Source: Paenibacillus aceti (lineage in GTDB: Bacteria; Bacillota; Bacilli; Paenibacillales; Paenibacillaceae). From it: a stretch of 64,000 nt of DNA. The notes under the pieces were generated by a model. It searched no databases and was not told the origin of the DNA. It saw only the letters and a program-made list of their open reading frames with translations. Shown here one piece after another: positions 1 through 64,000 of this stretch; positions within the stretch are counted from its first letter, which is position 1; each line of letters starts with the position of its first letter. The stretch is from assembly GCF_003614185.1 (NCBI RefSeq), contig NZ_KZ987724.1, positions 2,701,733-2,765,732 on the forward strand. Reading direction: 5' to 3'. The position numbers were made by a program, and so were the translations under genes.

Positions 1-1056
<1,056 letters not shown>

Positions 1057-1106
1057 TTACCTCCCTATATTTTAAATCATGCCGTTATATTTAAGTATTT
1101 GGGTTG

Positions 1107-1388
1107 TTATTCAATAATCGCGTGAATATCGCTTTCTTTCATAATCAAATATTCTTTACCTTCATACTTCACTTCAGTACCGGCATATTTGGAGAACAGT
1201 ACGCGGTCCCCAACTTTCACTTCCAACGGAACACGAACCCCATCCTTCAACGCACCGCTTCCGACTGCAACGATTTTCCCTTCCTGTGGCTTCTCTTTGG
1301 ACGCCTCTGGAAGTACAATACCCAATGCTGTAGTCTCCTCTTGCTCGATTGGTTCTACCAATACGCGCTCGCCTAATGGTTTGATCAT
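1107..1388 (-). CDS. groES: Co-chaperonin GroES
   Basis: This is the 93-residue lid of the GroEL folding chamber, at the normal family length. It opens with [13 protein letters not shown], and the hydrophobic mobile-loop residues (GIVLPEA) that dock onto GroEL lie near residues 23-29. The ATG at 1388 is preceded by AAGGAGGCTCTTTTTC. It is the first gene of the groES-groEL operon and sits about 55 bp downstream of a CIRCE operator and a recognisable SigA promoter, so repression by HrcA is expected. Confidence 0.97.
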
Positions 1389-1442
1389 GAAAAAGAGCCT
1401 CCTTCAAATTAATAGTTTTAGTTTTAGCTACCGCTTCAACAA

Positions 1443-1469
1443 TTAGCACTCGATGAATCACAGTGCTAA
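1443..1469. promoter_or_regulatory. CIRCE operator (HrcA site)
   Basis: The inverted repeat TTAGCACTC-N9-CAGTGCTAA lies between the groES promoter and start codon. It matches the CIRCE consensus (TTAGCACTC-N9-GAGTGCTAA) except for one base at the start of the right arm. HrcA binding here represses groESL until heat shock. Confidence 0.93.
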
Positions 1470-1480
1470 CAACATCTATA

Positions 1481-1509
1481 ATGATAATAAAATCGCATCC
1501 AAATTTCAA
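1481..1509 (-). promoter_or_regulatory. SigA promoter of groESL
   Basis: Read on the minus strand, TTGAAA (1504-1509) and TATCAT (1481-1486) are separated by exactly 17 bp. This places transcription start just before or within the start of the CIRCE operator, the usual arrangement in Firmicutes. Confidence 0.75.
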
Positions 1510-1579
1510 GTTTTTGCATCATTTTTTTGACCAAAAAATTTATTAAATTAATGTTTAAGGACATTCTACGCTATTGCAG

Positions 1580-1819
1580 TCAGAACCAGGAACACCCATT
1601 CGATAAACCATGGATAATAACACCGGGCCAGATCGAATGAGTTCGCTCGTAAGCCCATGCGAAGATAACACCCCCAGGAAAAGTAGCCCCCACCTCAAAC
1701 CCATGCGTGTTCTCAAACCAACGATAGATAAAGCCGCGATAGAATGGTGATTCAGCAAGGAATCCCGCCAGAATCGGACGAAGGCTATAAAATTGCTCTT
1801 GAATGGATTGGGATTTCAA
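1580..1819 (-). pseudogene. Remnant of a CPBP-family intramembrane protease
   Basis: The reading frame contains AESPFYRGFIYRWFE followed by GVIFAWAYERTHSIWPGVIIHGLSN. These resemble the first (EExxxR-type) and the later histidine-containing motifs of CPBP (CAAX-protease-like) membrane proteases. Only about 70 residues survive, the usual second Glu of the first motif is not in place, and no N-terminal membrane segments remain. In B. subtilis the CPBP gene ydiL lies in this position beside groES, so this is probably a decayed ydiL-like gene. Where the homologous part ends near 1765 is uncertain. Confidence 0.6.
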
Positions 1820-1962
1820 AAGATACGTTCAGAGGGGACGAGGAACTTATGAATAAGTTCTGGGAAGTGAGGAAGAAGCCTGCGGAAATAACAGGTCTTT
1901 ATCCCGTTTCCGAAGAAGTGTTAGAATTTACAGAACGTTGTATGGCCTACGCTTGCCCCTAA
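1744..1962 (+). pseudogene. Short orphan reading frame, possible C-terminal gene remnant
   Basis: This 72-codon frame has no convincing ribosome binding site and its first part is antisense to the protease remnant. The latter part, from about 1790 (GYKIALEWIGI through a Lys/Glu-rich region), has a protein-like composition and may be the tail of a lost gene. I do not recognise a family. It could equally be fortuitous. Confidence 0.25.
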
Positions 1963-1984
1963 CCTAATAGCTGTTCCAAAACTG

Positions 1985-2168
1985 TAACGAAACAAGGTAT
2001 CGCTATTTGCATCAAAAGGAGCCATTTCAAAATCTAACGAAACGGGGTATCGTTATTGAGGCGAATAAGTGGCTAAAAAGCTGATTTTCACCCGAATAAC
2101 GATATGGTGTTTCCTTAGATTGGAATCAGTGCTGATTTCACGAAAATAACGATATAGAGTTTCGTTAG
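1985..2168. repeat. Family A intergenic repeat, copy 1 (two forward, two inverted motifs)
   Basis: Two forward copies of TAACGAAACnnGGTATCGnTATT start at 1985 and 2035. Two inverted copies (AATAACGATAtnGnGTTTC-TTAG) lie at 2095-2118 and 2145-2167, at roughly 50-bp spacing. The same layout occurs at 8846, 35089 and 46382. The block separates the remnants near 1.6-1.96 kb from the 3' end of tatC. Confidence 0.85.
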
Positions 2169-2226
2169 AGCTCCGGGCTCCGAAAAACTGCCCAGCACTT
2201 TTTCAACAGCCTGCAAATCGCAGGGA

Positions 2227-2988
2227 TCATCCGCTATACTCTTCCGCACGCTTGGCATCCGCAGCCAGTTGCTTCTTGTACACCCGACTGGAGAGCAGCA
2301 CGCTGATCTCATAAAGAATAATAAGCGGGATAAGCACGAGGAAGGCTGAGAATAAATCCGCCGGAGTAATCATAGCTGAAATAATGACCAGTATAAAGTA
2401 AGCGACACGCCGCATCTTGCGCAATAGCTGTGGGGTCAGAATGCGCAGCTGTGTCAGGAATAGAATGACCAGTGGCAATTCAAATAGCAGCGAGATCGGA
2501 AAAATGACGTTCATCAAAAACTTGAAATAATCCGCCATTCCATAGGTCTCGATCAAGCCCAGCTCCTGGTTCAGCCCTGCAGTAAATTTCATCGCCAGCG
2601 GGAACACCACAAAGTAGCCAAAGGCGATCCCGATGAGGAAACACAGGAACACATAAGGAATATATCGGAGCGTCGCCTTGCGTTCCTTCGGCTTCAGTCC
2701 CGGACTAACAAACGCCCATATTTGATATAATGTAAAAGGCAGCGTAATACCTAGAGCGACGACCATAGCGATTTGCATATATACGCCGACGCCATCCCAA
2801 AAGGAGAAAGCGTTCAGCTTAATCTCTACACCTGTGATCGTATTGATCGTCAAATATTGATAGATCGGACGGACGACAAAAAAAGCAGCGACGAGAACGA
2901 CCGTAAACACAACAGCCACATAGATTAATCTACGTCTCAACTCCGATAAATGCTCGACGAGCGTTACAGTCCCTTGTTCATCAGCCAT
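2227..2988 (-). CDS. tatC: Sec-independent protein translocase TatC
   Basis: This 253-residue, six-transmembrane protein is the receptor subunit of the twin-arginine translocase, which exports folded proteins. The N-terminal EHLSELRRR motif typical of TatC is present at about residues 12-20. The ATG at 2988 is chosen because AGGAGGACAGGT precedes it; an upstream in-frame ATG at 3039 has no such site. It follows a tatA gene on the same strand about 140 bp upstream, matching the tatAy-tatCy arrangement of B. subtilis. Confidence 0.95.
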   Translation of the reverse strand: MADEQGTVTLVEHLSELRRRLIYVAVVFTVVLVAAFFVVRPIYQYLTINTITGVEIKLNAFSFWDGVGVYMQIAMVVALGITLPFTLYQIWAFVSPGLKPKERKATLRYIPYVFLCFLIGIAFGYFVVFPLAMKFTAGLNQELGLIETYGMADYFKFLMNVIFPISLLFELPLVILFLTQLRILTPQLLRKMRRVAYFILVIISAMITPADLFSAFLVLIPLIILYEISVLLSSRVYKKQLAADAKRAEEYSG

Positions 2989-3125
2989 ACCTGTCCTCCT
3001 CTTAAGCCAGTAAGTCTGGTCAGCACAGCACAATATCATAACTATGGCGATTCAAACAAAGCCCCTCCCTATAGACAGGAAGGGACTTAACCTCCAGTAT
3101 GTATCTCAATTATGATATCACTCTA

Positions 3126-3347
3126 CTATTCCGGTAACCGGCGATCCTCCTGCTTCGGTGCCTCACTCACAGGCCCAGGCGCCGCTTCTGCTTTCTGAGC
3201 TTCGGGACGATCTTCTACAATATCGCGGGTAGCATTCTTGAACTCATTAATCGTACGCCCAACAGCGCGGCCGAGCTCCGGCAGCCTCTTCGGACCAAAC
3301 AGCACAAGAGCCGCTATAACAATCAACAGAAAAGTACCTGCGCTCAT
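3126..3347 (-). CDS. tatA: Twin-arginine translocase pore subunit TatA
   Basis: This is a small single-span TatA/TatE protein of about 73 residues. It has an N-terminal transmembrane helix, the conserved FGPKRLPELGRAVG amphipathic segment near residues 18-31, and a charged Pro/Glu-rich tail. Two ATGs are possible, at 3353 and 3347. The site GGGGGAG is only one base from the first but 7-8 bases from the second, so 3347 is preferred. It pairs with the tatC gene downstream. Confidence 0.92.
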   Translation of the reverse strand: MSAGTFLLIVIAALVLFGPKRLPELGRAVGRTINEFKNATRDIVEDRPEAQKAEAAPGPVSEAPKQEDRRLPE

Positions 3348-3553
3348 GTTCATTCTCCCCCGTTAGCATAAAATAATGGACTCGTGATGACAGCGCCATC
3401 ACGATACGCCCACATCATACCATAACAAAGATCACAGTTACAGCCTGTTTCGCAAATTTTTTTACGAATTTTATATTATGCCAACGTATATACGACAACC
3501 CCCGGTGCAGCCGCAAAAACAAGGCCTGCCTACTTCCATAACAACAAAGGAGA

Positions 3554-4039
3554 TCAAAGGCGGAATTGGCCCGTGACCATAAGCAACGCTTCCGGAAGCT
3601 GATCCATAATCGCTGCCAGGTTCTCATGCACTCCCTTGGGAGTACCGGGCAGATTAACGATCAGAGTTCGTCCGCGAATTCCGACGATCCCACGGAACAG
3701 CATGCCGGCCGGATTCTTCTGAGTGACCTTAGAGCGCATCGCTTCAGCCATCCCAGGCACCTCACGTTCAATGACACGTCGGGTCGCCTCCGGGGTCACA
3801 TCTCGAATCGCCAGCTCGGTGCCGCCTGTCGTCAGGACAAGATCGGCCTGGAAATAGTCGGTCATCTCAATCAGGGCAGCGATAATCTCGTCCGGTTCAT
3901 CCGGCACGATACGATACTCGATAATTTCGCCCCCCAATTCTTCTTCGACCAGTTCCCTAATCACCTGTGCGCTCGTATCTTCACGCTCGCCCCTGGCTCC
4001 TTTGTCGCTTGCCGTAAGAATCGCAGTTTTCCAAACCAT
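3554..4039 (-). CDS. MoaB/MogA-family molybdopterin adenylyltransferase-like protein
   Basis: This is a 161-residue member of the MoCF-binding family that activates molybdopterin by adenylylation during molybdenum-cofactor synthesis. It has the N-terminal TASDKGARGEREDTS segment and the TTGGTE..IRDVTPEAT loop. The usual glycine after GGT is replaced by glutamate, which is unusual for the family. The ATG at 4039 follows GAGGAGGATGGCTTC. It lies just downstream of moaC and upstream of tatA, so it probably belongs to a small cofactor operon. MoaB and MogA cannot be separated reliably by eye. Confidence 0.88.
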   Translation of the reverse strand: MVWKTAILTASDKGARGEREDTSAQVIRELVEEELGGEIIEYRIVPDEPDEIIAALIEMTDYFQADLVLTTGGTELAIRDVTPEATRRVIEREVPGMAEAMRSKVTQKNPAGMLFRGIVGIRGRTLIVNLPGTPKGVHENLAAIMDQLPEALLMVTGQFRL

Positions 4040-4087
4040 GAAGCCATCCTCCTCACCCATTTAGGAACTTCTATTTAAAGATGAACT

Positions 4088-4597
4088 TTATAAATAATTT
4101 CTTGATCTATACTCCCCGCTAGCTCCGCCGCTCTTGGCGAGCAGCATGGTCGGCCCGATAACGATATCCTTCTGCAGGGATTTGCACATGTCGTACACTG
4201 TTAACGCAGCCGCTGATACGGCGGTCAGTGCCTCCATCTCCACGCCGGTCTTGCCCTCGGTCCGGACGGTTGCTTCTATATATAGTTCGTCTCGATCATT
4301 ATCTGCGAAGACGATATTCACTCCAGTAAGCAGCAGCGTGTGGCACATGGGAATCCACTCTGACGTACGCTTCGCGCCTTGAATTCCGGCAACCTGGGCG
4401 ACGGCAAGCACATCTCCCTTGCCGATTCTCCCCTGCTTAATAGCTGTAAGCGTAGCTGGCAGCATCGTTACCGTTGTTCTGGCGACGGCCACCCGGGCCG
4501 TGGAGTCCTTCGCCGAAATATCGACCATCCGCGCCCGGCCCTGTTCATTAAAATGTGTCAGGGCTTGTCCTGATTCCGTTTCCATAAATGCCTTCAC
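4088..4597 (-). CDS. moaC: Cyclic pyranopterin monophosphate synthase MoaC
   Basis: MoaC converts the MoaA product into cyclic pyranopterin monophosphate, the second step of molybdenum-cofactor synthesis. The 169-residue protein keeps the active-site motifs MCH, GVEMEALTA and YDMCK, though the first reads MCHTLLL where MCHPL is usual. The listed start is a GTG at 4597 with AAGGGAAG upstream; an in-frame ATG at 4585 with GAAGG upstream is an alternative. The gene begins about 50 bp inside the 3' end of the upstream cyclo-ligase gene, which suggests translational coupling. Confidence 0.94.
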   Translation of the reverse strand: MKAFMETESGQALTHFNEQGRARMVDISAKDSTARVAVARTTVTMLPATLTAIKQGRIGKGDVLAVAQVAGIQGAKRTSEWIPMCHTLLLTGVNIVFADNDRDELYIEATVRTEGKTGVEMEALTAVSAAALTVYDMCKSLQKDIVIGPTMLLAKSGGASGEYRSRNYL

Positions 4598-5231
4598 TAC
4601 TTCCCTTCATATATATCATACCAGATGCCGTAAATAGCATATCCAGTCTAAAATCATGCTCTTCCATCGGAACCCGCTCAGGAACAATCTGCTCCATAAG
4701 CGCAAGTGAAGCCTTGATCGGGGATATAGTGCCGTTCTTACCAGCCACAGATACCTGCTCGATAAAACGGTCATAATATCCGCCTCCGTAACCGATCCTT
4801 CCACCATACCGGTCATAAGCGAGCCCTGGAACAATAATGATGTCTATTTCCTCATAGCGTGCAGCCGGCCACAGCGGCATATCATCTCCCGGTTCGAGAA
4901 TACCCCAGACTCCCGGTGTAAGCTCATCTATAGCTTTCATTTCATGAAGCGTCAGCTTCCGTCCTTCATTTACTTTGGGAACAAGCACCCGATCGCCATG
5001 CTTGAGGCAGGTATGAATCAATGGCATTGTCTCGGGTTCATCTCGAAATGACATGTAGCAGAATACATTCAGTCTTCCGCCACGGCTCAGTCTTAGGGGG
5101 GACAGCACCTCATTCTCTGCCAGCCTGCTAGCAGCCAGTGATTGTTCCTTGCGAGAAGCTGTAGAGACACGGGAGCGAATCGCTTTCATCCTGTCGCGAA
5201 GCTCTCTCTTTTGTGCCGCAATATCCCTCAC
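4548..5231 (-). CDS. 5-formyltetrahydrofolate cyclo-ligase
   Basis: This enzyme uses ATP to convert 5-formyl-THF into 5,10-methenyl-THF, returning storage folate to one-carbon metabolism. The C-terminal RIGYGGGYYDRF motif, diagnostic of the family, lies near residue 150. A GTG at 5231 is preferred because AAGGGG lies ten bases upstream; an in-frame ATG at 5264 lacks a site. The C-terminal tail of about 15 codons overlaps the start of moaC, so this is the first gene of the cyclo-ligase-moaC-mogA group. Confidence 0.92.
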   Translation of the reverse strand: MRDIAAQKRELRDRMKAIRSRVSTASRKEQSLAASRLAENEVLSPLRLSRGGRLNVFCYMSFRDEPETMPLIHTCLKHGDRVLVPKVNEGRKLTLHEMKAIDELTPGVWGILEPGDDMPLWPAARYEEIDIIIVPGLAYDRYGGRIGYGGGYYDRFIEQVSVAGKNGTISPIKASLALMEQIVPERVPMEEHDFRLDMLFTASGMIYMKGSSEGIYGNGIRTSPDTF

Positions 5232-5456
5232 GATGCATCTTCCCCTTTCCATCAAGAAGGACATATTTCAATGGCCAGAAATAAATATTCTTCCCTCTAG
5301 TGTATCATTGTTAACGTAAAATGAAAACCAAGCTTCTTTTCACAAATGATATGACAACGGGCATAATGTGCGGTGCATTTGCAGGTTTTTTCATGTACAC
5401 TACAATATATAGTTGGACGGTTACATTCTCAATAATTCGTGGAGGATCAAATTCAT

Positions 5457-7430
5457 ATGTTGCTTCAAGCTGCTAATATTACTAAATTATATGGCGTCAC
5501 TCCGGTATTGGAGGGCATCAATCTGCAGATCCTGGAAAGAGATCGGATCGGCCTGGTCGGTGTTAATGGCGCAGGAAAATCAACCTTACTACAAATCATC
5601 GCCGAAGAGATATCGCATGACGGTGGCCAAATCTTCAAAGCCAAGGAGACGCGTATCGGCTATCTGGCTCAGAATAGTGGTCTACAATCTGACCGCACGA
5701 TCTGGGAGGAAATGCTGAATGTATTTGCCCCATTGTTAGAGACTGAGCGCGAACTGCGGGAGATGGAGATGCAAATTGCTGACCCTGCTACAGCCGCTGA
5801 TGAGAAAGCCTACCAGGATCTGCTGAATCGCTATGCCCTGAAATCAGACTGGTTCAAGGATAATGGCGGCTATGAAATCGAGACTCGTATACGTAGCGTG
5901 CTGTATGGTATGGGCTTCGGAGACTTTCCATCGGATACCATCATCTCAACGCTGAGCGGCGGGCAGAAGACAAGGCTCGCATTGGCCAGAATTCTGCTCC
6001 AGGCTCCCGACCTGCTGATGCTGGACGAGCCGACCAACCATCTGGATATTCAGACCTTGACCTGGCTGGAGGATTACCTCCGCAATTATTCCGGGGCCTT
6101 GCTGGTCGTCTCCCATGACCGTTATTTCCTTGACCGTCTCGTTACGACCATCGTCGAGATCGAACGGCATCAATCGACCCGCTACACCGGCAATTATAGC
6201 CGTTATATCGAGCTTAAGGCGGCTGAATATGAGAGCCGCATGAAGCAATATGAGAAGCAGCAGGACGAAATTGCCCGGATGGAGGATTTCATTCAGCGTA
6301 ATCTTGTCCGCGCTTCAACGACCAAGCGAGCGCAAAGCCGACGCAAGGCATTGGAGAAGATGGAGCGGATCGACCGTCCGCTCGGCGATCTGAAGCGAGC
6401 CAGCTTCTCCTTCGAGGCGGAAATCCAGACGGGCAAGGATGTACTCCGTGTGGAGCAGCTATCCTATGCTTATGATCATAGCAATCCGCCGCTGTTCCAG
6501 AACGTCTCCTTCGACCTGAAGCGCGGCGAGACGGTAGCTCTAATCGGGCCGAACGGTATCGGTAAATCTACTCTGCTAAAAATATTAACCGATGACCTGA
6601 AGCCACGCTCAGGCTCATTAACCTGGGGAGCCAAAGTGAAGATCGGCTACTACGATCAGGAGCAAACTCATCTGAATCGCAACAATACGGTACTGGAGGA
6701 AGTCTGGGGGACTTTTCCGCATATTGAAGAGGCGCGTATCCGCAGTGTGCTTGGAAACTTCCTGTTCAGCGGCGAGGATGTGCTGAAGAAAATCGCTGCA
6801 TTAAGCGGCGGTGAGAAGGCCCGGGTAGCACTGGCCAAGCTGATGCTGGAGAAGGCTAATGTCCTGATCCTTGACGAACCGACTAACCATTTGGATTTAT
6901 TCAGCAAAGAGGTGCTGGAATCGGCCCTGCTCGATTATGACGGCACATTACTGTTCATTTCTCATGACCGCTATTTCCTGAACAAGATGGCTGAGCGGAT
7001 CGTGGAGCTGCATCCGAGTGGCGCCCAGCATTTCCTGGGTAATTATGATGACTATCTGGAGAAGAAGCTGGAACTGGAAGAGATCGCTGCGGAGAAGGCA
7101 GCGCTGGAAGGCTCCAAGCAGAAATCATCCGAGCGGAACACCACTAATCAAGAGACTGACAATGCCTCTAAAGCTAAAGCAGGGGCAGCATCCTACGAAG
7201 CGGACAAGCAGGCCAAGCGTGAGGAACGCAATCGTCAGCGTCGTCTGGAGCAGCTGGAAGAGCAAATTGCCAAGCTGGAAAGCGATATCGCTACACTGGA
7301 GCATGAGCTCACCTTGCCGGAAATATATCAGGATTACACCGCTGTTCAAGAACGGCAAGCAGCGATTGATGAGCATAAGGAGCAGCTAGCGAGCTGCTAT
7401 GAGGAATGGGAACAGCTGATGGAAGGCTAA
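5457..7430 (+). CDS. ABC-F family ATPase (YdiF-like)
   Basis: This 657-residue soluble protein has two ABC ATPase domains and no membrane segments, as in ribosome-associated ABC-F factors. Walker A sequences are GVNGAGKST (residues 35-43) and GPNGIGKST. Both halves have an LSGG signature and LDEPTNHLD Walker B. A charged inter-domain linker and a C-terminal Glu/Lys-rich coiled coil follow. The ATG at 5457 sits behind GGAGGATCAAATTCAT. Gene order around it matches B. subtilis ydiF. ABC-F members act in translation or antibiotic resistance; which applies here is not determinable. Confidence 0.93.
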   Translation: MLLQAANITKLYGVTPVLEGINLQILERDRIGLVGVNGAGKSTLLQIIAEEISHDGGQIFKAKETRIGYLAQNSGLQSDRTIWEEMLNVFAPLLETERELREMEMQIADPATAADEKAYQDLLNRYALKSDWFKDNGGYEIETRIRSVLYGMGFGDFPSDTIISTLSGGQKTRLALARILLQAPDLLMLDEPTNHLDIQTLTWLEDYLRNYSGALLVVSHDRYFLDRLVTTIVEIERHQSTRYTGNYSRYIELKAAEYESRMKQYEKQQDEIARMEDFIQRNLVRASTTKRAQSRRKALEKMERIDRPLGDLKRASFSFEAEIQTGKDVLRVEQLSYAYDHSNPPLFQNVSFDLKRGETVALIGPNGIGKSTLLKILTDDLKPRSGSLTWGAKVKIGYYDQEQTHLNRNNTVLEEVWGTFPHIEEARIRSVLGNFLFSGEDVLKKIAALSGGEKARVALAKLMLEKANVLILDEPTNHLDLFSKEVLESALLDYDGTLLFISHDRYFLNKMAERIVELHPSGAQHFLGNYDDYLEKKLELEEIAAEKAALEGSKQKSSERNTTNQETDNASKAKAGAASYEADKQAKREERNRQRRLEQLEEQIAKLESDIATLEHELTLPEIYQDYTAVQERQAAIDEHKEQLASCYEEWEQLMEG

Positions 7431-7469
7431 GATTTTCATAAAATCGTAATAAAATCTATAATCACAGCT

Positions 7470-7706
7470 TTATCCACAGCCATTTGATAATATATGTAAA
7501 AAAACGACCAGCCAGGTCGTTTTTTTATAGCTTAAAACGGGCTTTTCTTGAGATTTCCCAAATTATCCACTAAGTTATGCACATTATCCACAATTTTTCT
7601 GAAAAAATTATTAGACTTGCAACCGATAAATTCAATCCGTTGGCGCACAAGACTTTTTATGATTTTCATTGCATAATCGTCCCGAATCGCCCTTCTCTTG
7701 TCCACA
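7470..7706 (+). promoter_or_regulatory. DnaA-box cluster
   Basis: The gene-free stretch 7431-7743 holds three perfect TTATnCACA boxes on the plus strand: 7470-7478, 7575-7583 and 7584-7592, the last two directly adjoining. One-mismatch boxes lie at 7563-7571 (TTATCCACT) and 7698-7706 (TTGTCCACA). All five share one orientation. From memory, B. subtilis carries one of its DnaA-box clusters next to gcp (tsaD) in the equivalent region, so a role as a DnaA-titrating site is plausible. Confidence 0.7.
7501..7527 (+). terminator. Rho-independent terminator after the ABC-F gene
   Basis: AAAACGACC and GGTCGTTTT form a stem around a five-base loop, and a run of seven T follows on the plus strand. It lies 71 bp after the stop codon. 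Confidence 0.85.
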
Positions 7707-7743
7707 ACTTGACAAAGTGCCTAGAAAGGTGCCTTGCCCTTAA

Positions 7744-8235
7744 CTAAAATTCATTTCCTGCACTAGACTTCAAATACGCTTCCTGGACATGAGGCAGCAC
7801 CGTTACAATCTCAATTGCCAAGCCTAGAGCAATGTAGAATAGATGGATGAATGCAACCCCGTTAAGTATATAGGTCTCGACCGAGATCCAAATGATTAAA
7901 GTAATTGAAATGTACAGCGAGAATGCCCAGGACCAATGTAATTTCTTGAAAATATTCAATCGCTCCGCCCAACCACAATCCCGCATCGTGATAAGTCCCC
8001 AAGCGGTGATTAATGGCCAAATCCCTAGGCACACCAGCAGAATGATGCCGGGAATTAGATAGTTCGGGAATAGGGGAATCTGCATAATGTCAGAAGGCAG
8101 GCCTAGTAGATCCCCACTCGGATCAATCACTAATATCCCTCCACCAAATACTGCACCGATCCCCAGAAACAACTGTAGTCCGATCAACAACCAGCATGCA
8201 AAGGAACGCCGTGGTTTACTCTGCACATCCATCAT
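7744..8235 (-). CDS. Four-helix membrane protein of unknown function
   Basis: This 163-residue protein has a short basic N-terminus and four predicted membrane segments at about residues 13-35, 55-80, 100-120 and 123-148. I do not recognise a family. An AAAGG site directly abuts the ATG at 8235, which is too close. A GTG three codons in (8226) would have a spacing of nine and may be the true start. The gene stands alone, facing the ABC-F gene and divergent from the rhodanese gene. Confidence 0.7.
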   Translation of the reverse strand: MMDVQSKPRRSFACWLLIGLQLFLGIGAVFGGGILVIDPSGDLLGLPSDIMQIPLFPNYLIPGIILLVCLGIWPLITAWGLITMRDCGWAERLNIFKKLHWSWAFSLYISITLIIWISVETYILNGVAFIHLFYIALGLAIEIVTVLPHVQEAYLKSSAGNEF

Positions 8236-8410
8236 CCTTTCGATTTACATTTGTGATAATTTTCACTAAAGATGAATCAGAAAAGCGATATTAGTTGAAT
8301 GTAGCTCTATGTTGATTCCAATTTATCATATGCCGCCGATATTAGGAATTGAAATTCTGGACTCCAATCGATAAGATAGAAAAATATCACATCGAAATGA
8401 GGTCATACAA

Positions 8411-8788
8411 ATGCGAGAGATCATCGCAGGGATTTCCCATATAGATAGCGCTGAATTGCAGCTAATACTTCAAAATCCAGATAATAAAACTTTAATCATC
8501 GATGTTCGTGAGCCCGGAGAATACATAGCGGGTCATATTCCGGGCATACCGCTCATTCCGATGAATGATATTCCGGACTATGTCCAGGAGCTCGACGCGG
8601 ATCGGGAATATATATTCGTGTGCCGCAGTGGAGGCAGAAGCTATGAAGTCGCGAGGTTCTTGAAGCATAATGGGTTCGAGAAGGTTCATAATTTTTACGG
8701 CGGGATGCTCAGCTGGAGCTATGAAGTTACGGAAGGCCCGGAGAAGATTATTCAACAATTTGATCCAGCCCTGCTGGAGAGAAATTAA
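8411..8788 (+). CDS. Rhodanese-domain protein
   Basis: This is a 125-residue single-domain rhodanese. It has the DVREPGEYIAGHIPG entry motif at about residues 34-48 and the active-site loop CRSGGRS near residue 76, whose Cys would carry a persulfide. The ATG follows GAGGTCATACAA. Such proteins move sulfane sulfur in cofactor or tRNA thiolation or in detoxification. No neighbour indicates the acceptor. Confidence 0.93.
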   Translation: MREIIAGISHIDSAELQLILQNPDNKTLIIDVREPGEYIAGHIPGIPLIPMNDIPDYVQELDADREYIFVCRSGGRSYEVARFLKHNGFEKVHNFYGGMLSWSYEVTEGPEKIIQQFDPALLERN

Positions 8789-8845
8789 AGGCAACACAAC
8801 CTTCTGGCAGTTGAAAAGCTAAGACCAGGCTTTCGAAGCGCGCTC

Positions 8846-9029
8846 TAACGAAACACCATATCGTTAATTCCGCCAAATCAGCACCGCTCATAATCTAACG
8901 AAACTCCGTATCGTTACTCGGGTAGAAACCAGCCGTACAGCTCCTTTTTCACCCCAATAGCGATACCCTGTTTCGTTACATTTTTAAATCGCTCTTTTTG
9001 GCGCAAATAGCGATACCTGGTTTCGTTAC
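8846..9029. repeat. Family A intergenic repeat, copy 2
   Basis: Forward motifs beginning TAACGAAAC lie at 8846 and 8896. Inverted motifs ending TTTCGTTACA lie near 8955-8979 and 9005-9029. The block fills the space between the convergent rhodanese and acetyltransferase genes and has the same two-forward, two-inverted layout as copy 1. Confidence 0.85.
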
Positions 9030-9088
9030 AAATTAGGGCAACCAAAGACCTCGTATTCATGTGAGGTCTTGGCTCGTTATTTTACACT

Positions 9089-9913
9089 CTACCGTCCATT
9101 CGAATCCTTGTTCTTCCTATGGAGAGGCAGCCAGGCTGTTCCGTAATCGACCAGGGCCTTCTGCGGAATGAGCATAGCATCGGCCCCGCCGATCTTCCCG
9201 CGCCTAACCAGACCCGTCTCCCGCTCGAAATCCGCACCGATATCCGCAAAATCAGAGGCATCATATTCAATATCCTTGAACTCCACCCAGCACTTTGCCC
9301 TATCGACCTGCATCGGCGCCTTGTTCCCTATTTCCCGCCTGGTCTCATACTCCGCCCGAATTTCCGATAAATGCAGTGAAGTGTTACAGTCATTGCCGAC
9401 GCCGAGCAGCAGCACATAGCCTTCCAAATCATAGATTCGCGCCAGAGGAGACTGCTCACCTAAGCTGTATTCCAAGGAATGCTGTCCGCTAATAAACTCC
9501 GCCTTAGCCCCCCAGGCTGCAAAAGAAACCTGCGGGTGATCGCTACGGATCACAGAGCTCTGCTTGCGGAAGATCTCAGGAATAATCCCCATATACCACA
9601 GCGGTGTGATGTCCGGGTCATAAGCCGGCATCTGTTCCCGAATTGTCTCCCACCATTCCTGCGGCACAGGTGGATTCTCCCAGCCCGCAGGATCGCTTAA
9701 ATCCCCGGAATGAGTCGGCATGACCACATTTCCTTCATTACCGACCACGCCTTCTAGCGCCAGAAAAACAGCGGGCGGCCCTCCGACTACGAAGGAACCG
9801 AGCGCTTTATAAGAAGAATGCATAATGACCGTCATTCCCTGACGAACTCCTAGACGGATAAAATCCTCCTTCAAGGTATCCACCGTAATCAAATTTCCCT
9901 GGATCATTTCCAT
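9089..9913 (-). CDS. AAC(3)-family N-acetyltransferase
   Basis: This 274-residue protein belongs to the aminoglycoside 3-N-acetyltransferase fold family, which transfers acetyl from acetyl-CoA to an amine. Family landmarks are the N-terminal MHSSYKALG segment, GNVVMPTHSG, the SDHPQVSFAAWG stretch and the late NTSLHLSE motif. The ATG at 9913 follows GAGGCTGGTGTT; the frame is open further upstream but without a site. Chromosomal members such as YokD of B. subtilis do not always confer resistance, so the substrate is unknown. Confidence 0.88.
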   Translation of the reverse strand: MEMIQGNLITVDTLKEDFIRLGVRQGMTVIMHSSYKALGSFVVGGPPAVFLALEGVVGNEGNVVMPTHSGDLSDPAGWENPPVPQEWWETIREQMPAYDPDITPLWYMGIIPEIFRKQSSVIRSDHPQVSFAAWGAKAEFISGQHSLEYSLGEQSPLARIYDLEGYVLLLGVGNDCNTSLHLSEIRAEYETRREIGNKAPMQVDRAKCWVEFKDIEYDASDFADIGADFERETGLVRRGKIGGADAMLIPQKALVDYGTAWLPLHRKNKDSNGR

Positions 9914-10179
9914 AACACCAGCCTCTTCTCTCAATAAACGAAATGAACAAAATGCACTATATCCCTTAGAATATATCATAGAGTAAACGACAAAATAAGA
10001 CATTCTCCTTTTTCCACAATGAATATAATGGAGAATTTGTACAAATGATAAGGGCAAACATCTGACAATTTTCTGTACAAGGCAGGGATTTGGAAAGTTT
10101 TGACGAATCATAGCTATTAGCTTATCGTCAGGAAGTCTTAGTCCCATAGAATGATTACAACTTCGTTCAGGAGGATTAC

Positions 10180-11175
10180 ATGAAATTCAGATTCAAACCG
10201 ATCAACAAGCGGTTTACGGTTCTGATCGTGCCGGAGGGCACCAGCCCGGTATTCCGCTTCAAATTAAAATTCACTCTTCTGCTGTCCATGGCTATAGCCG
10301 TTGGAAGCATAGCTGTACTGCTCCTCGTTCTGTTCATCGTGAACCGCAATCACTCCGACCGGATCACCTCTTTACAAGCAGAGCTCTCCCAATCCAATAA
10401 TCAGCTCCAGAGCACGATCGACAATAAAGAGCAGACCGTTGACAAGCTGCTGTCCGAATTGCTCGAATTGTCGGAGAAATCCAAGGACATCGAGATCAAG
10501 ATCAATGAGCTTGAGCAAATTGAATCGGAATTGAGATCCTTGACCGGCAGATCTGGATCTGGCCTGGCTTCGGATTTGACCGCTCTGCTGCCGCTAACTG
10601 AAGGAGGCATCGGCGGCGAGGACATTCCGCTTACCGAGGATGAGATCGTATCGTTAGCCGCAGAGACGAAGGAGAATCTGGCGGCTACTCTCGATAAAAT
10701 GCCAAACATACAGACAAGACTCGATCAGACGAAGCTAAATCTGCAGAAGTACAAGCAATTGCTGCGCATTCTGCCTACCTATTGGCCTACCACTTCCGTG
10801 CGTACCACCTCGGATTTCGGCAAGCGAGTGGACCCGTTCAACAGGAAGATTACCTTGCATAGTGGGCTGGATATTGGCGGAAAGGTAGGGGATCCGATCT
10901 ACGCCGCGGCGGACGGCGAGGTAACTGATGCTGGCTACAGTCCAGCACGCGGGTATTACGTAACCGTATCCCATCCATCGGGAACAGAATCGATCTACAT
11001 GCATCTTAAGAAAGCACTGGCCGATACGGGCGATGTGGTGAAGCAAGGCGATGTGATCGGACAGCTCGGGAACACGGGCCGAAGCACGGGCCCGCATCTT
11101 CATTTTCAAGTGATGAAGAACGGTGTTGCCGTCGATCCACTACTCTATTTAAAAATCCCTGAGGAGGATGACTAG
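10180..11175 (+). CDS. Membrane-anchored M23 peptidase (LytM domain), paired with bactofilin
   Basis: This 331-residue protein has a short cytosolic N-terminus, one membrane helix at about residues 29-53, a coiled-coil stretch and a C-terminal M23 endopeptidase domain. The zinc ligands are visible in HSGLDIGG and HLHFQ. It would cut peptidoglycan cross-bridges outside the membrane. The ATG follows AGGAGGATTAC. A bactofilin gene starts five bases after its stop, so the two are probably co-translated. A paralogous pair lies at 18519-19958. Confidence 0.93.
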   Translation: MKFRFKPINKRFTVLIVPEGTSPVFRFKLKFTLLLSMAIAVGSIAVLLLVLFIVNRNHSDRITSLQAELSQSNNQLQSTIDNKEQTVDKLLSELLELSEKSKDIEIKINELEQIESELRSLTGRSGSGLASDLTALLPLTEGGIGGEDIPLTEDEIVSLAAETKENLAATLDKMPNIQTRLDQTKLNLQKYKQLLRILPTYWPTTSVRTTSDFGKRVDPFNRKITLHSGLDIGGKVGDPIYAAADGEVTDAGYSPARGYYVTVSHPSGTESIYMHLKKALADTGDVVKQGDVIGQLGNTGRSTGPHLHFQVMKNGVAVDPLLYLKIPEEDD

Positions 11176-11180
11176 ACCTG

Positions 11181-11591
11181 ATGCTACGAAGTAAAGGCTC
11201 CAAAATCAAAATCGACCCGAATGCGACCGATACCTTGATCGGAGAGGGCAGTATATTTGAAGGTAAGCTGAAATCGAGCGCAAGCGTGCGCATCGAAGGC
11301 CAGATGAACGGCGATATCGAATGCAGCGGTGATGTAACGATCGGAGAGAAAGGCAATGTGACCTCCGATATTATCAGCGCCAGGAACATAACGATCGCCG
11401 GGCAAGTGAACGGCAATGTACAGGCCAGCAATAAATTGACGATAACGGCGAAGGGCAAGCTATATGGAAATATAGCTGCCGCCTCCCTCTCCATCGAAGA
11501 GGGGAGTATCTTTGAAGGGACAAGCCGGATGGAGAATCTGTCGTCGGGCATTACGGAGGCTATGAAGGAGGCCGCCGCCTCTTCCGAATAG
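11181..11591 (+). CDS. Bactofilin
   Basis: This 136-residue polymer-forming cytoskeletal protein has a repetitive beta-helix core (IEGQMNGDIECSGDVTIGE and related units) flanked by short disordered ends. Bactofilins assemble unpolarised filaments that often position cell-wall enzymes. Its tight linkage to the M23 peptidase upstream (five-base gap) fits that role. It is a close paralogue of the gene at 19548. Confidence 0.95.
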   Translation: MLRSKGSKIKIDPNATDTLIGEGSIFEGKLKSSASVRIEGQMNGDIECSGDVTIGEKGNVTSDIISARNITIAGQVNGNVQASNKLTITAKGKLYGNIAAASLSIEEGSIFEGTSRMENLSSGITEAMKEAAASSE

Positions 11592-11645
11592 CTCACCGCC
11601 ACAGCCAGAACACACGCTAGCAGCAATCATCCCTAATTATCGAAT

Positions 11646-11691
11646 GGGGCTGTCTCAAAAGTCGAGCTTCCGGCTTGGAGACGCCCCTTTT
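11646..11691 (+). terminator. Terminator after bactofilin gene
   Basis: GGGGC-T-GTCTC pairs with GAGACGCCCC with one bulged base, and TTTT follows. It lies about 55 bp past the stop codon. Confidence 0.7.
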
Positions 11692-11737
11692 GCGTGCCCA
11701 AACATGCCCACAGATGTGAACATCCCCCCTGCTCTGA

Positions 11738-11933
11738 CCGGATCAACGCTAACGGACAATAATGGCCGTTAGCGTTGATCCGGTGGTACCCCGCCCTTGT
11801 AACGGACATAAATGTCCGTTACAAGGGAAATAGCCGCGGAAAATGGCATTTTTCGCTTCTAAGGGTCAGAAATGTCCGTTAGAGGCACAAAATTGTTGTT
11901 TTCAGGCTCTAACGGACATTTTTGACCGCTAGA
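11738..11933. repeat. Family B intergenic repeat with long perfect palindromes
   Basis: A perfect 18-bp inverted repeat (arms 11738-11755 and 11766-11783, starting CCGGATCAACGC) is followed by a perfect 15-bp inverted repeat with a four-base loop (11794-11827). An imperfect pair of arms built on AACGGACATTT spans 11860-11933. The shared core is TAACGGACAT...TGTCCGTTA. It lies between convergent bactofilin and tsaD genes. Confidence 0.85.
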
Positions 11934-12017
11934 TCAGGGGGGAGTCCTGACCGTCCGTCCATGTTTGTCTCTTGCGCGAATAAATACGGAGTTTGGGATC
12001 GCGGCTTTGGCCCACAA

Positions 12018-12061
12018 AAAAAGTTGGACGGAAAACATGACGTTTCTCCGCCCAACTTTTT
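12018..12061 (-). terminator. Terminator for the tsa operon
   Basis: AAAAGTTGG at 12019-12027 pairs with CCAACTTTT at 12052-12060, with further CGG/CCG and AAA/TTT pairing inside. A-rich sequence on the left gives a T-run when read from the minus strand after tsaD. Confidence 0.8.
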
Positions 12062-12093
12062 ATTTTTGGAGGCGTATTGGACAGCCCCACTTT

Positions 12094-13116
12094 TTATAGC
12101 CATTCCTCTAAGGATAGGGAAGGATCGGCCTTCAGCTCCAGATCGGAGAAGCTACCTTGCTTCCATTTAAGATAAGCCGCAGCGCCGATCATCGCGGCGT
12201 TATCTGTGCAGTATTTAAAGGGCGGGATCACCAGCGCGATCTTCTCGCTGGCACAGCGCTCCGCCAGGCTAGCCCGCAGACCGCGGTTAGCCGCGACTCC
12301 GCCGCTGAGCAGAAGCTGCTTCGCCCCTGTAGCCCGCACCGCGCGGATCGCCTTCTCAACTAGCACCTCGATCACCGACTCCTGGAAGCCGCGGGCAATC
12401 GCTGCTTGATAGCCTTCCTCGCCCCGCATCTTATGCTGATTGACCGTATTCAGCACGGCTGACTTCAAGCCGCTGAAGCTGAAGTCATAAGAATCCGGCT
12501 CCAGCCAGGCGCGGGGCAGATGCTCGCTCTCAGCGGCTTCAAGCGCCAGCTTATCGACATGCGGACCGCCCGGATAAGGGAAGCCGAGCGCGCGGGCAAC
12601 TTTGTCATAGGCCTCGCCGACGGCATCATCCCGGGTCTGGCCGATCAACTGGAAGCTGCCTTCCCGCTCCATCAGGACAAGCTCTGTATGTCCGCCAGAT
12701 ACGACCAGAGCCATACATGGGTACTCAATCGGCTGAACGAGCCGATTGGCATAGATATGCCCGGCGATATGATGGGTGCCGATCAACAGCTTGTCCAGCG
12801 CAAAGGCCAGGCTCTTCGCCGCCATAATTCCGACGAGCAGGGCACCGACCAGCCCCGGCCCTTCGGTCACCGCAATCGCACTGAGCTGATCTGGCTCAAT
12901 CTCGGCTTGCCGGATCGCCTCGTCCAGCATCAATGTAATATTCTCTACATGCTTACGCGAAGCCACTTCAGGCACCACGCCGCCAAATGCTTTATGCGTC
13001 TCGATCTGGCTGGCGATCAGATTCGACATCACTTCTGTACCATTCTTGACAACCGCGGCAGACGTCTCATCACAGCTCGTCTCTACCGCCAATATATAGC
13101 AATCTTGATTTAACAA
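12094..13116 (-). CDS. tsaD: tRNA t6A37 threonylcarbamoyltransferase TsaD
   Basis: TsaD transfers the threonylcarbamoyl group from TC-AMP to A37 of ANN-decoding tRNAs. At 340 residues it is the normal length. The metal-binding HIAGH motif lies near residue 111 and the nucleotide-binding SGLKSAV and [12 protein letters not shown] segments follow. The start is a TTG at 13116 behind GGAAGAGAGGAATA. It is the last gene of tsaE-tsaB-rimI-tsaD and is preceded by rimI with a 29-bp gap. Confidence 0.96.
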
Positions 13117-13145
13117 TATTCCTCTCTTCCTCTCTCTTTCACGGC

Positions 13146-13646
13146 TCAGCCCTGCTGTACCCGTACCGGCAAGTCACACCACATGATCAGCGCATCCTCA
13201 TGATTATCTGAATAATAATCCTTGCGCCTCCCCGTAGGAACAAATCCCATTTTGCCATAGAGTGACTGTGCGATGTAATTTGAGACTCTAACCTCCAGGG
13301 TCATGCGAACCATGCCCAGATCCACAGCCCAATCCATCATAACTCTCAATAGATGCTCGCCAAGATGTTGTCCGCGCATAGCTGTTCTTATCGCGATATT
13401 CGTAATATGGGCTTCATCGACAATCGTCCACATACCGCAATATCCGACCGGCTTGCCCTCCACCTCCAAGATCAGATATCTGGCAAAATGATTCATCGTC
13501 ATTTCATTGCGGAAGGCTCCCTCGCTCCAGGGCAGCGTGAAGGACTCATGCTCAATCACCATCACATCCGGGATATCCTCCAATGTCATGGGACGAAATT
13601 CTATCTTACCAAGCTCAGCATCTTGTATAGACCGTATAGACCGCAT
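13146..13646 (-). CDS. rimI: Ribosomal-protein-alanine N-acetyltransferase RimI
   Basis: This 166-residue GNAT enzyme transfers acetyl from acetyl-CoA to a protein N-terminus, classically that of ribosomal protein S18. It has the acetyl-CoA loop [10 protein letters not shown] (near residue 91) and the [13 protein letters not shown] motif near residue 124. It lies between tsaB and tsaD, as in many Firmicutes. Confidence 0.93.
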
Positions 13647-13661
13647 ACATGGTCTCCTCCT

Positions 13662-14489
13662 CTATGCCTTGCGGAGCAGCTTAGCTTCCGCTTCGGCAAG
13701 CTGGGTATAGTTCGGCTCCAGCGCGTGAACCTCATCGCCTGCACCGCTGCAGCTCCTCGCCGTCCCGACCAGCCCCATCCAGATCCCTTCCAGTTCATAG
13801 GAAGTGATATGAAGCCGATCGCCGACGAGAGGACGCAAGGCCTCCGCGGATGCTTCATGCAAGGCGACATCGCCGACGAACCAGATCGCTGCCGGACGCT
13901 CCTCTGGAGCATAGGATTGCAGCAGTTCGCTGAGCTGCGCGACCCAGCGATCCATCAACCGGATGCCATCAAGCTCAAGCCGCCGCGGCAAACTGCCGCT
14001 CTGGGCGGCAAATAACGCGGTATAGACTTGTCCGCGCCGGGCATCCACTAACGGGATGATCCAATGCTCGCCTGAGTTGGCTTCCGACCGCGAAGCCGCC
14101 CCTATAGCTGAGGCTCCCAATACCGCCGCATCCTGGTTCGTGCCTTTGGCCCAGGCCCCAAGCGCCGTCGCTTCCAGGCTGGACACGCCGAACACCGGGA
14201 CATGCAATGCCCAAGCCAGTGTCTTGGCCGTCGTCACGGCGATACGAATCCCGGTGTAAGAGCCGGGACCGATGCCTACGGCAATGCCATCCAGCTCCTG
14301 CTTCGTTATTCCGGCAGCCTCAAGCGCCTTTTCAATCGCTGTTACCAAATAAGCTGAATGATTCCGTTCGGCATGTATATTTTGCTCCGCCAGCAATGTA
14401 CCATTCTCCATGACCGCTACAGCCAGGGAAGAAGTTGAAGTATCAAACGCTAATAGCCGCTGCTGCGGCCGACTACCGTTCTTATTCAT
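13662..14489 (-). CDS. tsaB: t6A biosynthesis scaffold protein TsaB
   Basis: This 275-residue ASKHA-fold paralogue of TsaD is required to assemble the TsaB-TsaD-TsaE complex. It shows the N-terminal LAFDTSTSSLAVAV phosphate loop and GIGPGSYTGIRIA near residue 71. It is somewhat longer than many family members because of an insertion around residues 110-135. Its ATG overlaps the stop codon of tsaE by one base (TAATG). Confidence 0.94.
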   Translation of the reverse strand: MNKNGSRPQQRLLAFDTSTSSLAVAVMENGTLLAEQNIHAERNHSAYLVTAIEKALEAAGITKQELDGIAVGIGPGSYTGIRIAVTTAKTLAWALHVPVFGVSSLEATALGAWAKGTNQDAAVLGASAIGAASRSEANSGEHWIIPLVDARRGQVYTALFAAQSGSLPRRLELDGIRLMDRWVAQLSELLQSYAPEERPAAIWFVGDVALHEASAEALRPLVGDRLHITSYELEGIWMGLVGTARSCSGAGDEVHALEPNYTQLAEAEAKLLRKA

Positions 14490-14980
14490 TATTCAAGGAC
14501 CCCATTCTCTATTAAAGTGTTCATCCATGCCTCATAGGGCTGACCACTGGCATTCAGATATATTCTCCGCTCCGTGCCCGAGATCGTCTCCAAATAAATA
14601 TGGAGCAGATTCGGCGGCAGAAGTTCGGTAATCAGGCTGGCCCATTCCACCAAGGTAACGCCCTGCCCATAGAAATACTCATCCAGACCGAGCTCCTCGG
14701 CTTCATCCAGCGATAATCGATATACATCCATATGGTAAAAAGGCAGCCGCCCTTTATACTCCTTAATCAAAGTGAAGGTCGGACTGTTCACCGTTCCCTG
14801 GACTCCCAGATGCCTGGCGAACAATTGCGAGAAAGCCGTCTTGCCCGCTCCGAGATCTCCATCGAGCGCGATTACTGTCCCTGGCAAGGCTTGTCCCGCC
14901 AGATATGCGGCCAGCCTCTCGGTTCCGGCCAGGTCTTTCACCTCATATACGAGCTTCGCCGACAATTTATCGAATTCCAT
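14489..14980 (-). CDS. tsaE: t6A biosynthesis ATPase TsaE
   Basis: This 163-residue P-loop protein has Walker [13 protein letters not shown] at about residue 40 and the [10 protein letters not shown] motif near 66. It powers turnover of the TsaBD complex. It is the first gene of the operon and overlaps tsaB by one base. Confidence 0.95.
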
Positions 14981-15267
14981 ACGTTGATCACCCTTATCTG
15001 CAGCATTCGCCAGCGAAATTTATCAATTCCTGTTCCCGCGGGCAGCTGCGCTTTTACAACAAAAACCTATAAAATTAGTGTTTCCCGGTCATGCTAAAAG
15101 AAAATCGTCGTTTTGCGTCAAACGAAATGCTGTTCTAAATCATTATATCGGTCTGTCAAGACAGCCGCAACACACGGATGAAGGGCCGCAATAATGATGA
15201 TGTTGAATATCCGAGCAAACTTAAATCGCTTGAACCAAGAAAAAGAGGATGGAAAGGAGTGCCCAGC

Positions 15268-16209
15268 ATGCATACCGTGTGGAAAGGCGCGATCAGCTTC
15301 GGGCTGGTCCATGTGCCGGTGAAGATGTTCTCAGCTACGGAGGACAAAGACATATCGATGAAATACATCCATAAAGTGTGCGGAAGCCCGATCTCTTATG
15401 TGCGCCGCTGCCCTACCTGTGATGTAGATGTCAATTGGGAGGAGATCTCCCGAGGCTATGAGTATGAGAAAGGGAAATATGTACTATTTACCAAGGAGGA
15501 GCTGGAGCAGTTATCCGCCCAGACCCAGAAAACCATCACCATTCTCGATTTCGTAGATCTGACAGAGATCGATCCGATTTATTTTCAGAAAACCTATTAT
15601 TTATCCCCGGATCAGGCCGGCGGCAATGCCTATCGGTTATTGCTCGAGGCGATGCGGGATTCCGGCAAAATCGGTATAGCCAAGCTCGCCATCCGTTCCA
15701 AGGGAAGCTTGGCAGCGATCCGGGTGATGGAGGACTGCCTTGTGATCGAGACGATCTTCTATCCCGATGAGATACGTCCCGTCTCTCAGGTTCCTAATTT
15801 GCCGCAGGCGGCTAACGTGAATGACAAGGAGCTGATGATGGCCAAGCTCTTGATCGAGCAGTTGTCCACCCCGTTCGAGCCGGAGAAATACACCGATGAC
15901 TACCGAGAGAATCTGTTAACCCTGATCCAGCAAAAAATCGCCGGAGAGGAGATCAGCCTGGCCCCGGCTAAACCGGAGGCAAATGTCATCGATCTGATGT
16001 CTGCGCTGCAGGCGAGCATCGAGGCCGTCAAGGGGCCGATCGTCACAGACCCGGGCGAGACTAAGCCCAAGCCGAAGCGCGCTCCGTCCAGGAAGCGGAA
16101 GGAAGCAGCTGCAGAGACGGAAGAGGCCAAGCCCGCCGCGGTGACTGAGACCGTAACGAAGCCGAAACGCAAGACCACCAGCAAAACGTCGAAGAAGACC
16201 ATCTCCTGA
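15268..16209 (+). CDS. ku: Ku protein (bacterial non-homologous end joining)
   Basis: This 313-residue protein forms the homodimeric ring that binds double-strand DNA ends and recruits LigD-type enzymes. The N-terminus MHTVWKGAISFGLVHVPV and the central YYLSPDQAGG..YRLLLEAM segment are diagnostic. The C-terminal ~45 residues are a Lys/Thr/Pro-rich basic tail, typical of extended Ku proteins that also bind internal DNA. The ATG at 15268 follows AAAGGAGTGCCCAGC. The ligase and polymerase partners lie directly downstream as separate genes. Confidence 0.96.
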   Translation: MHTVWKGAISFGLVHVPVKMFSATEDKDISMKYIHKVCGSPISYVRRCPTCDVDVNWEEISRGYEYEKGKYVLFTKEELEQLSAQTQKTITILDFVDLTEIDPIYFQKTYYLSPDQAGGNAYRLLLEAMRDSGKIGIAKLAIRSKGSLAAIRVMEDCLVIETIFYPDEIRPVSQVPNLPQAANVNDKELMMAKLLIEQLSTPFEPEKYTDDYRENLLTLIQQKIAGEEISLAPAKPEANVIDLMSALQASIEAVKGPIVTDPGETKPKPKRAPSRKRKEAAAETEEAKPAAVTETVTKPKRKTTSKTSKKTIS

Positions 16210-16234
16210 GCTGAAAAAACAGGCTACATCCCAT

Positions 16235-17182
16235 TTAAGTCTGCTGTGTGAGGACACAAGCCTCGGGCGGAACGTTGGCCCAGCCCTGAAGTACCGGCTG
16301 GCGCATCGTTCCGCCCGAGGTCCACTCGGCAAATTGCAGCTTGACCGTGAGCTCAGGCTTCAGCCATACCGCTCCCTTCACCCGTCCCGGGAACTCTGCA
16401 AAAGGACGCTGTGGCACCGCCAATCTCCGCGCCTCCTCCGTAATCCGAGTCAGATCATCCCCCTTCCATTTTCCCATCCCGGCATTTCCAATATATATAA
16501 GCCTGCCCTGGCTGTCATATAAGCCGAGCAGCACAGCATTGACCATCTCATCCCGATACGTAACCCCGCCAATTACGGCGTAGAGATCATAAGCCAGCTT
16601 TATTTTTCGCCAACGATCATCCTTGCCGCCAATGGCATAGCTGCTGTCAAACTGCTTGCAAACGATCCCTTCCCAGCCGCGCTCCTTCATGACAGAGAAC
16701 AGACGGCTCGCATCATCCACATTAGGGACAAGCTGTACAAGACTGCTCGGCAGCACATAATCCTGCAACAGCTGCTGACGCTGAACGAGAGGCTGATCCG
16801 TAACCCATTGTCCATTACAGTACAGAATATCGAAAATCATATATACGACTGGGATTCGCTGCACCGCGAAGGTAATCTCCTGCTGACGGCGCAGGCTATC
16901 CCGCTTCATCACTTCCTGGAAGGAAGGCTTGCCTCCGGCAATCGCAATCATTTCACCGTCCAGGATGGCGGAATCCGCCCGGCAATATGCTGATGGGTCC
17001 ATGAATTCAGGGTACTGGAGAGACCGCTCATTTCCACGTCGATTAATCAGGCGTACCTGTCCATGCTCAATATAAGCAAGCATCCGCACACCATCCCATT
17101 TGACCTGCGCGATCCACGGTTCTCCCTGCGGAAATTCAAAGACACGGATCGGTTCAAAAGGCACCACTGGGGTTATTTTCAT
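16235..17182 (-). CDS. ATP-dependent DNA ligase (LigD ligase-type)
   Basis: This 315-residue enzyme has the nucleotidyl-transfer motif KWDGVRML near residue 28 (Lys adenylylated), the later EGIVCK motif and a C-terminal OB-fold region. It lacks the polymerase and phosphoesterase domains found fused in classical LigD. The ATG at 17182 has GGAG seven bases upstream; the ATG at 17188 is too close to that site. It faces the Ku gene and is divergent from the polymerase gene, so transcription must be separate. Confidence 0.92.
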   Translation of the reverse strand: MKITPVVPFEPIRVFEFPQGEPWIAQVKWDGVRMLAYIEHGQVRLINRRGNERSLQYPEFMDPSAYCRADSAILDGEMIAIAGGKPSFQEVMKRDSLRRQQEITFAVQRIPVVYMIFDILYCNGQWVTDQPLVQRQQLLQDYVLPSSLVQLVPNVDDASRLFSVMKERGWEGIVCKQFDSSYAIGGKDDRWRKIKLAYDLYAVIGGVTYRDEMVNAVLLGLYDSQGRLIYIGNAGMGKWKGDDLTRITEEARRLAVPQRPFAEFPGRVKGAVWLKPELTVKLQFAEWTSGGTMRQPVLQGWANVPPEACVLTQQT

Positions 17183-17379
17183 CGCCATTCTCCTATTCTC
17201 CCCTCTTCTAGTGAAGGGACTCTTCATCCGTCTGTCCTAAGGAACTTATAGTTTGCGGACTTATAGTTTGCGGACTCATAGTTTTCGTGGATCAGGTTAG
17301 CCTAATCATTAGTAAACTCATCGGAAGTAACGATAGTCAAAGACTTTCATATTCTGCAGCCCCAGAGAGGAGTATTCCT

Positions 17380-18273
17380 ATGGCACGAACGATTAAAGGC
17401 TCCATTCAAATAGAAGGTGAAGAGGTCACGATCACTAACCCGGACAAGCTGCTCTGGCCCGAGGCCGGGATCACCAAGCAGCAGTATCTACAGAAGCTGG
17501 CAGAGCTATCGCCTTATCTGCTGCGCTACTGCCACAATCGTCTGCTGACGACGATCCGTTATCCCGGGGGAATCCACGGCAAGTTCTTCTATCAGAAAAA
17601 TGCCCCCACGCCGCTGCCTGAATTCGTCAGAACCGCCCGGCATGATGATATCCACTATATTGTGCTCGATAATCTGCCCACCTTGCTCTGGCTTGGCAAC
17701 CTGGCTGCCATCGAATTTCACCCCTCCCTTCACTATGTCGGAGAGAGTCTGCCCTGTGAATGGATGATCGATCTGGACCCGAGTCAGGAGGATGAGCCAC
17801 GAATTATGGAGGCTGCTGCCTATGTCGGCGATGTTCTCGCCTCCCTGGGTATCTCGTCCGTTCCCAAGACTTCAGGCGCTACAGGCATCCAGCTTATCAT
17901 CCCGATCAAGTACGGCGTCACCTTCGACGAGCTCCGTTCCATCGGGCATTTCGTAGCCCGCTACGTCACGGAGAAATACCCGGACCTCTTCACCATTGAA
18001 CGCTTGAAGAAGGATCGCGAGGGCAAGATCTATTTCGATTATCTACAGCATTATAGTGGCAAAACATTAGCCGCTCCCTATACGCCACGTGCCCGGACAG
18101 CAGCCAGTGTATCGACCCCGTTAACCTGGGAAGAGGTACGAGGCAATCCGCATCCGTCCGAATTCAATCTGCTGAACATAAGTGAACGGCTGGCGCAGAA
18201 GGGCGATCTGCTGCAGGAGGTCGAGCCGCAATCGCTTGAGCTTATTTTGCAGCACTTACAGTCAAAGGCCTAG
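17380..18273 (+). CDS. LigD-type DNA polymerase/primase (stand-alone)
   Basis: This 297-residue archaeo-eukaryotic primase-fold polymerase fills in ends during non-homologous end joining. It has the NPDKLLWPEAGITK start typical of LigD polymerase domains, the catalytic DxD motif in WMIDLDPS near residue 130, and SGATGIQLIIPI with the KTSGATG nucleotide-binding segment. The ATG at 17380 follows GAGAGGAGTATTCCT. The frame is open upstream to 17287 without a site. It completes a three-gene NHEJ set with Ku and the separate ligase. Confidence 0.93.
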   Translation: MARTIKGSIQIEGEEVTITNPDKLLWPEAGITKQQYLQKLAELSPYLLRYCHNRLLTTIRYPGGIHGKFFYQKNAPTPLPEFVRTARHDDIHYIVLDNLPTLLWLGNLAAIEFHPSLHYVGESLPCEWMIDLDPSQEDEPRIMEAAAYVGDVLASLGISSVPKTSGATGIQLIIPIKYGVTFDELRSIGHFVARYVTEKYPDLFTIERLKKDREGKIYFDYLQHYSGKTLAAPYTPRARTAASVSTPLTWEEVRGNPHPSEFNLLNISERLAQKGDLLQEVEPQSLELILQHLQSKA

Positions 18274-18518
18274 GATTTAAGATTAGTTTTATTCCAGCCT
18301 TATCCACTTTGTCCGGGGTTTATTCATACCATCGAAACGCATCGAAGCCGATTGAAGCCTATCGGCTCATCACTCTCTAACGGAACGGGATATATCAGAC
18401 AAGACAGTTTTTTGACATGATTTAAGAGATAAAGGAATAGATAAGATATATGAGCTCTATTAAACGTGCAACCGTGGTCAGAAGTAACTACTTCTATTGT
18501 AAGAGGAAAGGAGATGCC

Positions 18519-19517
18519 ATGAGAAGTGCCACCTTACCGAATCCTAATCGGATGACGCTGCTCGTCCTTCGGGAAGCGGGGCAGCCCGCCAAGCAGGTTC
18601 AGATGTCGAAGCCGTTGATCGTCGCTGTCCCGCTCATCGCCATTCTATCGATCTCTGGCCTCATTGTAAGCCTGCAGCTTCAATCCACCCAGACCATCTC
18701 CAGACTGGAGGATCAGCTGCAGTCCCAGAATCTCAGGTTCGAGGCCATCGTCTCTGACAAGAACGCCGCAATCGAGAGATTGCAGAATGAAGTCATCTCC
18801 CTCTCCAGCCAGTCCCAGAGCATGATGAACCGGATGGAACGGGTAGCCGAGCTGGAGGATCAGCTACAGAAATTCATCGAGAAGTACGGGGAATCCGATG
18901 CGATGCGCAATTTATCCGCCCTGTCCCTGGGGGAGGCCGAGCTGTATCATCCCGATGATCCGGTGGGGGTGGGAGGAGAATTCATCGCTGTTCATGAGAA
19001 TGAGATCGAGCAGCTGGCTGCACAGACGAGAGATCAATTCCAGGAAATGAACGCCATGCTTGACGAGATGGAGAAGAATGTCCCTCTGACTCTCAAAAAA
19101 GCCAAGCAAACGCAATTCTCGCTATCCGGGACCCCTTCCGAATGGCCGACTCTATCCAAACGCCTCACCTCTAACTTCGGCTACCGCACCGATCCATTCT
19201 CCGGCCGCGCCTCCTTCCATGCGGGAATTGATATCGGCGCCAAGCAAGGCGATCCGGTATACGCCGCTGCCGCTGGCGAAGTGCTGACGGCTGCACAGGA
19301 TAACTCGCATGGCAAGTACATCGTCATCCAGCATCCCGGAGGTCTGCAGAGCTGGTATCTTCATCTGAGCAAGGTCAGCGTATCCGAAGGCGACTTCATC
19401 AAGAAGGGACAGACGATTGGCAAGGTTGGGAGTACCGGCCGCAGCACGGGCCCTCATTTGCATTTTGAGATTGTCAAGAATGGCAAGACGATTGACCCTT
19501 TGCCTTATTTACAATAA
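18519..19517 (+). CDS. Second membrane-anchored M23 peptidase
   Basis: This 332-residue protein shares the layout of the 10180 gene: short basic N-terminus, one membrane helix at about residues 36-55, coiled coil, and a C-terminal LytM domain with HAGIDIGAK and HLHFEI zinc motifs. The ATG at 18519 follows AGGAAAGGAGATGCC; the frame extends upstream without a better site. A TTGACA box lies at 18411-18416 but no clear -10 was found. A bactofilin gene follows after 30 bp. Confidence 0.92.
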   Translation: MRSATLPNPNRMTLLVLREAGQPAKQVQMSKPLIVAVPLIAILSISGLIVSLQLQSTQTISRLEDQLQSQNLRFEAIVSDKNAAIERLQNEVISLSSQSQSMMNRMERVAELEDQLQKFIEKYGESDAMRNLSALSLGEAELYHPDDPVGVGGEFIAVHENEIEQLAAQTRDQFQEMNAMLDEMEKNVPLTLKKAKQTQFSLSGTPSEWPTLSKRLTSNFGYRTDPFSGRASFHAGIDIGAKQGDPVYAAAAGEVLTAAQDNSHGKYIVIQHPGGLQSWYLHLSKVSVSEGDFIKKGQTIGKVGSTGRSTGPHLHFEIVKNGKTIDPLPYLQ

Positions 19518-19547
19518 TGGAATGGATGATGAACGGAGGATGTTAAG

Positions 19548-19958
19548 ATGCGCAGAAAGAATGCGAAAACCCACGGGCTCACCGATACCTTGATCGGCCA
19601 AGGCAGCCTCGTCGAAGGCAAGGTGCAATGTGAGACGAATCTGAGGGTTGACGGAGCTATTCATGGAGAGATTGATTGCACAGGACAGGTCATCATCGGG
19701 GAATCCGGGGAGGCTCGGTCCAATATCAGAGGAGCGAACATCATTGTGGCTGGTCGCGTGATCGGAGACGTTTCTACCCAAGGCAGACTTACGATTACGA
19801 GCAGCGGTCAGGTGGACGGGAATGTGAGTGTCGCCAAGCTGGTTATTCTCGAAGGCGGCCTACTTAATGGCGTGAGCACGATGGAGAAGCTCAAAGTGGT
19901 AGCCCCGGCCTCCAATAAGGAAAAAACGCATAAAGCGGCGCAGCCTGAAGTGGGGTAA
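19548..19958 (+). CDS. Second bactofilin
   Basis: This 136-residue bactofilin has the same start pattern (TDTLIGQGSLVEGKV) and beta-helix repeats as the gene at 11181, and the same length. The ATG follows GGAGGATGTTAAG. Together with the upstream M23 peptidase it forms a paralogous copy of the 10-11.6 kb pair, which implies duplication of the two-gene unit. Confidence 0.94.
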   Translation: MRRKNAKTHGLTDTLIGQGSLVEGKVQCETNLRVDGAIHGEIDCTGQVIIGESGEARSNIRGANIIVAGRVIGDVSTQGRLTITSSGQVDGNVSVAKLVILEGGLLNGVSTMEKLKVVAPASNKEKTHKAAQPEVG

Positions 19959-19981
19959 TGCAAATTGAACAGATATTAAGG

Positions 19982-20010
19982 AGTTCCCGCCTGCATAGCA
20001 AACGGGAACT
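19982..20010 (+). terminator. Bidirectional terminator between bactofilin and ABC permease genes
   Basis: AGTTCCCG pairs with CGGGAACT across a 13-base loop and is followed by TTTATTTTT. The flanking genes converge. Confidence 0.8.
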
Positions 20011-20022
20011 TTTATTTTTAGC

Positions 20023-20802
20023 CTATGCAGCAACATCGCGCTTCTTGAATACAAGCCAAGATACAAGCAGGAAGAGCAGTACATAGCTGAGCAGTACGGT
20101 GATCGAGAAGCCGAGCGTCATGCCGGCTACGCCCTCCTGTCCGCCCCGATACTGACTTAGATCCATATTGACGAACAGCGTATATTTGGCCCAAGGATAA
20201 CGAACCGGATTGAACAGCATCGTGAAGATACCGCCTGTGAACAGAATGAACATCGATAAGCCGATAGCGATTCCGCTGGAGCGAAATACCGCTGAGATCA
20301 TGAACGAGAATAGAGCAATCACCAGCAGATCGATATATCGGTACAGAATATCCTCCAGCATATAAGCGAGCGGACTAACATCATCCGAGTACATCAAGGA
20401 GGTGGTATTCTCCGGATACATGGCAAAAGAAATCAGCGAACTAGCCAGGAAGAACACGACCGTAATCAGCAGGGTGAACAGGATAAGCGCCAATAGCTTC
20501 GAGGCCAGCACCTTGGTTCGCGTCCATGGACGGATCAGCAACAGCTTGATCGTGCCCCAGGTAAATTCCCCGGCCACAATATCAGCCGCTACAACCGCAG
20601 CGAATATCGTTGCCAGATAATACAGAAAAGAGAGCTGGCTGATCGCATCCCAGGAGCTAATCGTCGAGCTGCCTCCGCCCAGGCGGAACAGGATGCTGAA
20701 GAACAGCACCATAAGCAGGATGACCCCGAACATAACCCAGGTGCGTATACGCCGATATATTTTCATATTCTCGTTCTGAACGAGCCTCATGAAATTACCC
20801 AA
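20023..20802 (-). CDS. ABC-2 family transporter permease
   Basis: This 259-residue protein has about six membrane segments and an ABC-2 layout: a cytosolic start, a first helix at about residues 20-41, then grouped helices and a final helix ending in a basic tail. The region AGEFTWGTIKLLLIRP..R is typical of the family. It overlaps the ATPase gene by eight bases and would form the exporter with it. The substrate is unknown; similar pairs export lantibiotics or lipids. Confidence 0.88.
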   Translation of the reverse strand: MGNFMRLVQNENMKIYRRIRTWVMFGVILLMVLFFSILFRLGGGSSTISSWDAISQLSFLYYLATIFAAVVAADIVAGEFTWGTIKLLLIRPWTRTKVLASKLLALILFTLLITVVFFLASSLISFAMYPENTTSLMYSDDVSPLAYMLEDILYRYIDLLVIALFSFMISAVFRSSGIAIGLSMFILFTGGIFTMLFNPVRYPWAKYTLFVNMDLSQYRGGQEGVAGMTLGFSITVLLSYVLLFLLVSWLVFKKRDVAA

Positions 20803-21706
20803 TTTGTCCGCCTCCTGTCAGCTCGATAAATTGATCCTCCAGCGTTCTCGTAACGACCGCAATCCGGTACACCGAGATTCCCGACAACACTAGCCTCTCA
20901 TTGATAGCCGCAGCGGTATCGCGATCGATATCCAACAGCAGATGGCTATCCATGATCTGACCCTGCCCGATTAATTCCCGGGCGCGCTCGGGATCACTGA
21001 CCTCGAACATCGTCTTCTTCTGTTCATTCGCCACGGCGTCCTGATCATGAAGGGATCTGACATCGATTAACCGTCCTTGCTGGATGACGGCTACCGTATC
21101 GCACATCAGCTCCATTTCCGATAATAAGTGACTCGATACGAATATGGTCGTGCCTTCCTCCTCGGCCAGCTGACGCAGGTAGCTACGCAGCTCGCGAATC
21201 CCCTGCGGGTCAAGCCCATTCGTCGGCTCGTCCAGAACGAGCAGCTTCGGGCGGTGCAATATCGCCTGAGCCACACCGAGGCGCTGCCGCATGCCCAGCG
21301 AATACGTCTTCACCTTGTCATGAATCCGCTGCTGCAAGCCTACTAGCTCGATGACCTCCGCAATTCTCTGCTTCGATACCCCAGGCGACATTCGCGCATA
21401 ATGCAGTAAATTTTGATATCCACTCAGGAACTTGTACATTTCCGGGTTCTCAACAATCGCTCCCACATGGGAGATTGCGGTCTCGAATTGCTTCGTAATG
21501 CTTGCACCCTGTATTTCAATATCCCCGGCAGTGATCGCCATCAGTCCAACCATCATCCGGATCGTCGTCGTCTTGCCGGCGCCGTTCGGCCCCAGGAATC
21601 CATAGACCTGCCCCGGCGGGATATCAAGTGTCAAATTGTCGATAATCGTCTTGCTGCCAATCCGTTTGCTTACCCCCTTCATTCGCACCACAGGCTCTAA
21701 ATCCAT
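20795..21706 (-). CDS. ABC transporter ATP-binding protein (export type)
   Basis: This 303-residue ATPase has Walker A GPNGAGKTTT, the signature LGMRQRLGVAQ and Walker B LLVLDEPTNGLDPQG, followed by a C-terminal extension of about 80 residues usual for ABC-2 exporters. The ATG at 21706 is nine bases after GGAGGT; an in-frame ATG at 21715 overlaps that site. It is the first gene of a two-gene exporter operon. Confidence 0.93.
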   Translation of the reverse strand: MDLEPVVRMKGVSKRIGSKTIIDNLTLDIPPGQVYGFLGPNGAGKTTTIRMMVGLMAITAGDIEIQGASITKQFETAISHVGAIVENPEMYKFLSGYQNLLHYARMSPGVSKQRIAEVIELVGLQQRIHDKVKTYSLGMRQRLGVAQAILHRPKLLVLDEPTNGLDPQGIRELRSYLRQLAEEEGTTIFVSSHLLSEMELMCDTVAVIQQGRLIDVRSLHDQDAVANEQKKTMFEVSDPERARELIGQGQIMDSHLLLDIDRDTAAAINERLVLSGISVYRIAVVTRTLEDQFIELTGGGQIG

Positions 21707-21869
21707 CAAAGACATACCTCCTAACCATCCGTGCACCAGATTCACTTCTTATTAACATGTACACACGGAATTTACCTCATTCTACCACAAATCTCAATTT
21801 TCAATAAAATATTCCACTTGGGAGCCCTAACGAAACTACAGATTGACCATACATTTTATAAACGCAAAA

Positions 21870-21902
21870 GGGCCTGAGTTGGTTACACCCCCACTCAGGC
21901 CC
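21870..21902 (-). terminator. Terminator after gltB
   Basis: GGGCCTGAGTTGG pairs with CCACTCAGGCCC, and AAAA on the left gives a T-run when read from the minus strand 40 bp past the gltB stop codon. Confidence 0.75.
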
Positions 21903-21943
21903 CTACGATTGCCCTGCTGCTATAGATCCGATCGACTTGCCCC

Positions 21944-24900
21944 TTATTTGGCAGTTCCAGCTCGGGTCAATTCCTGCGCATTCGCTTCGAAAGCGGCCAG
22001 GATTGCGGCATCGCCTTGCAGGCCCGCCTCCTCCGCCTTGCGAATCTGCTCCAGCATCCGCTTGTAATCCTTCGGGATGACACGGATGAATTTCGGCAGC
22101 ATTTCGTCCCAGTTATCGAGCACACGGCGCCCTATAGCGCTATCCGTTGATTGTACATGACGATCGATCCAGGTGCGGAGCTGCTCGATCTCCTCCAGGG
22201 ACTCCATCTGCTCCAGCAGTACCATATCCAAGTTGCAGCGCGCCTTGAACTTGCCGTGCAGATCGAGGACATAAGCGATGCCGCCAGACATCCCGGCTGC
22301 GAAATTACGCCCCGTCTCTCCGAGGATCACGACCCGGCCTCCAGTCATATACTCACAACCGTGATCGCCAACACCCTCTGCTACGATATACGCACCAGAG
22401 TTGCGAACCGCGAACCGTTCACCGGCGATGCCGCGAATATAGGCTTCCCCTCCGGTTGCCCCGTAGAAGGAAGTGTTGCCGATGATGACATTCTCCTCTG
22501 CGGCAAAGGTCGCACCTAGAGGCGGCTTGACGATAATTTTCCCGCCCGACAGTCCTTTGCCGGTATAATCATTCGCATCGCCCTCTACCGTAATCGTAAT
22601 GCCCCGTGGCACGAATGCGCCCAGACTCTGTCCCGCCGAGCCTGTGAAATGCAGTTTAATCGTATCCTCTGGCAGCCCGGCTGCGCCATATCGGCGGGTA
22701 ACCTCACTGCCGAGCACGGTGCCCGCCGCACGATTCACATTGCAGATCGGCAGGGAGATGCTCACCGCTTCGCCCCGCTCCAGAGCAGGAGCCGCCGGCT
22801 CCAGCAGGCGGGTTACATCCAGCGTTTCCTCAATGCCGTGATTCTGCGCCTGTGTATTGTAGCGGCTGGCGACGTCAGCGACCTCCGGCATATGCAAGAG
22901 CGAGCTGAGCTCGACACCCTTATGCTTCCAGTGATGATCGACCTGGCTCGCATCCAGGCAATCCGTGCGGCCGATCATCTCATTCAGGCTGTGGAAGCCG
23001 AGCTCCGCCATCCATTCGCGCAAGTCTTCGGCGATAAATGTCATGAAGTTCACGACATGCTGCGGATCGCCGCTGAAATTCTTGCGCAGCTCCGGATTCT
23101 GCGTCGCTACACCGACCGGGCAGGTATCGAGCTGACATACACGCATCATGATACAGCCAACAGCGACGAGCGGCGCGGTGGAGAAGCCGTATTCCTCCGC
23201 CCCGAGCAAGGCGGCTACGGCCAAATCGCGGCCGGTCAGCATTTTGCCGTCCGTCTCCAGCACCACGCGATCACGCAGCTGGTTCAGCATCAGGGTCTGA
23301 TGCGTCTCGGCCAGACCCAGCTCCCAGGGCAGACCCGCGTGGCGGATCGAGCTCTGCGGCGAGGCCCCGGTGCCGCCGTCATAGCCGCTGATCAGAATGA
23401 CATCGGCCCGCCCCTTGGCCACGCCAGCCGCGATGGTGCCCACGCCAGCCTCGGACACGAGCTTCACATTGATCCGCGCGCGCCGGTTGGCATTCTTCAG
23501 ATCGTAGATCAGCTCGGCCAGATCCTCAATCGAGTAAATATCATGGTGCGGCGGAGGCGAGATTAACCCCACGCCTGGAGTAGAACCGCGAACCTCGGCC
23601 ACCCACGGGTAGACCTTGTTCCCCGGTAGCTGCCCGCCTTCCCCAGGCTTCGCCCCCTGGGCTATCTTGATCTGGATCTCATCGGCATGGATCAGATAAT
23701 TCGAGGTCACTCCGAAGCGTCCGGAAGCGACCTGCTTGATTGCACTACGCCGCCAATCTCCATTCGCATCCCGCTCGAAGCGAGCCAGGTCCTCTCCGCC
23801 TTCACCGGAATTGCTCTTGCCCCCGATGCGGTTCATCGCAATCGCAATCGTCTCATGCGCCTCTTTGCTGATCGAGCCGAAGGACATCGCCCCGGTCTTG
23901 AATCTGCGCATGATCGAAGCTGCGGATTCGACTTTTTCAAGCGGCAGCTTCGGCCCTACCGGCCTTAAGGAGAGCAGGGAACGAAGCGTATAATGCTGCT
24001 CGTTCTCCCCTTGCACCCGTCGAGCGAATTTCTTATATAATCCGTAATCGCCGGTCCGGACTGCCTGCTGCAGCAGGTGGATCGTCTGCGGATTGAACAG
24101 ATGCTCCTCCCCTTCGCTGCGCCATTGATACTCACCGCCTGAATCCAGGACTTTGGCGCTGCCACCGATTTCCGCATAAGCCTGACGGTGCGGCGCCAGG
24201 GTCTCAGCCGCAGCCTCCAGCAGGCCAATTCCTCCGATGCGCGTAGGCGTCCGGGTGAAGTATCGATCCACGAATTCCTGGTTCAAGCCGACCGCTTCGA
24301 AGATTTGGGCTCCCCGATACGATTGGATCGTGGAGATGCCCATTTTGGACAAGGTTTTGACGACACCCTTCGTTGCCGCCTTGAGATAATTCGCCGCAGC
24401 TTGATCATAAGAGATGCCCTTCAGCATACCTTGATCGATCATATCCCGCAGGCTGGCCAGCGCCAAATATGGATTCACTGCATTTACGCCATAGCCAAGC
24501 AGCAAGGCAAAATGATGCACCTCTCTAGGCTCACCGGACTCCAGCACAATGCTGACCTTCGTGCGCGTCCCTCGGGATATGAGATGATGATGCAGACAGG
24601 AAACGGCAAGCAAGGCGGGGATCGCCGCATACTCGGCATTCATGCCGCGATCCGATAATATGAGAATCGGCTGGCCTTTGTCCGTCTCACGCTCGGCTGC
24701 CAGGCAGAGGGCATCCAACGCTTGTTCTAGTCCTTCCGCCCCTCGGTCCGCAGGGAACAGGATCGGAAGCGTAGCCGCCTCGAAGCCCGTACGCTTCGAA
24801 TGACGCAGCTTCGCCAGATCAGCATCCGACAGCAGCGGGGAGTCCAGCTTAATCTGCTGGCAGCTCTCTGGCATCGGATGGAGCAGATCGCGCTCCGGCC

Positions 24901-26548
24901 CGATCAAGGTCAGCGTCGAAGTGACCAATTCCTCGCGGATCGCATCGATCGGCGGATTCGTAACCTGGGCGAACATTTGCTTGAAGTAATTGTACAAGCG
25001 CTGCGGCCGGTCCGATAAGACAGCCAGCGGCGCGTCATAGCCCATCGAGACCAGTCCTTCGTTCCCGGTCAATGCCATCGGCTCCAGCACCTTGCGAAGG
25101 TCCTCAAAGGAATACCCGAACGCTTTTTGCCTAATGGTCATCTCCTCATGCGGAATCACCGGGGGTACCGGAGCCTCAGGCAGCTCCTGCAGCGATATCC
25201 GATACTCTGCCAGCCACTGCGCATAAGGCTGCTCCTTAGCGATAGAAGCCTTCACTTCCTCGTCTGCTATAATTCTCCCTTGCTTCGTATCTACCAGCAG
25301 CATGCGCCCCGGACGCAGTCGATCCTTATACAGAACTCGCTCTGCCGGCATATCCAGTACGCCAACCTCTGAGGACAATATGATCAGATCGTCCTTCGTC
25401 ACATAATATCGTGAAGGCCTCAGACCGTTGCGATCCAGGATCGCCCCGATCTGAATCCCATCCGTGAAGCCCATCGCGGCCGGCCCATCCCAAGGCTCCA
25501 TCAAGGAGCTATGGTATTCATAGAAGGCTCTCCGCTCCCAGTCCATCTCCGCATGCTGATCCCAAGGCTCGGGAACCATCATCATAGCCACATGCGGAAG
25601 GGAGCGGCCGCTTAAATATAGAAATTCAAAGGTATTATCGAACATGCCTGTATCAGAGCCGTCCTCTTGAATAATCGGCTTGATCTTCTCCAGATCATGT
25701 CCAAACACCTCGCTCTCGATTAATGACTGACGAGCATGCATCCAATTCACATTTCCACGCAGCGTATTAATCTCACCATTATGGATCATAAAGCGATAGG
25801 GATGCGCCCTCTCCCAGCTAGGGAATGTATTCGTACTGAAACGAGAATGGACGAGAGCGATTGCCGATTCCATCGCTTCATCCTGAAGATCCAGGTAGAA
25901 CTGGCCTACCTGCTCCGTCGTCAGCATCCCTTTATAGACGATCTTGCGACATGACAAACTACATACATAGAATGAGCTCGCTTCGCCGCGATCCGCCGTA
26001 TAACGAATCATTGCTTCCGCACGACGGCGGATCACATATAATTTACGTTCAAAGTCAAGCTCCTCCGTCAGCTCCGAGCTGCGGCCAATGAACACCTGCC
26101 TTACATAAGGCATCGCGGCACGAGCGGTCTTGCCAAGCATCTCAGCATTCGTCGCAACATCGCGGAAGCCTATAAGCCGCTGCCCTTCTTCTTCAACGAT
26201 CCGAATGAGCACAGCCTCTTGTGAAGCACGTTCATCTGACTGTTGTGACAGGAACAGCATGCCCACTCCATATTGTCCTGGCTCTGGCAGCTGAACTCCA
26301 AGCTGCGCTGCTTCACGTGCCAAGAAGCGATGCGGAATTTGCATTAATATACCTGCGCCGTCTCCAGAATTCGGCTCGCTGCCCTGTCCGCCGCGATGCT
26401 CCATATTCGTCAGCATCGTCAGCGCCTGGGTCACGATAGAATGGGACGCCAGTCCTTTGATATGCGCCACAAAGCCCATGCCACAGGCATCTCTCTCAAA
26501 CATAGGGTCATATAATCCCTGCCGGGGTGGTATAACAGTATGGTTCAT
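21944..26548 (-). CDS. gltB: Glutamate synthase large subunit
   Basis: This 1534-residue enzyme transfers the amide nitrogen of glutamine to 2-oxoglutarate. The amidotransferase domain opens after a short propeptide with Cys in [10 protein letters not shown] (about residue 22). Then come the central domain, the FMN-binding synthase domain with [11 protein letters not shown], the 3Fe-4S cysteines in CxxxxxCxxxxCPVG, and the C-terminal GXGXG beta-helix. It is full length. No gltD lies next to it in the window, so the small subunit must be encoded elsewhere or be supplied by another reductase. Confidence 0.97.
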
Positions 26549-26685
26549 AATAGCGCAACCTTTCTATTTCATGTAGTAACTTGCCCGAGCTTGCTCCGTA
26601 GGTTTATTCTAACGGAAAACGGCTTCCGTGTTTTTGCACTATAATCTCTTTCTTTTGCACTATTACTTATAAAATTTTAAAAAAA

Positions 26686-26720
26686 GACCTGTCACCCGGA
26701 ACAGTACCGGAGGACAGGCC
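26686..26720 (-). terminator. Terminator after the YhgE-like gene
   Basis: GACCTGTC (26686-26693) pairs with GACAGGCC (26713-26720) with an inner CCGG/CCGG pairing. The A-run on the left side is a T-run on the minus strand. Confidence 0.8.
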
Positions 26721-26748
26721 TCATGATTATTTATGAAGTTCGTAAAGC

Positions 26749-28935
26749 TTAAGCTTGCAGGCTTGCTTCTGCACTTACTTCAGGCGCTGTATCTTCTTTA
26801 TGCGCGACGAAGTACATAAGCGTAATTGCCAGGAATACGATGGCTACGATAGCCAGGATAAGCGTTTCATGCCAAGCTACGCTCATATCACCGGACGATA
26901 CAATCGCTTTATAGCCTTTAACACTGTAGGTCATCGGCATAAATGGATTGAACGGCTTCATCCAGTCAGGAAGCAGTTCCAGCGGGAATGTTCCTGCAGA
27001 GGTTGTCAATTGGAAGATAAGCAGCAGGATCGCAAGGAAGCGTCCTGGGTTATCCAACCAGGTAACAAGCGCCTGGATAATGAACATGAAGCACAGGCTA
27101 GTAACAAAGGTGAACAGATAGAACATCGGAACATTCGCTACTTCCAGTTTCAAACCGTACAGAACCAACAGAACGGCGAACAAGGATTGGAAGAGGCTCA
27201 TTCCTGTGAAGGAAAGTGCTCTACTTACGAAGCGATTCCAGCCGCTAGCTTCCTCTACGGAAGATCCGCGAAGCGGAACGACAAGCGTAGAGATCAGAGC
27301 GCCGACGAACAGGCCAAGGGACAGGAAGTAAGGTGAGAAACCAGTACCATAGTTCGGTACTTCATTCAGCTTCTGTTCCTCGATATCAACAGGTTGAGCA
27401 TACATGCTAACGAGTTCATCGGTCTTCTTCACAGATGAAGTCTCATCTGCAGCTTCAGTCAGCTTGCTAGCCAACTCTCCAGTTCCTTCCGTCAGCTTGC
27501 TGGTGCCGTCTTTAAGTTCCCCAGCACCTTCGTCCAATTGCTTGGAGCCGTCAGCCAATGTGGCTACACCGCTGGACAATTGCCCCATACCGCCTTGAAG
27601 CTGCTTAGCGCCTTCGCTCAATGCACCAGCACCAGTTGCGAGTTGTTTGCCACCCGCCGCAGCTTCATTCAGCTTCACGCCGAATTGCTTCAAGCCGCCG
27701 ACCAGTTGGCCTTGACCAGTGGTCAATTGTTCTGCGCCCTTGACCAACTGCTGTTGACCTTGGACGAGTTGCTCGCTGCCTTGTACCAGTTGCTGTTGAG
27801 CGCCATGCAAGTCTTTGCTACCCTTCAGCAATTGCTGTTGACCTTGAGACACTTGCTCACTGCCTGTCGCAACCGCTTGGCTTGCTGCCAGGAGCTGCTT
27901 CACTGCAGGATTCTGTGCCAATTCCGGGCTTGCTTGGGTCAATTGCTCAAGACCTTGAGCGACTGCCTTCGCGCCTTCAGTTACCTTTGCGCTGCCTTGA
28001 GCCGAAGCTTCCAGACCAGCTACAAGAGAGGCGCTGCCTTGTTCGGATTGCTTCAATCCTTGATTCAACTGACTTGCGCCTTCAAGTGATGCGCCAAGTC
28101 CAGCATGAAGCTGTGTACCACCTTCATTTGCAGCTGCTGCACCGTCAACCAGTTGCTTATTGGCAGCTGCCAATTGATCCAAGCCAGAGGCAAGCGTAGA
28201 AGCGCCTGTCTTCAGATCATTGGCCCCTTTATTCAAGGCACCGACACCCTCTGTTAACGGGTTGATTCCGTCTTTCAGCTTGCTTGAGCCGTCTACCATT
28301 TTGGCCAGGTTCTCTTTCAGCTTCTGAGCGCCTTCATCCAGCTTGGTGGCTCCGTCGTTGATCTCAGTTGCACCTTCACCGGCTGTGTTAAACCCGTCGG
28401 AGATTTTCTCCACTTGGTCGAATAACACTTCCGTGTAGGCTTCTGTTACTTTGGCCGATACTTTGCTCTTGATTTCCTTCACTGCGGTACCGCCGATTTG
28501 TGCAGCGAGGAAGTTGAAAGCTTCGTTCGGCTCATAAATGATCTGAGCAGGCTGTGGATGATCATCCATCAAGGTTGTCGCCTTCTCTGAGAAATCCTCA
28601 GGAATCACAATGGTCATGTAAAAATCATTGTTCTTCATACCTTCATCCGCTTCAGCGCGTGAGATGAATCTCCAGCCGAATCCGTCGTTCTTCTTCAACT
28701 CATCGACCAGATCATTACCGGCCTGGAGTGATTTCCCCTCGTACTCAGCACCGCGATCCTCATTGACAACCGCGACAGGAACTTCATCCATTTTCCCGTA
28801 CGGGTCCCAAAATGCCTTCAGAAACATTCCGCTATATAATACGGGAATGAACATGACGACAAGAATTGGGATAATTACTTTTGGTTTTTTGAAGGATGCT
28901 ACCATATCCTTAAAAAACACCGACATTGATCTCAT
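26749..28935 (-). CDS. YhgE/Pip-family membrane protein
   Basis: This 728-residue protein has one N-terminal membrane helix (about residues 20-40), a long extracellular region and five to six C-terminal helices, the YhgE/Pip layout related to phage-infection proteins and type VII-associated EsaA. Residues about 190-500 form a long run of short repeats of the type GAxxLxxG with frequent Gln, probably a helical stalk. The ATG follows AAGGAGAGAAATAAT. It lies downstream of a TetR gene, separated by about 75 bp, and is probably controlled by it. Confidence 0.9.
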   Translation of the reverse strand: MRSMSVFFKDMVASFKKPKVIIPILVVMFIPVLYSGMFLKAFWDPYGKMDEVPVAVVNEDRGAEYEGKSLQAGNDLVDELKKNDGFGWRFISRAEADEGMKNNDFYMTIVIPEDFSEKATTLMDDHPQPAQIIYEPNEAFNFLAAQIGGTAVKEIKSKVSAKVTEAYTEVLFDQVEKISDGFNTAGEGATEINDGATKLDEGAQKLKENLAKMVDGSSKLKDGINPLTEGVGALNKGANDLKTGASTLASGLDQLAAANKQLVDGAAAANEGGTQLHAGLGASLEGASQLNQGLKQSEQGSASLVAGLEASAQGSAKVTEGAKAVAQGLEQLTQASPELAQNPAVKQLLAASQAVATGSEQVSQGQQQLLKGSKDLHGAQQQLVQGSEQLVQGQQQLVKGAEQLTTGQGQLVGGLKQFGVKLNEAAAGGKQLATGAGALSEGAKQLQGGMGQLSSGVATLADGSKQLDEGAGELKDGTSKLTEGTGELASKLTEAADETSSVKKTDELVSMYAQPVDIEEQKLNEVPNYGTGFSPYFLSLGLFVGALISTLVVPLRGSSVEEASGWNRFVSRALSFTGMSLFQSLFAVLLVLYGLKLEVANVPMFYLFTFVTSLCFMFIIQALVTWLDNPGRFLAILLLIFQLTTSAGTFPLELLPDWMKPFNPFMPMTYSVKGYKAIVSSGDMSVAWHETLILAIVAIVFLAITLMYFVAHKEDTAPEVSAEASLQA

Positions 28936-29011
28936 ATTATTTCTCTCCTTATATCCCTGAATCTTATCTCCCTCTGTCTCTCATTACCGTACGGGTCCTT
29001 TCAAACTTAAA

Positions 29012-29590
29012 CTACGTCTTAGACAACCCGCCTGATAAAAAAACTCGTGAAAACTCTCTAATTTGATCTTTGCTTAGTGGCTCGTGAATTTTGTTCCAAT
29101 CCGAAGTGAGCGCAATGTACAGCTTCACAAGCACAAATGAAATGACTTTAGGATTGAACTCTCTGATCTCTCCGCGCTTGGCTGCCCGATCAATTTGACG
29201 TTCCAAGTAATCAAGGATCGCCGCCTCGATCTTATCCAGACCCTCTCGCGCTTGTGGAGTTCCAAAATCCCGTACCTCCTGGAACAGCTTCACCAACAGC
29301 TCGTGTTCACTTCTGAATTCCAGGAGTTTATCCATGCTCTGGTACAGATTCTCGAAGAAAGGTCTATCTGATTGAACTTCATGCTCCGTAATATTCTTCA
29401 TCTCTACAATCACAGAACGAAGGATCTCATCAAACAGCTCTTCCTTGTTCGCAAAAAACGTGTAAATCGTTCCTTTGGCTACATTTGCGATTTTAGCCAC
29501 ATGATCCATCGTTGTCGCTTTGTAACCAAATAAGGCAAATGATTTTTCCGCCGCTTCAACGATTAGTTTTCTGCGATCCACTACAGCCAA
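29012..29590 (-). CDS. TetR/AcrR-family transcriptional regulator
   Basis: This 192-residue regulator has an N-terminal helix-turn-helix (FALFGYKATTMDHVAKIANVAKGTIYTFF region, residues about 15-45) and a larger ligand-binding part. A TTG at 29590 is favoured because AAGGAGG lies eight bases upstream; an in-frame GTG at 29608 overlaps the site. It sits directly upstream of the YhgE-like gene, like the yhgD-yhgE pair in Bacillus, and likely represses both genes. Confidence 0.9.
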   Translation of the reverse strand: MAVVDRRKLIVEAAEKSFALFGYKATTMDHVAKIANVAKGTIYTFFANKEELFDEILRSVIVEMKNITEHEVQSDRPFFENLYQSMDKLLEFRSEHELLVKLFQEVRDFGTPQAREGLDKIEAAILDYLERQIDRAAKRGEIREFNPKVISFVLVKLYIALTSDWNKIHEPLSKDQIREFSRVFLSGGLSKT

Positions 29591-29635
29591 AAGAAGCACC
29601 TCCTTCACACTGGATTTACTCTTTTCTTACGAAAA

Positions 29636-29668
29636 TGACTAAAAGTCTGTTTCGGTCATTCGGTCAAT
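29636..29668. promoter_or_regulatory. Candidate TetR operator
   Basis: Upstream of the regulator lie the near-palindrome TGACTAAAAGTC and, 6 bp further, two tandem copies of TTCGGTCA (TGACCGAA on the minus strand). Their spacing and location fit an autoregulatory operator, but the assignment rests on position and symmetry only. Confidence 0.4.
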
Positions 29669-29761
29669 TATCACTTTAACACGTTCTTAAAAGCATTGCA
29701 AGTCATTTTTTTCAGGTTTTTTCACCAATTTTCACGTCTTTTTTATCGTCTGTGTTAAATA

Positions 29762-30334
29762 TCACACTTGTATGCTAGCGATCTGCTCGTACATGGGCTG
29801 TCTATTCATTTGCGTACGGTAAATCACCAATGCATCTACTGTCCATGATCCAAATCGCGGGCGTAACTCTGTAATATCTGCTGCAAATCTGCTGCCTTCG
29901 CGATATTTACGAGCCAATGTAATATGCGGTCGATAAGGACGATCCTCTGGAATAAAACCGAGCTTTCTATTTTCCTGTGTTATGTTATTTTGCAGCTGCT
30001 GCAAACTCCGAATTTCCCCGTCTACTCCTGCCCAGAGCACTCTAGGCTGGTCCGGCCGTCCGAATGTCCCGCAGCTCCGGGCCTCGATAGAAAAAGGTCG
30101 TATTCCTGAGATGACCCGTTTTATTGCCGCGCCTATCTCATCCACTCTGTCTGGACTCGTATCGCCGAGAAATTGCATCGTAATATGATAATCTTCACGA
30201 TGCACCCATCTCTGAAACCTGAATTCCTCTCGTCGCTCGTCACACCAATCCGCAAGTGCAAGTTTAATATCTGTTGGAATCGGTACAGCAATAAAAATCC
30301 GCCATTTTTCTACATTTCCCACATTACTTAACAT
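29762..30334 (-). CDS. thpR: RNA 2',3'-cyclic phosphodiesterase (2H family)
   Basis: This 190-residue 2H phosphoesterase opens RNA 2',3'-cyclic phosphates. The two catalytic HxT motifs are YHITMQFLG (about residue 50) and PHITLARK (about residue 136). The N-terminus RIFIAVPIP is typical. The ATG at 30334 follows AAGGGATGTGATGTTTC. It stands alone between the TetR gene and a divergent chemotaxis receptor gene. Confidence 0.9.
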   Translation of the reverse strand: MLSNVGNVEKWRIFIAVPIPTDIKLALADWCDERREEFRFQRWVHREDYHITMQFLGDTSPDRVDEIGAAIKRVISGIRPFSIEARSCGTFGRPDQPRVLWAGVDGEIRSLQQLQNNITQENRKLGFIPEDRPYRPHITLARKYREGSRFAADITELRPRFGSWTVDALVIYRTQMNRQPMYEQIASIQV

Positions 30335-30492
30335 GAAACATCACATCCCTTGTGATTTTATGCGCAAAGTTTCGCTTTTCCGACACAAAGCAACAACATT
30401 ACTTATTATTCCGCGTACAATTCCTCATTATAATGTTGAATAGATGTGCCTCAAGTTCAAACAAAATTATCATATAGAGATAGGAGATACTT

Positions 30493-32187
30493 ATGGGATT
30501 TGCAAAAAAAATAACACTAGCCATCATCGCCCTGCTCGGCCTTGTCTGTGCTATAACCGGGGCATTCGGCTACCGTACGACCTACCGTCAGGTTGAGAAA
30601 TCGGTTGGGGTCGAGACGGTAGGCTGCGCGAATATTACGACAGGCTTAGTTGACCCTGCGGTTATCAAATTGCTGGCTCTAGGAGATGCGTCGAAGCTAA
30701 GCGAAGTAGAGCAGCAGTTAAACTGGACGGTCGATCATAAACCGCTATTCAAGGAAGCATTCATTCTGTCGCTGGATGGAAATATACTGGCTACGGATCA
30801 GCATTTGAAGCAGCGCGGCTACGCTGCGGGCGATGCCTTCTATTTCAGCCCGGCTGACCGGGATATGATTCAAGAGATGAAGCATTCTGTATACACGAAG
30901 GTCTATACATACGATGGAGAGAAGCTGTTGACGGGCTATGGCCCGATCTTCGAGGATAATGATCCGGGCAAAGCTATCGTCGGTTTGATGACCATCAATT
31001 TCGATGCATCTATTATTCATGAGAGAACCTGGGAGATTATCGCTCTGCCCTTTGCAGCAGGTGCTGTAGTATTCTTAATCGCTGCACTTGTCGTCTACTT
31101 CTTCATTCACCGCTTGATCCGTCCATTGGAGGAATTGTCGCTGCAAGTGAATCAGATCGCGAATGGAGATCTTACCATCACCCCTATGGTGCTGAATTCC
31201 AAGGATGAGGTAGGCAAGCTGTCACGAGACTTCGGCAATATGGTGACCAGTCTTCGCAACCTGATTACAGAGGTCAGCTCCACCTCAATGCAGGTGGCCT
31301 CCTCTTCTCAGCAATTGTCCGCTAGCGCAGAGCAGACGGGCAAAGCCAGTGAGCAGACGGTGAATATCACTCAGGAGCTGGCAGAAGGCGCAGAGAGACA
31401 GCTTCATAATTTGGAGCAGGGCTCAGACCGGCTGCATTCCATGTCAGCATCCACGAAGCAGATCGCCACTGTCATGGGGCATGTATCAGAGACAGCCGAG
31501 AGCTCTTCGGCAGCCGCCGGGCAAGGCGTGGAAGCGATTAAGCAGAGCGTTCAGCAGATGAATAAGATGGAGAATAAAATACATGAGCTGTCCGCCAATA
31601 TCACCGAGCTTGCTGGCCATTCGAAGGAAATTCAGAGTATTCTGGAGATCATTACGGCGATTGCCGAGGAAAGTAATCTGCTGGCGATCAATGCAGCGAT
31701 CGAAGCAGCCAGGGCAGGCGAATATGGCAGCGGCTTCGCTGTCGTCGCCAATTCAGTAGGTAAGCTGGCGGACCGTTCGGCCGAGTCTGTCAAGCAAATC
31801 GCTACGCTGGTGAACTTCATCATCACACAGATGGAAGTGACCGGGAAGACTATGGTTGAGACGGCTCGAGAGGTTGAGGTGAGCACGGCATTAGTGCGTA
31901 GCGCCGGGGCAACCTTCGGCCAGATCGATACAGAAGCCAACTCGACGGCAACGGCGATTAACAGTATTAGTGAAGCAGTGAAGGATCTCTCCTGTCAGAC
32001 CGAATTATTGGTGAGATCGCTGGAGGATATCGTGGAGGTCGCCAATAGCAATGTGGATGGAGCTCAAATGATGTCCGCCGCATCCCAGGAGCAGCTTGCT
32101 GCGATGGAAGAGGTTGACGCTTCGGCCAGCTTCCTGGCCAATTTATCGGATAAACTGCATAATCTGATCGAGAAATTCAAGATCTAA
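30493..32187 (+). CDS. Methyl-accepting chemotaxis protein
   Basis: This 564-residue receptor has an N-terminal membrane helix (residues about 8-27), an extracellular single-Cache-like sensor domain, a second helix near residues 180-204, a HAMP domain and a long signalling helix bundle. The highly conserved hairpin tip reads [20 protein letters not shown]. The ATG follows AGGAGATACTT. The ligand cannot be read from the sequence. No other chemotaxis gene is in the window. Confidence 0.95.
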
Positions 32188-32191
32188 GCAA

Positions 32192-32242
32192 TAAGGGACT
32201 TGCCCGTGCTGCTCTAAGAGCGACGCACGAACAAGTCCCTTA
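32192..32242. terminator. Bidirectional terminator between chemotaxis receptor and dps genes
   Basis: TAAGGGACTTG with inner CGTGC pairs with GCACG and CAAGTCCCTTA, giving a long stem between convergent genes with A/T-rich flanks on both sides. Confidence 0.85.
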
Positions 32243-32261
32243 CTTTATTAAGTAACAATCA

Positions 32262-32705
32262 TTATTTGCCCAAGTATGCATTCAGCATCCAACGATGTTT
32301 CTCAAGCGTAGATACTACGCCCAGCAGCAAGTCGCTAGTTGCTTCGTCTCCCGCTTCTTCAGCGATGGACATGCCTTCACGCAGTTCCTTATCCAGCACT
32401 TCGAAGTCAGCTACAATGGCAGCGACCATATCATCAGGAGATTCATTGCCGGTAGCTTCCTTAATGCTTGCCAGTTCCAGAGATTCACGCAAGGTTGCCA
32501 CTGGCTTGCCACCGATCGAGAGTAGACGTTCTGCGATATCATCGATATATCCTGCAGCTTCATCATACAATTCTTCGAACTTAACATGCAAAGTGAAGAA
32601 GTTATGTCCTTTGACATACCAGTGGAAGTTGTGCAACTTCGTATACATGGTTGTCCAGTTTGCAATCAGAAGATTCATTTGTTTTTCCAAAGCTTGATTT
32701 GCCAT
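32262..32705 (-). CDS. dps: Dps-family ferritin-like DNA-protection protein
   Basis: This 147-residue protein would form a dodecameric cage that oxidises and stores iron. The ferroxidase residues lie in NFHWYVKGHNFFTLH and FEELYDEAAGYIDDIAERL (residues about 26-60). The ATG at 32705 follows GGAGGAACTCGAA. It shares a terminator with the convergent receptor gene. Confidence 0.94.
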   Translation of the reverse strand: MANQALEKQMNLLIANWTTMYTKLHNFHWYVKGHNFFTLHVKFEELYDEAAGYIDDIAERLLSIGGKPVATLRESLELASIKEATGNESPDDMVAAIVADFEVLDKELREGMSIAEEAGDEATSDLLLGVVSTLEKHRWMLNAYLGK

Positions 32706-32952
32706 TTCGAGTTCCTCCATTCATGATAAGAAATCTGTTTCATAGAAGCGAAATACTCGCAATGTGAAACATTTCTTTAAATTTAGACTAAATCTAAATC
32801 CTGTTTATATATTACCACTTCCTTCACCCAGTTGCAATGATTAAAAACATGAATATACAATGAAATTACAGAAAATCACGGCATGCGGCCTTCTGTGTCA
32901 ATCGCTTGATATTTCAAGTTTGCGTTGGAATGGATACTCTTATACACAAAAA

Positions 32953-32976
32953 GAGCCAGCACCTTCATGCCAGCTC
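32953..32976 (-). terminator. Terminator after DivIVA/GpsB-like gene
   Basis: On the minus strand GAGCTGGCA pairs with TGCTGGCTC (two G-U pairs) and TTTTTGTG follows, eight bases past the stop codon. Confidence 0.7.
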
Positions 32977-32983
32977 CCTATTC

Positions 32984-33376
32984 TTACTTCAGACCACCAT
33001 TAATAAATTGCTTAAAATGCTCCAGACTGCGTTCCAATTGGCGGATTCCGTCATCGACGAGACGGCGATCTACCGCGTTCTCCATATCTGGCTGCGGCTT
33101 CCGGGCAGTCATTGCCATTATCTTCTTCTCTTCTTCCCAATGGGCCTGCCTGCGCTGGATTTCTTTATATTTGTCCAGCAAATCCGTGATAATATCGTAG
33201 AACCGCTCATAATCAATGATGATATCGTCCAGGAAACGGTCCACTTCTTCCTTCTCATAACCCCGCATTTTTACATCAAAGTCTTTCTCGTGAATGGTTA
33301 GCGCATCCAGTTTAATGCCAAGCTGCTTGTACAGACTCTTCTGATCCTCCAGCTTGCGCGCATAATCATCCTGCAT
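32984..33376 (-). CDS. DivIVA/GpsB-family cell-division protein
   Basis: This 130-residue protein has the DivIVA N-terminal domain: a KDFDVKMRGYEKEEVDRFLDD-type segment (residues about 32-52) followed by coiled coil and a C-terminal helix. Members bind the membrane and coordinate peptidoglycan synthesis at the division site. The length lies between GpsB (about 100) and full DivIVA (about 165 or more), so the exact subfamily is open. It stands alone. Confidence 0.85.
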   Translation of the reverse strand: MQDDYARKLEDQKSLYKQLGIKLDALTIHEKDFDVKMRGYEKEEVDRFLDDIIIDYERFYDIITDLLDKYKEIQRRQAHWEEEKKIMAMTARKPQPDMENAVDRRLVDDGIRQLERSLEHFKQFINGGLK

Positions 33377-33591
33377 CAGTATCCCTCCATACCCAAAGGC
33401 TTGCTAATCTCTTCAGACATTACTTCATCAACCTTATCGGTTATCGGTGCTGAAAACCGATCTATTCGAACATGCATTTTAAAGATACCATATTTACATT
33501 CAATTATCGACTTTTCGCTATGGCTCTCAAGTATTATTTTATGAGAATATTCCTAAAAAAAGAACACCCCTGGCAGGTGCTCCAATATAGT

Positions 33592-33792
33592 CTATGATTT
33601 ATTCGATTCTTGAACCGGCTTGGCCTCTTGCGGACTCTCATCTATGAAGTCGCCTCGTGCTCCCTTTCTGAACTCTTTCAGCATTGTACCGAAGCTGCGC
33701 CCCAATTCCGGAAGCTTACTCGGCCCAAACAACAACAATGCCGCGATGACCACCAAGAGCAGATGTGACGGGCGCAAAAAATTCTCAAGCAC
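33592..33792 (-). CDS. Second TatA/TatE translocase subunit
   Basis: This is a single-span TatA-like protein of about 66 residues with the FGPSKLPELGRSFG amphipathic motif and an acidic tail. The ATG/GTG choice matters: a GTG at 33801 touches the GGAGGA site, while a GTG at 33792 has ten bases of spacing and is preferred. It has no TatC neighbour and would work with the TatC at 2227 or another copy. Confidence 0.88.
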   Translation of the reverse strand: MLENFLRPSHLLLVVIAALLLFGPSKLPELGRSFGTMLKEFRKGARGDFIDESPQEAKPVQESNKS

Positions 33793-33971
33793 ATTTATCA
33801 CTCCTCCGGTATATCTTATTGAAGATTATACTACTATATTCTCCAAAATGGGAACTATTATTGTAAAAAATCCAAAGATTAGTCCCCAGTCTCATCCAAG
33901 GACAGTACAAGAACCAATCTGGGCTCCTGGGCATATGCTGTGGCATCAAGCCATATAAAGGAGCGAATCTC

Positions 33972-34583
33972 ATGGATTCATACAGCCTAACTGCTATTGT
34001 CATCATCGGCCTGGCCTCAAATCTGGATAATGCCGGTGTAGGCATTGCTTACGGTGTCAGGAAAATTCGCATCCCCTGGTACTCTAACCTGACCATCGCC
34101 TTCGTCTCTTTTCTGGCCACTCTGCTCTCGGGTCTGTTCGGAAATTGGCTCTCGGTGTGGGTTCAACCCTGGATTGGGCAAATGATCGGAACGGTCGTCA
34201 TCGTCGGGGTGGGGATCTGGGTCATGCTGCAGCCTTATCTGGAAAAGAAGCCCGTCCAGCACGACAATGATACCAATGCGCTTACCCGATTACTGCGCAA
34301 CCCTGAAGAAGCTGACAAGGACAGCTCTCAATCGATCAGTCTGGGCGAATCGCTGCTGCTCGGGATCGCGCTGGCCATGAATGCACTGGCCGGGGGATTC
34401 AATGCCGGCATTACCCGCATCAGCATATGGGGTACCTCTCTGTCCGTAGGCTTATTCAGCTTCATTCTGCTCGCCATCTGCGCTGGCTTCGGTGAGAAGT
34501 TCGCCGCTGAGAAGTTCGGTAACCGAGCTACGGTCATATCGGGATTACTGCTAATCCTGATCGGCCTGCACCAGCTCTTCTGA
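33972..34583 (+). CDS. ytaF: Sporulation membrane protein YtaF (MntP-like)
   Basis: This 203-residue protein has about six membrane helices in two related halves, each beginning with a conserved Asp/Asn-containing helix (LASNLDNAGVGIAYG and LAMNALAGGFNAGI). This is the pattern of the YtaF/MntP family, in which MntP exports manganese. The ATG follows AAAGGAGCGAATCTC. YtaF genes are common in spore formers; the exact role is unclear. Confidence 0.88.
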   Translation: MDSYSLTAIVIIGLASNLDNAGVGIAYGVRKIRIPWYSNLTIAFVSFLATLLSGLFGNWLSVWVQPWIGQMIGTVVIVGVGIWVMLQPYLEKKPVQHDNDTNALTRLLRNPEEADKDSSQSISLGESLLLGIALAMNALAGGFNAGITRISIWGTSLSVGLFSFILLAICAGFGEKFAAEKFGNRATVISGLLLILIGLHQLF

Positions 34584-34831
34584 ATCCATGCTTGCTGCCG
34601 CTCCTTCCCCAGGCTATCTGGACAAGATGAAATACGGACGGAGGGCAGCAAACAGTTCAACTATGGTTATAGTACAATCACATACATACAAATATAGGTT
34701 ACTATAAGTTACACTTTTTACCCTGCACTGCGCCCTTTCGATCCCTTAGTAGCACCATTCGCCCACATTCGGCCATAATTCGCACCGCTTCTTCACACAG
34801 TTTCTTCGCACAGCTTCCCCCTGTCTCGCGA

Positions 34832-35018
34832 AAATTCCTGCAAATATGCAGGCTTTCGTCTCAAAAACCTCTTTTCTTAGTAAATTCCTGCAAATATGCA
34901 GGTTTTCCCCTCGTTTTCCTGGAAATCAGACTTGTCTAGAGAAAATAACTGCATTTTCGCAGGAATTTGCCATTTGGGGTCGAAATACTTGCGAAATAAC
35001 TGCATTTTTGCAGGTTAT
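34832..35018. repeat. Family C intergenic repeat (TGCAG-based)
   Basis: Two forward copies of AAATTCCTGCAAATATGCAGG start at 34832 and 34882. Two related units, AAATAACTGCATTTTCGCAGG and AAATAACTGCATTTTTGCAGG, start at 34943 and 34994. The 50-bp spacing and two-plus-two layout match family A, which follows directly at 35089. It lies in the 783-bp gap after ytaF. Confidence 0.85.
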
Positions 35019-35088
35019 TAGGTTGTTGATAAACGTATGTCTTGTAGAACGCCAACCGTGTTGCCCAAAACGCGATTGCCCAAAATTA

Positions 35089-35273
35089 TAACGAAACTAG
35101 GTAACGCTATTTTCCTCTAAAAGGGCGATTTACAAATCTAACGAAACTGGGTAACGCTATTGTGGCAAATAAGGGGCTTGATAGCGGCTTTTTACCCAAA
35201 TAGCGATATGGAGTTTCGTTAGATTCCAGTTGGGGATGATTTCGCGAAAATAAAGATATGGAGTTTCGTTAGA
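35089..35273. repeat. Family A intergenic repeat, copy 3
   Basis: Forward motifs TAACGAAACt start at 35089 and 35139. Inverted motifs ending GAGTTTCGTTAG lie at 35198-35222 and 35248-35272. The copy adjoins the family C block and ends about 95 bp before the ComQ-like gene. Confidence 0.85.
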
Positions 35274-35366
35274 ATTCAGGGAGGCTCGCTTTTGCTCTTT
35301 TCAACAACCTGATCTTTTCGACTTTTCAAAACAATGAACTCAACTATGATGCAAGGAGAGGTTAAA

Positions 35367-36308
35367 TTGAAGTGGCTTACTAATTTTGAAGAAAATTTGG
35401 AGCTTGTCTTTTCGCGGGCGGAATCCATATTGGCGACTTTTCCCGACCTTTTCAGGAATCCTGCACTTCTATACCTGGACAAGTTCCATCCGTTGAAGGA
35501 GAATCGCTCCAAGAACTATATATGTTACCTGCTCCCCTTCTGGCTCAACGAAGAAATCCCCATCAGCCTGACGGAGGTTCAGCGAATTACTACCGCTAAT
35601 ATCATGGGTATGCTGTACTATCACCTAATTGACGAAGCGATGGACAACCCGGCCCAAGTATCTAAACAACAGCTCCCTCTGGCTCAGCTTATCCACTCGG
35701 AACTTATCAGATCCTATAGCGGCCTGTTCCCTGCTTCATCCCCATTCTGGACATATTATGATAAGTATATTAATGAATGGGCCCATGCGGTAACGTATGA
35801 GAATGAACAGGATTTCTTCCATGAGAATCCCGTCCGCATAGGACATAAGGCGGCGCCCGTGAAATTATCGATCGTTGCAGTAATGCTTCTGTCGGGACGT
35901 GAATCGCTTATCTCTCAATTGGAAGACGCTGTCGATCTAGTGCTCGTGACATTGCAATTGCTGGACGATTGGCAGGACTGGGAGAAAGATCTTAGTGAAG
36001 GAAGCTACAATTGTCTCGTGTCCTTGGTACAAGCGGAGCTGAATTTACAGGAGCGTCGGCCTACGGTTGAGGAGATGAAGCAAGGCATCTATGTGAAAGG
36101 ATATTTGCTCAGATATAGCAAAAAGGCGGATGCCAATCACCACGCCCTATTTAATATCAGTTCCAGCTTCCCGCTCCTCTATGAATTTCACGCTTATCTC
36201 TGCAATCAACTAGAAGAGGGGGCTCAGCAAATTGAAAAAGATCGCAACACATTACAGCGTGGCGGCCTCGAATACTTGCTCTCTCAACAAATGACTAAAG
36301 GTAGATAG
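35367..36308 (+). CDS. ComQ-like class I isoprenoid-synthase-fold protein
   Basis: This 313-residue protein has two Asp-rich motifs in the positions expected of trans-prenyl synthases: YHLIDEAMDNP (about residue 87) and LQLLDDWQDWEKD (about residue 201). It is close in size to ComQ, which prenylates a Trp in the ComX pheromone, and shorter on N-terminal motifs than housekeeping farnesyl synthases; overall similarity to either cannot be measured by eye. A TTG at 35367 is preferred because AAGGAGAGG lies upstream. The peptide gene that ends in Trp-Gly-Ser starts 82 bp downstream. A role in peptide prenylation is inferred from this context. Confidence 0.7.
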   Translation: MKWLTNFEENLELVFSRAESILATFPDLFRNPALLYLDKFHPLKENRSKNYICYLLPFWLNEEIPISLTEVQRITTANIMGMLYYHLIDEAMDNPAQVSKQQLPLAQLIHSELIRSYSGLFPASSPFWTYYDKYINEWAHAVTYENEQDFFHENPVRIGHKAAPVKLSIVAVMLLSGRESLISQLEDAVDLVLVTLQLLDDWQDWEKDLSEGSYNCLVSLVQAELNLQERRPTVEEMKQGIYVKGYLLRYSKKADANHHALFNISSSFPLLYEFHAYLCNQLEEGAQQIEKDRNTLQRGGLEYLLSQQMTKGR

Positions 36309-36341
36309 TATCACTAGTTAATAGATTTGCTATATGTTCCA

Positions 36342-36350
36342 TGCTATACT
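36342..36350 (+). promoter_or_regulatory. Extended -10 promoter of the peptide gene
   Basis: TGCTATACT has the TGn extension and a good -10 hexamer, 41 bp before the peptide ATG and 33 bp after the upstream stop codon. No clear -35 was found, as is common for extended -10 promoters. Confidence 0.5.
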
Positions 36351-36390
36351 AAGTAGGAAAATTTAACTATCTGTGAAAGGGTGATTATCT

Positions 36391-36639
36391 ATGACATCAG
36401 GATCCGTTCTTCAAAGTCAGGTAATTCAACGCGCATGGCAAGACCCCGATTTCAAGGCACGATTACTTAGCAACCCGAAAGCAGCTATTCAAGAAGTGCT
36501 TGGTGTGATTCTTCCGGATCATATTAAAGTAACGACCGTTGAAGAGAAGTCTAATGAATTGTATTTCGTTCTGCCACCTGAGCCGGCAGATGTCATGCAA
36601 TCAGATGAAATCAAACCTAACGCAGTCTGGGGATCGTAA
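36391..36639 (+). CDS. NHLP-leader peptide precursor ending in Trp-Gly-Ser
   Basis: This 82-residue peptide contains a nitrile-hydratase-alpha-like leader (NHLP): QVIQRAWQDPDFKARLLSNP, then an ALG-type middle (EVLGVILPDHIKV) and a beta-rich end through ELYFVLPP (residue about 66). A short Asp/Pro/Glu tail follows and ends NAVWGS. NHLP leaders direct modification of ribosomal peptides. The Trp third from the end mirrors the ComX form that ends WGD. The ATG follows AAAGGGTGATTATCT. No Gly-Gly cleavage site or transporter is nearby. Calling the tail a prenylated core is inference. Confidence 0.72.
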   Translation: MTSGSVLQSQVIQRAWQDPDFKARLLSNPKAAIQEVLGVILPDHIKVTTVEEKSNELYFVLPPEPADVMQSDEIKPNAVWGS

Positions 36640-36690
36640 AATAAAAGTTGAGCAATAAAGGAGAATCCGAGGCCGTCGTAATTGCTACCT

Positions 36691-38580
36691 TCAAACTTTA
36701 ATTGCTGGGAAGCAAATACGCACCTCGGTTCCAACTCCTTTTGTGCTTGTAAATGAAATTTCCCCCTTCATAATCTCGATAATTCGGAAAGTAACCATCA
36801 GCCCAAGCCCCGTGCCCTTTGTCTTATTCGAGAAATAGGGCTCGCCCAGACGTTCTAGCACTTCGGGTTCCATCCCCTCACCGTCATCCTTTACATAAAT
36901 AAATACCTTTCCATTCTCCCCATGGGCCCAAATCTCAATCTCCCCTTCTCCTTCCAGCGCCTCGATACTGTTCTTGATAATATTGATGAAGGCTTGCTTG
37001 AATTTCGAAGAACTCCCCTTAATATATAGGTCACTTGGAATATGAACTGTGATCTTCCCACCTTGCAAATTCACCAATGGCATGAGGATCCCTTCGATAT
37101 GAATAAACTCCTCCAATACGTTAAGAGTCGTAACCTTTCCGACTTCTGGTTTAGCAAAGGTCAGAAAATCAGTGATAATAGTAGCTGCTCGATCCAATTC
37201 ATCCAAGGCCAGATTCAAATACAATTGATTTGAGGTCGTTTTCTTCTCGACTAGTAACTGTAGGAACCCACGTGTTACTTGTAGAGGATTACGCACCTCA
37301 TGCGCAACAGAGGCTGCCAACTCACTTATGATCTCCATTTTCTCGGAGCGTTGTAATTCATTATTGAACATCTCTAATTGTCTCGAATACTCTACAACTT
37401 GCTCATGGTTACGAGCAAAACGTTTAGCCATAATAACTATAAGTGATATAAGGAAGCTAACCACTCCCCATTTCCACAAGAACAAATCATAATATTCTCC
37501 TCGGAAATAGAACCAAAACAACTCACCGAGCCCCAAAACAGAGAAAATCGCAAATCCAAATGAGAAAATAAGAGCTTCTTTACTCCCTTTAATCGAGTAT
37601 GAAATTGCAGTAACGATTAAAAGAATAAATTGCACCATCATTATGAGACCAAGTAACGTTGCCGAAGCAAACCTATAAAGATAATAAATATGATTATTGA
37701 CATTTGAATTAATCACCATTAAAACTATACAGACCAATGAGTAGACTACCTGGAAATTTCGAAATTTATGAATAATCGACCGATAGCCACTCCCTATAAC
37801 CTTTTCAAAGAAATAAGTAAACGAAGGCAATAATAGGAACAAGGATAAATCAAATAAAGCCACATATATACTGCCGTACTCGCCGTATATCGAATATATG
37901 AATGAAGAATATGTAATTATAATAATACCTGAAGATAGAATAACTAAGCATAGTGCTATCCAACTAGATGCGTAATCCGAATTAAGAAAAATAGCGCAAA
38001 TAAACATAGTAAATGCGATGAACAATAGGCTACTGCCAATTATAAAGTCGGTTAAACTATTCTTGACATACATATTATGTAAATCATGATAATTACCTAC
38101 ATAGATTTCACTTTGGATACCTATTCTGAACGGTGATTTAATACCAAGGTATATTGGTTCTCTATTATTGATCGAATCAAATGGCAATAGTATGACATTA
38201 ATACCATAGTTATACTCTCTATGAGATTCATAGATATTCTGGTTACCCTGTTTGATGATAATATCATCACCATAAATCTTCTTGAAAAGTAATGCGTTCG
38301 CTCCAGAACTTGCTGATGCCTCTATCTTGACCCATTGAGAAACAGCATCAGCAGGTCTCTCTATGGCCCTATCATCCGCCCTTACATGGAACCACCCCTT
38401 CTCATTCTCAAGTTGCTCCATAGTCATTTTCGGATCGAAATGATCCATCCATAGAATCTGCCACTCATCAATCGTCTGCTCTGCACTATTTTTATTATTT
38501 TTGCTTTCTATGAAGAAGACACCGAAGGTTGCCACCAACACAACAAAAACAGTAGCTAAAACTCTTACAAAACCTTTCAT
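36691..38580 (-). CDS. Membrane sensor histidine kinase
   Basis: This 629-residue kinase has an N-terminal helix (about residues 4-23), an extracellular domain of about 140 residues, seven or so membrane helices, a coiled linker, a HisKA domain with the phospho-acceptor in VAHEVRNPLQ, and a HATPase domain (IIKNSIEAL, DDGEGM, GTGLGLMV). The membrane layout resembles 7TMR-DISM sensors. The ATG at 38580 follows GAGGTGCTGGG. It converges on the peptide gene, 51 bp away. No response regulator is adjacent. A receptor role for the peptide is possible but unproven. Confidence 0.88.
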   Translation of the reverse strand: MKGFVRVLATVFVVLVATFGVFFIESKNNKNSAEQTIDEWQILWMDHFDPKMTMEQLENEKGWFHVRADDRAIERPADAVSQWVKIEASASSGANALLFKKIYGDDIIIKQGNQNIYESHREYNYGINVILLPFDSINNREPIYLGIKSPFRIGIQSEIYVGNYHDLHNMYVKNSLTDFIIGSSLLFIAFTMFICAIFLNSDYASSWIALCLVILSSGIIIITYSSFIYSIYGEYGSIYVALFDLSLFLLLPSFTYFFEKVIGSGYRSIIHKFRNFQVVYSLVCIVLMVINSNVNNHIYYLYRFASATLLGLIMMVQFILLIVTAISYSIKGSKEALIFSFGFAIFSVLGLGELFWFYFRGEYYDLFLWKWGVVSFLISLIVIMAKRFARNHEQVVEYSRQLEMFNNELQRSEKMEIISELAASVAHEVRNPLQVTRGFLQLLVEKKTTSNQLYLNLALDELDRAATIITDFLTFAKPEVGKVTTLNVLEEFIHIEGILMPLVNLQGGKITVHIPSDLYIKGSSSKFKQAFINIIKNSIEALEGEGEIEIWAHGENGKVFIYVKDDGEGMEPEVLERLGEPYFSNKTKGTGLGLMVTFRIIEIMKGEISFTSTKGVGTEVRICFPAIKV

Positions 38581-38687
38581 CCCAGCACCTCTACTACTAA
38601 ATTCACTAGCTACCATGTCACAATATAGAATTCGATACTTTTCACGCCAAACCTTCTATTATCTGGGGAAATATAAGTATTAAATCT

Positions 38688-38918
38688 GCAGGACATCAAA
38701 GTGTAACAAACAAAACCATTTTAACGTGTATGCCATATTTAATCCATGAATACTTCTGCCAATTCCCAATAAACTCATCTGGATAGTAATAGTTATGAAA
38801 AGCCAACTTTTAAAGGAGGGTATAAACTAAGCAGCTTTCGAAGAATAGAATATTCGGATATCCAATATATAACAGACAAAACCATTTTAACGTTATTAGC
38901 ACATTTAATCCATGAATA
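38688..38918. repeat. Diverged 49-bp direct repeat upstream of the kinase gene
   Basis: Copies at 38704-38752 and 38870-38918 share most of ACAAAACCATTTTAACGT...and ATTTAATCCATGAATA. Weaker similarity extends on both sides, including a GGAYATCnAA stretch 15 bp before each, which suggests a duplicated unit of about 166 bp. They fill much of the 553-bp gap 38581-39133, where no gene was found. Confidence 0.7.
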
Positions 38919-39063
38919 ATTTGGTGAAAAGTAAATGTTGCTGTGTTTAAGGCATAAATCATGACTCAACCTACCTGCTGCCTCTTGGTTTCTCCGGAAA
39001 CTATAATATAAACGTTCTAATTGACTTTCAGGGTTCATCCCGTCGCATCTCCAAAAACTAAAA

Positions 39064-39093
39064 GTAGGACAGCCGACTCATCGACTGCCCTAC
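39064..39093 (-). terminator. Terminator after the propeller protein gene
   Basis: On the minus strand GTAGGGCAGTCGA pairs with TCGGCTGTCCTAC with three wobble or mismatched positions, and TTTTAG follows. It lies about 40 bp past the stop codon. Confidence 0.75.
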
Positions 39094-39133
39094 TGTATAT
39101 TGTAGGGTTAGCTCCCCCTTGTGATTTGCTAGA

Positions 39134-42100
39134 TTATCGATCCGAGATGTGTACAATCAGTCCATCTTCGCCTACCCCTAACAAGTTTCTTCCTGTCCAG
39201 ATCATATCTTTTAATACATATACTTCATCAGGAAGTTTATAAAACACCCAATCGGTTAAATCCTTCGAGACGGCAAGAACGCTTCTGGTATAATATCGAT
39301 AGTCTTTACCTGTCCACAAGATTCGTCCATTCACCACGGAAGCTTGATCATACCGATCGCTAACATATTCACTATAATCGCCTTTGATCACCGACCATGT
39401 AATCCCATCTGTCGAGGTATAAATATGGTCTGACAATAGGGTGAATCTGTTGTTGACCCACTGCACATGCATGAAGGCTTGTGCATAATTCTCACTTCCG
39501 TCATTCGGATCGGGATTCCATTTCGGACTATCTTTCCCTAATGTGAAGGTCTGTGTCTTCCAATCCTTCAAATTCGTACTTCGCACAATAACTGCTTGCT
39601 TATTGTTCGTACCTACAGCTAGCACTATGCCACCATGTGCAGCAAGGTCATACAGTTGCCCCCTCCATTCCAGTGCCCTTTTCCACGATTGACCGTCTGT
39701 CGAGGTATATAAGATCGTCTTGGATTGCTTTCCCTGATTCGTGAAGGTGTTCGCTGAAGCCAGAAATTGTTTTCCAGTCCAGATCACTTTAGTAAACTGA
39801 TTGTCTGTTAAAGGCTTGCCGGTCTTCTTCCAGGTTACCCCGTCCTTTGATATCCAAGTGAGTTCTCCACCTACCGCAACATACGTTGTACCACTCCATG
39901 CGACAGACTTAAGTTCACGACTCGCACTATAATCTGAGTAATCGATCTGCAATAGACTTTTCCATTGTTGCCCATCGTTGCTTGTCAATATTGCTGGACT
40001 TATCTCTGTCCCTACGGCCATATATCTATTATTAAATTTCTGCACCTCATACAAGGAGGCTTCAAAGGAAGCCGATCGTTTGATTTTCCAATTCAGTCCA
40101 TCCTGTGAGGTGGCTATAATTCCAGACTCTGTAATACCTACGAAAGTCTGCCCTGACTTTACCACATTCATTCGAACCGGAATATTACTGATCTTCTGTT
40201 GTTTCCAGTGTACTTGATCGGTGGAGACTTGGACATTCGCTTCCCCACGTACTGAACTTGTATAGACTAGATACTGTCTTCCATTCCAAAAGATTTGGCT
40301 ATGTATATCTTCTTTATAGAATACACTAGGGCTTTTCTTCAGGTTAAAGGTGATCCCATCTTGTGAAGTCAGCATATTATCATACATATCCAGGAGCACA
40401 ATAACCCCGTTCTTATCAACTTCCCACACTTGATAATAGTAATTCTTCACAGGGATTACATTAAAACCCGCATGAGGCGCTGCTCTTTTGGCACCGGATT
40501 GATGCGTCCATGAAGTGAGGTTATCTGAGGTATATACAATGATTTCTCCATATTTTCCTTTATCATGCGGGCTTGATTGAAATTGATTCTTCCCCGTTTT
40601 CTTATGAATTTCATATCCACCACCAAACGCAGTATACCGTTTACCATTCCATACGATTTCTTGCATTGTATCTTTAACGGTTCCTGCAAGTTGCCACGAA
40701 GCTCCATTCATCGAGGTATACACCTTCGTCTCGAAGTCTGTACTCAACAAAGCAATAAACTGCTTATTCGTCCAACTAATATTTGTGATTGATAAATGCT
40801 TCTCATCCGCTACTGTAATGACTTGTTTGGTCCATACCCGCCCATCCTTGGACGTATATACCTCAGTAGAGTCGACATTTGACCACAAATAGAATCGATC
40901 ATGCACATAGGAAAGCTGACGAGAATACGAAACGAAAGGGAGTTGTTCGTTCTCCCATGTTTGTCCATAATTATGGGATACAATTAATTTCTTCTCTCCT
41001 ACTATAACGATATTACCTTGGTTATCACTCGCTTGAGTGGACAAGGCACTCCCCTTTTTTCCACTATACTGGAGTGTAAATCGATCTTCAAAATCGTGAA
41101 GAGGTGGGGGGAATCGAATAACCGTCGGAGTACTTATTGATACCTGATCACAAAAAGAAATAAAACAATCTTCGAAACTGCCCCACGCCTTTACCGTACC
41201 GTCGCTAAAAATAGCAAATGTCTCGTCTAAACTTGATGAACTAACTAATTGTCCAACATGATCCAGCTGCTGAATAAGAACAGGAATTGAAGAATGTTTT
41301 TTGGTTCCATCGCCAAGTTGATAGAGTTGGTTTAAACCCCAAGCCCATACGGAGCCATCTTCTTTAATCACCGCAAAGTGCTGATTGCCAGCCATGATAT
41401 CCTTAACCTGATGAAGATTCTCCATATGTAATGGGGTGTCTAGATATTCAGGGGAACTGGATAAACCATCCAGTGGCAATTCCCCACTTGTATGAAAACC
41501 CCATCCCCATACTTCCCCATCCTGTGTTAATGCGTAGGTAGTTGAACCAGTGTTTCCTACCACTACTTTCTTAATATTCGTGAGACCCTCGATTTGTTCG
41601 GGTACATCTCCTTTTCCATAAGGATAGAGATCCCACACGGTTCCATCTGTTTTTACCACATAAGTATCATCGAATTGGACAACATCTTGGGCTCGAATTC
41701 CCTCAATTCTTACCATTTCAGATGATTCATACGGTGAGAATCTCCATACGGTTCCCTCTGCGGTCATCGCATAGGATAAGCTGCCATTCGCATGTATGGA
41801 AGTGACATCTTGTAGCCCCGGTATTTGTTCAAAAAGTTTCTCTTGTTTCTCCGTATTGCTATGTTTCCATACTGTACCATCCTTTAGAAGGACAAGTAGA
41901 TGCCCACTATCCGTCTTCAAATCCTGAATGGGCTGGTCTCGGAAAAATTTCAGTACATTTGGCCTGTATCCAGCGCTATAACGAACTATTGACCAGATGC
42001 GGTTCTCTGAATCTAGTGCATACACTGCATTAGTTGCTGCGGTCATCTTTTTGATTTTCACCTGTTTATTGGATGACGAAGCTGCCCCCTCAGCAGCAAT

Positions 42101-42184
42101 GGATGGCGAATTAGCAAGGAATGTAGTGAGAAATACTACACAGCTAAGCACCCCAATTAAAACTCTTCTTGTACAATTCAGCAT
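39134..42184 (-). CDS. Secreted RCC1-like and sialidase-like repeat protein
   Basis: This 1016-residue protein starts with a signal peptide (hydrophobic residues about 9-30, Ala-rich cleavage region). Residues about 40-350 hold RCC1-type repeats (units such as DGSVWAWGLNQLYQLGDGT). The rest consists of many BNR/sialidase-like units of the form TSxDGxxW, such as YTSTDGQSWKRAL. No catalytic sialidase residues were recognised. The ATG follows AGGAGGAAAT. It is probably a cell-surface or secreted beta-propeller binding protein. Base composition is lower in GC than the core genes. Confidence 0.85.
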   Translation of the reverse strand: MLNCTRRVLIGVLSCVVFLTTFLANSPSIAAEGAASSSNKQVKIKKMTAATNAVYALDSENRIWSIVRYSAGYRPNVLKFFRDQPIQDLKTDSGHLLVLLKDGTVWKHSNTEKQEKLFEQIPGLQDVTSIHANGSLSYAMTAEGTVWRFSPYESSEMVRIEGIRAQDVVQFDDTYVVKTDGTVWDLYPYGKGDVPEQIEGLTNIKKVVVGNTGSTTYALTQDGEVWGWGFHTSGELPLDGLSSSPEYLDTPLHMENLHQVKDIMAGNQHFAVIKEDGSVWAWGLNQLYQLGDGTKKHSSIPVLIQQLDHVGQLVSSSSLDETFAIFSDGTVKAWGSFEDCFISFCDQVSISTPTVIRFPPPLHDFEDRFTLQYSGKKGSALSTQASDNQGNIVIVGEKKLIVSHNYGQTWENEQLPFVSYSRQLSYVHDRFYLWSNVDSTEVYTSKDGRVWTKQVITVADEKHLSITNISWTNKQFIALLSTDFETKVYTSMNGASWQLAGTVKDTMQEIVWNGKRYTAFGGGYEIHKKTGKNQFQSSPHDKGKYGEIIVYTSDNLTSWTHQSGAKRAAPHAGFNVIPVKNYYYQVWEVDKNGVIVLLDMYDNMLTSQDGITFNLKKSPSVFYKEDIHSQIFWNGRQYLVYTSSVRGEANVQVSTDQVHWKQQKISNIPVRMNVVKSGQTFVGITESGIIATSQDGLNWKIKRSASFEASLYEVQKFNNRYMAVGTEISPAILTSNDGQQWKSLLQIDYSDYSASRELKSVAWSGTTYVAVGGELTWISKDGVTWKKTGKPLTDNQFTKVIWTGKQFLASANTFTNQGKQSKTILYTSTDGQSWKRALEWRGQLYDLAAHGGIVLAVGTNNKQAVIVRSTNLKDWKTQTFTLGKDSPKWNPDPNDGSENYAQAFMHVQWVNNRFTLLSDHIYTSTDGITWSVIKGDYSEYVSDRYDQASVVNGRILWTGKDYRYYTRSVLAVSKDLTDWVFYKLPDEVYVLKDMIWTGRNLLGVGEDGLIVHISDR

Positions 42185-42574
42185 ATTTCCTCCTATTAAG
42201 TGTATTTCGTAGCCATTCTTAATCCCCCTGGATTGTCAACGGTTTTATTTGAAGACCAGAGGTATCGTTACTCACTACACAATTCGACAATCAGTTATAT
42301 TTTACCTTTTTATCCATGCCTATTACCTTCCTAGAGGAATATGTGTTCCATCAACGTTCTTTAATGCTTATCAAGTGAGCTTGACTCAGCACTACTTTTT
42401 CCAATTATGCTACCATAAATATAAAGAAGCCGAGTGCTGAAACACCCGGGCTGAACAATTGGCTTGGATGGGTCTATCCCTCCAAATGTCTTATTTGAAG
42501 AGAAACCACCTGTGGCGCTAACCTTAGGGTGGGTTCTTACTTTTTCCTGTTTTCGTGTGTTCCCATTCTGGCTC
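42185..42574. other. Gene-free stretch
   Basis: No gene was recognised here. A 13-base word AATCCCCCTGGAT at 42221-42233 recurs at 45498-45510. An imperfect hairpin (AAACCACC with GGTGGGTT) at about 42505-42537 may terminate the minus-strand toxin-module transcripts. Confidence 0.4.
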
Positions 42575-42992
42575 TTAGCATTGAACTTTTAACTTAGATT
42601 GATACAAATCTGAATATGCCTTAAACCAATCAGGACGTTGTGCTTTAATCAAAGACAGCGCTTCGTTTAATGTAACACCTTTTAAATTTGATGTTTTTTT
42701 ATAATCGATTCGTTGACTGGTCAGCCATATGCGAGCTATAGACTCACCACAACTCGCCGCAATCATTCACAAATCTAGCATCGAAACGGGGTTGATTACT
42801 TCCTGTGCTCAAACCTTCTCTTGTACTCGCTTGAGGTTTAATTTTTAGCCTCAAACTAAACGTTTCATCAACGTTCTTTACACCCCATTGCTCGACACCT
42901 CCTGAACTATTTTGCTTTACCCATCCATTTCCTTTTGCCCATGCCCTCAAGTTTGCTTTGGTAATGGTGAGGTAAAGTGTTTCATTCAGCAC
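42575..42992 (-). pseudogene. Broken polymorphic-toxin C-terminal module
   Basis: Two overlapping frames are seen. The first (42744-42992, from GTG) encodes NLRAWAKGNGWVKQNSS and GSNQPRFDARFVN, a Trp/Gly-rich pattern I associate with toxin tail domains, then stops. The second (42575-42766) continues in another frame with YKKTSNLKGVTLNEALSL. The first frame lacks an N-terminal delivery domain and its RBS is weak. Together they look like the decayed tail or an orphan cassette of a polymorphic toxin downstream of the 43-44 kb toxin and its putative immunity gene. Confidence 0.4.
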
Positions 42993-43016
42993 TGGAGCTA
43001 ATCAAGGTATGAAGTA

Positions 43017-43238
43017 TCAAAAATCAAGTTCATTCCATAATGCTAAGATTGTTTTACCTTCTATTCGTCCATTTTCAAATAGTTCACCTGATGTTTTGAA
43101 AGCCTGTGAGTTGCTGTCCTTAACCCTAGTTAAATAAAACCCCTCTTGATTTCTGCTTATCCAGTAACTTTCACCTTGATAATAAAATTGAAACTCTTCC
43201 CCCATAGATACTCGTTGCTTTAACTCCTCGTATTCCAT
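43017..43238 (-). CDS. Small protein, putative immunity to the adjacent toxin
   Basis: This 73-residue protein starts at an ATG after AAAGGAGGAGTGGAAGT, 18 bp past the toxin stop codon. It is mixed alpha/beta with aromatic residues (EFQFYYQGESYWISRNQ) and ends ILALWNELDF. I do not recognise a named family, but position, size and strand match an immunity gene of a toxin-immunity pair. Confidence 0.6.
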   Translation of the reverse strand: MEYEELKQRVSMGEEFQFYYQGESYWISRNQEGFYLTRVKDSNSQAFKTSGELFENGRIEGKTILALWNELDF

Positions 43239-43256
43239 ACTTCCACTCCTCCTTTA

Positions 43257-44728
43257 TTACCTATCAAAAGTTCCGTCTTTGTACCATTTGTAGATATGTT
43301 CATGTGGCCATTCAGGATGGTTTTTTGCGTTACCATGATTAGTATAGTCTACATCCCTAATTGCCCTACCATCAGGCCCATAATATCTCCTTGTTTTTAT
43401 CTCTCCAGTGGTTTTATCTATGATATCAACTGTAGAATTAGGGGTTCCCTTATATGGACTTGGTACTGATGTAGTTGTTGTGTGAATTGAAGTAGGTGTT
43501 ACATCAAGTGTCTTACCTTTATTTGATGTCACTGTTTGTTTAGCAATATTTCCCGTCCTCTTAGCGCCCTGCTTTAATCCCGTTGAAGGATTACCCTTCG
43601 GCGACACAAGTCTACCTTCCCCCATGTCCGTCTTTCCTACATTCGGTACCCTTGTCCACTTTCCTTCTGGAGTTTTCCCAAAATAAATTGGGCTTGTGCC
43701 TGGTGGTAATCGAACAATTTTTTTGGGTATTCCAGCTTATTTGCTGCCCTCGCTATTGTGCCTAATTTTGCAGCCTTCTCCAGCTTATTAACCTGCATTC
43801 CTGGTACGAAGAAGGAGGAAACCACACCTAGCATTCCTGCCTTCTGCTCCGGAGTCCCCTGTTCAAAATCTTTATACAGTTTCTTTGCGACTTCCCAGAT
43901 CACTTGCGGATTTCGAATCAGATAGATCGCAGAATTCAGGACTTCTTGCGTTGTATTCACGGGATCTGCCACGAATTGTAACACAAGCTGTACCGTGCCA
44001 ATCGCACCCATGACGGTCTCTCTAGCTACGGTTTGTCCAAACGTACGTATGACTGAATCGACGCTTTCCACTTTCTCGCGCCATTCTGTCTTGCCGTAAG
44101 TCTCCTCTAGCCAGATCAGATATTCCAGACTTGGATTCACCATCTGCTCATGCTGGATATGCTCTTGAAAGTATGTAAGTGTCGTTTCGTTCTCTTTGTT
44201 ATAGGGATCGATAGGTGTTCCATCTGGTAATTTCCAGGGCGGGCTGTTCGCTTCAATTTGCGCCTGCATCTCCATAATAATCGCAACAATCTGATCATCG
44301 TTAACTAGCGCCCAATCTCGATCCCCCTTTTCTTGCATCAGTTCGTGAAGACGATTCATGATCCCTTGGCGTGGGAAATCCTGAAGTAATTCAAACATAT
44401 TGGGGAACTTAATGGATTCGGAAGAAGAAGATTTCGTGAGGTTGAACAGACTGTGTTCTTTCAAATCCTGCGACTGTGCGGCAAAAAACGGGAAGGTATG
44501 ATCGAAGTGGGCCGTGGTAGATTGGGATTGAAGCAATTTCTCGACTAGCCTATCGGTATCTGCATAATGGCCCGTGGCAGCTCTGAGTCCGTTTACCTTC
44601 TCTCGCATCTGGTCATCCAATTGCCGAGCTAACATTTCGATCTCACGCAGCTCCTGTTCCATGGTCTGGCGCAAATGCTCCACGATACTAGCCAAGTGGT
44701 CGAGCCGGTCAAGATCTATCTTTTGAAT
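43257..44728 (-). CDS. Polymorphic toxin with WXG-like N-terminus, reading frame interrupted
   Basis: The N-terminal frame (from 44728 to a stop at 43637) has a helical, WXG/LXG-like start, a middle domain and the pre-toxin segment FADPVNTTQEVLNSAIYL. At 43718-43724 it reads CC A_AAA_AAA. Shifting one base back gives a fluent continuation (KIVRLPPGTSP, then YFGKTPEGKWTRVPNVG) into the 43625 frame, whose end carries a DYTNHGNAKNHPEWPHEHIYKW-like nuclease-style motif. The joined product is about 490 residues. An ATT at 44728 has AGGAGGTGA upstream; the next start, TTG 44695, has no site. Frame loss may be real, programmed, or a sequencing error. Confidence 0.65.
43718..43724 (-). other. A_AAA_AAA run at the toxin frame break
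   Basis: The seven A (plus-strand T) are in the X_XXY_YYZ phase of the upstream frame (CCA AAA AAA TTG). A -1 slip at this site enters the downstream toxin frame exactly. No strong stem-loop follows immediately. Confidence 0.6.
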
Positions 44729-45165
44729 GGAAGGTCACCTCCTGTACACTCTATTTATTTCGAACGTATTGGAATCACATGGTGTAAGGAAAGCAGTTCT
44801 AAGAGGATAGTCATCCAGGACGAAGAGGGATTATATTACATATATTCTTTCTATCAGCAAGGGATAATACAATATTTTCCTGAATTTTTGGAGTATATAA
44901 GAAGTATATTTAAGTTAAATTATGATATAATTGGTATTTTACCGTCCTACTCCCACTTTCTGCATCCAAATCTGACTGATACTTCTCATTTCCTACTAGC
45001 CTCTATGGAAGGACTCCATCCACATGCCCTCCATCTTCCTCATTACGTTCAACAATATTCGATCGAAATATTTTTTCCATGTAAGGAAGTTCCATAATTG
45101 GATTCAATGTAATTTTCAGTATATGATATAGTTGGATAAGTTTGGAGGAAAGAGGAGGTAAAGTA
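44729..45165. other. Gene-poor stretch upstream of toxin and lipoprotein genes
   Basis: This AT-rich stretch separates the minus-strand toxin from plus-strand lipoprotein genes and probably carries both promoters. A plus-strand frame reaching 45097 lacks an acceptable start. Nothing else was recognised. Confidence 0.4.
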
Positions 45166-45459
45166 ATGCGTATTCTGATGGTCATAGTGATCTGTCTATG
45201 TCTTGCACTCACTGGTTGTATCCGGGAAAATAAAGGAGCTAAAGAACAGCCTGAATCTGTTCCCCCAACGAAGCAGCAAGATCAAACTATCCCACCAGAG
45301 GAGCCACAGAATGATTCTGACGAAGTGGTTATTGATGATGAACCTGTGATCGAAAAAGTGAAAGCAGAGATTTAAGCACAAAAAATCGATGAAAACATGA
45401 AGTCATGGTACTATATTGCAAACGAAGATGGAGTGTGGATGATAATGGATATAGACTAA
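45166..45459 (+). pseudogene. Small lipoprotein gene with an in-frame premature stop
   Basis: The ATG at 45166 follows GAGGAGGTAAAGTA. Residues 1-17 form a lipoprotein signal ending LALTGC, followed by a Pro/Glu/Gln-rich linker. A TAA at 45373-45375 ends the frame after KVKAEI. The same frame stays open for 27 more codons with protein-like sequence (SWYYIANEDGVWMIMDID) to a TAA at 45457. A single change of CAA, AAA or GAA to TAA would explain this. The truncated 69-residue lipoprotein may still be made. Confidence 0.6.
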
Positions 45460-45563
45460 GATTCTTCCCTTCAACTTCTTTTGTTAACCCCCATAATAAT
45501 CCCCCTGGATACGAATGATCATGGAAAATTCTATTTTTTTTAAAAGAGAGGTATCCTAGATCA

Positions 45564-45815
45564 GTGTCACTTAAAAAAATCCTCACTTGTTGCCTTTTCG
45601 TCACCATTTCTTGCATATTATTTATTTCTCACAAGTTCTATTTTGTTTTGTATTCATTGGCATCAGGGATTTCTCCTGAAGTTATGAAAAACGACGAACG
45701 AATAATGTTAATTTCGAGTATTATTTCACTAACAATTGCGGTCATTATCATTTTCATACCAGAGAAGAAAGTGTTAGATGGCTCAGCCCCATCTACAAAG
45801 GAGATCCCTAAATGA
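45564..45815 (+). CDS. Small two-helix membrane protein
   Basis: This 83-residue frame starts at GTG with GAGAGG about twelve bases upstream. Hydrophobic segments lie at about residues 5-30 and 48-66 around a short polar loop. No family is recognised. Its stop codon overlaps the ATG of the next tiny lipoprotein gene (ATGA), so the two are probably translated together. Confidence 0.55.
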   Translation: MSLKKILTCCLFVTISCILFISHKFYFVLYSLASGISPEVMKNDERIMLISSIISLTIAVIIIFIPEKKVLDGSAPSTKEIPK

Positions 45816-45895
45816 GAAAATTAGGCTTGATATTACTGATTGTAATATCACTAACTGTTCTAGGGTGCGAAAGCCTGAGAGATCTAAATATATGA
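45812..45895 (+). CDS. 27-residue lipoprotein-like peptide
   Basis: The ATG overlaps the preceding stop codon (ATGA) and has a strong AAAGGAGATCCCTAA site. The peptide reads as a complete lipoprotein signal ending LTVLGC, then only eight residues (ESLRDLNI). Such a short mature part resembles entericidin-like peptides, or the gene may be truncated. Confidence 0.5.
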   Translation: MRKLGLILLIVISLTVLGCESLRDLNI

Positions 45896-46049
45896 ACAAT
45901 CCTCATTACATTGATGAAAGTCTCTAAGAAAAGACTGAAATCCTTTACTTTTATATTTTGATGTAAATCCATGATTGAATTTACGTACTACGGGGCACAC
46001 TTCCATATAGCGAAGTAACAACTATGAGAATGGAAGGAGGTTCCTCTTC

Positions 46050-46361
46050 ATGGATGAATATCCTAAGACGACAGGAGACCATGTATATGAGCAGTACAAG
46101 CTGCTCGCAGAATACCGCTTCGAGAATGATATCCCACGGGATGATGCGCTGCCCTTCGATACTCGTATAACGCAAGGGATTAGTGAACCCGGGCCTAGGA
46201 GTCAGGCGGAGGAGGATACCGAGGAAGAGTTGCCTGATATTCCCGATGCGGATGAGTTGCAGATGAATTCTCCCGTCGATCCGGCCGCCCCTGATACTGA
46301 TGCGATGCATGGCACGGATTTGCTGAACGGGTATGATGGTGATGAGGCAGAGGAAGAATGA
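46050..46361 (+). CDS. Acidic small protein of unknown function
   Basis: This 103-residue protein has an N-terminal region with several Tyr and charged residues and a very acidic, Asp/Glu/Pro-rich second half predicted to be disordered. The ATG follows GGAAGGAGGTTCCTCTTC, a strong site, which supports real translation. No family or motif is recognised. It ends 20 bp before a family A repeat. Confidence 0.65.
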   Translation: MDEYPKTTGDHVYEQYKLLAEYRFENDIPRDDALPFDTRITQGISEPGPRSQAEEDTEEELPDIPDADELQMNSPVDPAAPDTDAMHGTDLLNGYDGDEAEEE

Positions 46362-46381
46362 CGCTAGCACCTTCCTAGATT

Positions 46382-46566
46382 GTAATGAAACTGGGGATCG
46401 CTATTTGCCGCAAAAGGAGCAATTTCAAAATCTAACGAAACGGGGTATCGCTATTGGGGCGAATTTCTGCTTTAAACCCCGGATTTCATAAAATAACGAT
46501 ATGGTGTTTCGTTAGATTCCCATTCCGCTCATTTTTGCGGAAATAGCGATATGGTGTTTCGTTAGA
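46382..46566. repeat. Family A intergenic repeat, copy 4
   Basis: A forward copy with one change (TAATGAAACtGGGGATCGCTATT) starts at 46382 and a second (TAACGAAACggGGTATCGCTATT) at 46433. Inverted copies ending GTGTTTCGTTAGA lie at about 46492-46516 and 46541-46566. It sits in the gap 46362-46756 between convergent genes; the remaining 190 bp of that gap hold nothing recognised. Confidence 0.85.
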
Positions 46567-46756
46567 GGTCCGTGGGACTTTCGGACGAGTTGTTTCTACA
46601 ACGCAAATAGCTCATACGTCTGTGTTGCTCCATCCGCCCCCCTTAGTAGCCTGCTGTAATCCCCGCCCCGCCACCTCACCGACCGCCTTTGCCATTTGCG
46701 CTATAGACTCTAACAGTCCACACACAGCCACATGTTTTAATTACTATACCGCTCCC

Positions 46757-47836
46757 CTACTCGTCGCCGCCCACCTGATTTCGTCCGCTCTTCTTGGCTA
46801 GATACAGCTTCCCGTCCGCTACCTCCAGCAAGAGCTCCTTGTTCGTATCCGGGTAGGTCGAGCAACCGATCGATACGGTGATACTTAGCTCCGATCCATC
46901 CTTCAAAGTGAAAATAGTGCTCTCCACCGTGCTTCTCATTCGCTCCGCCACCATTCTCGCCTGCTCTGCATCGCAATCCTCAACAAGCACCACGAATTCT
47001 TCTCCGCCCAACCGGATGAGATGATCCCTCTGACGGAATGTACAGCGCATCACCTCGGCGAACTGCAGCAATACAGCATCCCCTGCCGCGTGCCCGTAAG
47101 TGTCATTCACTTTTTTGAAAAAATCAATATCTATCACTAATAACGAGAAGGGTATACCACAACGGTCGGTAGTAGCGAACTGTTGATCAAGAATAACCTC
47201 AAAGGTCCTGGAATTATAAAATCCGGTCAGAAAGTCACGACTAGCCGCTTCTCGCATCACACGCAAGGATTCTGCGGAATGACTCAAATACTTCAACATA
47301 ATATAAAGAAACAACCCCACTATACTATAACAAACCGTGAACAAGCCTAGTGAGGCAGTCACCTTCTGGCAGTCATACACTATATTATAAATAAGATCCG
47401 ACATGAGCAGCATGATGCTCAGCGTTAAGAGCCATCGGGTGAAGGAAAGATTTCTGCATTTGAGGATTAAACATGAAATAATGAAGGTCGCGATACTGCT
47501 GAATACGCCGATCCACGGGAGGAAATTATCCATATTCTGAATAAAGAATAGTTGAAAAATGATAATCATTAATGTCGTGATAAGCCCAGATACCCAGCCT
47601 CCCACATAGACAGAGATCATGATGGCGAATTCCCTGAAGTCCACAAGGATCGCTTCTTTTAGAGGAAAAGTGTAGTACATCAGCAGAATGCCGAGAAACC
47701 CGAGGAGGAACCCAATTAGCAGCAAAAATCGCAGCTTATGCGTCAAATTCCTGAGTTCAAGCTTACCCCAAATCATGTTTCCAAAGAATAAAGAGGCCGT
47801 CAGGAGCGTAAAGTTGTTAACAATATTTACAATCAT
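46757..47836 (-). CDS. Membrane diguanylate cyclase (GGDEF)
   Basis: This 359-residue protein has about six N-terminal membrane helices of the 5TMR-LYT type and a C-terminal GGDEF domain that makes cyclic di-GMP. The active-site motif reads GGEEF near residue 275, and RQRD five residues before it is an inhibitory I-site, so product feedback is expected. The metal-binding DIDFFKKVND and GHAAGD segments are intact. No phosphodiesterase gene is nearby. Confidence 0.93.
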   Translation of the reverse strand: MIVNIVNNFTLLTASLFFGNMIWGKLELRNLTHKLRFLLLIGFLLGFLGILLMYYTFPLKEAILVDFREFAIMISVYVGGWVSGLITTLMIIIFQLFFIQNMDNFLPWIGVFSSIATFIISCLILKCRNLSFTRWLLTLSIMLLMSDLIYNIVYDCQKVTASLGLFTVCYSIVGLFLYIMLKYLSHSAESLRVMREAASRDFLTGFYNSRTFEVILDQQFATTDRCGIPFSLLVIDIDFFKKVNDTYGHAAGDAVLLQFAEVMRCTFRQRDHLIRLGGEEFVVLVEDCDAEQARMVAERMRSTVESTIFTLKDGSELSITVSIGCSTYPDTNKELLLEVADGKLYLAKKSGRNQVGGDE

Positions 47837-48011
47837 ATTGGATAGATCACTCCAAGTTGTTAAGAATCCAAAGCTGTTGTGTTCCTATAGTAACATAAAA
47901 AAAGGAAAGAATAATTGTAAAAGAAGAGGAAATTCGCTATTTTTCGACAATCCTCTCCTATTGTTCTAGCTTCGACAAACTCTTAATGATGAGAAACGAG
48001 GAGGTTCATTC

Positions 48012-48350
48012 ATGCCTGATTATCGCATTATCGTGGATTTATCGGATCGCCATCTCTACTTGCTGGATGGGGATACTGTGGTTAAAGGATACCCGATAGG
48101 GATCGGAACCATGCTCACGGGTACTCCAACCGGAGATTACGTCATTGTCAACAAGCAGGATAATCCCGGCGGCCCGTTCGGTGCCTTCTGGATGGGACTA
48201 TCCAAGCCACATTACGGCATTCACGGAACCAATGATCCCTCCTCGATCGGCCATCAGGTCTCACATGGCTGCATCCGCATGTATAATGAAGATGTACTGG
48301 AGCTCTCATCCCAAGTTCCCATCGGAACCAGAGTAACCATACGGGATTGA
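48012..48350 (+). CDS. L,D-transpeptidase (YkuD domain)
   Basis: This 112-residue protein is essentially a bare YkuD domain, which makes 3-3 peptidoglycan cross-links or attaches proteins. The catalytic motif HGTN..(16)..SHGCIRM is complete (residues about 76-100). No signal peptide or LysM domain is present, so the route of export is unclear. The ATG follows GAGGAGGTTCATTC. Confidence 0.92.
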
Positions 48351-48453
48351 GTAAGGCGATACTGCCGTCCATCCCATACGGACAAAATTATTACGCATTC
48401 AGGATCTCTCATGATATAATGACTGCAGTTATTTAGAAAGGACGGGGAGTAGT

Positions 48454-49209
48454 TTGGATAGCAAGGCTGCAGCTATACGTGAGCCTATCGAGATATGCCT
48501 ACTGGCAGGAAAAATCATGCTGCAAAGCGGGGCGGAAACCTATCGTGTGGAAGACACCATGACTAGGATGGCTGATGCTTTAAATCTGACTCCTTCACAG
48601 AGCTATGTGACCCCGACGGGCATTGTCTTCCAATGTGGAGAAGACCAGCAAGCGAAGCTGATCCGCATTCTGGACAGAACGACGGATCTGGAGAAGGTCG
48701 CCAAGGTGAACGACATCTCCAGAAGACTATGCAGCAACGGGCTGGCTGCAGACGATGCCTATGCCCAGCTACTCGAAATCGATACTGTTAATGAGGCCTA
48801 TCCAATCTGGATGCAAATTGCGGCTGCAGCTCTCTCAAGCGGCTGTTTTACCTATATGTTCAAGGCGGGGCTATCTGATTTCATACCTGGTGTGCTATGC
48901 GGCGGGCTCGGCTTCTCAGCCTTTATCGTGTTGCACCGCTGGGCCAAGGTCAAATTCTTCGCTGAATTCGTGGCCTCGCTACTGATCGGACTGTTCGCAT
49001 TTCTACTGGTGTCCATCGGAATTGGATCCCAATTGGACAAGATTATTATCGGCTCGGTCATGCCGCTCGTTCCCGGCCTGCTGATCACCAATGCGGTCCG
49101 GGACCTGATGGCCGGCCACTTGGTCTCAGGCTTATCCCGTGGAGCGGAAGCTTTTCTGACCGCCTTCGCCATCGGCTCGGGTGTTGCTGTTCTGTTCACG
49201 ATTTTCTAA
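48454..49209 (+). CDS. ThrE-family exporter, N-terminal-type subunit
   Basis: This 251-residue protein matches the first half of ThrE/ThrC-like threonine/serine exporters (DUF1212): a cytosolic region with GKIMLQSGAETYRVEDTM at residues about 20-40, then five membrane helices with SVMPLVPGLLITNAVRDL. The start is a TTG behind GGGGAGTAGT. The second half is encoded by the next gene 31 bp downstream, so the exporter is split. Confidence 0.9.
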   Translation: MDSKAAAIREPIEICLLAGKIMLQSGAETYRVEDTMTRMADALNLTPSQSYVTPTGIVFQCGEDQQAKLIRILDRTTDLEKVAKVNDISRRLCSNGLAADDAYAQLLEIDTVNEAYPIWMQIAAAALSSGCFTYMFKAGLSDFIPGVLCGGLGFSAFIVLHRWAKVKFFAEFVASLLIGLFAFLLVSIGIGSQLDKIIIGSVMPLVPGLLITNAVRDLMAGHLVSGLSRGAEAFLTAFAIGSGVAVLFTIF

Positions 49210-49240
49210 TTTCCTCGGAAAGGGAAGGCTTAATTCGCAA

Positions 49241-49696
49241 ATGACGCTTCTACTGCAGCTTATTACAAGCTTCTTGGCCAGTGCGGCGTTCGTCGTGATC
49301 TTCAATGCGCCGCGTCGTACCTTATTGCAATGCGGCATCTCCGGAATGCTGGGCTGGGCCGCCTACTACCTGCTTAATCCCCGATTAGATACGATATTCG
49401 CTGCGGTAACAGCCACCTTTATCGTCGGGGTCATCAGCCAGCACTTCGCTAGGGTATATAAGAAGCCTGTTATTATTTTCAGTGTGGGAGGGATCATTCC
49501 TCTCGTTCCGGGCGGACTAGCCTATGACGCTATGCGCAAATTCGTCGAGAATGACTATAATACTGCGATCCAACTTGCTGCCCAGGCATTTCTCATCTCT
49601 GGATCGATTGCCATCGGTCTGGTGCTATCCGAGGTCATTAACCAGTTAATCCGCAAAATAACACTCCGCAAGCCCTTCAAAATCCGCGGCAAATAG
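49241..49696 (+). CDS. ThrE-family exporter, C-terminal-type subunit
   Basis: This 151-residue membrane protein (DUF3815 type) is the second half of the split ThrE-like exporter. It has about five helices and the conserved IIPLVPGGLAYDAM segment. The ATG at 49241 follows AAGGGAAGGCTTAATTCGCAA; an upstream in-frame codon at 49181 lies inside the previous gene. Confidence 0.9.
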   Translation: MTLLLQLITSFLASAAFVVIFNAPRRTLLQCGISGMLGWAAYYLLNPRLDTIFAAVTATFIVGVISQHFARVYKKPVIIFSVGGIIPLVPGGLAYDAMRKFVENDYNTAIQLAAQAFLISGSIAIGLVLSEVINQLIRKITLRKPFKIRGK

Positions 49697-49729
49697 ACCC
49701 CTGCTTCCGAAAATGAAAACGGGGGTCTA
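49695..49729 (+). terminator. Terminator after the split exporter genes
   Basis: AGACCCC pairs with GGGGTCT across a loop and TATTCT follows; it begins inside the stop codon. Confidence 0.65.
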
Positions 49730-49767
49730 TTCTGAAAGTGATCAGTTATAGTGACATACCTGTACTC

Positions 49768-49881
49768 TTATTTCTCTTCAGCCTTGACGAATTGCCCCTT
49801 GGCTTCGCACTTCGGGCACTTCTGTGGCTTGCAGCGGCCTTCCTTCGTTTCTCCACAGGCCTCGCATTTCCATACAGCCAT
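49768..49881 (-). CDS. RCKP-type rubredoxin-like zinc-ribbon protein
   Basis: This 37-residue protein has two CxxC pairs, WKCEACGE and QKCPKCEA, separated by EGRCKP. This is the pattern of RCKP-type rubredoxin-like small proteins. The ATG at 49881 is preceded by GGGGGTGGACTAAG. It faces away from the AEC transporter gene and toward the exporter genes. A role in electron transfer or metal binding is only inferred from the fold. Confidence 0.75.
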   Translation of the reverse strand: MAVWKCEACGETKEGRCKPQKCPKCEAKGQFVKAEEK

Positions 49882-50058
49882 CTTAGTCCACCCCCTGTTC
49901 ACTGTACTCAATACCTCTATTCTATCAGTCAATATTTTCCTATAATGATAACTAAATCACATTGTCAGCAATTTTATGACATTAAACAATATGGGAAGAT
50001 AACATGATATAATCCCTTTGTACTGCTACGTACACAGATATAAGCTGCGAAAAGAGGA

Positions 50059-50997
50059 TTGAACAAAACTAAGATGATTATCGAAATATTGCTGGACGTC
50101 GTGTTGCCCATTTTCGTGCTAATTGGAATCGGGGCAGTTATGCACCGTGTCTTCCAGCTTGATTTATACACATTAGCCAAAATTAATTTCTACTATATAA
50201 CTCCAGCAGTCGTATTCCTGAGCATGTACCAGTCGGAAATGTCACCGGAGCTGCTCGGCAGCGTGACCTTATTTTACGTACTATACATCGCCTTGCTCTA
50301 TGGAATCAGCAGCCTTGTCAGCCGCAGAATGAAATTCAATCAAGGCATGAAGGCTGCTTTTACGAACAGTCTGCTGCTCGATAATTCGGGGAACTACGGT
50401 CTGCCCATTAATCAGCTCGCCTTCAAGGGCGATCCACTGGCGATGTCTCTGCAAGCTCTAATCATGACCTTCCAGAGTCTCGTTACTTTCACCTATGGCG
50501 TAATGTCTATACAGAAGGCCAAGAACGGGGGGAATCTTAAGGCAGCCCTGACCGGGTTCCTGAAAATGCCTGTACCTTACGCGCTGGTTCTCGGACTAAT
50601 CTTCCATGTACTGCACCTGCCGCTGCCTTACTTCGTCTCGAAGCCGCTAGGCTATATGGCCGACTCTATGGTCAGCATCGCACTCTTGACCCTCGGAGCA
50701 CAGATCATTAAATACCCGCTGCGTCTGGATCGGTTGGACGTATATCTCAGCGTACTGCTGCGCTTACTCATTGGACCGGTGATCGGCTTCGCACTGGTTA
50801 TGCTGCTGGGCTTGCGTGGTGTTCCCGCTCAGGCGTTACTGATTGCCTCTGGCATGCCCACTGGGGTCAATAGCACCATCTTAGCCGAAGAGTACAATAA
50901 CGAGCCTGATTTTGCTTCACAGACCGTACTGATCTCAACCCTGCTGAATATCGTGACGATTACCGCGCTGATCTCCATTGCGAAGCATCTTCTGTAA
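50059..50997 (+). CDS. AEC-family permease (auxin-efflux-carrier type)
   Basis: This protein of about 307-312 residues has ten membrane helices in two halves with the conserved NSLLLDNSGNYGLPI segment in the first half and SGMPTGVNSTILAEEY in the second. Members transport organic acids such as malate. The start is uncertain: a TTG at 50059 touches GAGGA, while the ATG at 50074 lies 16 bases from it. Confidence 0.9.
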   Translation: MNKTKMIIEILLDVVLPIFVLIGIGAVMHRVFQLDLYTLAKINFYYITPAVVFLSMYQSEMSPELLGSVTLFYVLYIALLYGISSLVSRRMKFNQGMKAAFTNSLLLDNSGNYGLPINQLAFKGDPLAMSLQALIMTFQSLVTFTYGVMSIQKAKNGGNLKAALTGFLKMPVPYALVLGLIFHVLHLPLPYFVSKPLGYMADSMVSIALLTLGAQIIKYPLRLDRLDVYLSVLLRLLIGPVIGFALVMLLGLRGVPAQALLIASGMPTGVNSTILAEEYNNEPDFASQTVLISTLLNIVTITALISIAKHLL

Positions 50998-51007
50998 CAA
51001 AGACAAA

Positions 51008-51060
51008 AAATCAGGGAGCAACCGACCAACACTTACGTGCACAGCGGCCTTCCCTGATTT
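51008..51060. terminator. Bidirectional terminator after the AEC gene
   Basis: AAATCAGGGA pairs with TCCCTGATTT, with A and T runs outside, between convergent genes. Confidence 0.75.
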
Positions 51061-51083
51061 ATTTCATGTAATGTTATATATAT

Positions 51084-51260
51084 TTAGGCTTGAGTTCTAC
51101 CGTTCAGCTCAAACGCAGTCTGATGCAATTCTCTGATCGTCATCTGCAGAAAATGGCTTTCTTGCCTTCCTAATCCATATTGGTTCTCCTTGGCAATCAA
51201 CTCACCAATTCGACGTTTTAGCATTTCACTTCGGCGCTCCAACATATCATTATTACGCAA
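51084..51260 (-). CDS. Small helical protein of unknown function
   Basis: This 58-residue frame starts at TTG with GGAG ten bases upstream; a downstream ATG at 51245 has no site. The sequence is helical and charged (LKRRIGELIAKENQYGLGRQ). The size and charge pattern are like Spo0E-type phosphatases, but the SQELD motif is absent, so no function is assigned. It shares the terminator at 51008. Confidence 0.5.
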   Translation of the reverse strand: MRNNDMLERRSEMLKRRIGELIAKENQYGLGRQESHFLQMTIRELHQTAFELNGRTQA

Positions 51261-51626
51261 GCAAAGTCATCTCCTCTAAGTTATGATCACGATTATGTAA
51301 CACAGCTTCTAGTATAGAGGTTTCAAACTCTCAGGGAAAATCCTATACATCGCCTTCTGCTTAAAAATACAACTATCCAGCGCGGCCTGATTATTCTCAT
51401 GAATAACATCCGTAGACATTCTCCTTCATACTCACGCATAGTCCCGATCTCTTCTGCAAACCCTCATACATTTCAGAAAACAGATACTTTTTTCATAATT
51501 TTTTGAAACTATGCGCTGGCTCAAGCGTAAAAAATGATTAATCGAGAACAAATTCCGCAAAGGTTTAGTTTCCGGGAATACAGCACAAGTTATAATCATA
51601 CTAGCGACAAACTGAGGAGGAGAACT
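51261..51626. other. Gene-free stretch before lemA
   Basis: No supported gene was found. A 36-codon minus-strand frame starting at 51420 has a ribosome binding site too close to its ATG. The promoter of lemA probably lies near the 3' end of this stretch but no convincing boxes were identified. Confidence 0.35.
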
Positions 51627-52313
51627 ATGAATTCAAGAAGAAAAGGCTGGTTAGTGCCGGTTGTAATTATCGTAGCCGTAATCGTTATATTCATCGCTAT
51701 GTTCGCCGGCAAATATAATAAGTATGTCACTGCCGAGGAAAATGTAGATCAACAATGGAGCAAGATCGATGTGCAATTACAACGCAGATATGATTTGATA
51801 CCGAATCTGGTTAACACGGTTAAAGGCTATGCCGAGCATGAAAAAGAGGTTATTAAATCTGTCTCCGATGCCCGTGCTGCCCTGGGTGGAGCACGTACTC
51901 CAGCGGAAAAGGCTGACGCCGATTCCCAGCTCTCCAGCGCACTGAGCCGTCTTCTGGTCGTCGTGGAGAATTACCCTACGCTCAAAGCAGATACGCAGTT
52001 TACCCAATTGATGGATGAACTGTCCGGAACGGAGAATCGCATCGCTGTGGCCCGCAATGACTATAATACGGCGGTTGCCGATTATAATAAGCTGATCAAG
52101 CGTTTCCCGGGCAATATTCTGGCAGGCATGATGGGCTTCGAGAAGAAGGCTTATTTCGAGACGACGACGGAATCCAGGACGAATCCTGAAGTCGACTTCG
52201 GTACTGGAAATACAAATACATCCCTTCACTTCGATAACGAGGCTGTTTCGGCTCCTGTAGTAGTCGGAGCATTGACAGCTATAACCGGGCCCATGGCCGG
52301 TGCAAGCGCATGA
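51627..52313 (+). CDS. lemA: LemA-family membrane protein
   Basis: This 228-residue protein has one N-terminal membrane helix (about residues 8-28) and a LemA helical domain, with the EENVDQQWSKIDVQLQRRYD and LIPNLVNTVKGYA hallmarks at residues about 37-72. A Gly/Thr-rich and Ala-rich tail of about 45 residues is longer than in most members. The ATG at 51627 follows GGAGGAGAACT. It overlaps the next gene by four bases (ATGA), a common LemA-TPM operon. Confidence 0.93.
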   Translation: MNSRRKGWLVPVVIIVAVIVIFIAMFAGKYNKYVTAEENVDQQWSKIDVQLQRRYDLIPNLVNTVKGYAEHEKEVIKSVSDARAALGGARTPAEKADADSQLSSALSRLLVVVENYPTLKADTQFTQLMDELSGTENRIAVARNDYNTAVADYNKLIKRFPGNILAGMMGFEKKAYFETTTESRTNPEVDFGTGNTNTSLHFDNEAVSAPVVVGALTAITGPMAGASA

Positions 52314-53131
52314 TCAGGCTCTCGAAGCGGCTTCTGCGGAATCTGTTTCGGCCTGTTCTACTGCTCCTGGCACTCGTCTCTCTGCTCGTTCCCTATAGCC
52401 TGACCGCTGAGGCAGCGCCGAACATCCCTGCCCCGCGCGGCGATATCTACGTTCAGGATTTCGAGAATCTACTGTCGCGAGATCAGATCAATGAGCTGAA
52501 CAGGCTGGGCAGAGCCCTGGAGGATAAGACAAAAGCACAAATCGCAGTATTGACGGTAACATCCCTGGACGGCTATACGGTCGAAGATTATGCATTACAG
52601 GCCTTCCGGCAATATGGTCTGGGAGATCAAAAATTGAACAACGGGGTATTGCTTCTGCTCTCGATGGAGGATGGAGAGCCCGGGAACCGACCGCTGCGGA
52701 TCGAAGTCGGCTATGGCCTCGAAGGCGCTCTGCCTGACGGCAAGGTCGGACGAATTCTCGATCAAGTCACAATTCCGTACCTGGTACAGAACCAACCGGG
52801 TGAAGCTATCGTAGAGACCTATAAGGTACTCTATAATGAAGTAGCCAAGGAATACGGAGTTGAAGATCAATTAACTCCGCAGAATGTAGTCGTACCCGAA
52901 TCCTCAAGCGGTGAAAGTAGAGATCTTCCGCTCGGCTGGGTAATTCTGCTTATCGCCTTTCTCGCTATCGATTTCATCTTCTTCGGCGGGAGGATGACCC
53001 TGTTCCTGCTGGCCATGCTCAGCCGCGGCGGTGGACGCGGTGGAGGTGGCGGGGGCGGATTCGGTGGAGGCGGATTCAGCGGCGGGGGTGGAGGCTCCTC
53101 AGGCGGAGGCGGAGCAAGCCGGAGATTCTAG
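52310..53131 (+). CDS. TPM-domain protein (YgcG type) with Gly-rich tail
   Basis: This 273-residue protein has a signal peptide ending near residue 35, a TPM domain (GDIYVQDFENLLS, then RPLRIEVGYGLEGALPDG) facing outside, a membrane helix near residues 205-225 and a C-terminal tail of about 40 residues that is almost only Gly, Ser and Phe. It overlaps lemA by four bases. TPM proteins are implicated in membrane protein quality or assembly. Confidence 0.93.
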   Translation: MIRLSKRLLRNLFRPVLLLLALVSLLVPYSLTAEAAPNIPAPRGDIYVQDFENLLSRDQINELNRLGRALEDKTKAQIAVLTVTSLDGYTVEDYALQAFRQYGLGDQKLNNGVLLLLSMEDGEPGNRPLRIEVGYGLEGALPDGKVGRILDQVTIPYLVQNQPGEAIVETYKVLYNEVAKEYGVEDQLTPQNVVVPESSSGESRDLPLGWVILLIAFLAIDFIFFGGRMTLFLLAMLSRGGGRGGGGGGGFGGGGFSGGGGGSSGGGGASRRF

Positions 53132-53168
53132 AATTAGCGGCAAGCTCAAGCTACAGTAAAAATTCAGC

Positions 53169-53193
53169 GGCGAACCCTTTATCCGGGTTCGCC
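53169..53193. terminator. Bidirectional terminator after lemA-TPM
   Basis: GGCGAACCC and GGGTTCGCC form a perfect nine-bp stem with a seven-base loop between convergent genes. The trailing T-run is weak on the plus strand. Confidence 0.65.
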
Positions 53194-53202
53194 AACTTTG
53201 CA

Positions 53203-53677
53203 TTACAAATCATCAAATTTCTTCTTTACCTTCTTACGCAGTCTGAAGCTGAATCGACCGACATAAGGCTCCATAAAATCCGTAGTCGAGAATTTCTTCT
53301 CTATTCCAAAAGACAGCATTCCAGCAATAAATAAGCCGAAGCCGACCAGATTGATCGGGAAATATTTTTTCTTCAAATTCTCATATCTTATGTTCAGCTC
53401 TTTCAAGTATCTCTCATCCAGCAGCAGAGCTTCTGTCGTCAATACTTTATATTGGTAATCTTCTATAAAGCCCGATGATATAGACACTCCTAATCCGCAT
53501 GTAGCCAGAATGATCGTCGGGATCATGAACATGGCGGGATCAGCCTTGACCATTTTCCCATTTGCTGACGGCTTGCCTGGATGTGTTTAACTTCTCGGCT
53601 AGAGCCTCTTGGGAGAGCCCATTCTCTTTTCTCAATTTATATAGCTTCTCACCGATCCCCCTTCTCCTATTCTGAAT
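53203..53677 (-). pseudogene. Broken XRE helix-turn-helix membrane regulator
   Basis: The 5' part (53540-53677) encodes a typical HTH_3 domain (EKLYKLRKENGLSQEALA then TSRQAVSKWENGQ) and ends in TGA. The 3' part (53203-53553) continues in another frame with two membrane helices and a basic tail. The usual sequence between the HTH and the membrane part is missing. The HTH frame has no ATG; an ATT follows AGGAG. Frameshift, deletion and lost start together indicate a dead gene. Confidence 0.7.
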
Positions 53678-53877
53678 TTCTCTCCTGGAGCTACCCTAAT
53701 CTTAGGAAAACACCACGCGCCCTTCTATTCCACGGGGGTTGCACTTTGTCAACTTGCGGTTGCACTTATGTTATTTAGCGCTGAACAGGCCTGTTTATAC
53801 GCAAAAAAAACGAAACGCCCGATTGGCGCTCCGCTAATTCGTTCACTCTATTCAATGTACAAATATTACTCCTGCAA

Positions 53878-54621
53878 TTACAAAACCCGGGTCAAAAAAG
53901 TCTTCGTCCGCTCATGCTGTGGATCGTCGAATACTTGCTCCGGTGTCCCGGCTTCAATGAATTCGCCATCCGCCATGAACATGACCCGATCAGCTACCTC
54001 ACGGGCAAAGCCCATCTCATGCGTGACCACGATCATCGTCATATGCTCCTCAGCCAGCTGCTTCATCACTTCCAGCACCTCGCCAGTCAATTCCGGGTCC
54101 AGAGCGGATGTCGGCTCATCAAAGAGCAGGATCTCCGGGCTCATCATCAGAGCTCTTGCAATCGCCACCCGTTGCTTCTGTCCACCGGACAGATTCGCCG
54201 GATAGACATCCGCCTTATCGATCAGCCCTACCTTCTCCAGCAATCCTGAAGCTCTCTCGCGCAGCTCTGCTGCAGGAAGCTTCTTCACTAACCGGGGCGC
54301 AAGCTCCAGATTACCGCGTACCGTCAGATGAGGGAACAGATTGAAGTGCTGGAACACCATTCCCATGCGGGACGTAATCTCCTTAATCTTCGCGGCCGAA
54401 GAATAATGCCCGTCCTTCACCAGATATTCATCGCCAATTCGAATGCTGCCGCCATCGATCTTCTCTAAATGGGCCAGGCTGCGCAGCATCGTGCTCTTGC
54501 CTGAGCCCGAAGGGCCGATGACAGCAACGACCTCCTGCGCCTGAACCGATAGAGACACATCCTTCAATACATCTACAGCGCCGAACGATTTTTTCAGATT
54601 CGTAACCTCTATGATTGCCAT
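53878..54621 (-). CDS. Polar amino-acid ABC transporter ATPase (GlnQ type)
   Basis: This 247-residue ATPase has Walker [10 protein letters not shown], the signature [15 protein letters not shown] and Walker [15 protein letters not shown], with the [13 protein letters not shown]-loop of polar amino-acid importers. The ATG at 54621 follows AAGGACGAAGATAGTT. It is the third gene of a binding-protein, permease, ATPase operon. Confidence 0.95.
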
Positions 54622-54637
54622 AACTATCTTCGTCCTT

Positions 54638-55297
54638 CTACTCGAATTTAAGCTTCCGCTCAAGCGCCTTGAACAGCAAGGTCAACGCTAATGTCATTAA
54701 TAGATAAATTACCCCGGCTACAAAGAAAGGCACGATCGTAAAGTCGCGGTTAACCGCCGTCTGCGCAAAATGCAGCAGCTCAGGCACAGCCACTGCATAG
54801 AGCAGAGCGGTGTCCTTCACAAGCGTGATCGATTCATTCGCCACCGCCGGTAGTGCAATCCGGAACATCTGCGGCAGGACAATCCTCGTCGTAGTGTGCC
54901 ATTTGCCGAGTCCCAGCACTTGCGCAGCCTCATATTGCCCCCGATCAATGGCCAATAGACCACCGCGGAATATTTCAGCGAAATACGCGCCATAGTTCAG
55001 AGTGAAGGCCAGACAAGCAGCAACGAAGCGATCCATCACCAGATACTGGCCAATGCCAGGGATGACCGGCAAGCCGAAGCAGATGACGAGCATCTGCAGC
55101 AGCAACGGCGTCCCCCGCATCACATAAATATATATATTCGCCAGCCAGGCCAGCGGTTTGATATGGCTCCTCACCATAACGGTAACGAGGAATCCGAGCG
55201 GGATCGACGTAATAATAGCCAGGAAGAACAACAGCACGGTCATTCTCACGCCTTCCAGCATCGGTCCGATAATCTCTAAGATGTAGTCCATGCTCAT
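54638..55297 (-). CDS. Polar amino-acid ABC transporter permease (HisM type)
   Basis: This 219-residue permease has about five membrane helices and the EAA-loop region [20 protein letters not shown] near residue 140. The conserved [12 protein letters not shown] segment lies near residue 62. An ATG at 55297 has GGAG eight bases upstream. It follows the binding-protein gene by 19 bp. Confidence 0.94.
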
Positions 55298-55316
55298 ACT
55301 CAATTCTCCTCAAAAT

Positions 55317-56093
55317 CTATTTCAGAACTTTATCCTCGCCGAACCATTTTTTGGAGATCTCTGCCGCCGTTCCATCACTGTTCAGCTCATCCAGAGCTTG
55401 CTGCAGCTTGTTCAGCAGTTCTTCATTTCCTTGCTTCACGCCGATTCCATATAGCTCAGGGGCCAGCGATTCATCTAAAATCTTGAAGGTGCCCTCCTCC
55501 TGAGACAGATAGTATCTCGCCACGACCTCGTCGATAATAACCGCATCCAGACGCTTCGTCTTCAAGTCACTAAGTGCCAGCACATTGTCCGAAAATTCCG
55601 TCACAGTTTTGATTTTCTCCTTGATCGGGTTTGCATTAAGTGCATCAGCCGCCGATGATTGGGCTTGCAATCCTACCACCTTACCTTCCAGGTCACTGAC
55701 TCCGGTCATTTCTGAATTAGTCAGGGTTACGATCACTTGGCTATTCTCCAGGTAAGGCTTCGTGAATAACACCATCTCTTTACGCTCGTCTGTAATCGTA
55801 TATCCGTTCCAGATCAGATCGATCCGGCCGCTCTTCAGCTCCGACTCCTTCGCCTTCCAGTCGATCGGCTGGAAGACCGCTTCCTTGCCCATCTTCTCCA
55901 CCGCTGCTCTAGCGTAGTCAATATCGAAGCCTACAATATTATTGTCCTTATCCCGGAAACCTAGCGGAGCAAATTGATCATCAATCCCGATAATTACCTT
56001 ATTCTCATTCTTGCCCGAGCCCGCTGCTCCACATCCCGCTAATACAACGACCATTGCCAGCATAATCAAGCTGATTAGACCTTTCTTCTTCAT
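55317..56093 (-). CDS. Polar amino-acid ABC transporter substrate-binding lipoprotein
   Basis: This 258-residue lipoprotein has a signal peptide ending VVLAGC and the SBP_bac_3 fold, with FDIDYARAAVEKMG near residue 54 and the NGYTITDERKEMVLFTKPYL hallmark at about residue 96. It captures an amino acid outside the membrane. The first gene of its operon; no T-box or other riboswitch was seen in the 200 bp upstream. Confidence 0.94.
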   Translation of the reverse strand: MKKKGLISLIMLAMVVVLAGCGAAGSGKNENKVIIGIDDQFAPLGFRDKDNNIVGFDIDYARAAVEKMGKEAVFQPIDWKAKESELKSGRIDLIWNGYTITDERKEMVLFTKPYLENSQVIVTLTNSEMTGVSDLEGKVVGLQAQSSAADALNANPIKEKIKTVTEFSDNVLALSDLKTKRLDAVIIDEVVARYYLSQEEGTFKILDESLAPELYGIGVKQGNEELLNKLQQALDELNSDGTAAEISKKWFGEDKVLK

Positions 56094-56291
56094 ACTCTCT
56101 CCCCCAATAATTTATATACTTTGGTGCTTTGGTTACTTGGATCGTTTTAGTTAACTTTAGCTTACTTTAGTTCGTTAATGCGTTATCAGATTCTCATAAT
56201 ACCATACTACCATGAAAGAGTCGAGGGGGAGTAAAGATTTCCAGGCTATATTTAGCTAAATTATGTCTTTGATAAGTAACAAAATTACATT

Positions 56292-56801
56292 TCAGCACTC
56301 TATATACTTCTGAAGCTGCCTATAGATCGCCACAATCTCCTCCATCGGCATCCGTACTAATCCGCTTGACGACGGAGCTACGAATTCACGCACATCCGGG
56401 ATTACCGGATTCTCCTGGAAGCCCCAATCCACCTTCGAACGCTGACTGAATTCCGTGTAGACTCCCTTGCCGACGAAGCAGGCCACCTGTGGACGATACA
56501 ACGCCAGCTTGTCGCGCAGAATTTGCCGGCCTTGTTTATACTCCTCACGGGTGATCTCATCCGCTGCTCGCGTCGGCCGCGCTACAATATTCGTGAAGCC
56601 ATAGCCTAGCTCCAGCAATTCATGATCCTCTGCGGCAGTATATAAGCGGGGTGTCAGCCCCGAGCGCTGTAGAATCCGCCAGAAATTATTGCGTGGATTC
56701 GCATAATGATGACCGACCTCTCCCGATTTCAGACTCGGATTGAAGCCTATGAACACGATAGATAGACCTGTTTGCAAATGATCCGGTATTTCCTTCATCA
56801 T
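56292..56801 (-). CDS. mug: G:T/U mismatch-specific uracil-DNA glycosylase
   Basis: This 169-residue member of the Mug/TDG branch of uracil-DNA glycosylases has the catalytic-region motif GFNPSLKSGEVGHHYANPRN (about residues 19-38) and PSSSGLVRM near residue 142. It removes uracil or thymine from mismatches with G. The ATG overlaps the stop of the upstream YwaF-like gene by one base (TGATG). Confidence 0.92.
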   Translation of the reverse strand: MMKEIPDHLQTGLSIVFIGFNPSLKSGEVGHHYANPRNNFWRILQRSGLTPRLYTAAEDHELLELGYGFTNIVARPTRAADEITREEYKQGRQILRDKLALYRPQVACFVGKGVYTEFSQRSKVDWGFQENPVIPDVREFVAPSSSGLVRMPMEEIVAIYRQLQKYIEC

Positions 56802-57558
56802 CAGGAACGAACTCCTTTCCGACTGCGGCTATGCCGCCTTATTTTATCGGGTATTAAGAAGAAAATTACATACATCATGATAAACATGAACAGAGCGATC
56901 CCTTCCTCTACGAGCAAATAATAAGGATAGGGTCCCAGCAGATCGAGTAAAGATGTCGTATCCGGCTTATGGGTCAAGAACATATAATTAGCACCTATTA
57001 AGTAATCAACAACCCCAACTGCCCCGGCGAAAATATTAAGCAGCAGCATCGCCCAGACAATGGACTTCCAGTTAGGTCGATACCCCTCGATCCACGTCAT
57101 ATAGAGGGAGGCGAGCACTATCGCACCATGCGCTATAAAAAAGTGGAAAAAGCGAAAATGCGGAAATCCATAAACCAGGTTAGGAGTCAGCAGAGCCTGG
57201 AGCGCCCCAGCGATCCCGGCGAAGAACAGGAAGGGATACAGCATCTGGCTGGCGTCAGCAGCATCACTACGGAGAGCAGCAAGGTCAGACTGCAAAGCTC
57301 AAGCGGTAGGGTGTAGTGGATGTCCCAGAGACTCTGCTTCACATACCAAATATTCAGACCGACCTCAGATAATAGCAATAGAAGGGCCAATCCGATTCGA
57401 ACAGCCCTCCTCAGTGCTGGGTTAGCGCGTATGGTAAATCTCATGAGATACAGGCTCAAAGCCAGAAGTGTAATTACTGCAAGCGCAATGTCATGGGAAG
57501 GCGAGAAGAGGTCGAACTCGGTCGTATCCCGGGAGTCAAAGAAAGAATCCACAATCAT
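56801..57558 (-). pseudogene. YwaF-like (TIGR02206) membrane protein gene with a frameshift
   Basis: The 5' frame from ATG 57558 encodes helices through LPLELCSLTLLLSVVMLL and then goes astray near 57250. The other frame resumes with QMLYPFLFFAGIAGALQAL and completes the six- to seven-helix protein to 56801. Loss of one base in the CGCCAGCC region would cause this. The rest is intact and mug overlaps its stop codon, so either the mutation is recent or the base call is wrong. Confidence 0.75.
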
Positions 57559-57614
57559 ACCACTCCTTAAATCCTGAATAAGTCTTATAATAGTATGCTT
57601 CGATAAAAAGAAAA

Positions 57615-57660
57615 AACCCGAGAGATAGGCATTCCTGAAAAGATGCTTATCATCCGGGTT
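57615..57660 (-). terminator. Terminator after the DMT transporter gene
   Basis: AACCCG and CGGGTT flank an inner GATAGGCAT/ATGCTTATC stem, and the A-run on the left is a T-run when read on the minus strand. Confidence 0.8.
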
Positions 57661-57681
57661 CACATTATATTATACCAGATA

Positions 57682-58611
57682 CTATGCTAGCAAACGCAAC
57701 AGCAATATGCCGATCAGGGCAGTCGACAATCCAGCTATCTCTCGGGGGGACATCGCTTCCTTCAGATAGAACCGGGCATACAGCAGCACGAACACTACGT
57801 TCATGGCACTGATGGCTGAGACGATCCCCGTAACTCCCCCACGAAAAGCAGGAATAAGGAAGATCATGCCAGCAATATTGGAAATCCCGACGAACATGCC
57901 CCAGCCGAGGGTTTTGCTACGGCTCCATTGGGTGGGAGCAGCCTCCATCTGCGCAGCAGCTGATACCAGGCCTTCGGCGGACTCTACTGCTTGTATTGGT
58001 GTGCGGGCCATTTTTCTGGAAGTTTTATACTGACTGATCACCCACTGCAAACCAAATAATATTGCCCCTGTTCCATACATGACAGATAGCAACGGAAAGG
58101 TATTAGCGCCCGCAAGAGTAGCCTGCTTGGATGATAAATCCGTCATGCTGAAGAACAGCATGGTCAGGACTCCCCATTGAATCCCTTTTAACTGCCCCTG
58201 CTTCAAATCCTGAGAATACTTAATGAGCAATAGACCGATAATCACTATGATAAAAGAAAAAATTTGCCATGCATTCAATGTTTCTCCCCAAATCAGATAA
58301 GCCGCAATAACCACGACGACAGGCGGTAGCCCAGTGAATAAAGCGATTAACGATGCCTTGCCGACCGCATAGCCTTTATACATGGCAGCATTGGCGACGA
58401 ATGAGAACGCCCCTATCAATATACCGATCATCGCGCCCTTACTCCACGCTTGACCTGCAAACAGGTTGCCCGCCAGAGCAATCACCGTTCCCGATAAATA
58501 AACGCCAAACAGCATCAAATTCCGATCAAGCGGACGTTGAGACGTCCACTGATACAATATCCCCCGCATCCCAAAACAAGTTGCCGCAGCCACGGCAAAT
58601 ACAAACCACAT
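57682..58611 (-). CDS. DMT-superfamily (EamA) transporter
   Basis: This 309-residue protein has ten membrane helices in two EamA halves, the first starting MWFVFAVAAATCFG and the second after a loop at about residues 180-200. The ATG at 58611 has GGAGG eight bases upstream; an in-frame upstream extension to 58704 has no site. The substrate is unknown. Confidence 0.9.
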   Translation of the reverse strand: MWFVFAVAAATCFGMRGILYQWTSQRPLDRNLMLFGVYLSGTVIALAGNLFAGQAWSKGAMIGILIGAFSFVANAAMYKGYAVGKASLIALFTGLPPVVVVIAAYLIWGETLNAWQIFSFIIVIIGLLLIKYSQDLKQGQLKGIQWGVLTMLFFSMTDLSSKQATLAGANTFPLLSVMYGTGAILFGLQWVISQYKTSRKMARTPIQAVESAEGLVSAAAQMEAAPTQWSRSKTLGWGMFVGISNIAGMIFLIPAFRGGVTGIVSAISAMNVVFVLLYARFYLKEAMSPREIAGLSTALIGILLLRLLA

Positions 58612-58814
58612 TCTCTCTGCCTCCCACTCTGTGCTCTCTACATATGTATCTTTCATCGAAACCGCATACATTCCGTAGAAAAAAAGCTGACACTTTCGTG
58701 CCAACTCCTTATCTTGACATGATTATGTATGAAAACTCATCTTCTGCTGTCCAATATGCGGCTTAAATCTAGATTATACACTAGAATTGGGGGGAGGGGT
58801 AGATAATCCTAAGC

Positions 58815-58967
58815 CTATTCTCTATACCAGACTTCAATATTAAACGCTCTGACCTTATAACCATCTTGCTGCTTCTCAAAAATAAGCCAGTCCCCTACCA
58901 CAGTGTTGTCCTCCTCATTAGCACTACTTATAACAAAAGCGTATATATTATTCCCTGATCCCTTCAT
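58815..58967 (-). pseudogene. Frameshifted tail of the lipoprotein gene or tiny gene
   Basis: A 50-residue frame (NNIYAFVISSANEEDNTVV.., ending VRAFNIEVWYRE) begins inside the 3' end of the upstream lipoprotein gene. Dropping one G of a GGG run at about 58960 joins the lipoprotein to this sequence smoothly. The stretch is therefore probably the lost C-terminal part of that protein. Confidence 0.45.
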
Positions 58968-59553
58968 AATCTACACTAATCTCATTACTAGGTTCATAAT
59001 TAGAATCAGATGGATCTAAGGCTTTGAAGCTTCCTTCGATATCAGAAATGCTTCTGATCATTCTGATATACTCTTCATTATCTACTTCCTCTAGCCCTTT
59101 ATAGATGTTCTCGGTTGGTCCATCTATTACGAAAACATTTTCTCTAACCATACCAACCTTTTCAAAAGGAACACCTTCGGTTTTTCCTCCTCCCTCCCAC
59201 CACTCATCCCATTCTGACTTGGTTCCAAATACATAAATTTCAAATAGTGTGGCTTGTTCAAGCAGGTTGTTCTGAGGGATATATTTCACTTTAATTCCAT
59301 TCTCAATTTCAGCAATTTCATATCTAGAGGAATCCCATGACTTCGGGAATGTTATCTCAAATCCGAGCTGTTCATGCTTGTATGTTGTATCTTGCTTTTC
59401 TGGGCTAGTTACGATATCAACGATGCTATTGGAAGTAGAATCTATAGGAGAGCTTGTTGTTTGATGGTTGTTTGAGGTGCAGGAAGTTAGACTCATAGTT
59501 AAGAGGAATAGCATAGTTGTTTTTGCAACCAAATTGTTGATATTAATATTCAA
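58948..59553 (-). CDS. Lipoprotein of unknown function
   Basis: This 201-residue protein starts at a TTG with GGAG ten bases upstream. Its signal peptide ends SLTSC, followed by a Ser/Thr-rich linker and a globular domain with QLGFEITFPKSWDSS and YIRMIRSI segments, a pattern like PsbP/DUF1795-type domains. It is the last of three lipoproteins downstream of the 61.7-64 kb effector. It may be immunity-related, which is inference. Confidence 0.65.
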   Translation of the reverse strand: MNININNLVAKTTMLFLLTMSLTSCTSNNHQTTSSPIDSTSNSIVDIVTSPEKQDTTYKHEQLGFEITFPKSWDSSRYEIAEIENGIKVKYIPQNNLLEQATLFEIYVFGTKSEWDEWWEGGGKTEGVPFEKVGMVRENVFVIDGPTENIYKGLEEVDNEEYIRMIRSISDIEGSFKALDPSDSNYEPSNEISVDYEGIRE

Positions 59554-59689
59554 TCCAATAAATCTCCTTTTTCTCTATTGATATAACTTTATTCGCTCTC
59601 AACAAATACTTTAGGCTGATTTATTGCTCTTTCAAAGTATGATTGAGAACACAAAGTGAATGGTTCTCCCACCTTCATTGAAAGATCAT

Positions 59690-60249
59690 TTACAAAAAAA
59701 CAATTGGAAGAGAGTTAATTCTCCATCCCTCATTCCTAGTGAATTTGTATTCGATACTAATCGTTTCAAATTCCCCGTCGACATCAGGCACTCGAAATTC
59801 AACAATCGTACTATTTGAATGGTTTGGATCATCAATCATTTTAATAATTTGCGCATTATCCCATTCTAACATTGAGCCTATATCACTTGGTCTAAATGCC
59901 AGTTTCGTATTCATTATTTTTATTCCATCCGTATCGATTAATTCTCTCGCTATGTTTTCTGAATAGCTTTTTTGAAGAAACATCTTGATTTTTTCTCTAG
60001 TATCTAAATCATTACAAAAATAGTAGTAATAATCCCATCTTCAACAAGACGTTCATTTATAGAGGAAGAACACTCTGTCCCACCTTCTCCAAAAACAATA
60101 TGATACCTTTCTACAGCTTCGTTCCTTAATTTTAGAGCCTGCTCTTCATCCAAATGAGAAATCATTACTTCTTCCTTTATGCTTCTCATAGAATTACACC
60201 CCGTAAATATAACAACAAATAATGCAGTCAACAAAAAAACTCTTCTCAT
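59690..60249 (-). pseudogene. Small lipoprotein gene with a one-base frameshift
   Basis: The 5' frame (from ATG 60249 behind AAAGGG) has a signal peptide ending VIFTGC and ends at 60004. The 3' frame (59690 on) supplies ELIDTDGI to NSLPIVFL. Adding one G to the GGG at 60034-60036 fuses them through DYYYYFCNDLDTREK without a stop. The product would be about 186 residues. It lies in the lipoprotein group after the effector. Confidence 0.65.
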
Positions 60250-60346
60250 TTGACTCACCCTTTATTTATTACTTAAACCGTTGCTATATTCTACATAGGC
60301 CTCAGCTATGTCTCCACTTGGCTAAGTAAATCTGAGCTAACCTACT

Positions 60347-61651
60347 CTACTGTCTATTCAATACGACTTGTTCACCATTTAAAGACACTGCGATAACAGG
60401 ATCATAAATTAAAGTTCCGTCATACGCGAAAGCGTACCATTTGCCACTTTTCAATTTATTATTCAATATCTTTGCTCGTTTATATTTATCTGAAATATCA
60501 GTTATTTCTTCTGTAGAAAAGGCAGTTTGGGTGTTAGAATCGTCAGAATTTGATACTATTATTTTGTCTATTTTCATCTCATCCGAATGAACTAATGTGC
60601 CCTCAATCTTTAGATCCAATCCTACCAACAAGGAGCGTTCATCAGACTGCTGTGTAATATAAGATAAAAACTCATATTCATCTTCTTGATCTGCAATCAG
60701 ATTTATAGCCTCTTGATAGCTTTTACTCTCATAAGATAGTGGAGAGATTATCGCTATAACATGCTCACTGTTTGATGAATATCCAGAATAGACAACGGAA
60801 TGTTCCAATGCACTCCTCAGTTCCTCTCTACTTTCATTTACTTGATTGAATTCATCTTTACTCAGTTCAAGAAGCCCCAGCTTATTTAAAGAAAGCAATG
60901 CTCGTGCCCGATCCGAAGCCAAGATTTGATAATATTTTGAATCATCACCTGTAGGAATTAGTTCTAAATAACGCTGATATTCTTCCCATAAATGTTTTTT
61001 CATTGGATTTCCCTGCTTACTAATTACGGTTTGGGTGTAATCTTCAGAAACCGGGCTATTCGTACCAAGTTTGTATTTAGACATTACCCAGCTAGTTATT
61101 TTAGAATCGTTAGCAAATACCTGTAAATAATGTTCCTCCATCCGATATTCATATACCTCTGCTGTTAGACTCTGAGACTCCTCAACCATTCCCATACCTA
61201 CAAGTTCTTTAGATGAGTACAATTTATATTGATTTCCATACTTCTCTTTCATAAGTTCTATTCTGTCTCCAGCTTTAACCCCCAATTCAGTTGTTTCATC
61301 GTTCTCATACACAATTTCATACAAAACACCATTTTGATCAAAAGAGAAACTGACACCTTCTGTCCATATAGATTTATTTCCCCAGTCCCATGCTTCTGAA
61401 TCCCTTGTATTCTCAATCTCATTGATTATTTCAATATGATGTGCCTCAAGTACTCCTCTGACTTCATCAATAGTCATTCCCAGATGAAACAATTGCCCCA
61501 CCCCTAGTTCATTCTCATTATCGCTCTTCTCCGTATTCGTTGATACGCTATTATTCACTGAAACATTTCTGTTTGAACTTACACCGTCGTCACATCCGAT
61601 AAATAAAAAAGATGTACATACTAGTAGAAATGTAATTAACAAGTATCTCAC
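60347..61651 (-). CDS. Large lipoprotein downstream of the effector
   Basis: This 434-residue lipoprotein has a signal peptide ending LFIGC and an Asn/Ser-rich linker. A domain with LFHLGMTIDEVRGVLEAHHI (about residue 55) resembles SmpA/BamE-type folds. The rest shows no recognised family. A GTG at 61651 has GGAG eight bases upstream. It starts 29 bp after the effector stop codon, so co-expression is expected, and the extracytoplasmic location suits an immunity or accessory role. Confidence 0.7.
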   Translation of the reverse strand: MRYLLITFLLVCTSFLFIGCDDGVSSNRNVSVNNSVSTNTEKSDNENELGVGQLFHLGMTIDEVRGVLEAHHIEIINEIENTRDSEAWDWGNKSIWTEGVSFSFDQNGVLYEIVYENDETTELGVKAGDRIELMKEKYGNQYKLYSSKELVGMGMVEESQSLTAEVYEYRMEEHYLQVFANDSKITSWVMSKYKLGTNSPVSEDYTQTVISKQGNPMKKHLWEEYQRYLELIPTGDDSKYYQILASDRARALLSLNKLGLLELSKDEFNQVNESREELRSALEHSVVYSGYSSNSEHVIAIISPLSYESKSYQEAINLIADQEDEYEFLSYITQQSDERSLLVGLDLKIEGTLVHSDEMKIDKIIVSNSDDSNTQTAFSTEEITDISDKYKRAKILNNKLKSGKWYAFAYDGTLIYDPVIAVSLNGEQVVLNRQ

Positions 61652-61680
61652 AAATTCCACTCCTTATTTTATTATTACCT

Positions 61681-63978
61681 CTACCTAGTCCTTTGATTAT
61701 CTCCAGAAGAAACGTTCTCTGGAATTGTTCCAAATCCTATTCCACCATTTACTCCATATCCGACAATATAATTCTTCTGTTCTAAATTGTAAGATCTTCT
61801 TGCAACTTTATCTGAAGTATTTCCCTCTATAGTGTAAATTGTTTTCGTCTTAGGGTCGTATCCTGTTACAATCCCCGTATGATTTTGATTGTTTTTACGA
61901 AAAAAAATAGTATCTCCCGCTTTAGGAATATAATCTGAAGAACTATCTTTATATCTTTCTTCTTTTTTATACCATTTCTTCCCTTCCTCAACACTTGCGA
62001 ACTTTGGAACAATCGTACCTAAAATTCCTGCTTGGTTTGCACAATAAGAAACAAACATTGCGCACCACGGCTGATAGTTCTTACCATACCATTTACCATA
62101 AGGTGTATTATTATCACCTTCTTTTTTACCTTTTGGCACGTTTTCTTTAAAGCCTTTCTCAAGTTCCTTTTCAGCACTGGACAGAAATCTCCTTATCCCC
62201 TCATTTTCTACAACTATATTAGAAGTGATCTCTTCACCCGGATTCAGTTCATTTATCCCCGGTTTAGAAAGCTGAGAACATTTTGTATATGTCAGTTTCC
62301 TTCTTTTAACATATTTCCCCATTACGTCATCTGATAACGAAACTTCATGAATGTTCACCAATGTAATCTCTTTCCCAGAGACTTTAATTTTATTTATTAT
62401 TCTTAAAGCTCCCTTAGGAGATTGATTATATAAATCGGTAAAATAAATGAGTGCCTTCTCGTCTGAAATCCCCTGTTTTTTACCTATATTTAGATATTCC
62501 CGCATATCAAGCCTAGCTTGTTCATCTTGGTATTTAATTCCGATATCGGTTGATATAAGCTTTGATATTGCCTTTGCTTCTTCATCCGTCAGTACTCTGG
62601 CTTTCCAGCGATCATTTTTCTTAGCTAATGCCTGATCAGTTAATTCCTTAAAAACATTAGAGTTCTCACCTAATATTTTTTTTGCCGTTTCTATATCTTG
62701 TTTAATTATTCTAAGAAGTAGATCGTATGCCCTGCTTTCGTGCCACTGCAATTTCCCTATGCTAATACCTCCGGGATACCCCTTTTGTAAGTTCTTCCCA
62801 TCATCTTTAGAAACTGTACTATACCCCCCCTCATTCCCGAATACGATTTGCTGCGCAACCGATATTAAATCAAAGGCTTGTTGTCTTTTTCCAGGACTTA
62901 AAGGAGTTGATGATGGATTTTTCCCCTCAACATTCAAATACTTCCCCGCTGCCCCCGCGCCAGTCCACATAAATTTATAGTCGGTGTCGTCTACCATTTC
63001 GGAGGATAGGGAATACTTCTCCTTCAGGATGGTACGGAGTTTCTCGGCATAGATGTGGGCTCCGTCCATTTCCTTTTTCATATCTTTAGCCTTGTATTCA
63101 TACCAGGCGACCTGCGCTCGGCCGATCTCGCTTAGTAGTTTATGTATTTCGTCCAGCTGCTTTCTAGCCCATGCTCCCGAGGATTCCCCCTTTTTAATCA
63201 AACTTAGTAAATAAATATACTGGTTATCCAGTGGCATTAGAATCAAGATGGGTTTGTTATCCTTGATGATTTGAAGGGAAGGGTCGTAGGAGCAGGCTGA
63301 CAAGGGTGAGCCCGGATAGAGGTGGTCCAATTTAACCCGCTCACCATATAGATCTTCGTGAATTCCGTATTCTTTCAGAATTTTTCTTTGCTTTGTGGCT
63401 TCTTTATGAGCATGAGTCATTAGGGCTTGATTTCCAAAAGCCTTATACACCGCATATGCTACCTGGGCTCGGGCAATCGTATTTCTTGCCTGGAAGATCG
63501 CATCCAGCTTCTCCTTCGCTTCCTTCTGTTCCTCCTCGGTACCGTTCATCGCCTTCAGGTGTAATTCCTGCACTATGGGATTTTCAAACCATTGATCTTT
63601 TAAGTAGTTATCGGCCCCTTCACCAGCAAGCCCACCACCCGGCGTATAGTAGGAAGATGGAAGCTGATATTGTTCAATCATCGCCTGGGCTGTTCTTTCT
63701 TTATCTTGATACTGCCCGGCTGCTTGCGATAGAGCACTTGATTTTCTGGCTAGCCCTTCGGTTACTATAGCCGCTTGCTTCCTAATCTCTCTCAGATCAT
63801 CCTCCACCTCGTTTAGAGCCTGCTGGACTTCCCATTCGGAATACTCACTTCGTATCTCTCGAATCAGCTGTGAAATGACGGAATAGATCTGATGCTCCCC
63901 ACCTTCAACGGTTCTCTCTAGCTGCTTCAAATGGACAGAGAGGTCCTCCAGTTTCGTAGGGTCCACTTTAATACTCAT
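61681..63978 (-). CDS. WXG-like secreted effector with lysozyme-like and CHAP domains
   Basis: This 765-residue protein has no signal peptide. Residues 1-100 form a helical WXG/LXG-like start (EYSEWEVQQALNEVEDDL). Residues about 365-470 contain FGNEGGYSTV and GGISIGKLQWHESRAYDLL, which resemble lysozyme-like muramidases. The C-terminal 150 residues are a CHAP domain with catalytic PWCAMFVSYC and NHTGIV. The ATG at 63978 follows AAAGGAAGCTCTGTTC. It is probably exported by a type VII-like system and cuts peptidoglycan at two kinds of bond. The N-terminus resembles that of the 43-44 kb toxin. Confidence 0.8.
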   Translation of the reverse strand: MSIKVDPTKLEDLSVHLKQLERTVEGGEHQIYSVISQLIREIRSEYSEWEVQQALNEVEDDLREIRKQAAIVTEGLARKSSALSQAAGQYQDKERTAQAMIEQYQLPSSYYTPGGGLAGEGADNYLKDQWFENPIVQELHLKAMNGTEEEQKEAKEKLDAIFQARNTIARAQVAYAVYKAFGNQALMTHAHKEATKQRKILKEYGIHEDLYGERVKLDHLYPGSPLSACSYDPSLQIIKDNKPILILMPLDNQYIYLLSLIKKGESSGAWARKQLDEIHKLLSEIGRAQVAWYEYKAKDMKKEMDGAHIYAEKLRTILKEKYSLSSEMVDDTDYKFMWTGAGAAGKYLNVEGKNPSSTPLSPGKRQQAFDLISVAQQIVFGNEGGYSTVSKDDGKNLQKGYPGGISIGKLQWHESRAYDLLLRIIKQDIETAKKILGENSNVFKELTDQALAKKNDRWKARVLTDEEAKAISKLISTDIGIKYQDEQARLDMREYLNIGKKQGISDEKALIYFTDLYNQSPKGALRIINKIKVSGKEITLVNIHEVSLSDDVMGKYVKRRKLTYTKCSQLSKPGINELNPGEEITSNIVVENEGIRRFLSSAEKELEKGFKENVPKGKKEGDNNTPYGKWYGKNYQPWCAMFVSYCANQAGILGTIVPKFASVEEGKKWYKKEERYKDSSSDYIPKAGDTIFFRKNNQNHTGIVTGYDPKTKTIYTIEGNTSDKVARRSYNLEQKNYIVGYGVNGGIGFGTIPENVSSGDNQRTR

Positions 63979-64000
63979 GAACAGAGCTTCCTTTCTCATT

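Follow-up and report, generated by a model that had tools for sequence, protein, structure and literature searches.

The locus analysed here has its closest described relative in Paenibacillus alvei, in the PalQ-PalX-PalP cluster reported by Miyata, Ito and Fujinami (2023; PMC10853753). PalQ, published as a member of the isoprenoid-synthase superfamily, acts in vitro on the NHLP peptide PalX, whose C-terminal Trp it prenylates at C3, and this C3 prenylation, with formation of a pyrroloindole, is shown for the P. alvei pair only; PalX is reported to be cut between T72 and D73, giving the core DNVRRFFW (PMC10853753). PalQ becomes inactive once an Ala is added after the Trp (PMC10853753), a result repeated in a 2026 review, which adds that activity on a Trp placed internally between Gly residues is low (PMC13290415), and in published models of the enzyme Q197 is a Trp-contacting residue (PMC10853753; PMC13290415). 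In the accessible text of the 2023 paper PalQ is presented as a biocatalyst, without a biological role, and PalP is named once, without a stated role (PMC10853753); the term 'histidine kinase' does not occur in the accessible text of PMC13290415, and no statement that PalP senses PalX was found in the openly accessible full-text literature. The pairing of such an enzyme with an NHLP peptide, for which the original prediction could name no described system, has accordingly been in print since 2023 (PMC10853753), and the new elements at the present locus are that the Trp is internal and that there is evidence for pairing with a receptor.

Prenylated Trp residues also occur in other systems. In the ComQXPA quorum-sensing systems both ComX and the N-terminal part of ComP are variable, and pherotype groups exist without cross-talk, while a census of com-like loci, within its accessible text, includes unusual ones, among them one in Paenibacillus curdlanolyticus, that share only the Trp with ComX (PMC4008528). 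The RiPP Trp prenyltransferases of the ChrPC and MppC type likewise prenylate a Trp of a ribosomal peptide, an internal one in the case of ChrPC, but, as far as the available sources describe them, they differ from the present locus in precursor and cluster type, MppE being a Nif11-like lanthipeptide precursor and ChrPC carrying an added cyclase domain.

The window, that is, the whole stretch of 64,000 nucleotides of Paenibacillus aceti DNA that was analysed, holds the following features.

35353..35361, plus strand: AAGGAGAGG, likely ribosome-binding site of the palQ-like gene, read from the sequence.
35367..36308, plus strand: candidate palQ-like Trp prenyltransferase, 313 aa, TTG start, assigned from the directly read ORF, six PalQ residues, the family alignment and homologues.
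36376..36384, plus strand: AAAGGGTGA, likely ribosome-binding site of the palX-like gene, read from the sequence.
36391..36639, plus strand: palX-like NHLP-leader precursor peptide, 82 aa, ending NAVWGS, with TIGR03793 over its cut-off.
36607..36636, plus strand: predicted core, approximately EIKPNAVWGS (or with one residue more when counting starts at the leader), placed from the P. alvei cut.
36628..36630, plus strand: codon of Trp80, the expected prenylation site, with the Trp conserved across loci and genus.
36631..36636, plus strand: Gly-Ser tail after Trp80, of a kind found in the window's clade and hypervariable.
36691..38616, minus strand: palP-like histidine kinase, convergent with palX, 641 aa, HisKA and HATPase_c.
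37387..38616, minus strand: PalP sensor half, residues 1-410, with one TM, an outer domain of about 160 aa and about seven TM.

The 313-aa protein with two Asp motifs and the 82-aa peptide that begins 82 bp beyond its stop codon, both as originally described, are read directly from the DNA. The TTG start at 35367 stands 5 bases after AAGGAGAGG, an alternative in-frame ATG lies at 35334, and predicted promoters and terminators show no clear excess over shuffled sequences (3 versus a mean of 4.1, and 3 versus 1.7, sd 1.3, respectively). The Asp motifs read D89EAMD93 (FARM) and D200DWQD204 (SARM), and K39, D89, D93, Q197, D200 and D204 occupy the same numbers as in published PalQ (6/6 checked); the four Asp residues named, together with Q197 before the SARM, are invariant in 42 aligned homologues. 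A bridge to the P. alvei cluster is provided by locus L069, in which the same six residues stand at the published PalQ numbers and the enzyme aligns over its full length with that of the window (36% identity), and in which the peptide reads DNVRRF immediately after T72, where the P. alvei core DNVRRFFW starts, before the frame departs. Because of this core match, the shared residues and their invariance among the 42 homologues, membership of the window locus in the PalQ-PalX-PalP family is firm in all respects except the terminal Trp: the Q motifs, the adjoining NHLP precursor, the conserved Trp and the histidine kinase in the cluster are all found, so that the same three genes are present, but the Trp, which is last in P. 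alvei PalX, is third from the end in the window peptide (WGS). The boundary of the core was placed by eye, by setting the P. alvei cut against L069 and the genus profile, and since P. alvei PalX is cut between T72 and D73, the core is predicted to be EIKPNAVWGS or one residue more. Its calculated MH+ would be 1236.70 with a geranyl or 1304.76 with a farnesyl group, and 1351.73 or 1419.79, respectively, for DEIKPNAVWGS.

The enzyme has no close standing among the profile families. Profile searches gave no Pfam or NCBIfam match above cut-off, and PF00348 (polyprenyl_synt) did not match the window enzyme at E values up to 1; among the 42 homologues PF00348 is found in one (E 0.003) and DUF5685, weakly, in 12 (best E 4.9e-05). 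A PDB profile search returned a weak match to polyprenyl synthetase (E 0.2), and hhalign against PF00348 proteins gave a probability of 0.2%, with both Asp motifs aligned in order, so the link of the enzyme to the trans-prenyl synthase fold is not significant at the level of profiles. Squalene/phytoene synthase was considered as a nearer home and rejected, PF00494 being absent from the same genome and the profile match to the PF00494 proteins of three relatives spanning 28 columns only; no match of any kind places the enzyme among squalene or carotenoid synthases, an assignment that the original prediction had itself named as fatal.

Homologues of the enzyme are widespread, occurring in 327 of 395 genomes of the family and 193 of 296 genomes drawn from the order, and a sample of the class gave 37 matches in 398 genomes, all 37 within the host's own order. 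From the family, order and named genomes 213 distinct Q proteins were gathered, and at 203 of these 213 loci an NHLP ORF lies 3' of the Q gene on the same strand. The pairing of enzyme and peptide is far beyond chance, and the claim that the two belong together holds. Gene neighbours were counted in the best 80 of 243 relatives in named genomes, with flanks of up to 4.5 kb: Q is present in 80/80, the NHLP ORF in 79/80 and a convergent downstream kinase in 78/80 (101 kinase copies downstream and a further 4 upstream on the same strand as those), and the next most frequent gene family, the families being unannotated, occurs in 20/80. In these 80 loci only enzyme, peptide and kinase recur broadly. 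Across the 213 distinct loci a convergent kinase is found in 202, a count limited by flank length, and at L169, L171 and L193 a second X lies beside a second kinase. The kinase at 36691-38616, which the original prediction did not mention, belongs to the unit.

Several other features of these loci deserve mention. Locus L085 (2517-3939) carries five tandem NHLP peptide ORFs behind one Q gene, four of them ending TWV, VWI, NWL and VWF, and is a candidate for an expanded set of signals. A divergent Q branch (L112, L114-L116, L118-L121 and L232-L234) is accompanied by peptides ending CGPWR followed by S, T, D or SF, in which a Cys stands three residues ahead of the Trp. Within the window itself, a 1016-aa, secreted-looking protein with RCC1-type repeats is encoded at 39134-42184 on the minus strand.

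The window peptide scores 66.2 bits against the TIGR03793 leader_NHLP model (cut-off 50.9, E 1.8e-18), which confirms the NHLP assignment, and it is the only TIGR03793 match in its genome. The original prediction had staked itself beforehand on the conservation of the Trp, and at 202 of the 213 distinct loci a Trp is kept at or near the C-terminus of the NHLP peptide (198 by the nearest ORF, that is, 199 less L069, whose frame departs, and L109, L181, L255 and L263 on closer reading). The remaining 11 are L069 and L060, which leave the frame, L107 and L189, which lie at record ends, and seven (L042, L052, L053, L070, L073, L075 and L166) for which no NHLP peptide was found in the examined flank. 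Over the 202 loci the Trp is followed by no residue in 124, one in 49, two in 25, three in 3 and four in 1, so that 78 carry a tail of 1-4 residues. Ten further loci of the window's genus, partly repeats (L265 = L142, L267 = L143), have tails of 0 to 6 residues, two being without a tail. On a tree of 173 Q representatives, built by a quick method with no mixture model and with a long-branch warning for L082 and L088, the state of the tail switches at least 12 times; the window's clade (support 94, not starred) has a tail in 28/28 representatives, and its sister L143 has none. Among the enzyme columns listed none tracks the tail significantly (7 independent pairs, supported branches).

The kinase ends close to the peptide, the two stop codons being 51 bp apart. 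Its kinase half finds its closest solved relative in sporulation kinase B (PDB 3d36, E 1.4e-51; next 1.7e-25), and its sensor half matches no solved chain in the PDB at E values up to 1. Hydropathy over 115 aligned kinases places a single TM at the N-terminus, ahead of the outer domain and the seven-TM part. No second copy of the sensor was found in the genome, residues 1-320 being covered only by the protein itself among 41 matches, and no response regulator was seen among the five window neighbours scanned. Over 48 genomes a PalP-like sensor is present in 19/19 that have Q and in 15/29 that lack it, which rules out a strict tie of PalP to Q; because these 15 Q-less genomes retain a PalP-like sensor, PalP may do something else. 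In the 15 genomes (L285-L299, 12 of them in one genus, g4) neither Q nor X was found within the 10 kb examined around the kinase, and these PalP-like kinases are possible orphan receptors.

Compared with ComQXPA, the window locus has a familiar composition built from different parts. Common to both are a short peptide that bears a Trp close to its C-terminus and a membrane kinase whose sensor varies, and beside the peptide stands an isoprenoid-type enzyme, a putative one at the window locus; one ComX form ends WGD, as do the peptides of the relatives L006, L017 and L128. However, no sequence similarity was found between the enzyme and peptide of the window and those of ComQXPA (PF05952, ComX, does not match the window peptide), the kinase is of the HisKA type as opposed to the HisKA_3 type of ComP, and it is convergent, with no adjacent response regulator seen, whereas ComQXPA comprises four genes on one strand with ComA beside ComP. 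Enzyme, peptide, kinase type and gene order thus rule out ComQXPA membership. The host genome does contain a separate ComQXPA locus outside the window (L427 4195-8583, G000:C1 approximately 4937694-4942082), recognised by matches to polyprenyl_synt (86 bits) and ComX PF05952 (35.2 bits), a HisKA_3 kinase and a GerE response regulator, with a ComQ of 307 aa, a ComX of 62 aa ending RFIPWC and a ComA of 224 aa; its ComP is read in two ORFs (351 and 418 aa), which in L428 and L429 form one ORF of 793 aa. The description of the window enzyme as ComQ-like does not survive at the level of sequence, given the missing polyprenyl_synt match and a BLASTP E value of 1.5 against the ComQ of its own genome. 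Because the ComQXPA locus is separate and this E value is so high, the two systems coexist without a sequence relation at this sensitivity. A YcaO cyclodehydratase gene (L427 1829-3226, 230.7 bits) lies about 1 kb upstream of comQ, and since it adjoins comQ, the quorum-sensing locus may have a thiazole-type RiPP system as its neighbour.

The distribution of variability along the window peptide and its kinase is one of three features that go beyond the accessible part of the published P. alvei account, the other two being the non-terminal Trp and the wide occurrence of enzyme homologues with the recurring trio. In a profile of 37 distinct peptides from 40 loci of the window's genus, the leader hardly varies (mean entropy 0.58 bits over 45 positions counted from the AWxDP motif), the Trp is invariant (0.0 bits) and the tail is hypervariable (2.75 and 2.19 bits at the next two positions). 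The tail co-varies with the PalP sensor, as is illustrated by sister loci with different tails: identity in the outer domain is 0.75 for L129/L132, 0.57 for L138/L146 and 0.55 for L131/L134, and the corresponding values for these three pairs are 0.99, 0.98 and 0.97 in the Mn-efflux-type flank, 0.95, 0.91 and 0.88 in Q, and 0.97, 0.96 and 0.92 in the kinase half. In pairs with the same core, the outer domain retains more identity relative to Q (0.85 versus 0.87 for L140/L141, 0.79 versus 0.75 for L136/L137, 0.74 versus 0.77 for L125/L139). L128/L130, however, has an outer domain at 0.73 with Q at 0.83, and is among the same-core pairs whose sensor has diverged no less than in some different-core pairs.

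For a formal test, 5 of 191 loci were dropped (two without kinase, two without peptide, one with a short Q) and 158 of the remaining 186 were kept after deduplication, giving 59 disjoint sister pairs with Q identities of 0.70-0.985. Once the identities of Q and kinase are allowed for, the 11 pairs with unlike tails show a sensor identity lower by 0.102 than the 48 pairs with like tails (Mann-Whitney p 0.0001, 0/5000 permutations), a result obtained with several measures tried and mostly one genome per species. When the whole core is compared (35 same, 24 different), the difference is 0.048 (p 0.0043, 6/5000), and given Q alone p is 0.11 with permutations at 6/5000; divided by sensor part, given Q and kinase, the core test yields p 0.096 for the outer domain and 0.00055 for the seven-TM part. 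As controls, the kinase given Q gave p 0.35 (172/5000) for the tail and 0.32 (302/5000) for the core, and Q given the kinase gave 0.41 (1441/5000) and 0.075 (226/5000), respectively; judging from these p values and permutation counts the controls lean the same way, more weakly, and one of them, the kinase given Q with tail labels, is not clean at 172/5000. Restricting the analysis to pairs with kinase identity of at least 0.85 gave p 0.009 (core) and 0.0099 (tail), and 200 random disjoint pairings gave median p values of 0.0095 (core) and 0.0001 (tail). Within the window's genus, where the idea of co-variation arose and which is itself part of the test set, p is 0.004 for the tail (14 pairs) and 0.038 for the core; outside it p is 0.045 for the core and 0.46 for the tail, with only 3 differing pairs. 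The co-variation is strongest in the window's genus and weaker outside.

A variable core around a conserved Trp, together with a sensor that diversifies alongside it, is seen here as in ComX-like pheromone systems, less strongly outside the window's genus, and the joint change of tail and sensor suggests that the peptide is a cell-to-cell signal. Because the pattern resembles that of the ComX pherotypes, a prenylated signal sensed by PalP would be its most likely function. We consider it likely, with a probability of roughly 0.7, that the window holds a PalQ-PalX-PalP locus in a variant with a non-terminal Trp, whose prenyl-Trp80 product is exported and sensed by the PalP-like kinase, with a probable link to the phosphorelay. 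The palQ-like enzyme would bind the NHLP leader of the palX-like peptide, would accept its Trp-Gly-Ser end and would use geranyl or farnesyl diphosphate to prenylate the indole C3 of Trp80, with ring closure to a pyrroloindole as in ComX and PalX. The inactivity of P. alvei PalQ on a Trp followed by Ala weighs against this reading, as do the Q-less genomes with a PalP-like sensor and the seven loci that have Q but no peptide in the examined flank. Trp prenylation on an NHLP leader is probably the right chemistry, as originally proposed, having been shown in vitro for P. alvei PalQ and PalX (PMC10853753). A protease would then free the short core, approximately EIKPNAVWGS, and the product would leave the cell to be sensed by the adjoining PalP-like kinase; the kinase half of the latter is KinB-like and probably passes its signal to the sporulation phosphorelay, as conjectured from that similarity.

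The same genes could be read in other ways. The enzyme might be an ordinary synthase of the terpene or carotenoid type with a small-molecule substrate, and the NHLP peptide beside it unrelated or a nitrile-hydratase fragment, which would be in keeping with the isoprenoid-synthase-like Asp motifs, the weak PDB match to polyprenyl synthetase (E 0.2) and a partial match of the peptide to the N-terminal part of nitrile hydratase alpha (PF02979, 38.9 bits over 31 of 184 profile positions, over the Pfam cut-off). NHLP leaders in general also match nitrile hydratase alpha in part, however, and the NHLP model scores this one higher, so the peptide is not better explained as such a fragment, a possibility the original prediction had allowed for. 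The Trp-contacting Q197 is moreover invariant in the 42 homologues, peptide and enzyme co-occur across the order, and the related PalQ acts on PalX (PMC10853753), which together render this explanation very improbable. It is scarcely credible that the peptide is the substrate of a YcaO thiazole/oxazole enzyme elsewhere in the genome and its prenyl-synthase-like neighbour incidental, even though there is a YcaO gene upstream of comQ, the peptide is the sole TIGR03793 peptide available and 145 of 199 cores contain at least one Cys, Ser or Thr; almost every locus has the peptide next to Q, and it is the Trp that is conserved. The candidate of a TOMM/thiazole precursor was rejected, no YcaO being found among the window neighbours scanned, 187 of 199 cores having no Cys and 54 of 199 having no Cys, Ser or Thr. 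The original prediction had named a thiazole-type substrate of enzymes elsewhere as a possible refutation; the YcaO gene does lie elsewhere in the genome, but the conserved residue is Trp and most cores are free of Cys.

NHLP leaders mostly serve RiPP maturation enzymes, which would suit a prenylated antimicrobial or membrane-active peptide, with PalP as a stress or immunity sensor and not a quorum receptor. Geranylation of Trp is described as raising the activity of antimicrobial peptides (PMC13290415), but no further family, for immunity or export, occurs in more than 20 of the best 80 of 243 named loci (families unannotated), and the wide presence in the order and the sensor-tail co-variation fit a signal better; we regard this role as unlikely. 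There is a smaller chance that the chemistry is the same and that a carboxypeptidase first trims Gly-Ser, so that the PalQ-like enzyme meets Trp80 as the terminal residue. In vitro PalQ depends on a Trp at the very end (PMC10853753), and tailed and tailless homologues share one enzyme family with repeated switches on the tree, both of which speak for such trimming. Against it, no protease or other further gene family exceeds 20 of those 80 loci (families unannotated), although a protease elsewhere would suffice, the tail is kept in every representative of the window's clade, and its identity tracks the sensor, which is unexpected if the tail is always discarded.

Under the preferred reading of a PalQ-PalX-PalP locus with an internal prenylated Trp, a broader proposal can be made, tentatively and at somewhat less than even odds: PalQ-PalX-PalP may be a second, independently assembled prenyl-Trp quorum-sensing system, present in most genomes of the family and much of the order, that combines an NHLP leader with a KinB-like kinase, the latter bearing a seven-TM sensor, and runs into the sporulation phosphorelay, its pherotypes being set by the residues around and after the Trp, and in the window's genus the enzyme may have shifted to a Trp short of the C-terminus, in convergence with ComX. 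Paenibacillus relatives very commonly carry homologues, and the co-variation of tail and sensor turns the question of their role into a direct test, namely whether a prenylated core switches PalP. Among the naturally tailed loci there may also be enzymes able to prenylate a Trp inside the chain, a reaction that PalQ scarcely performs. If the proposal is true, prenyl-Trp pheromones would have arisen on two unrelated precursors, and some bacteria, including the host of the window, would carry both.
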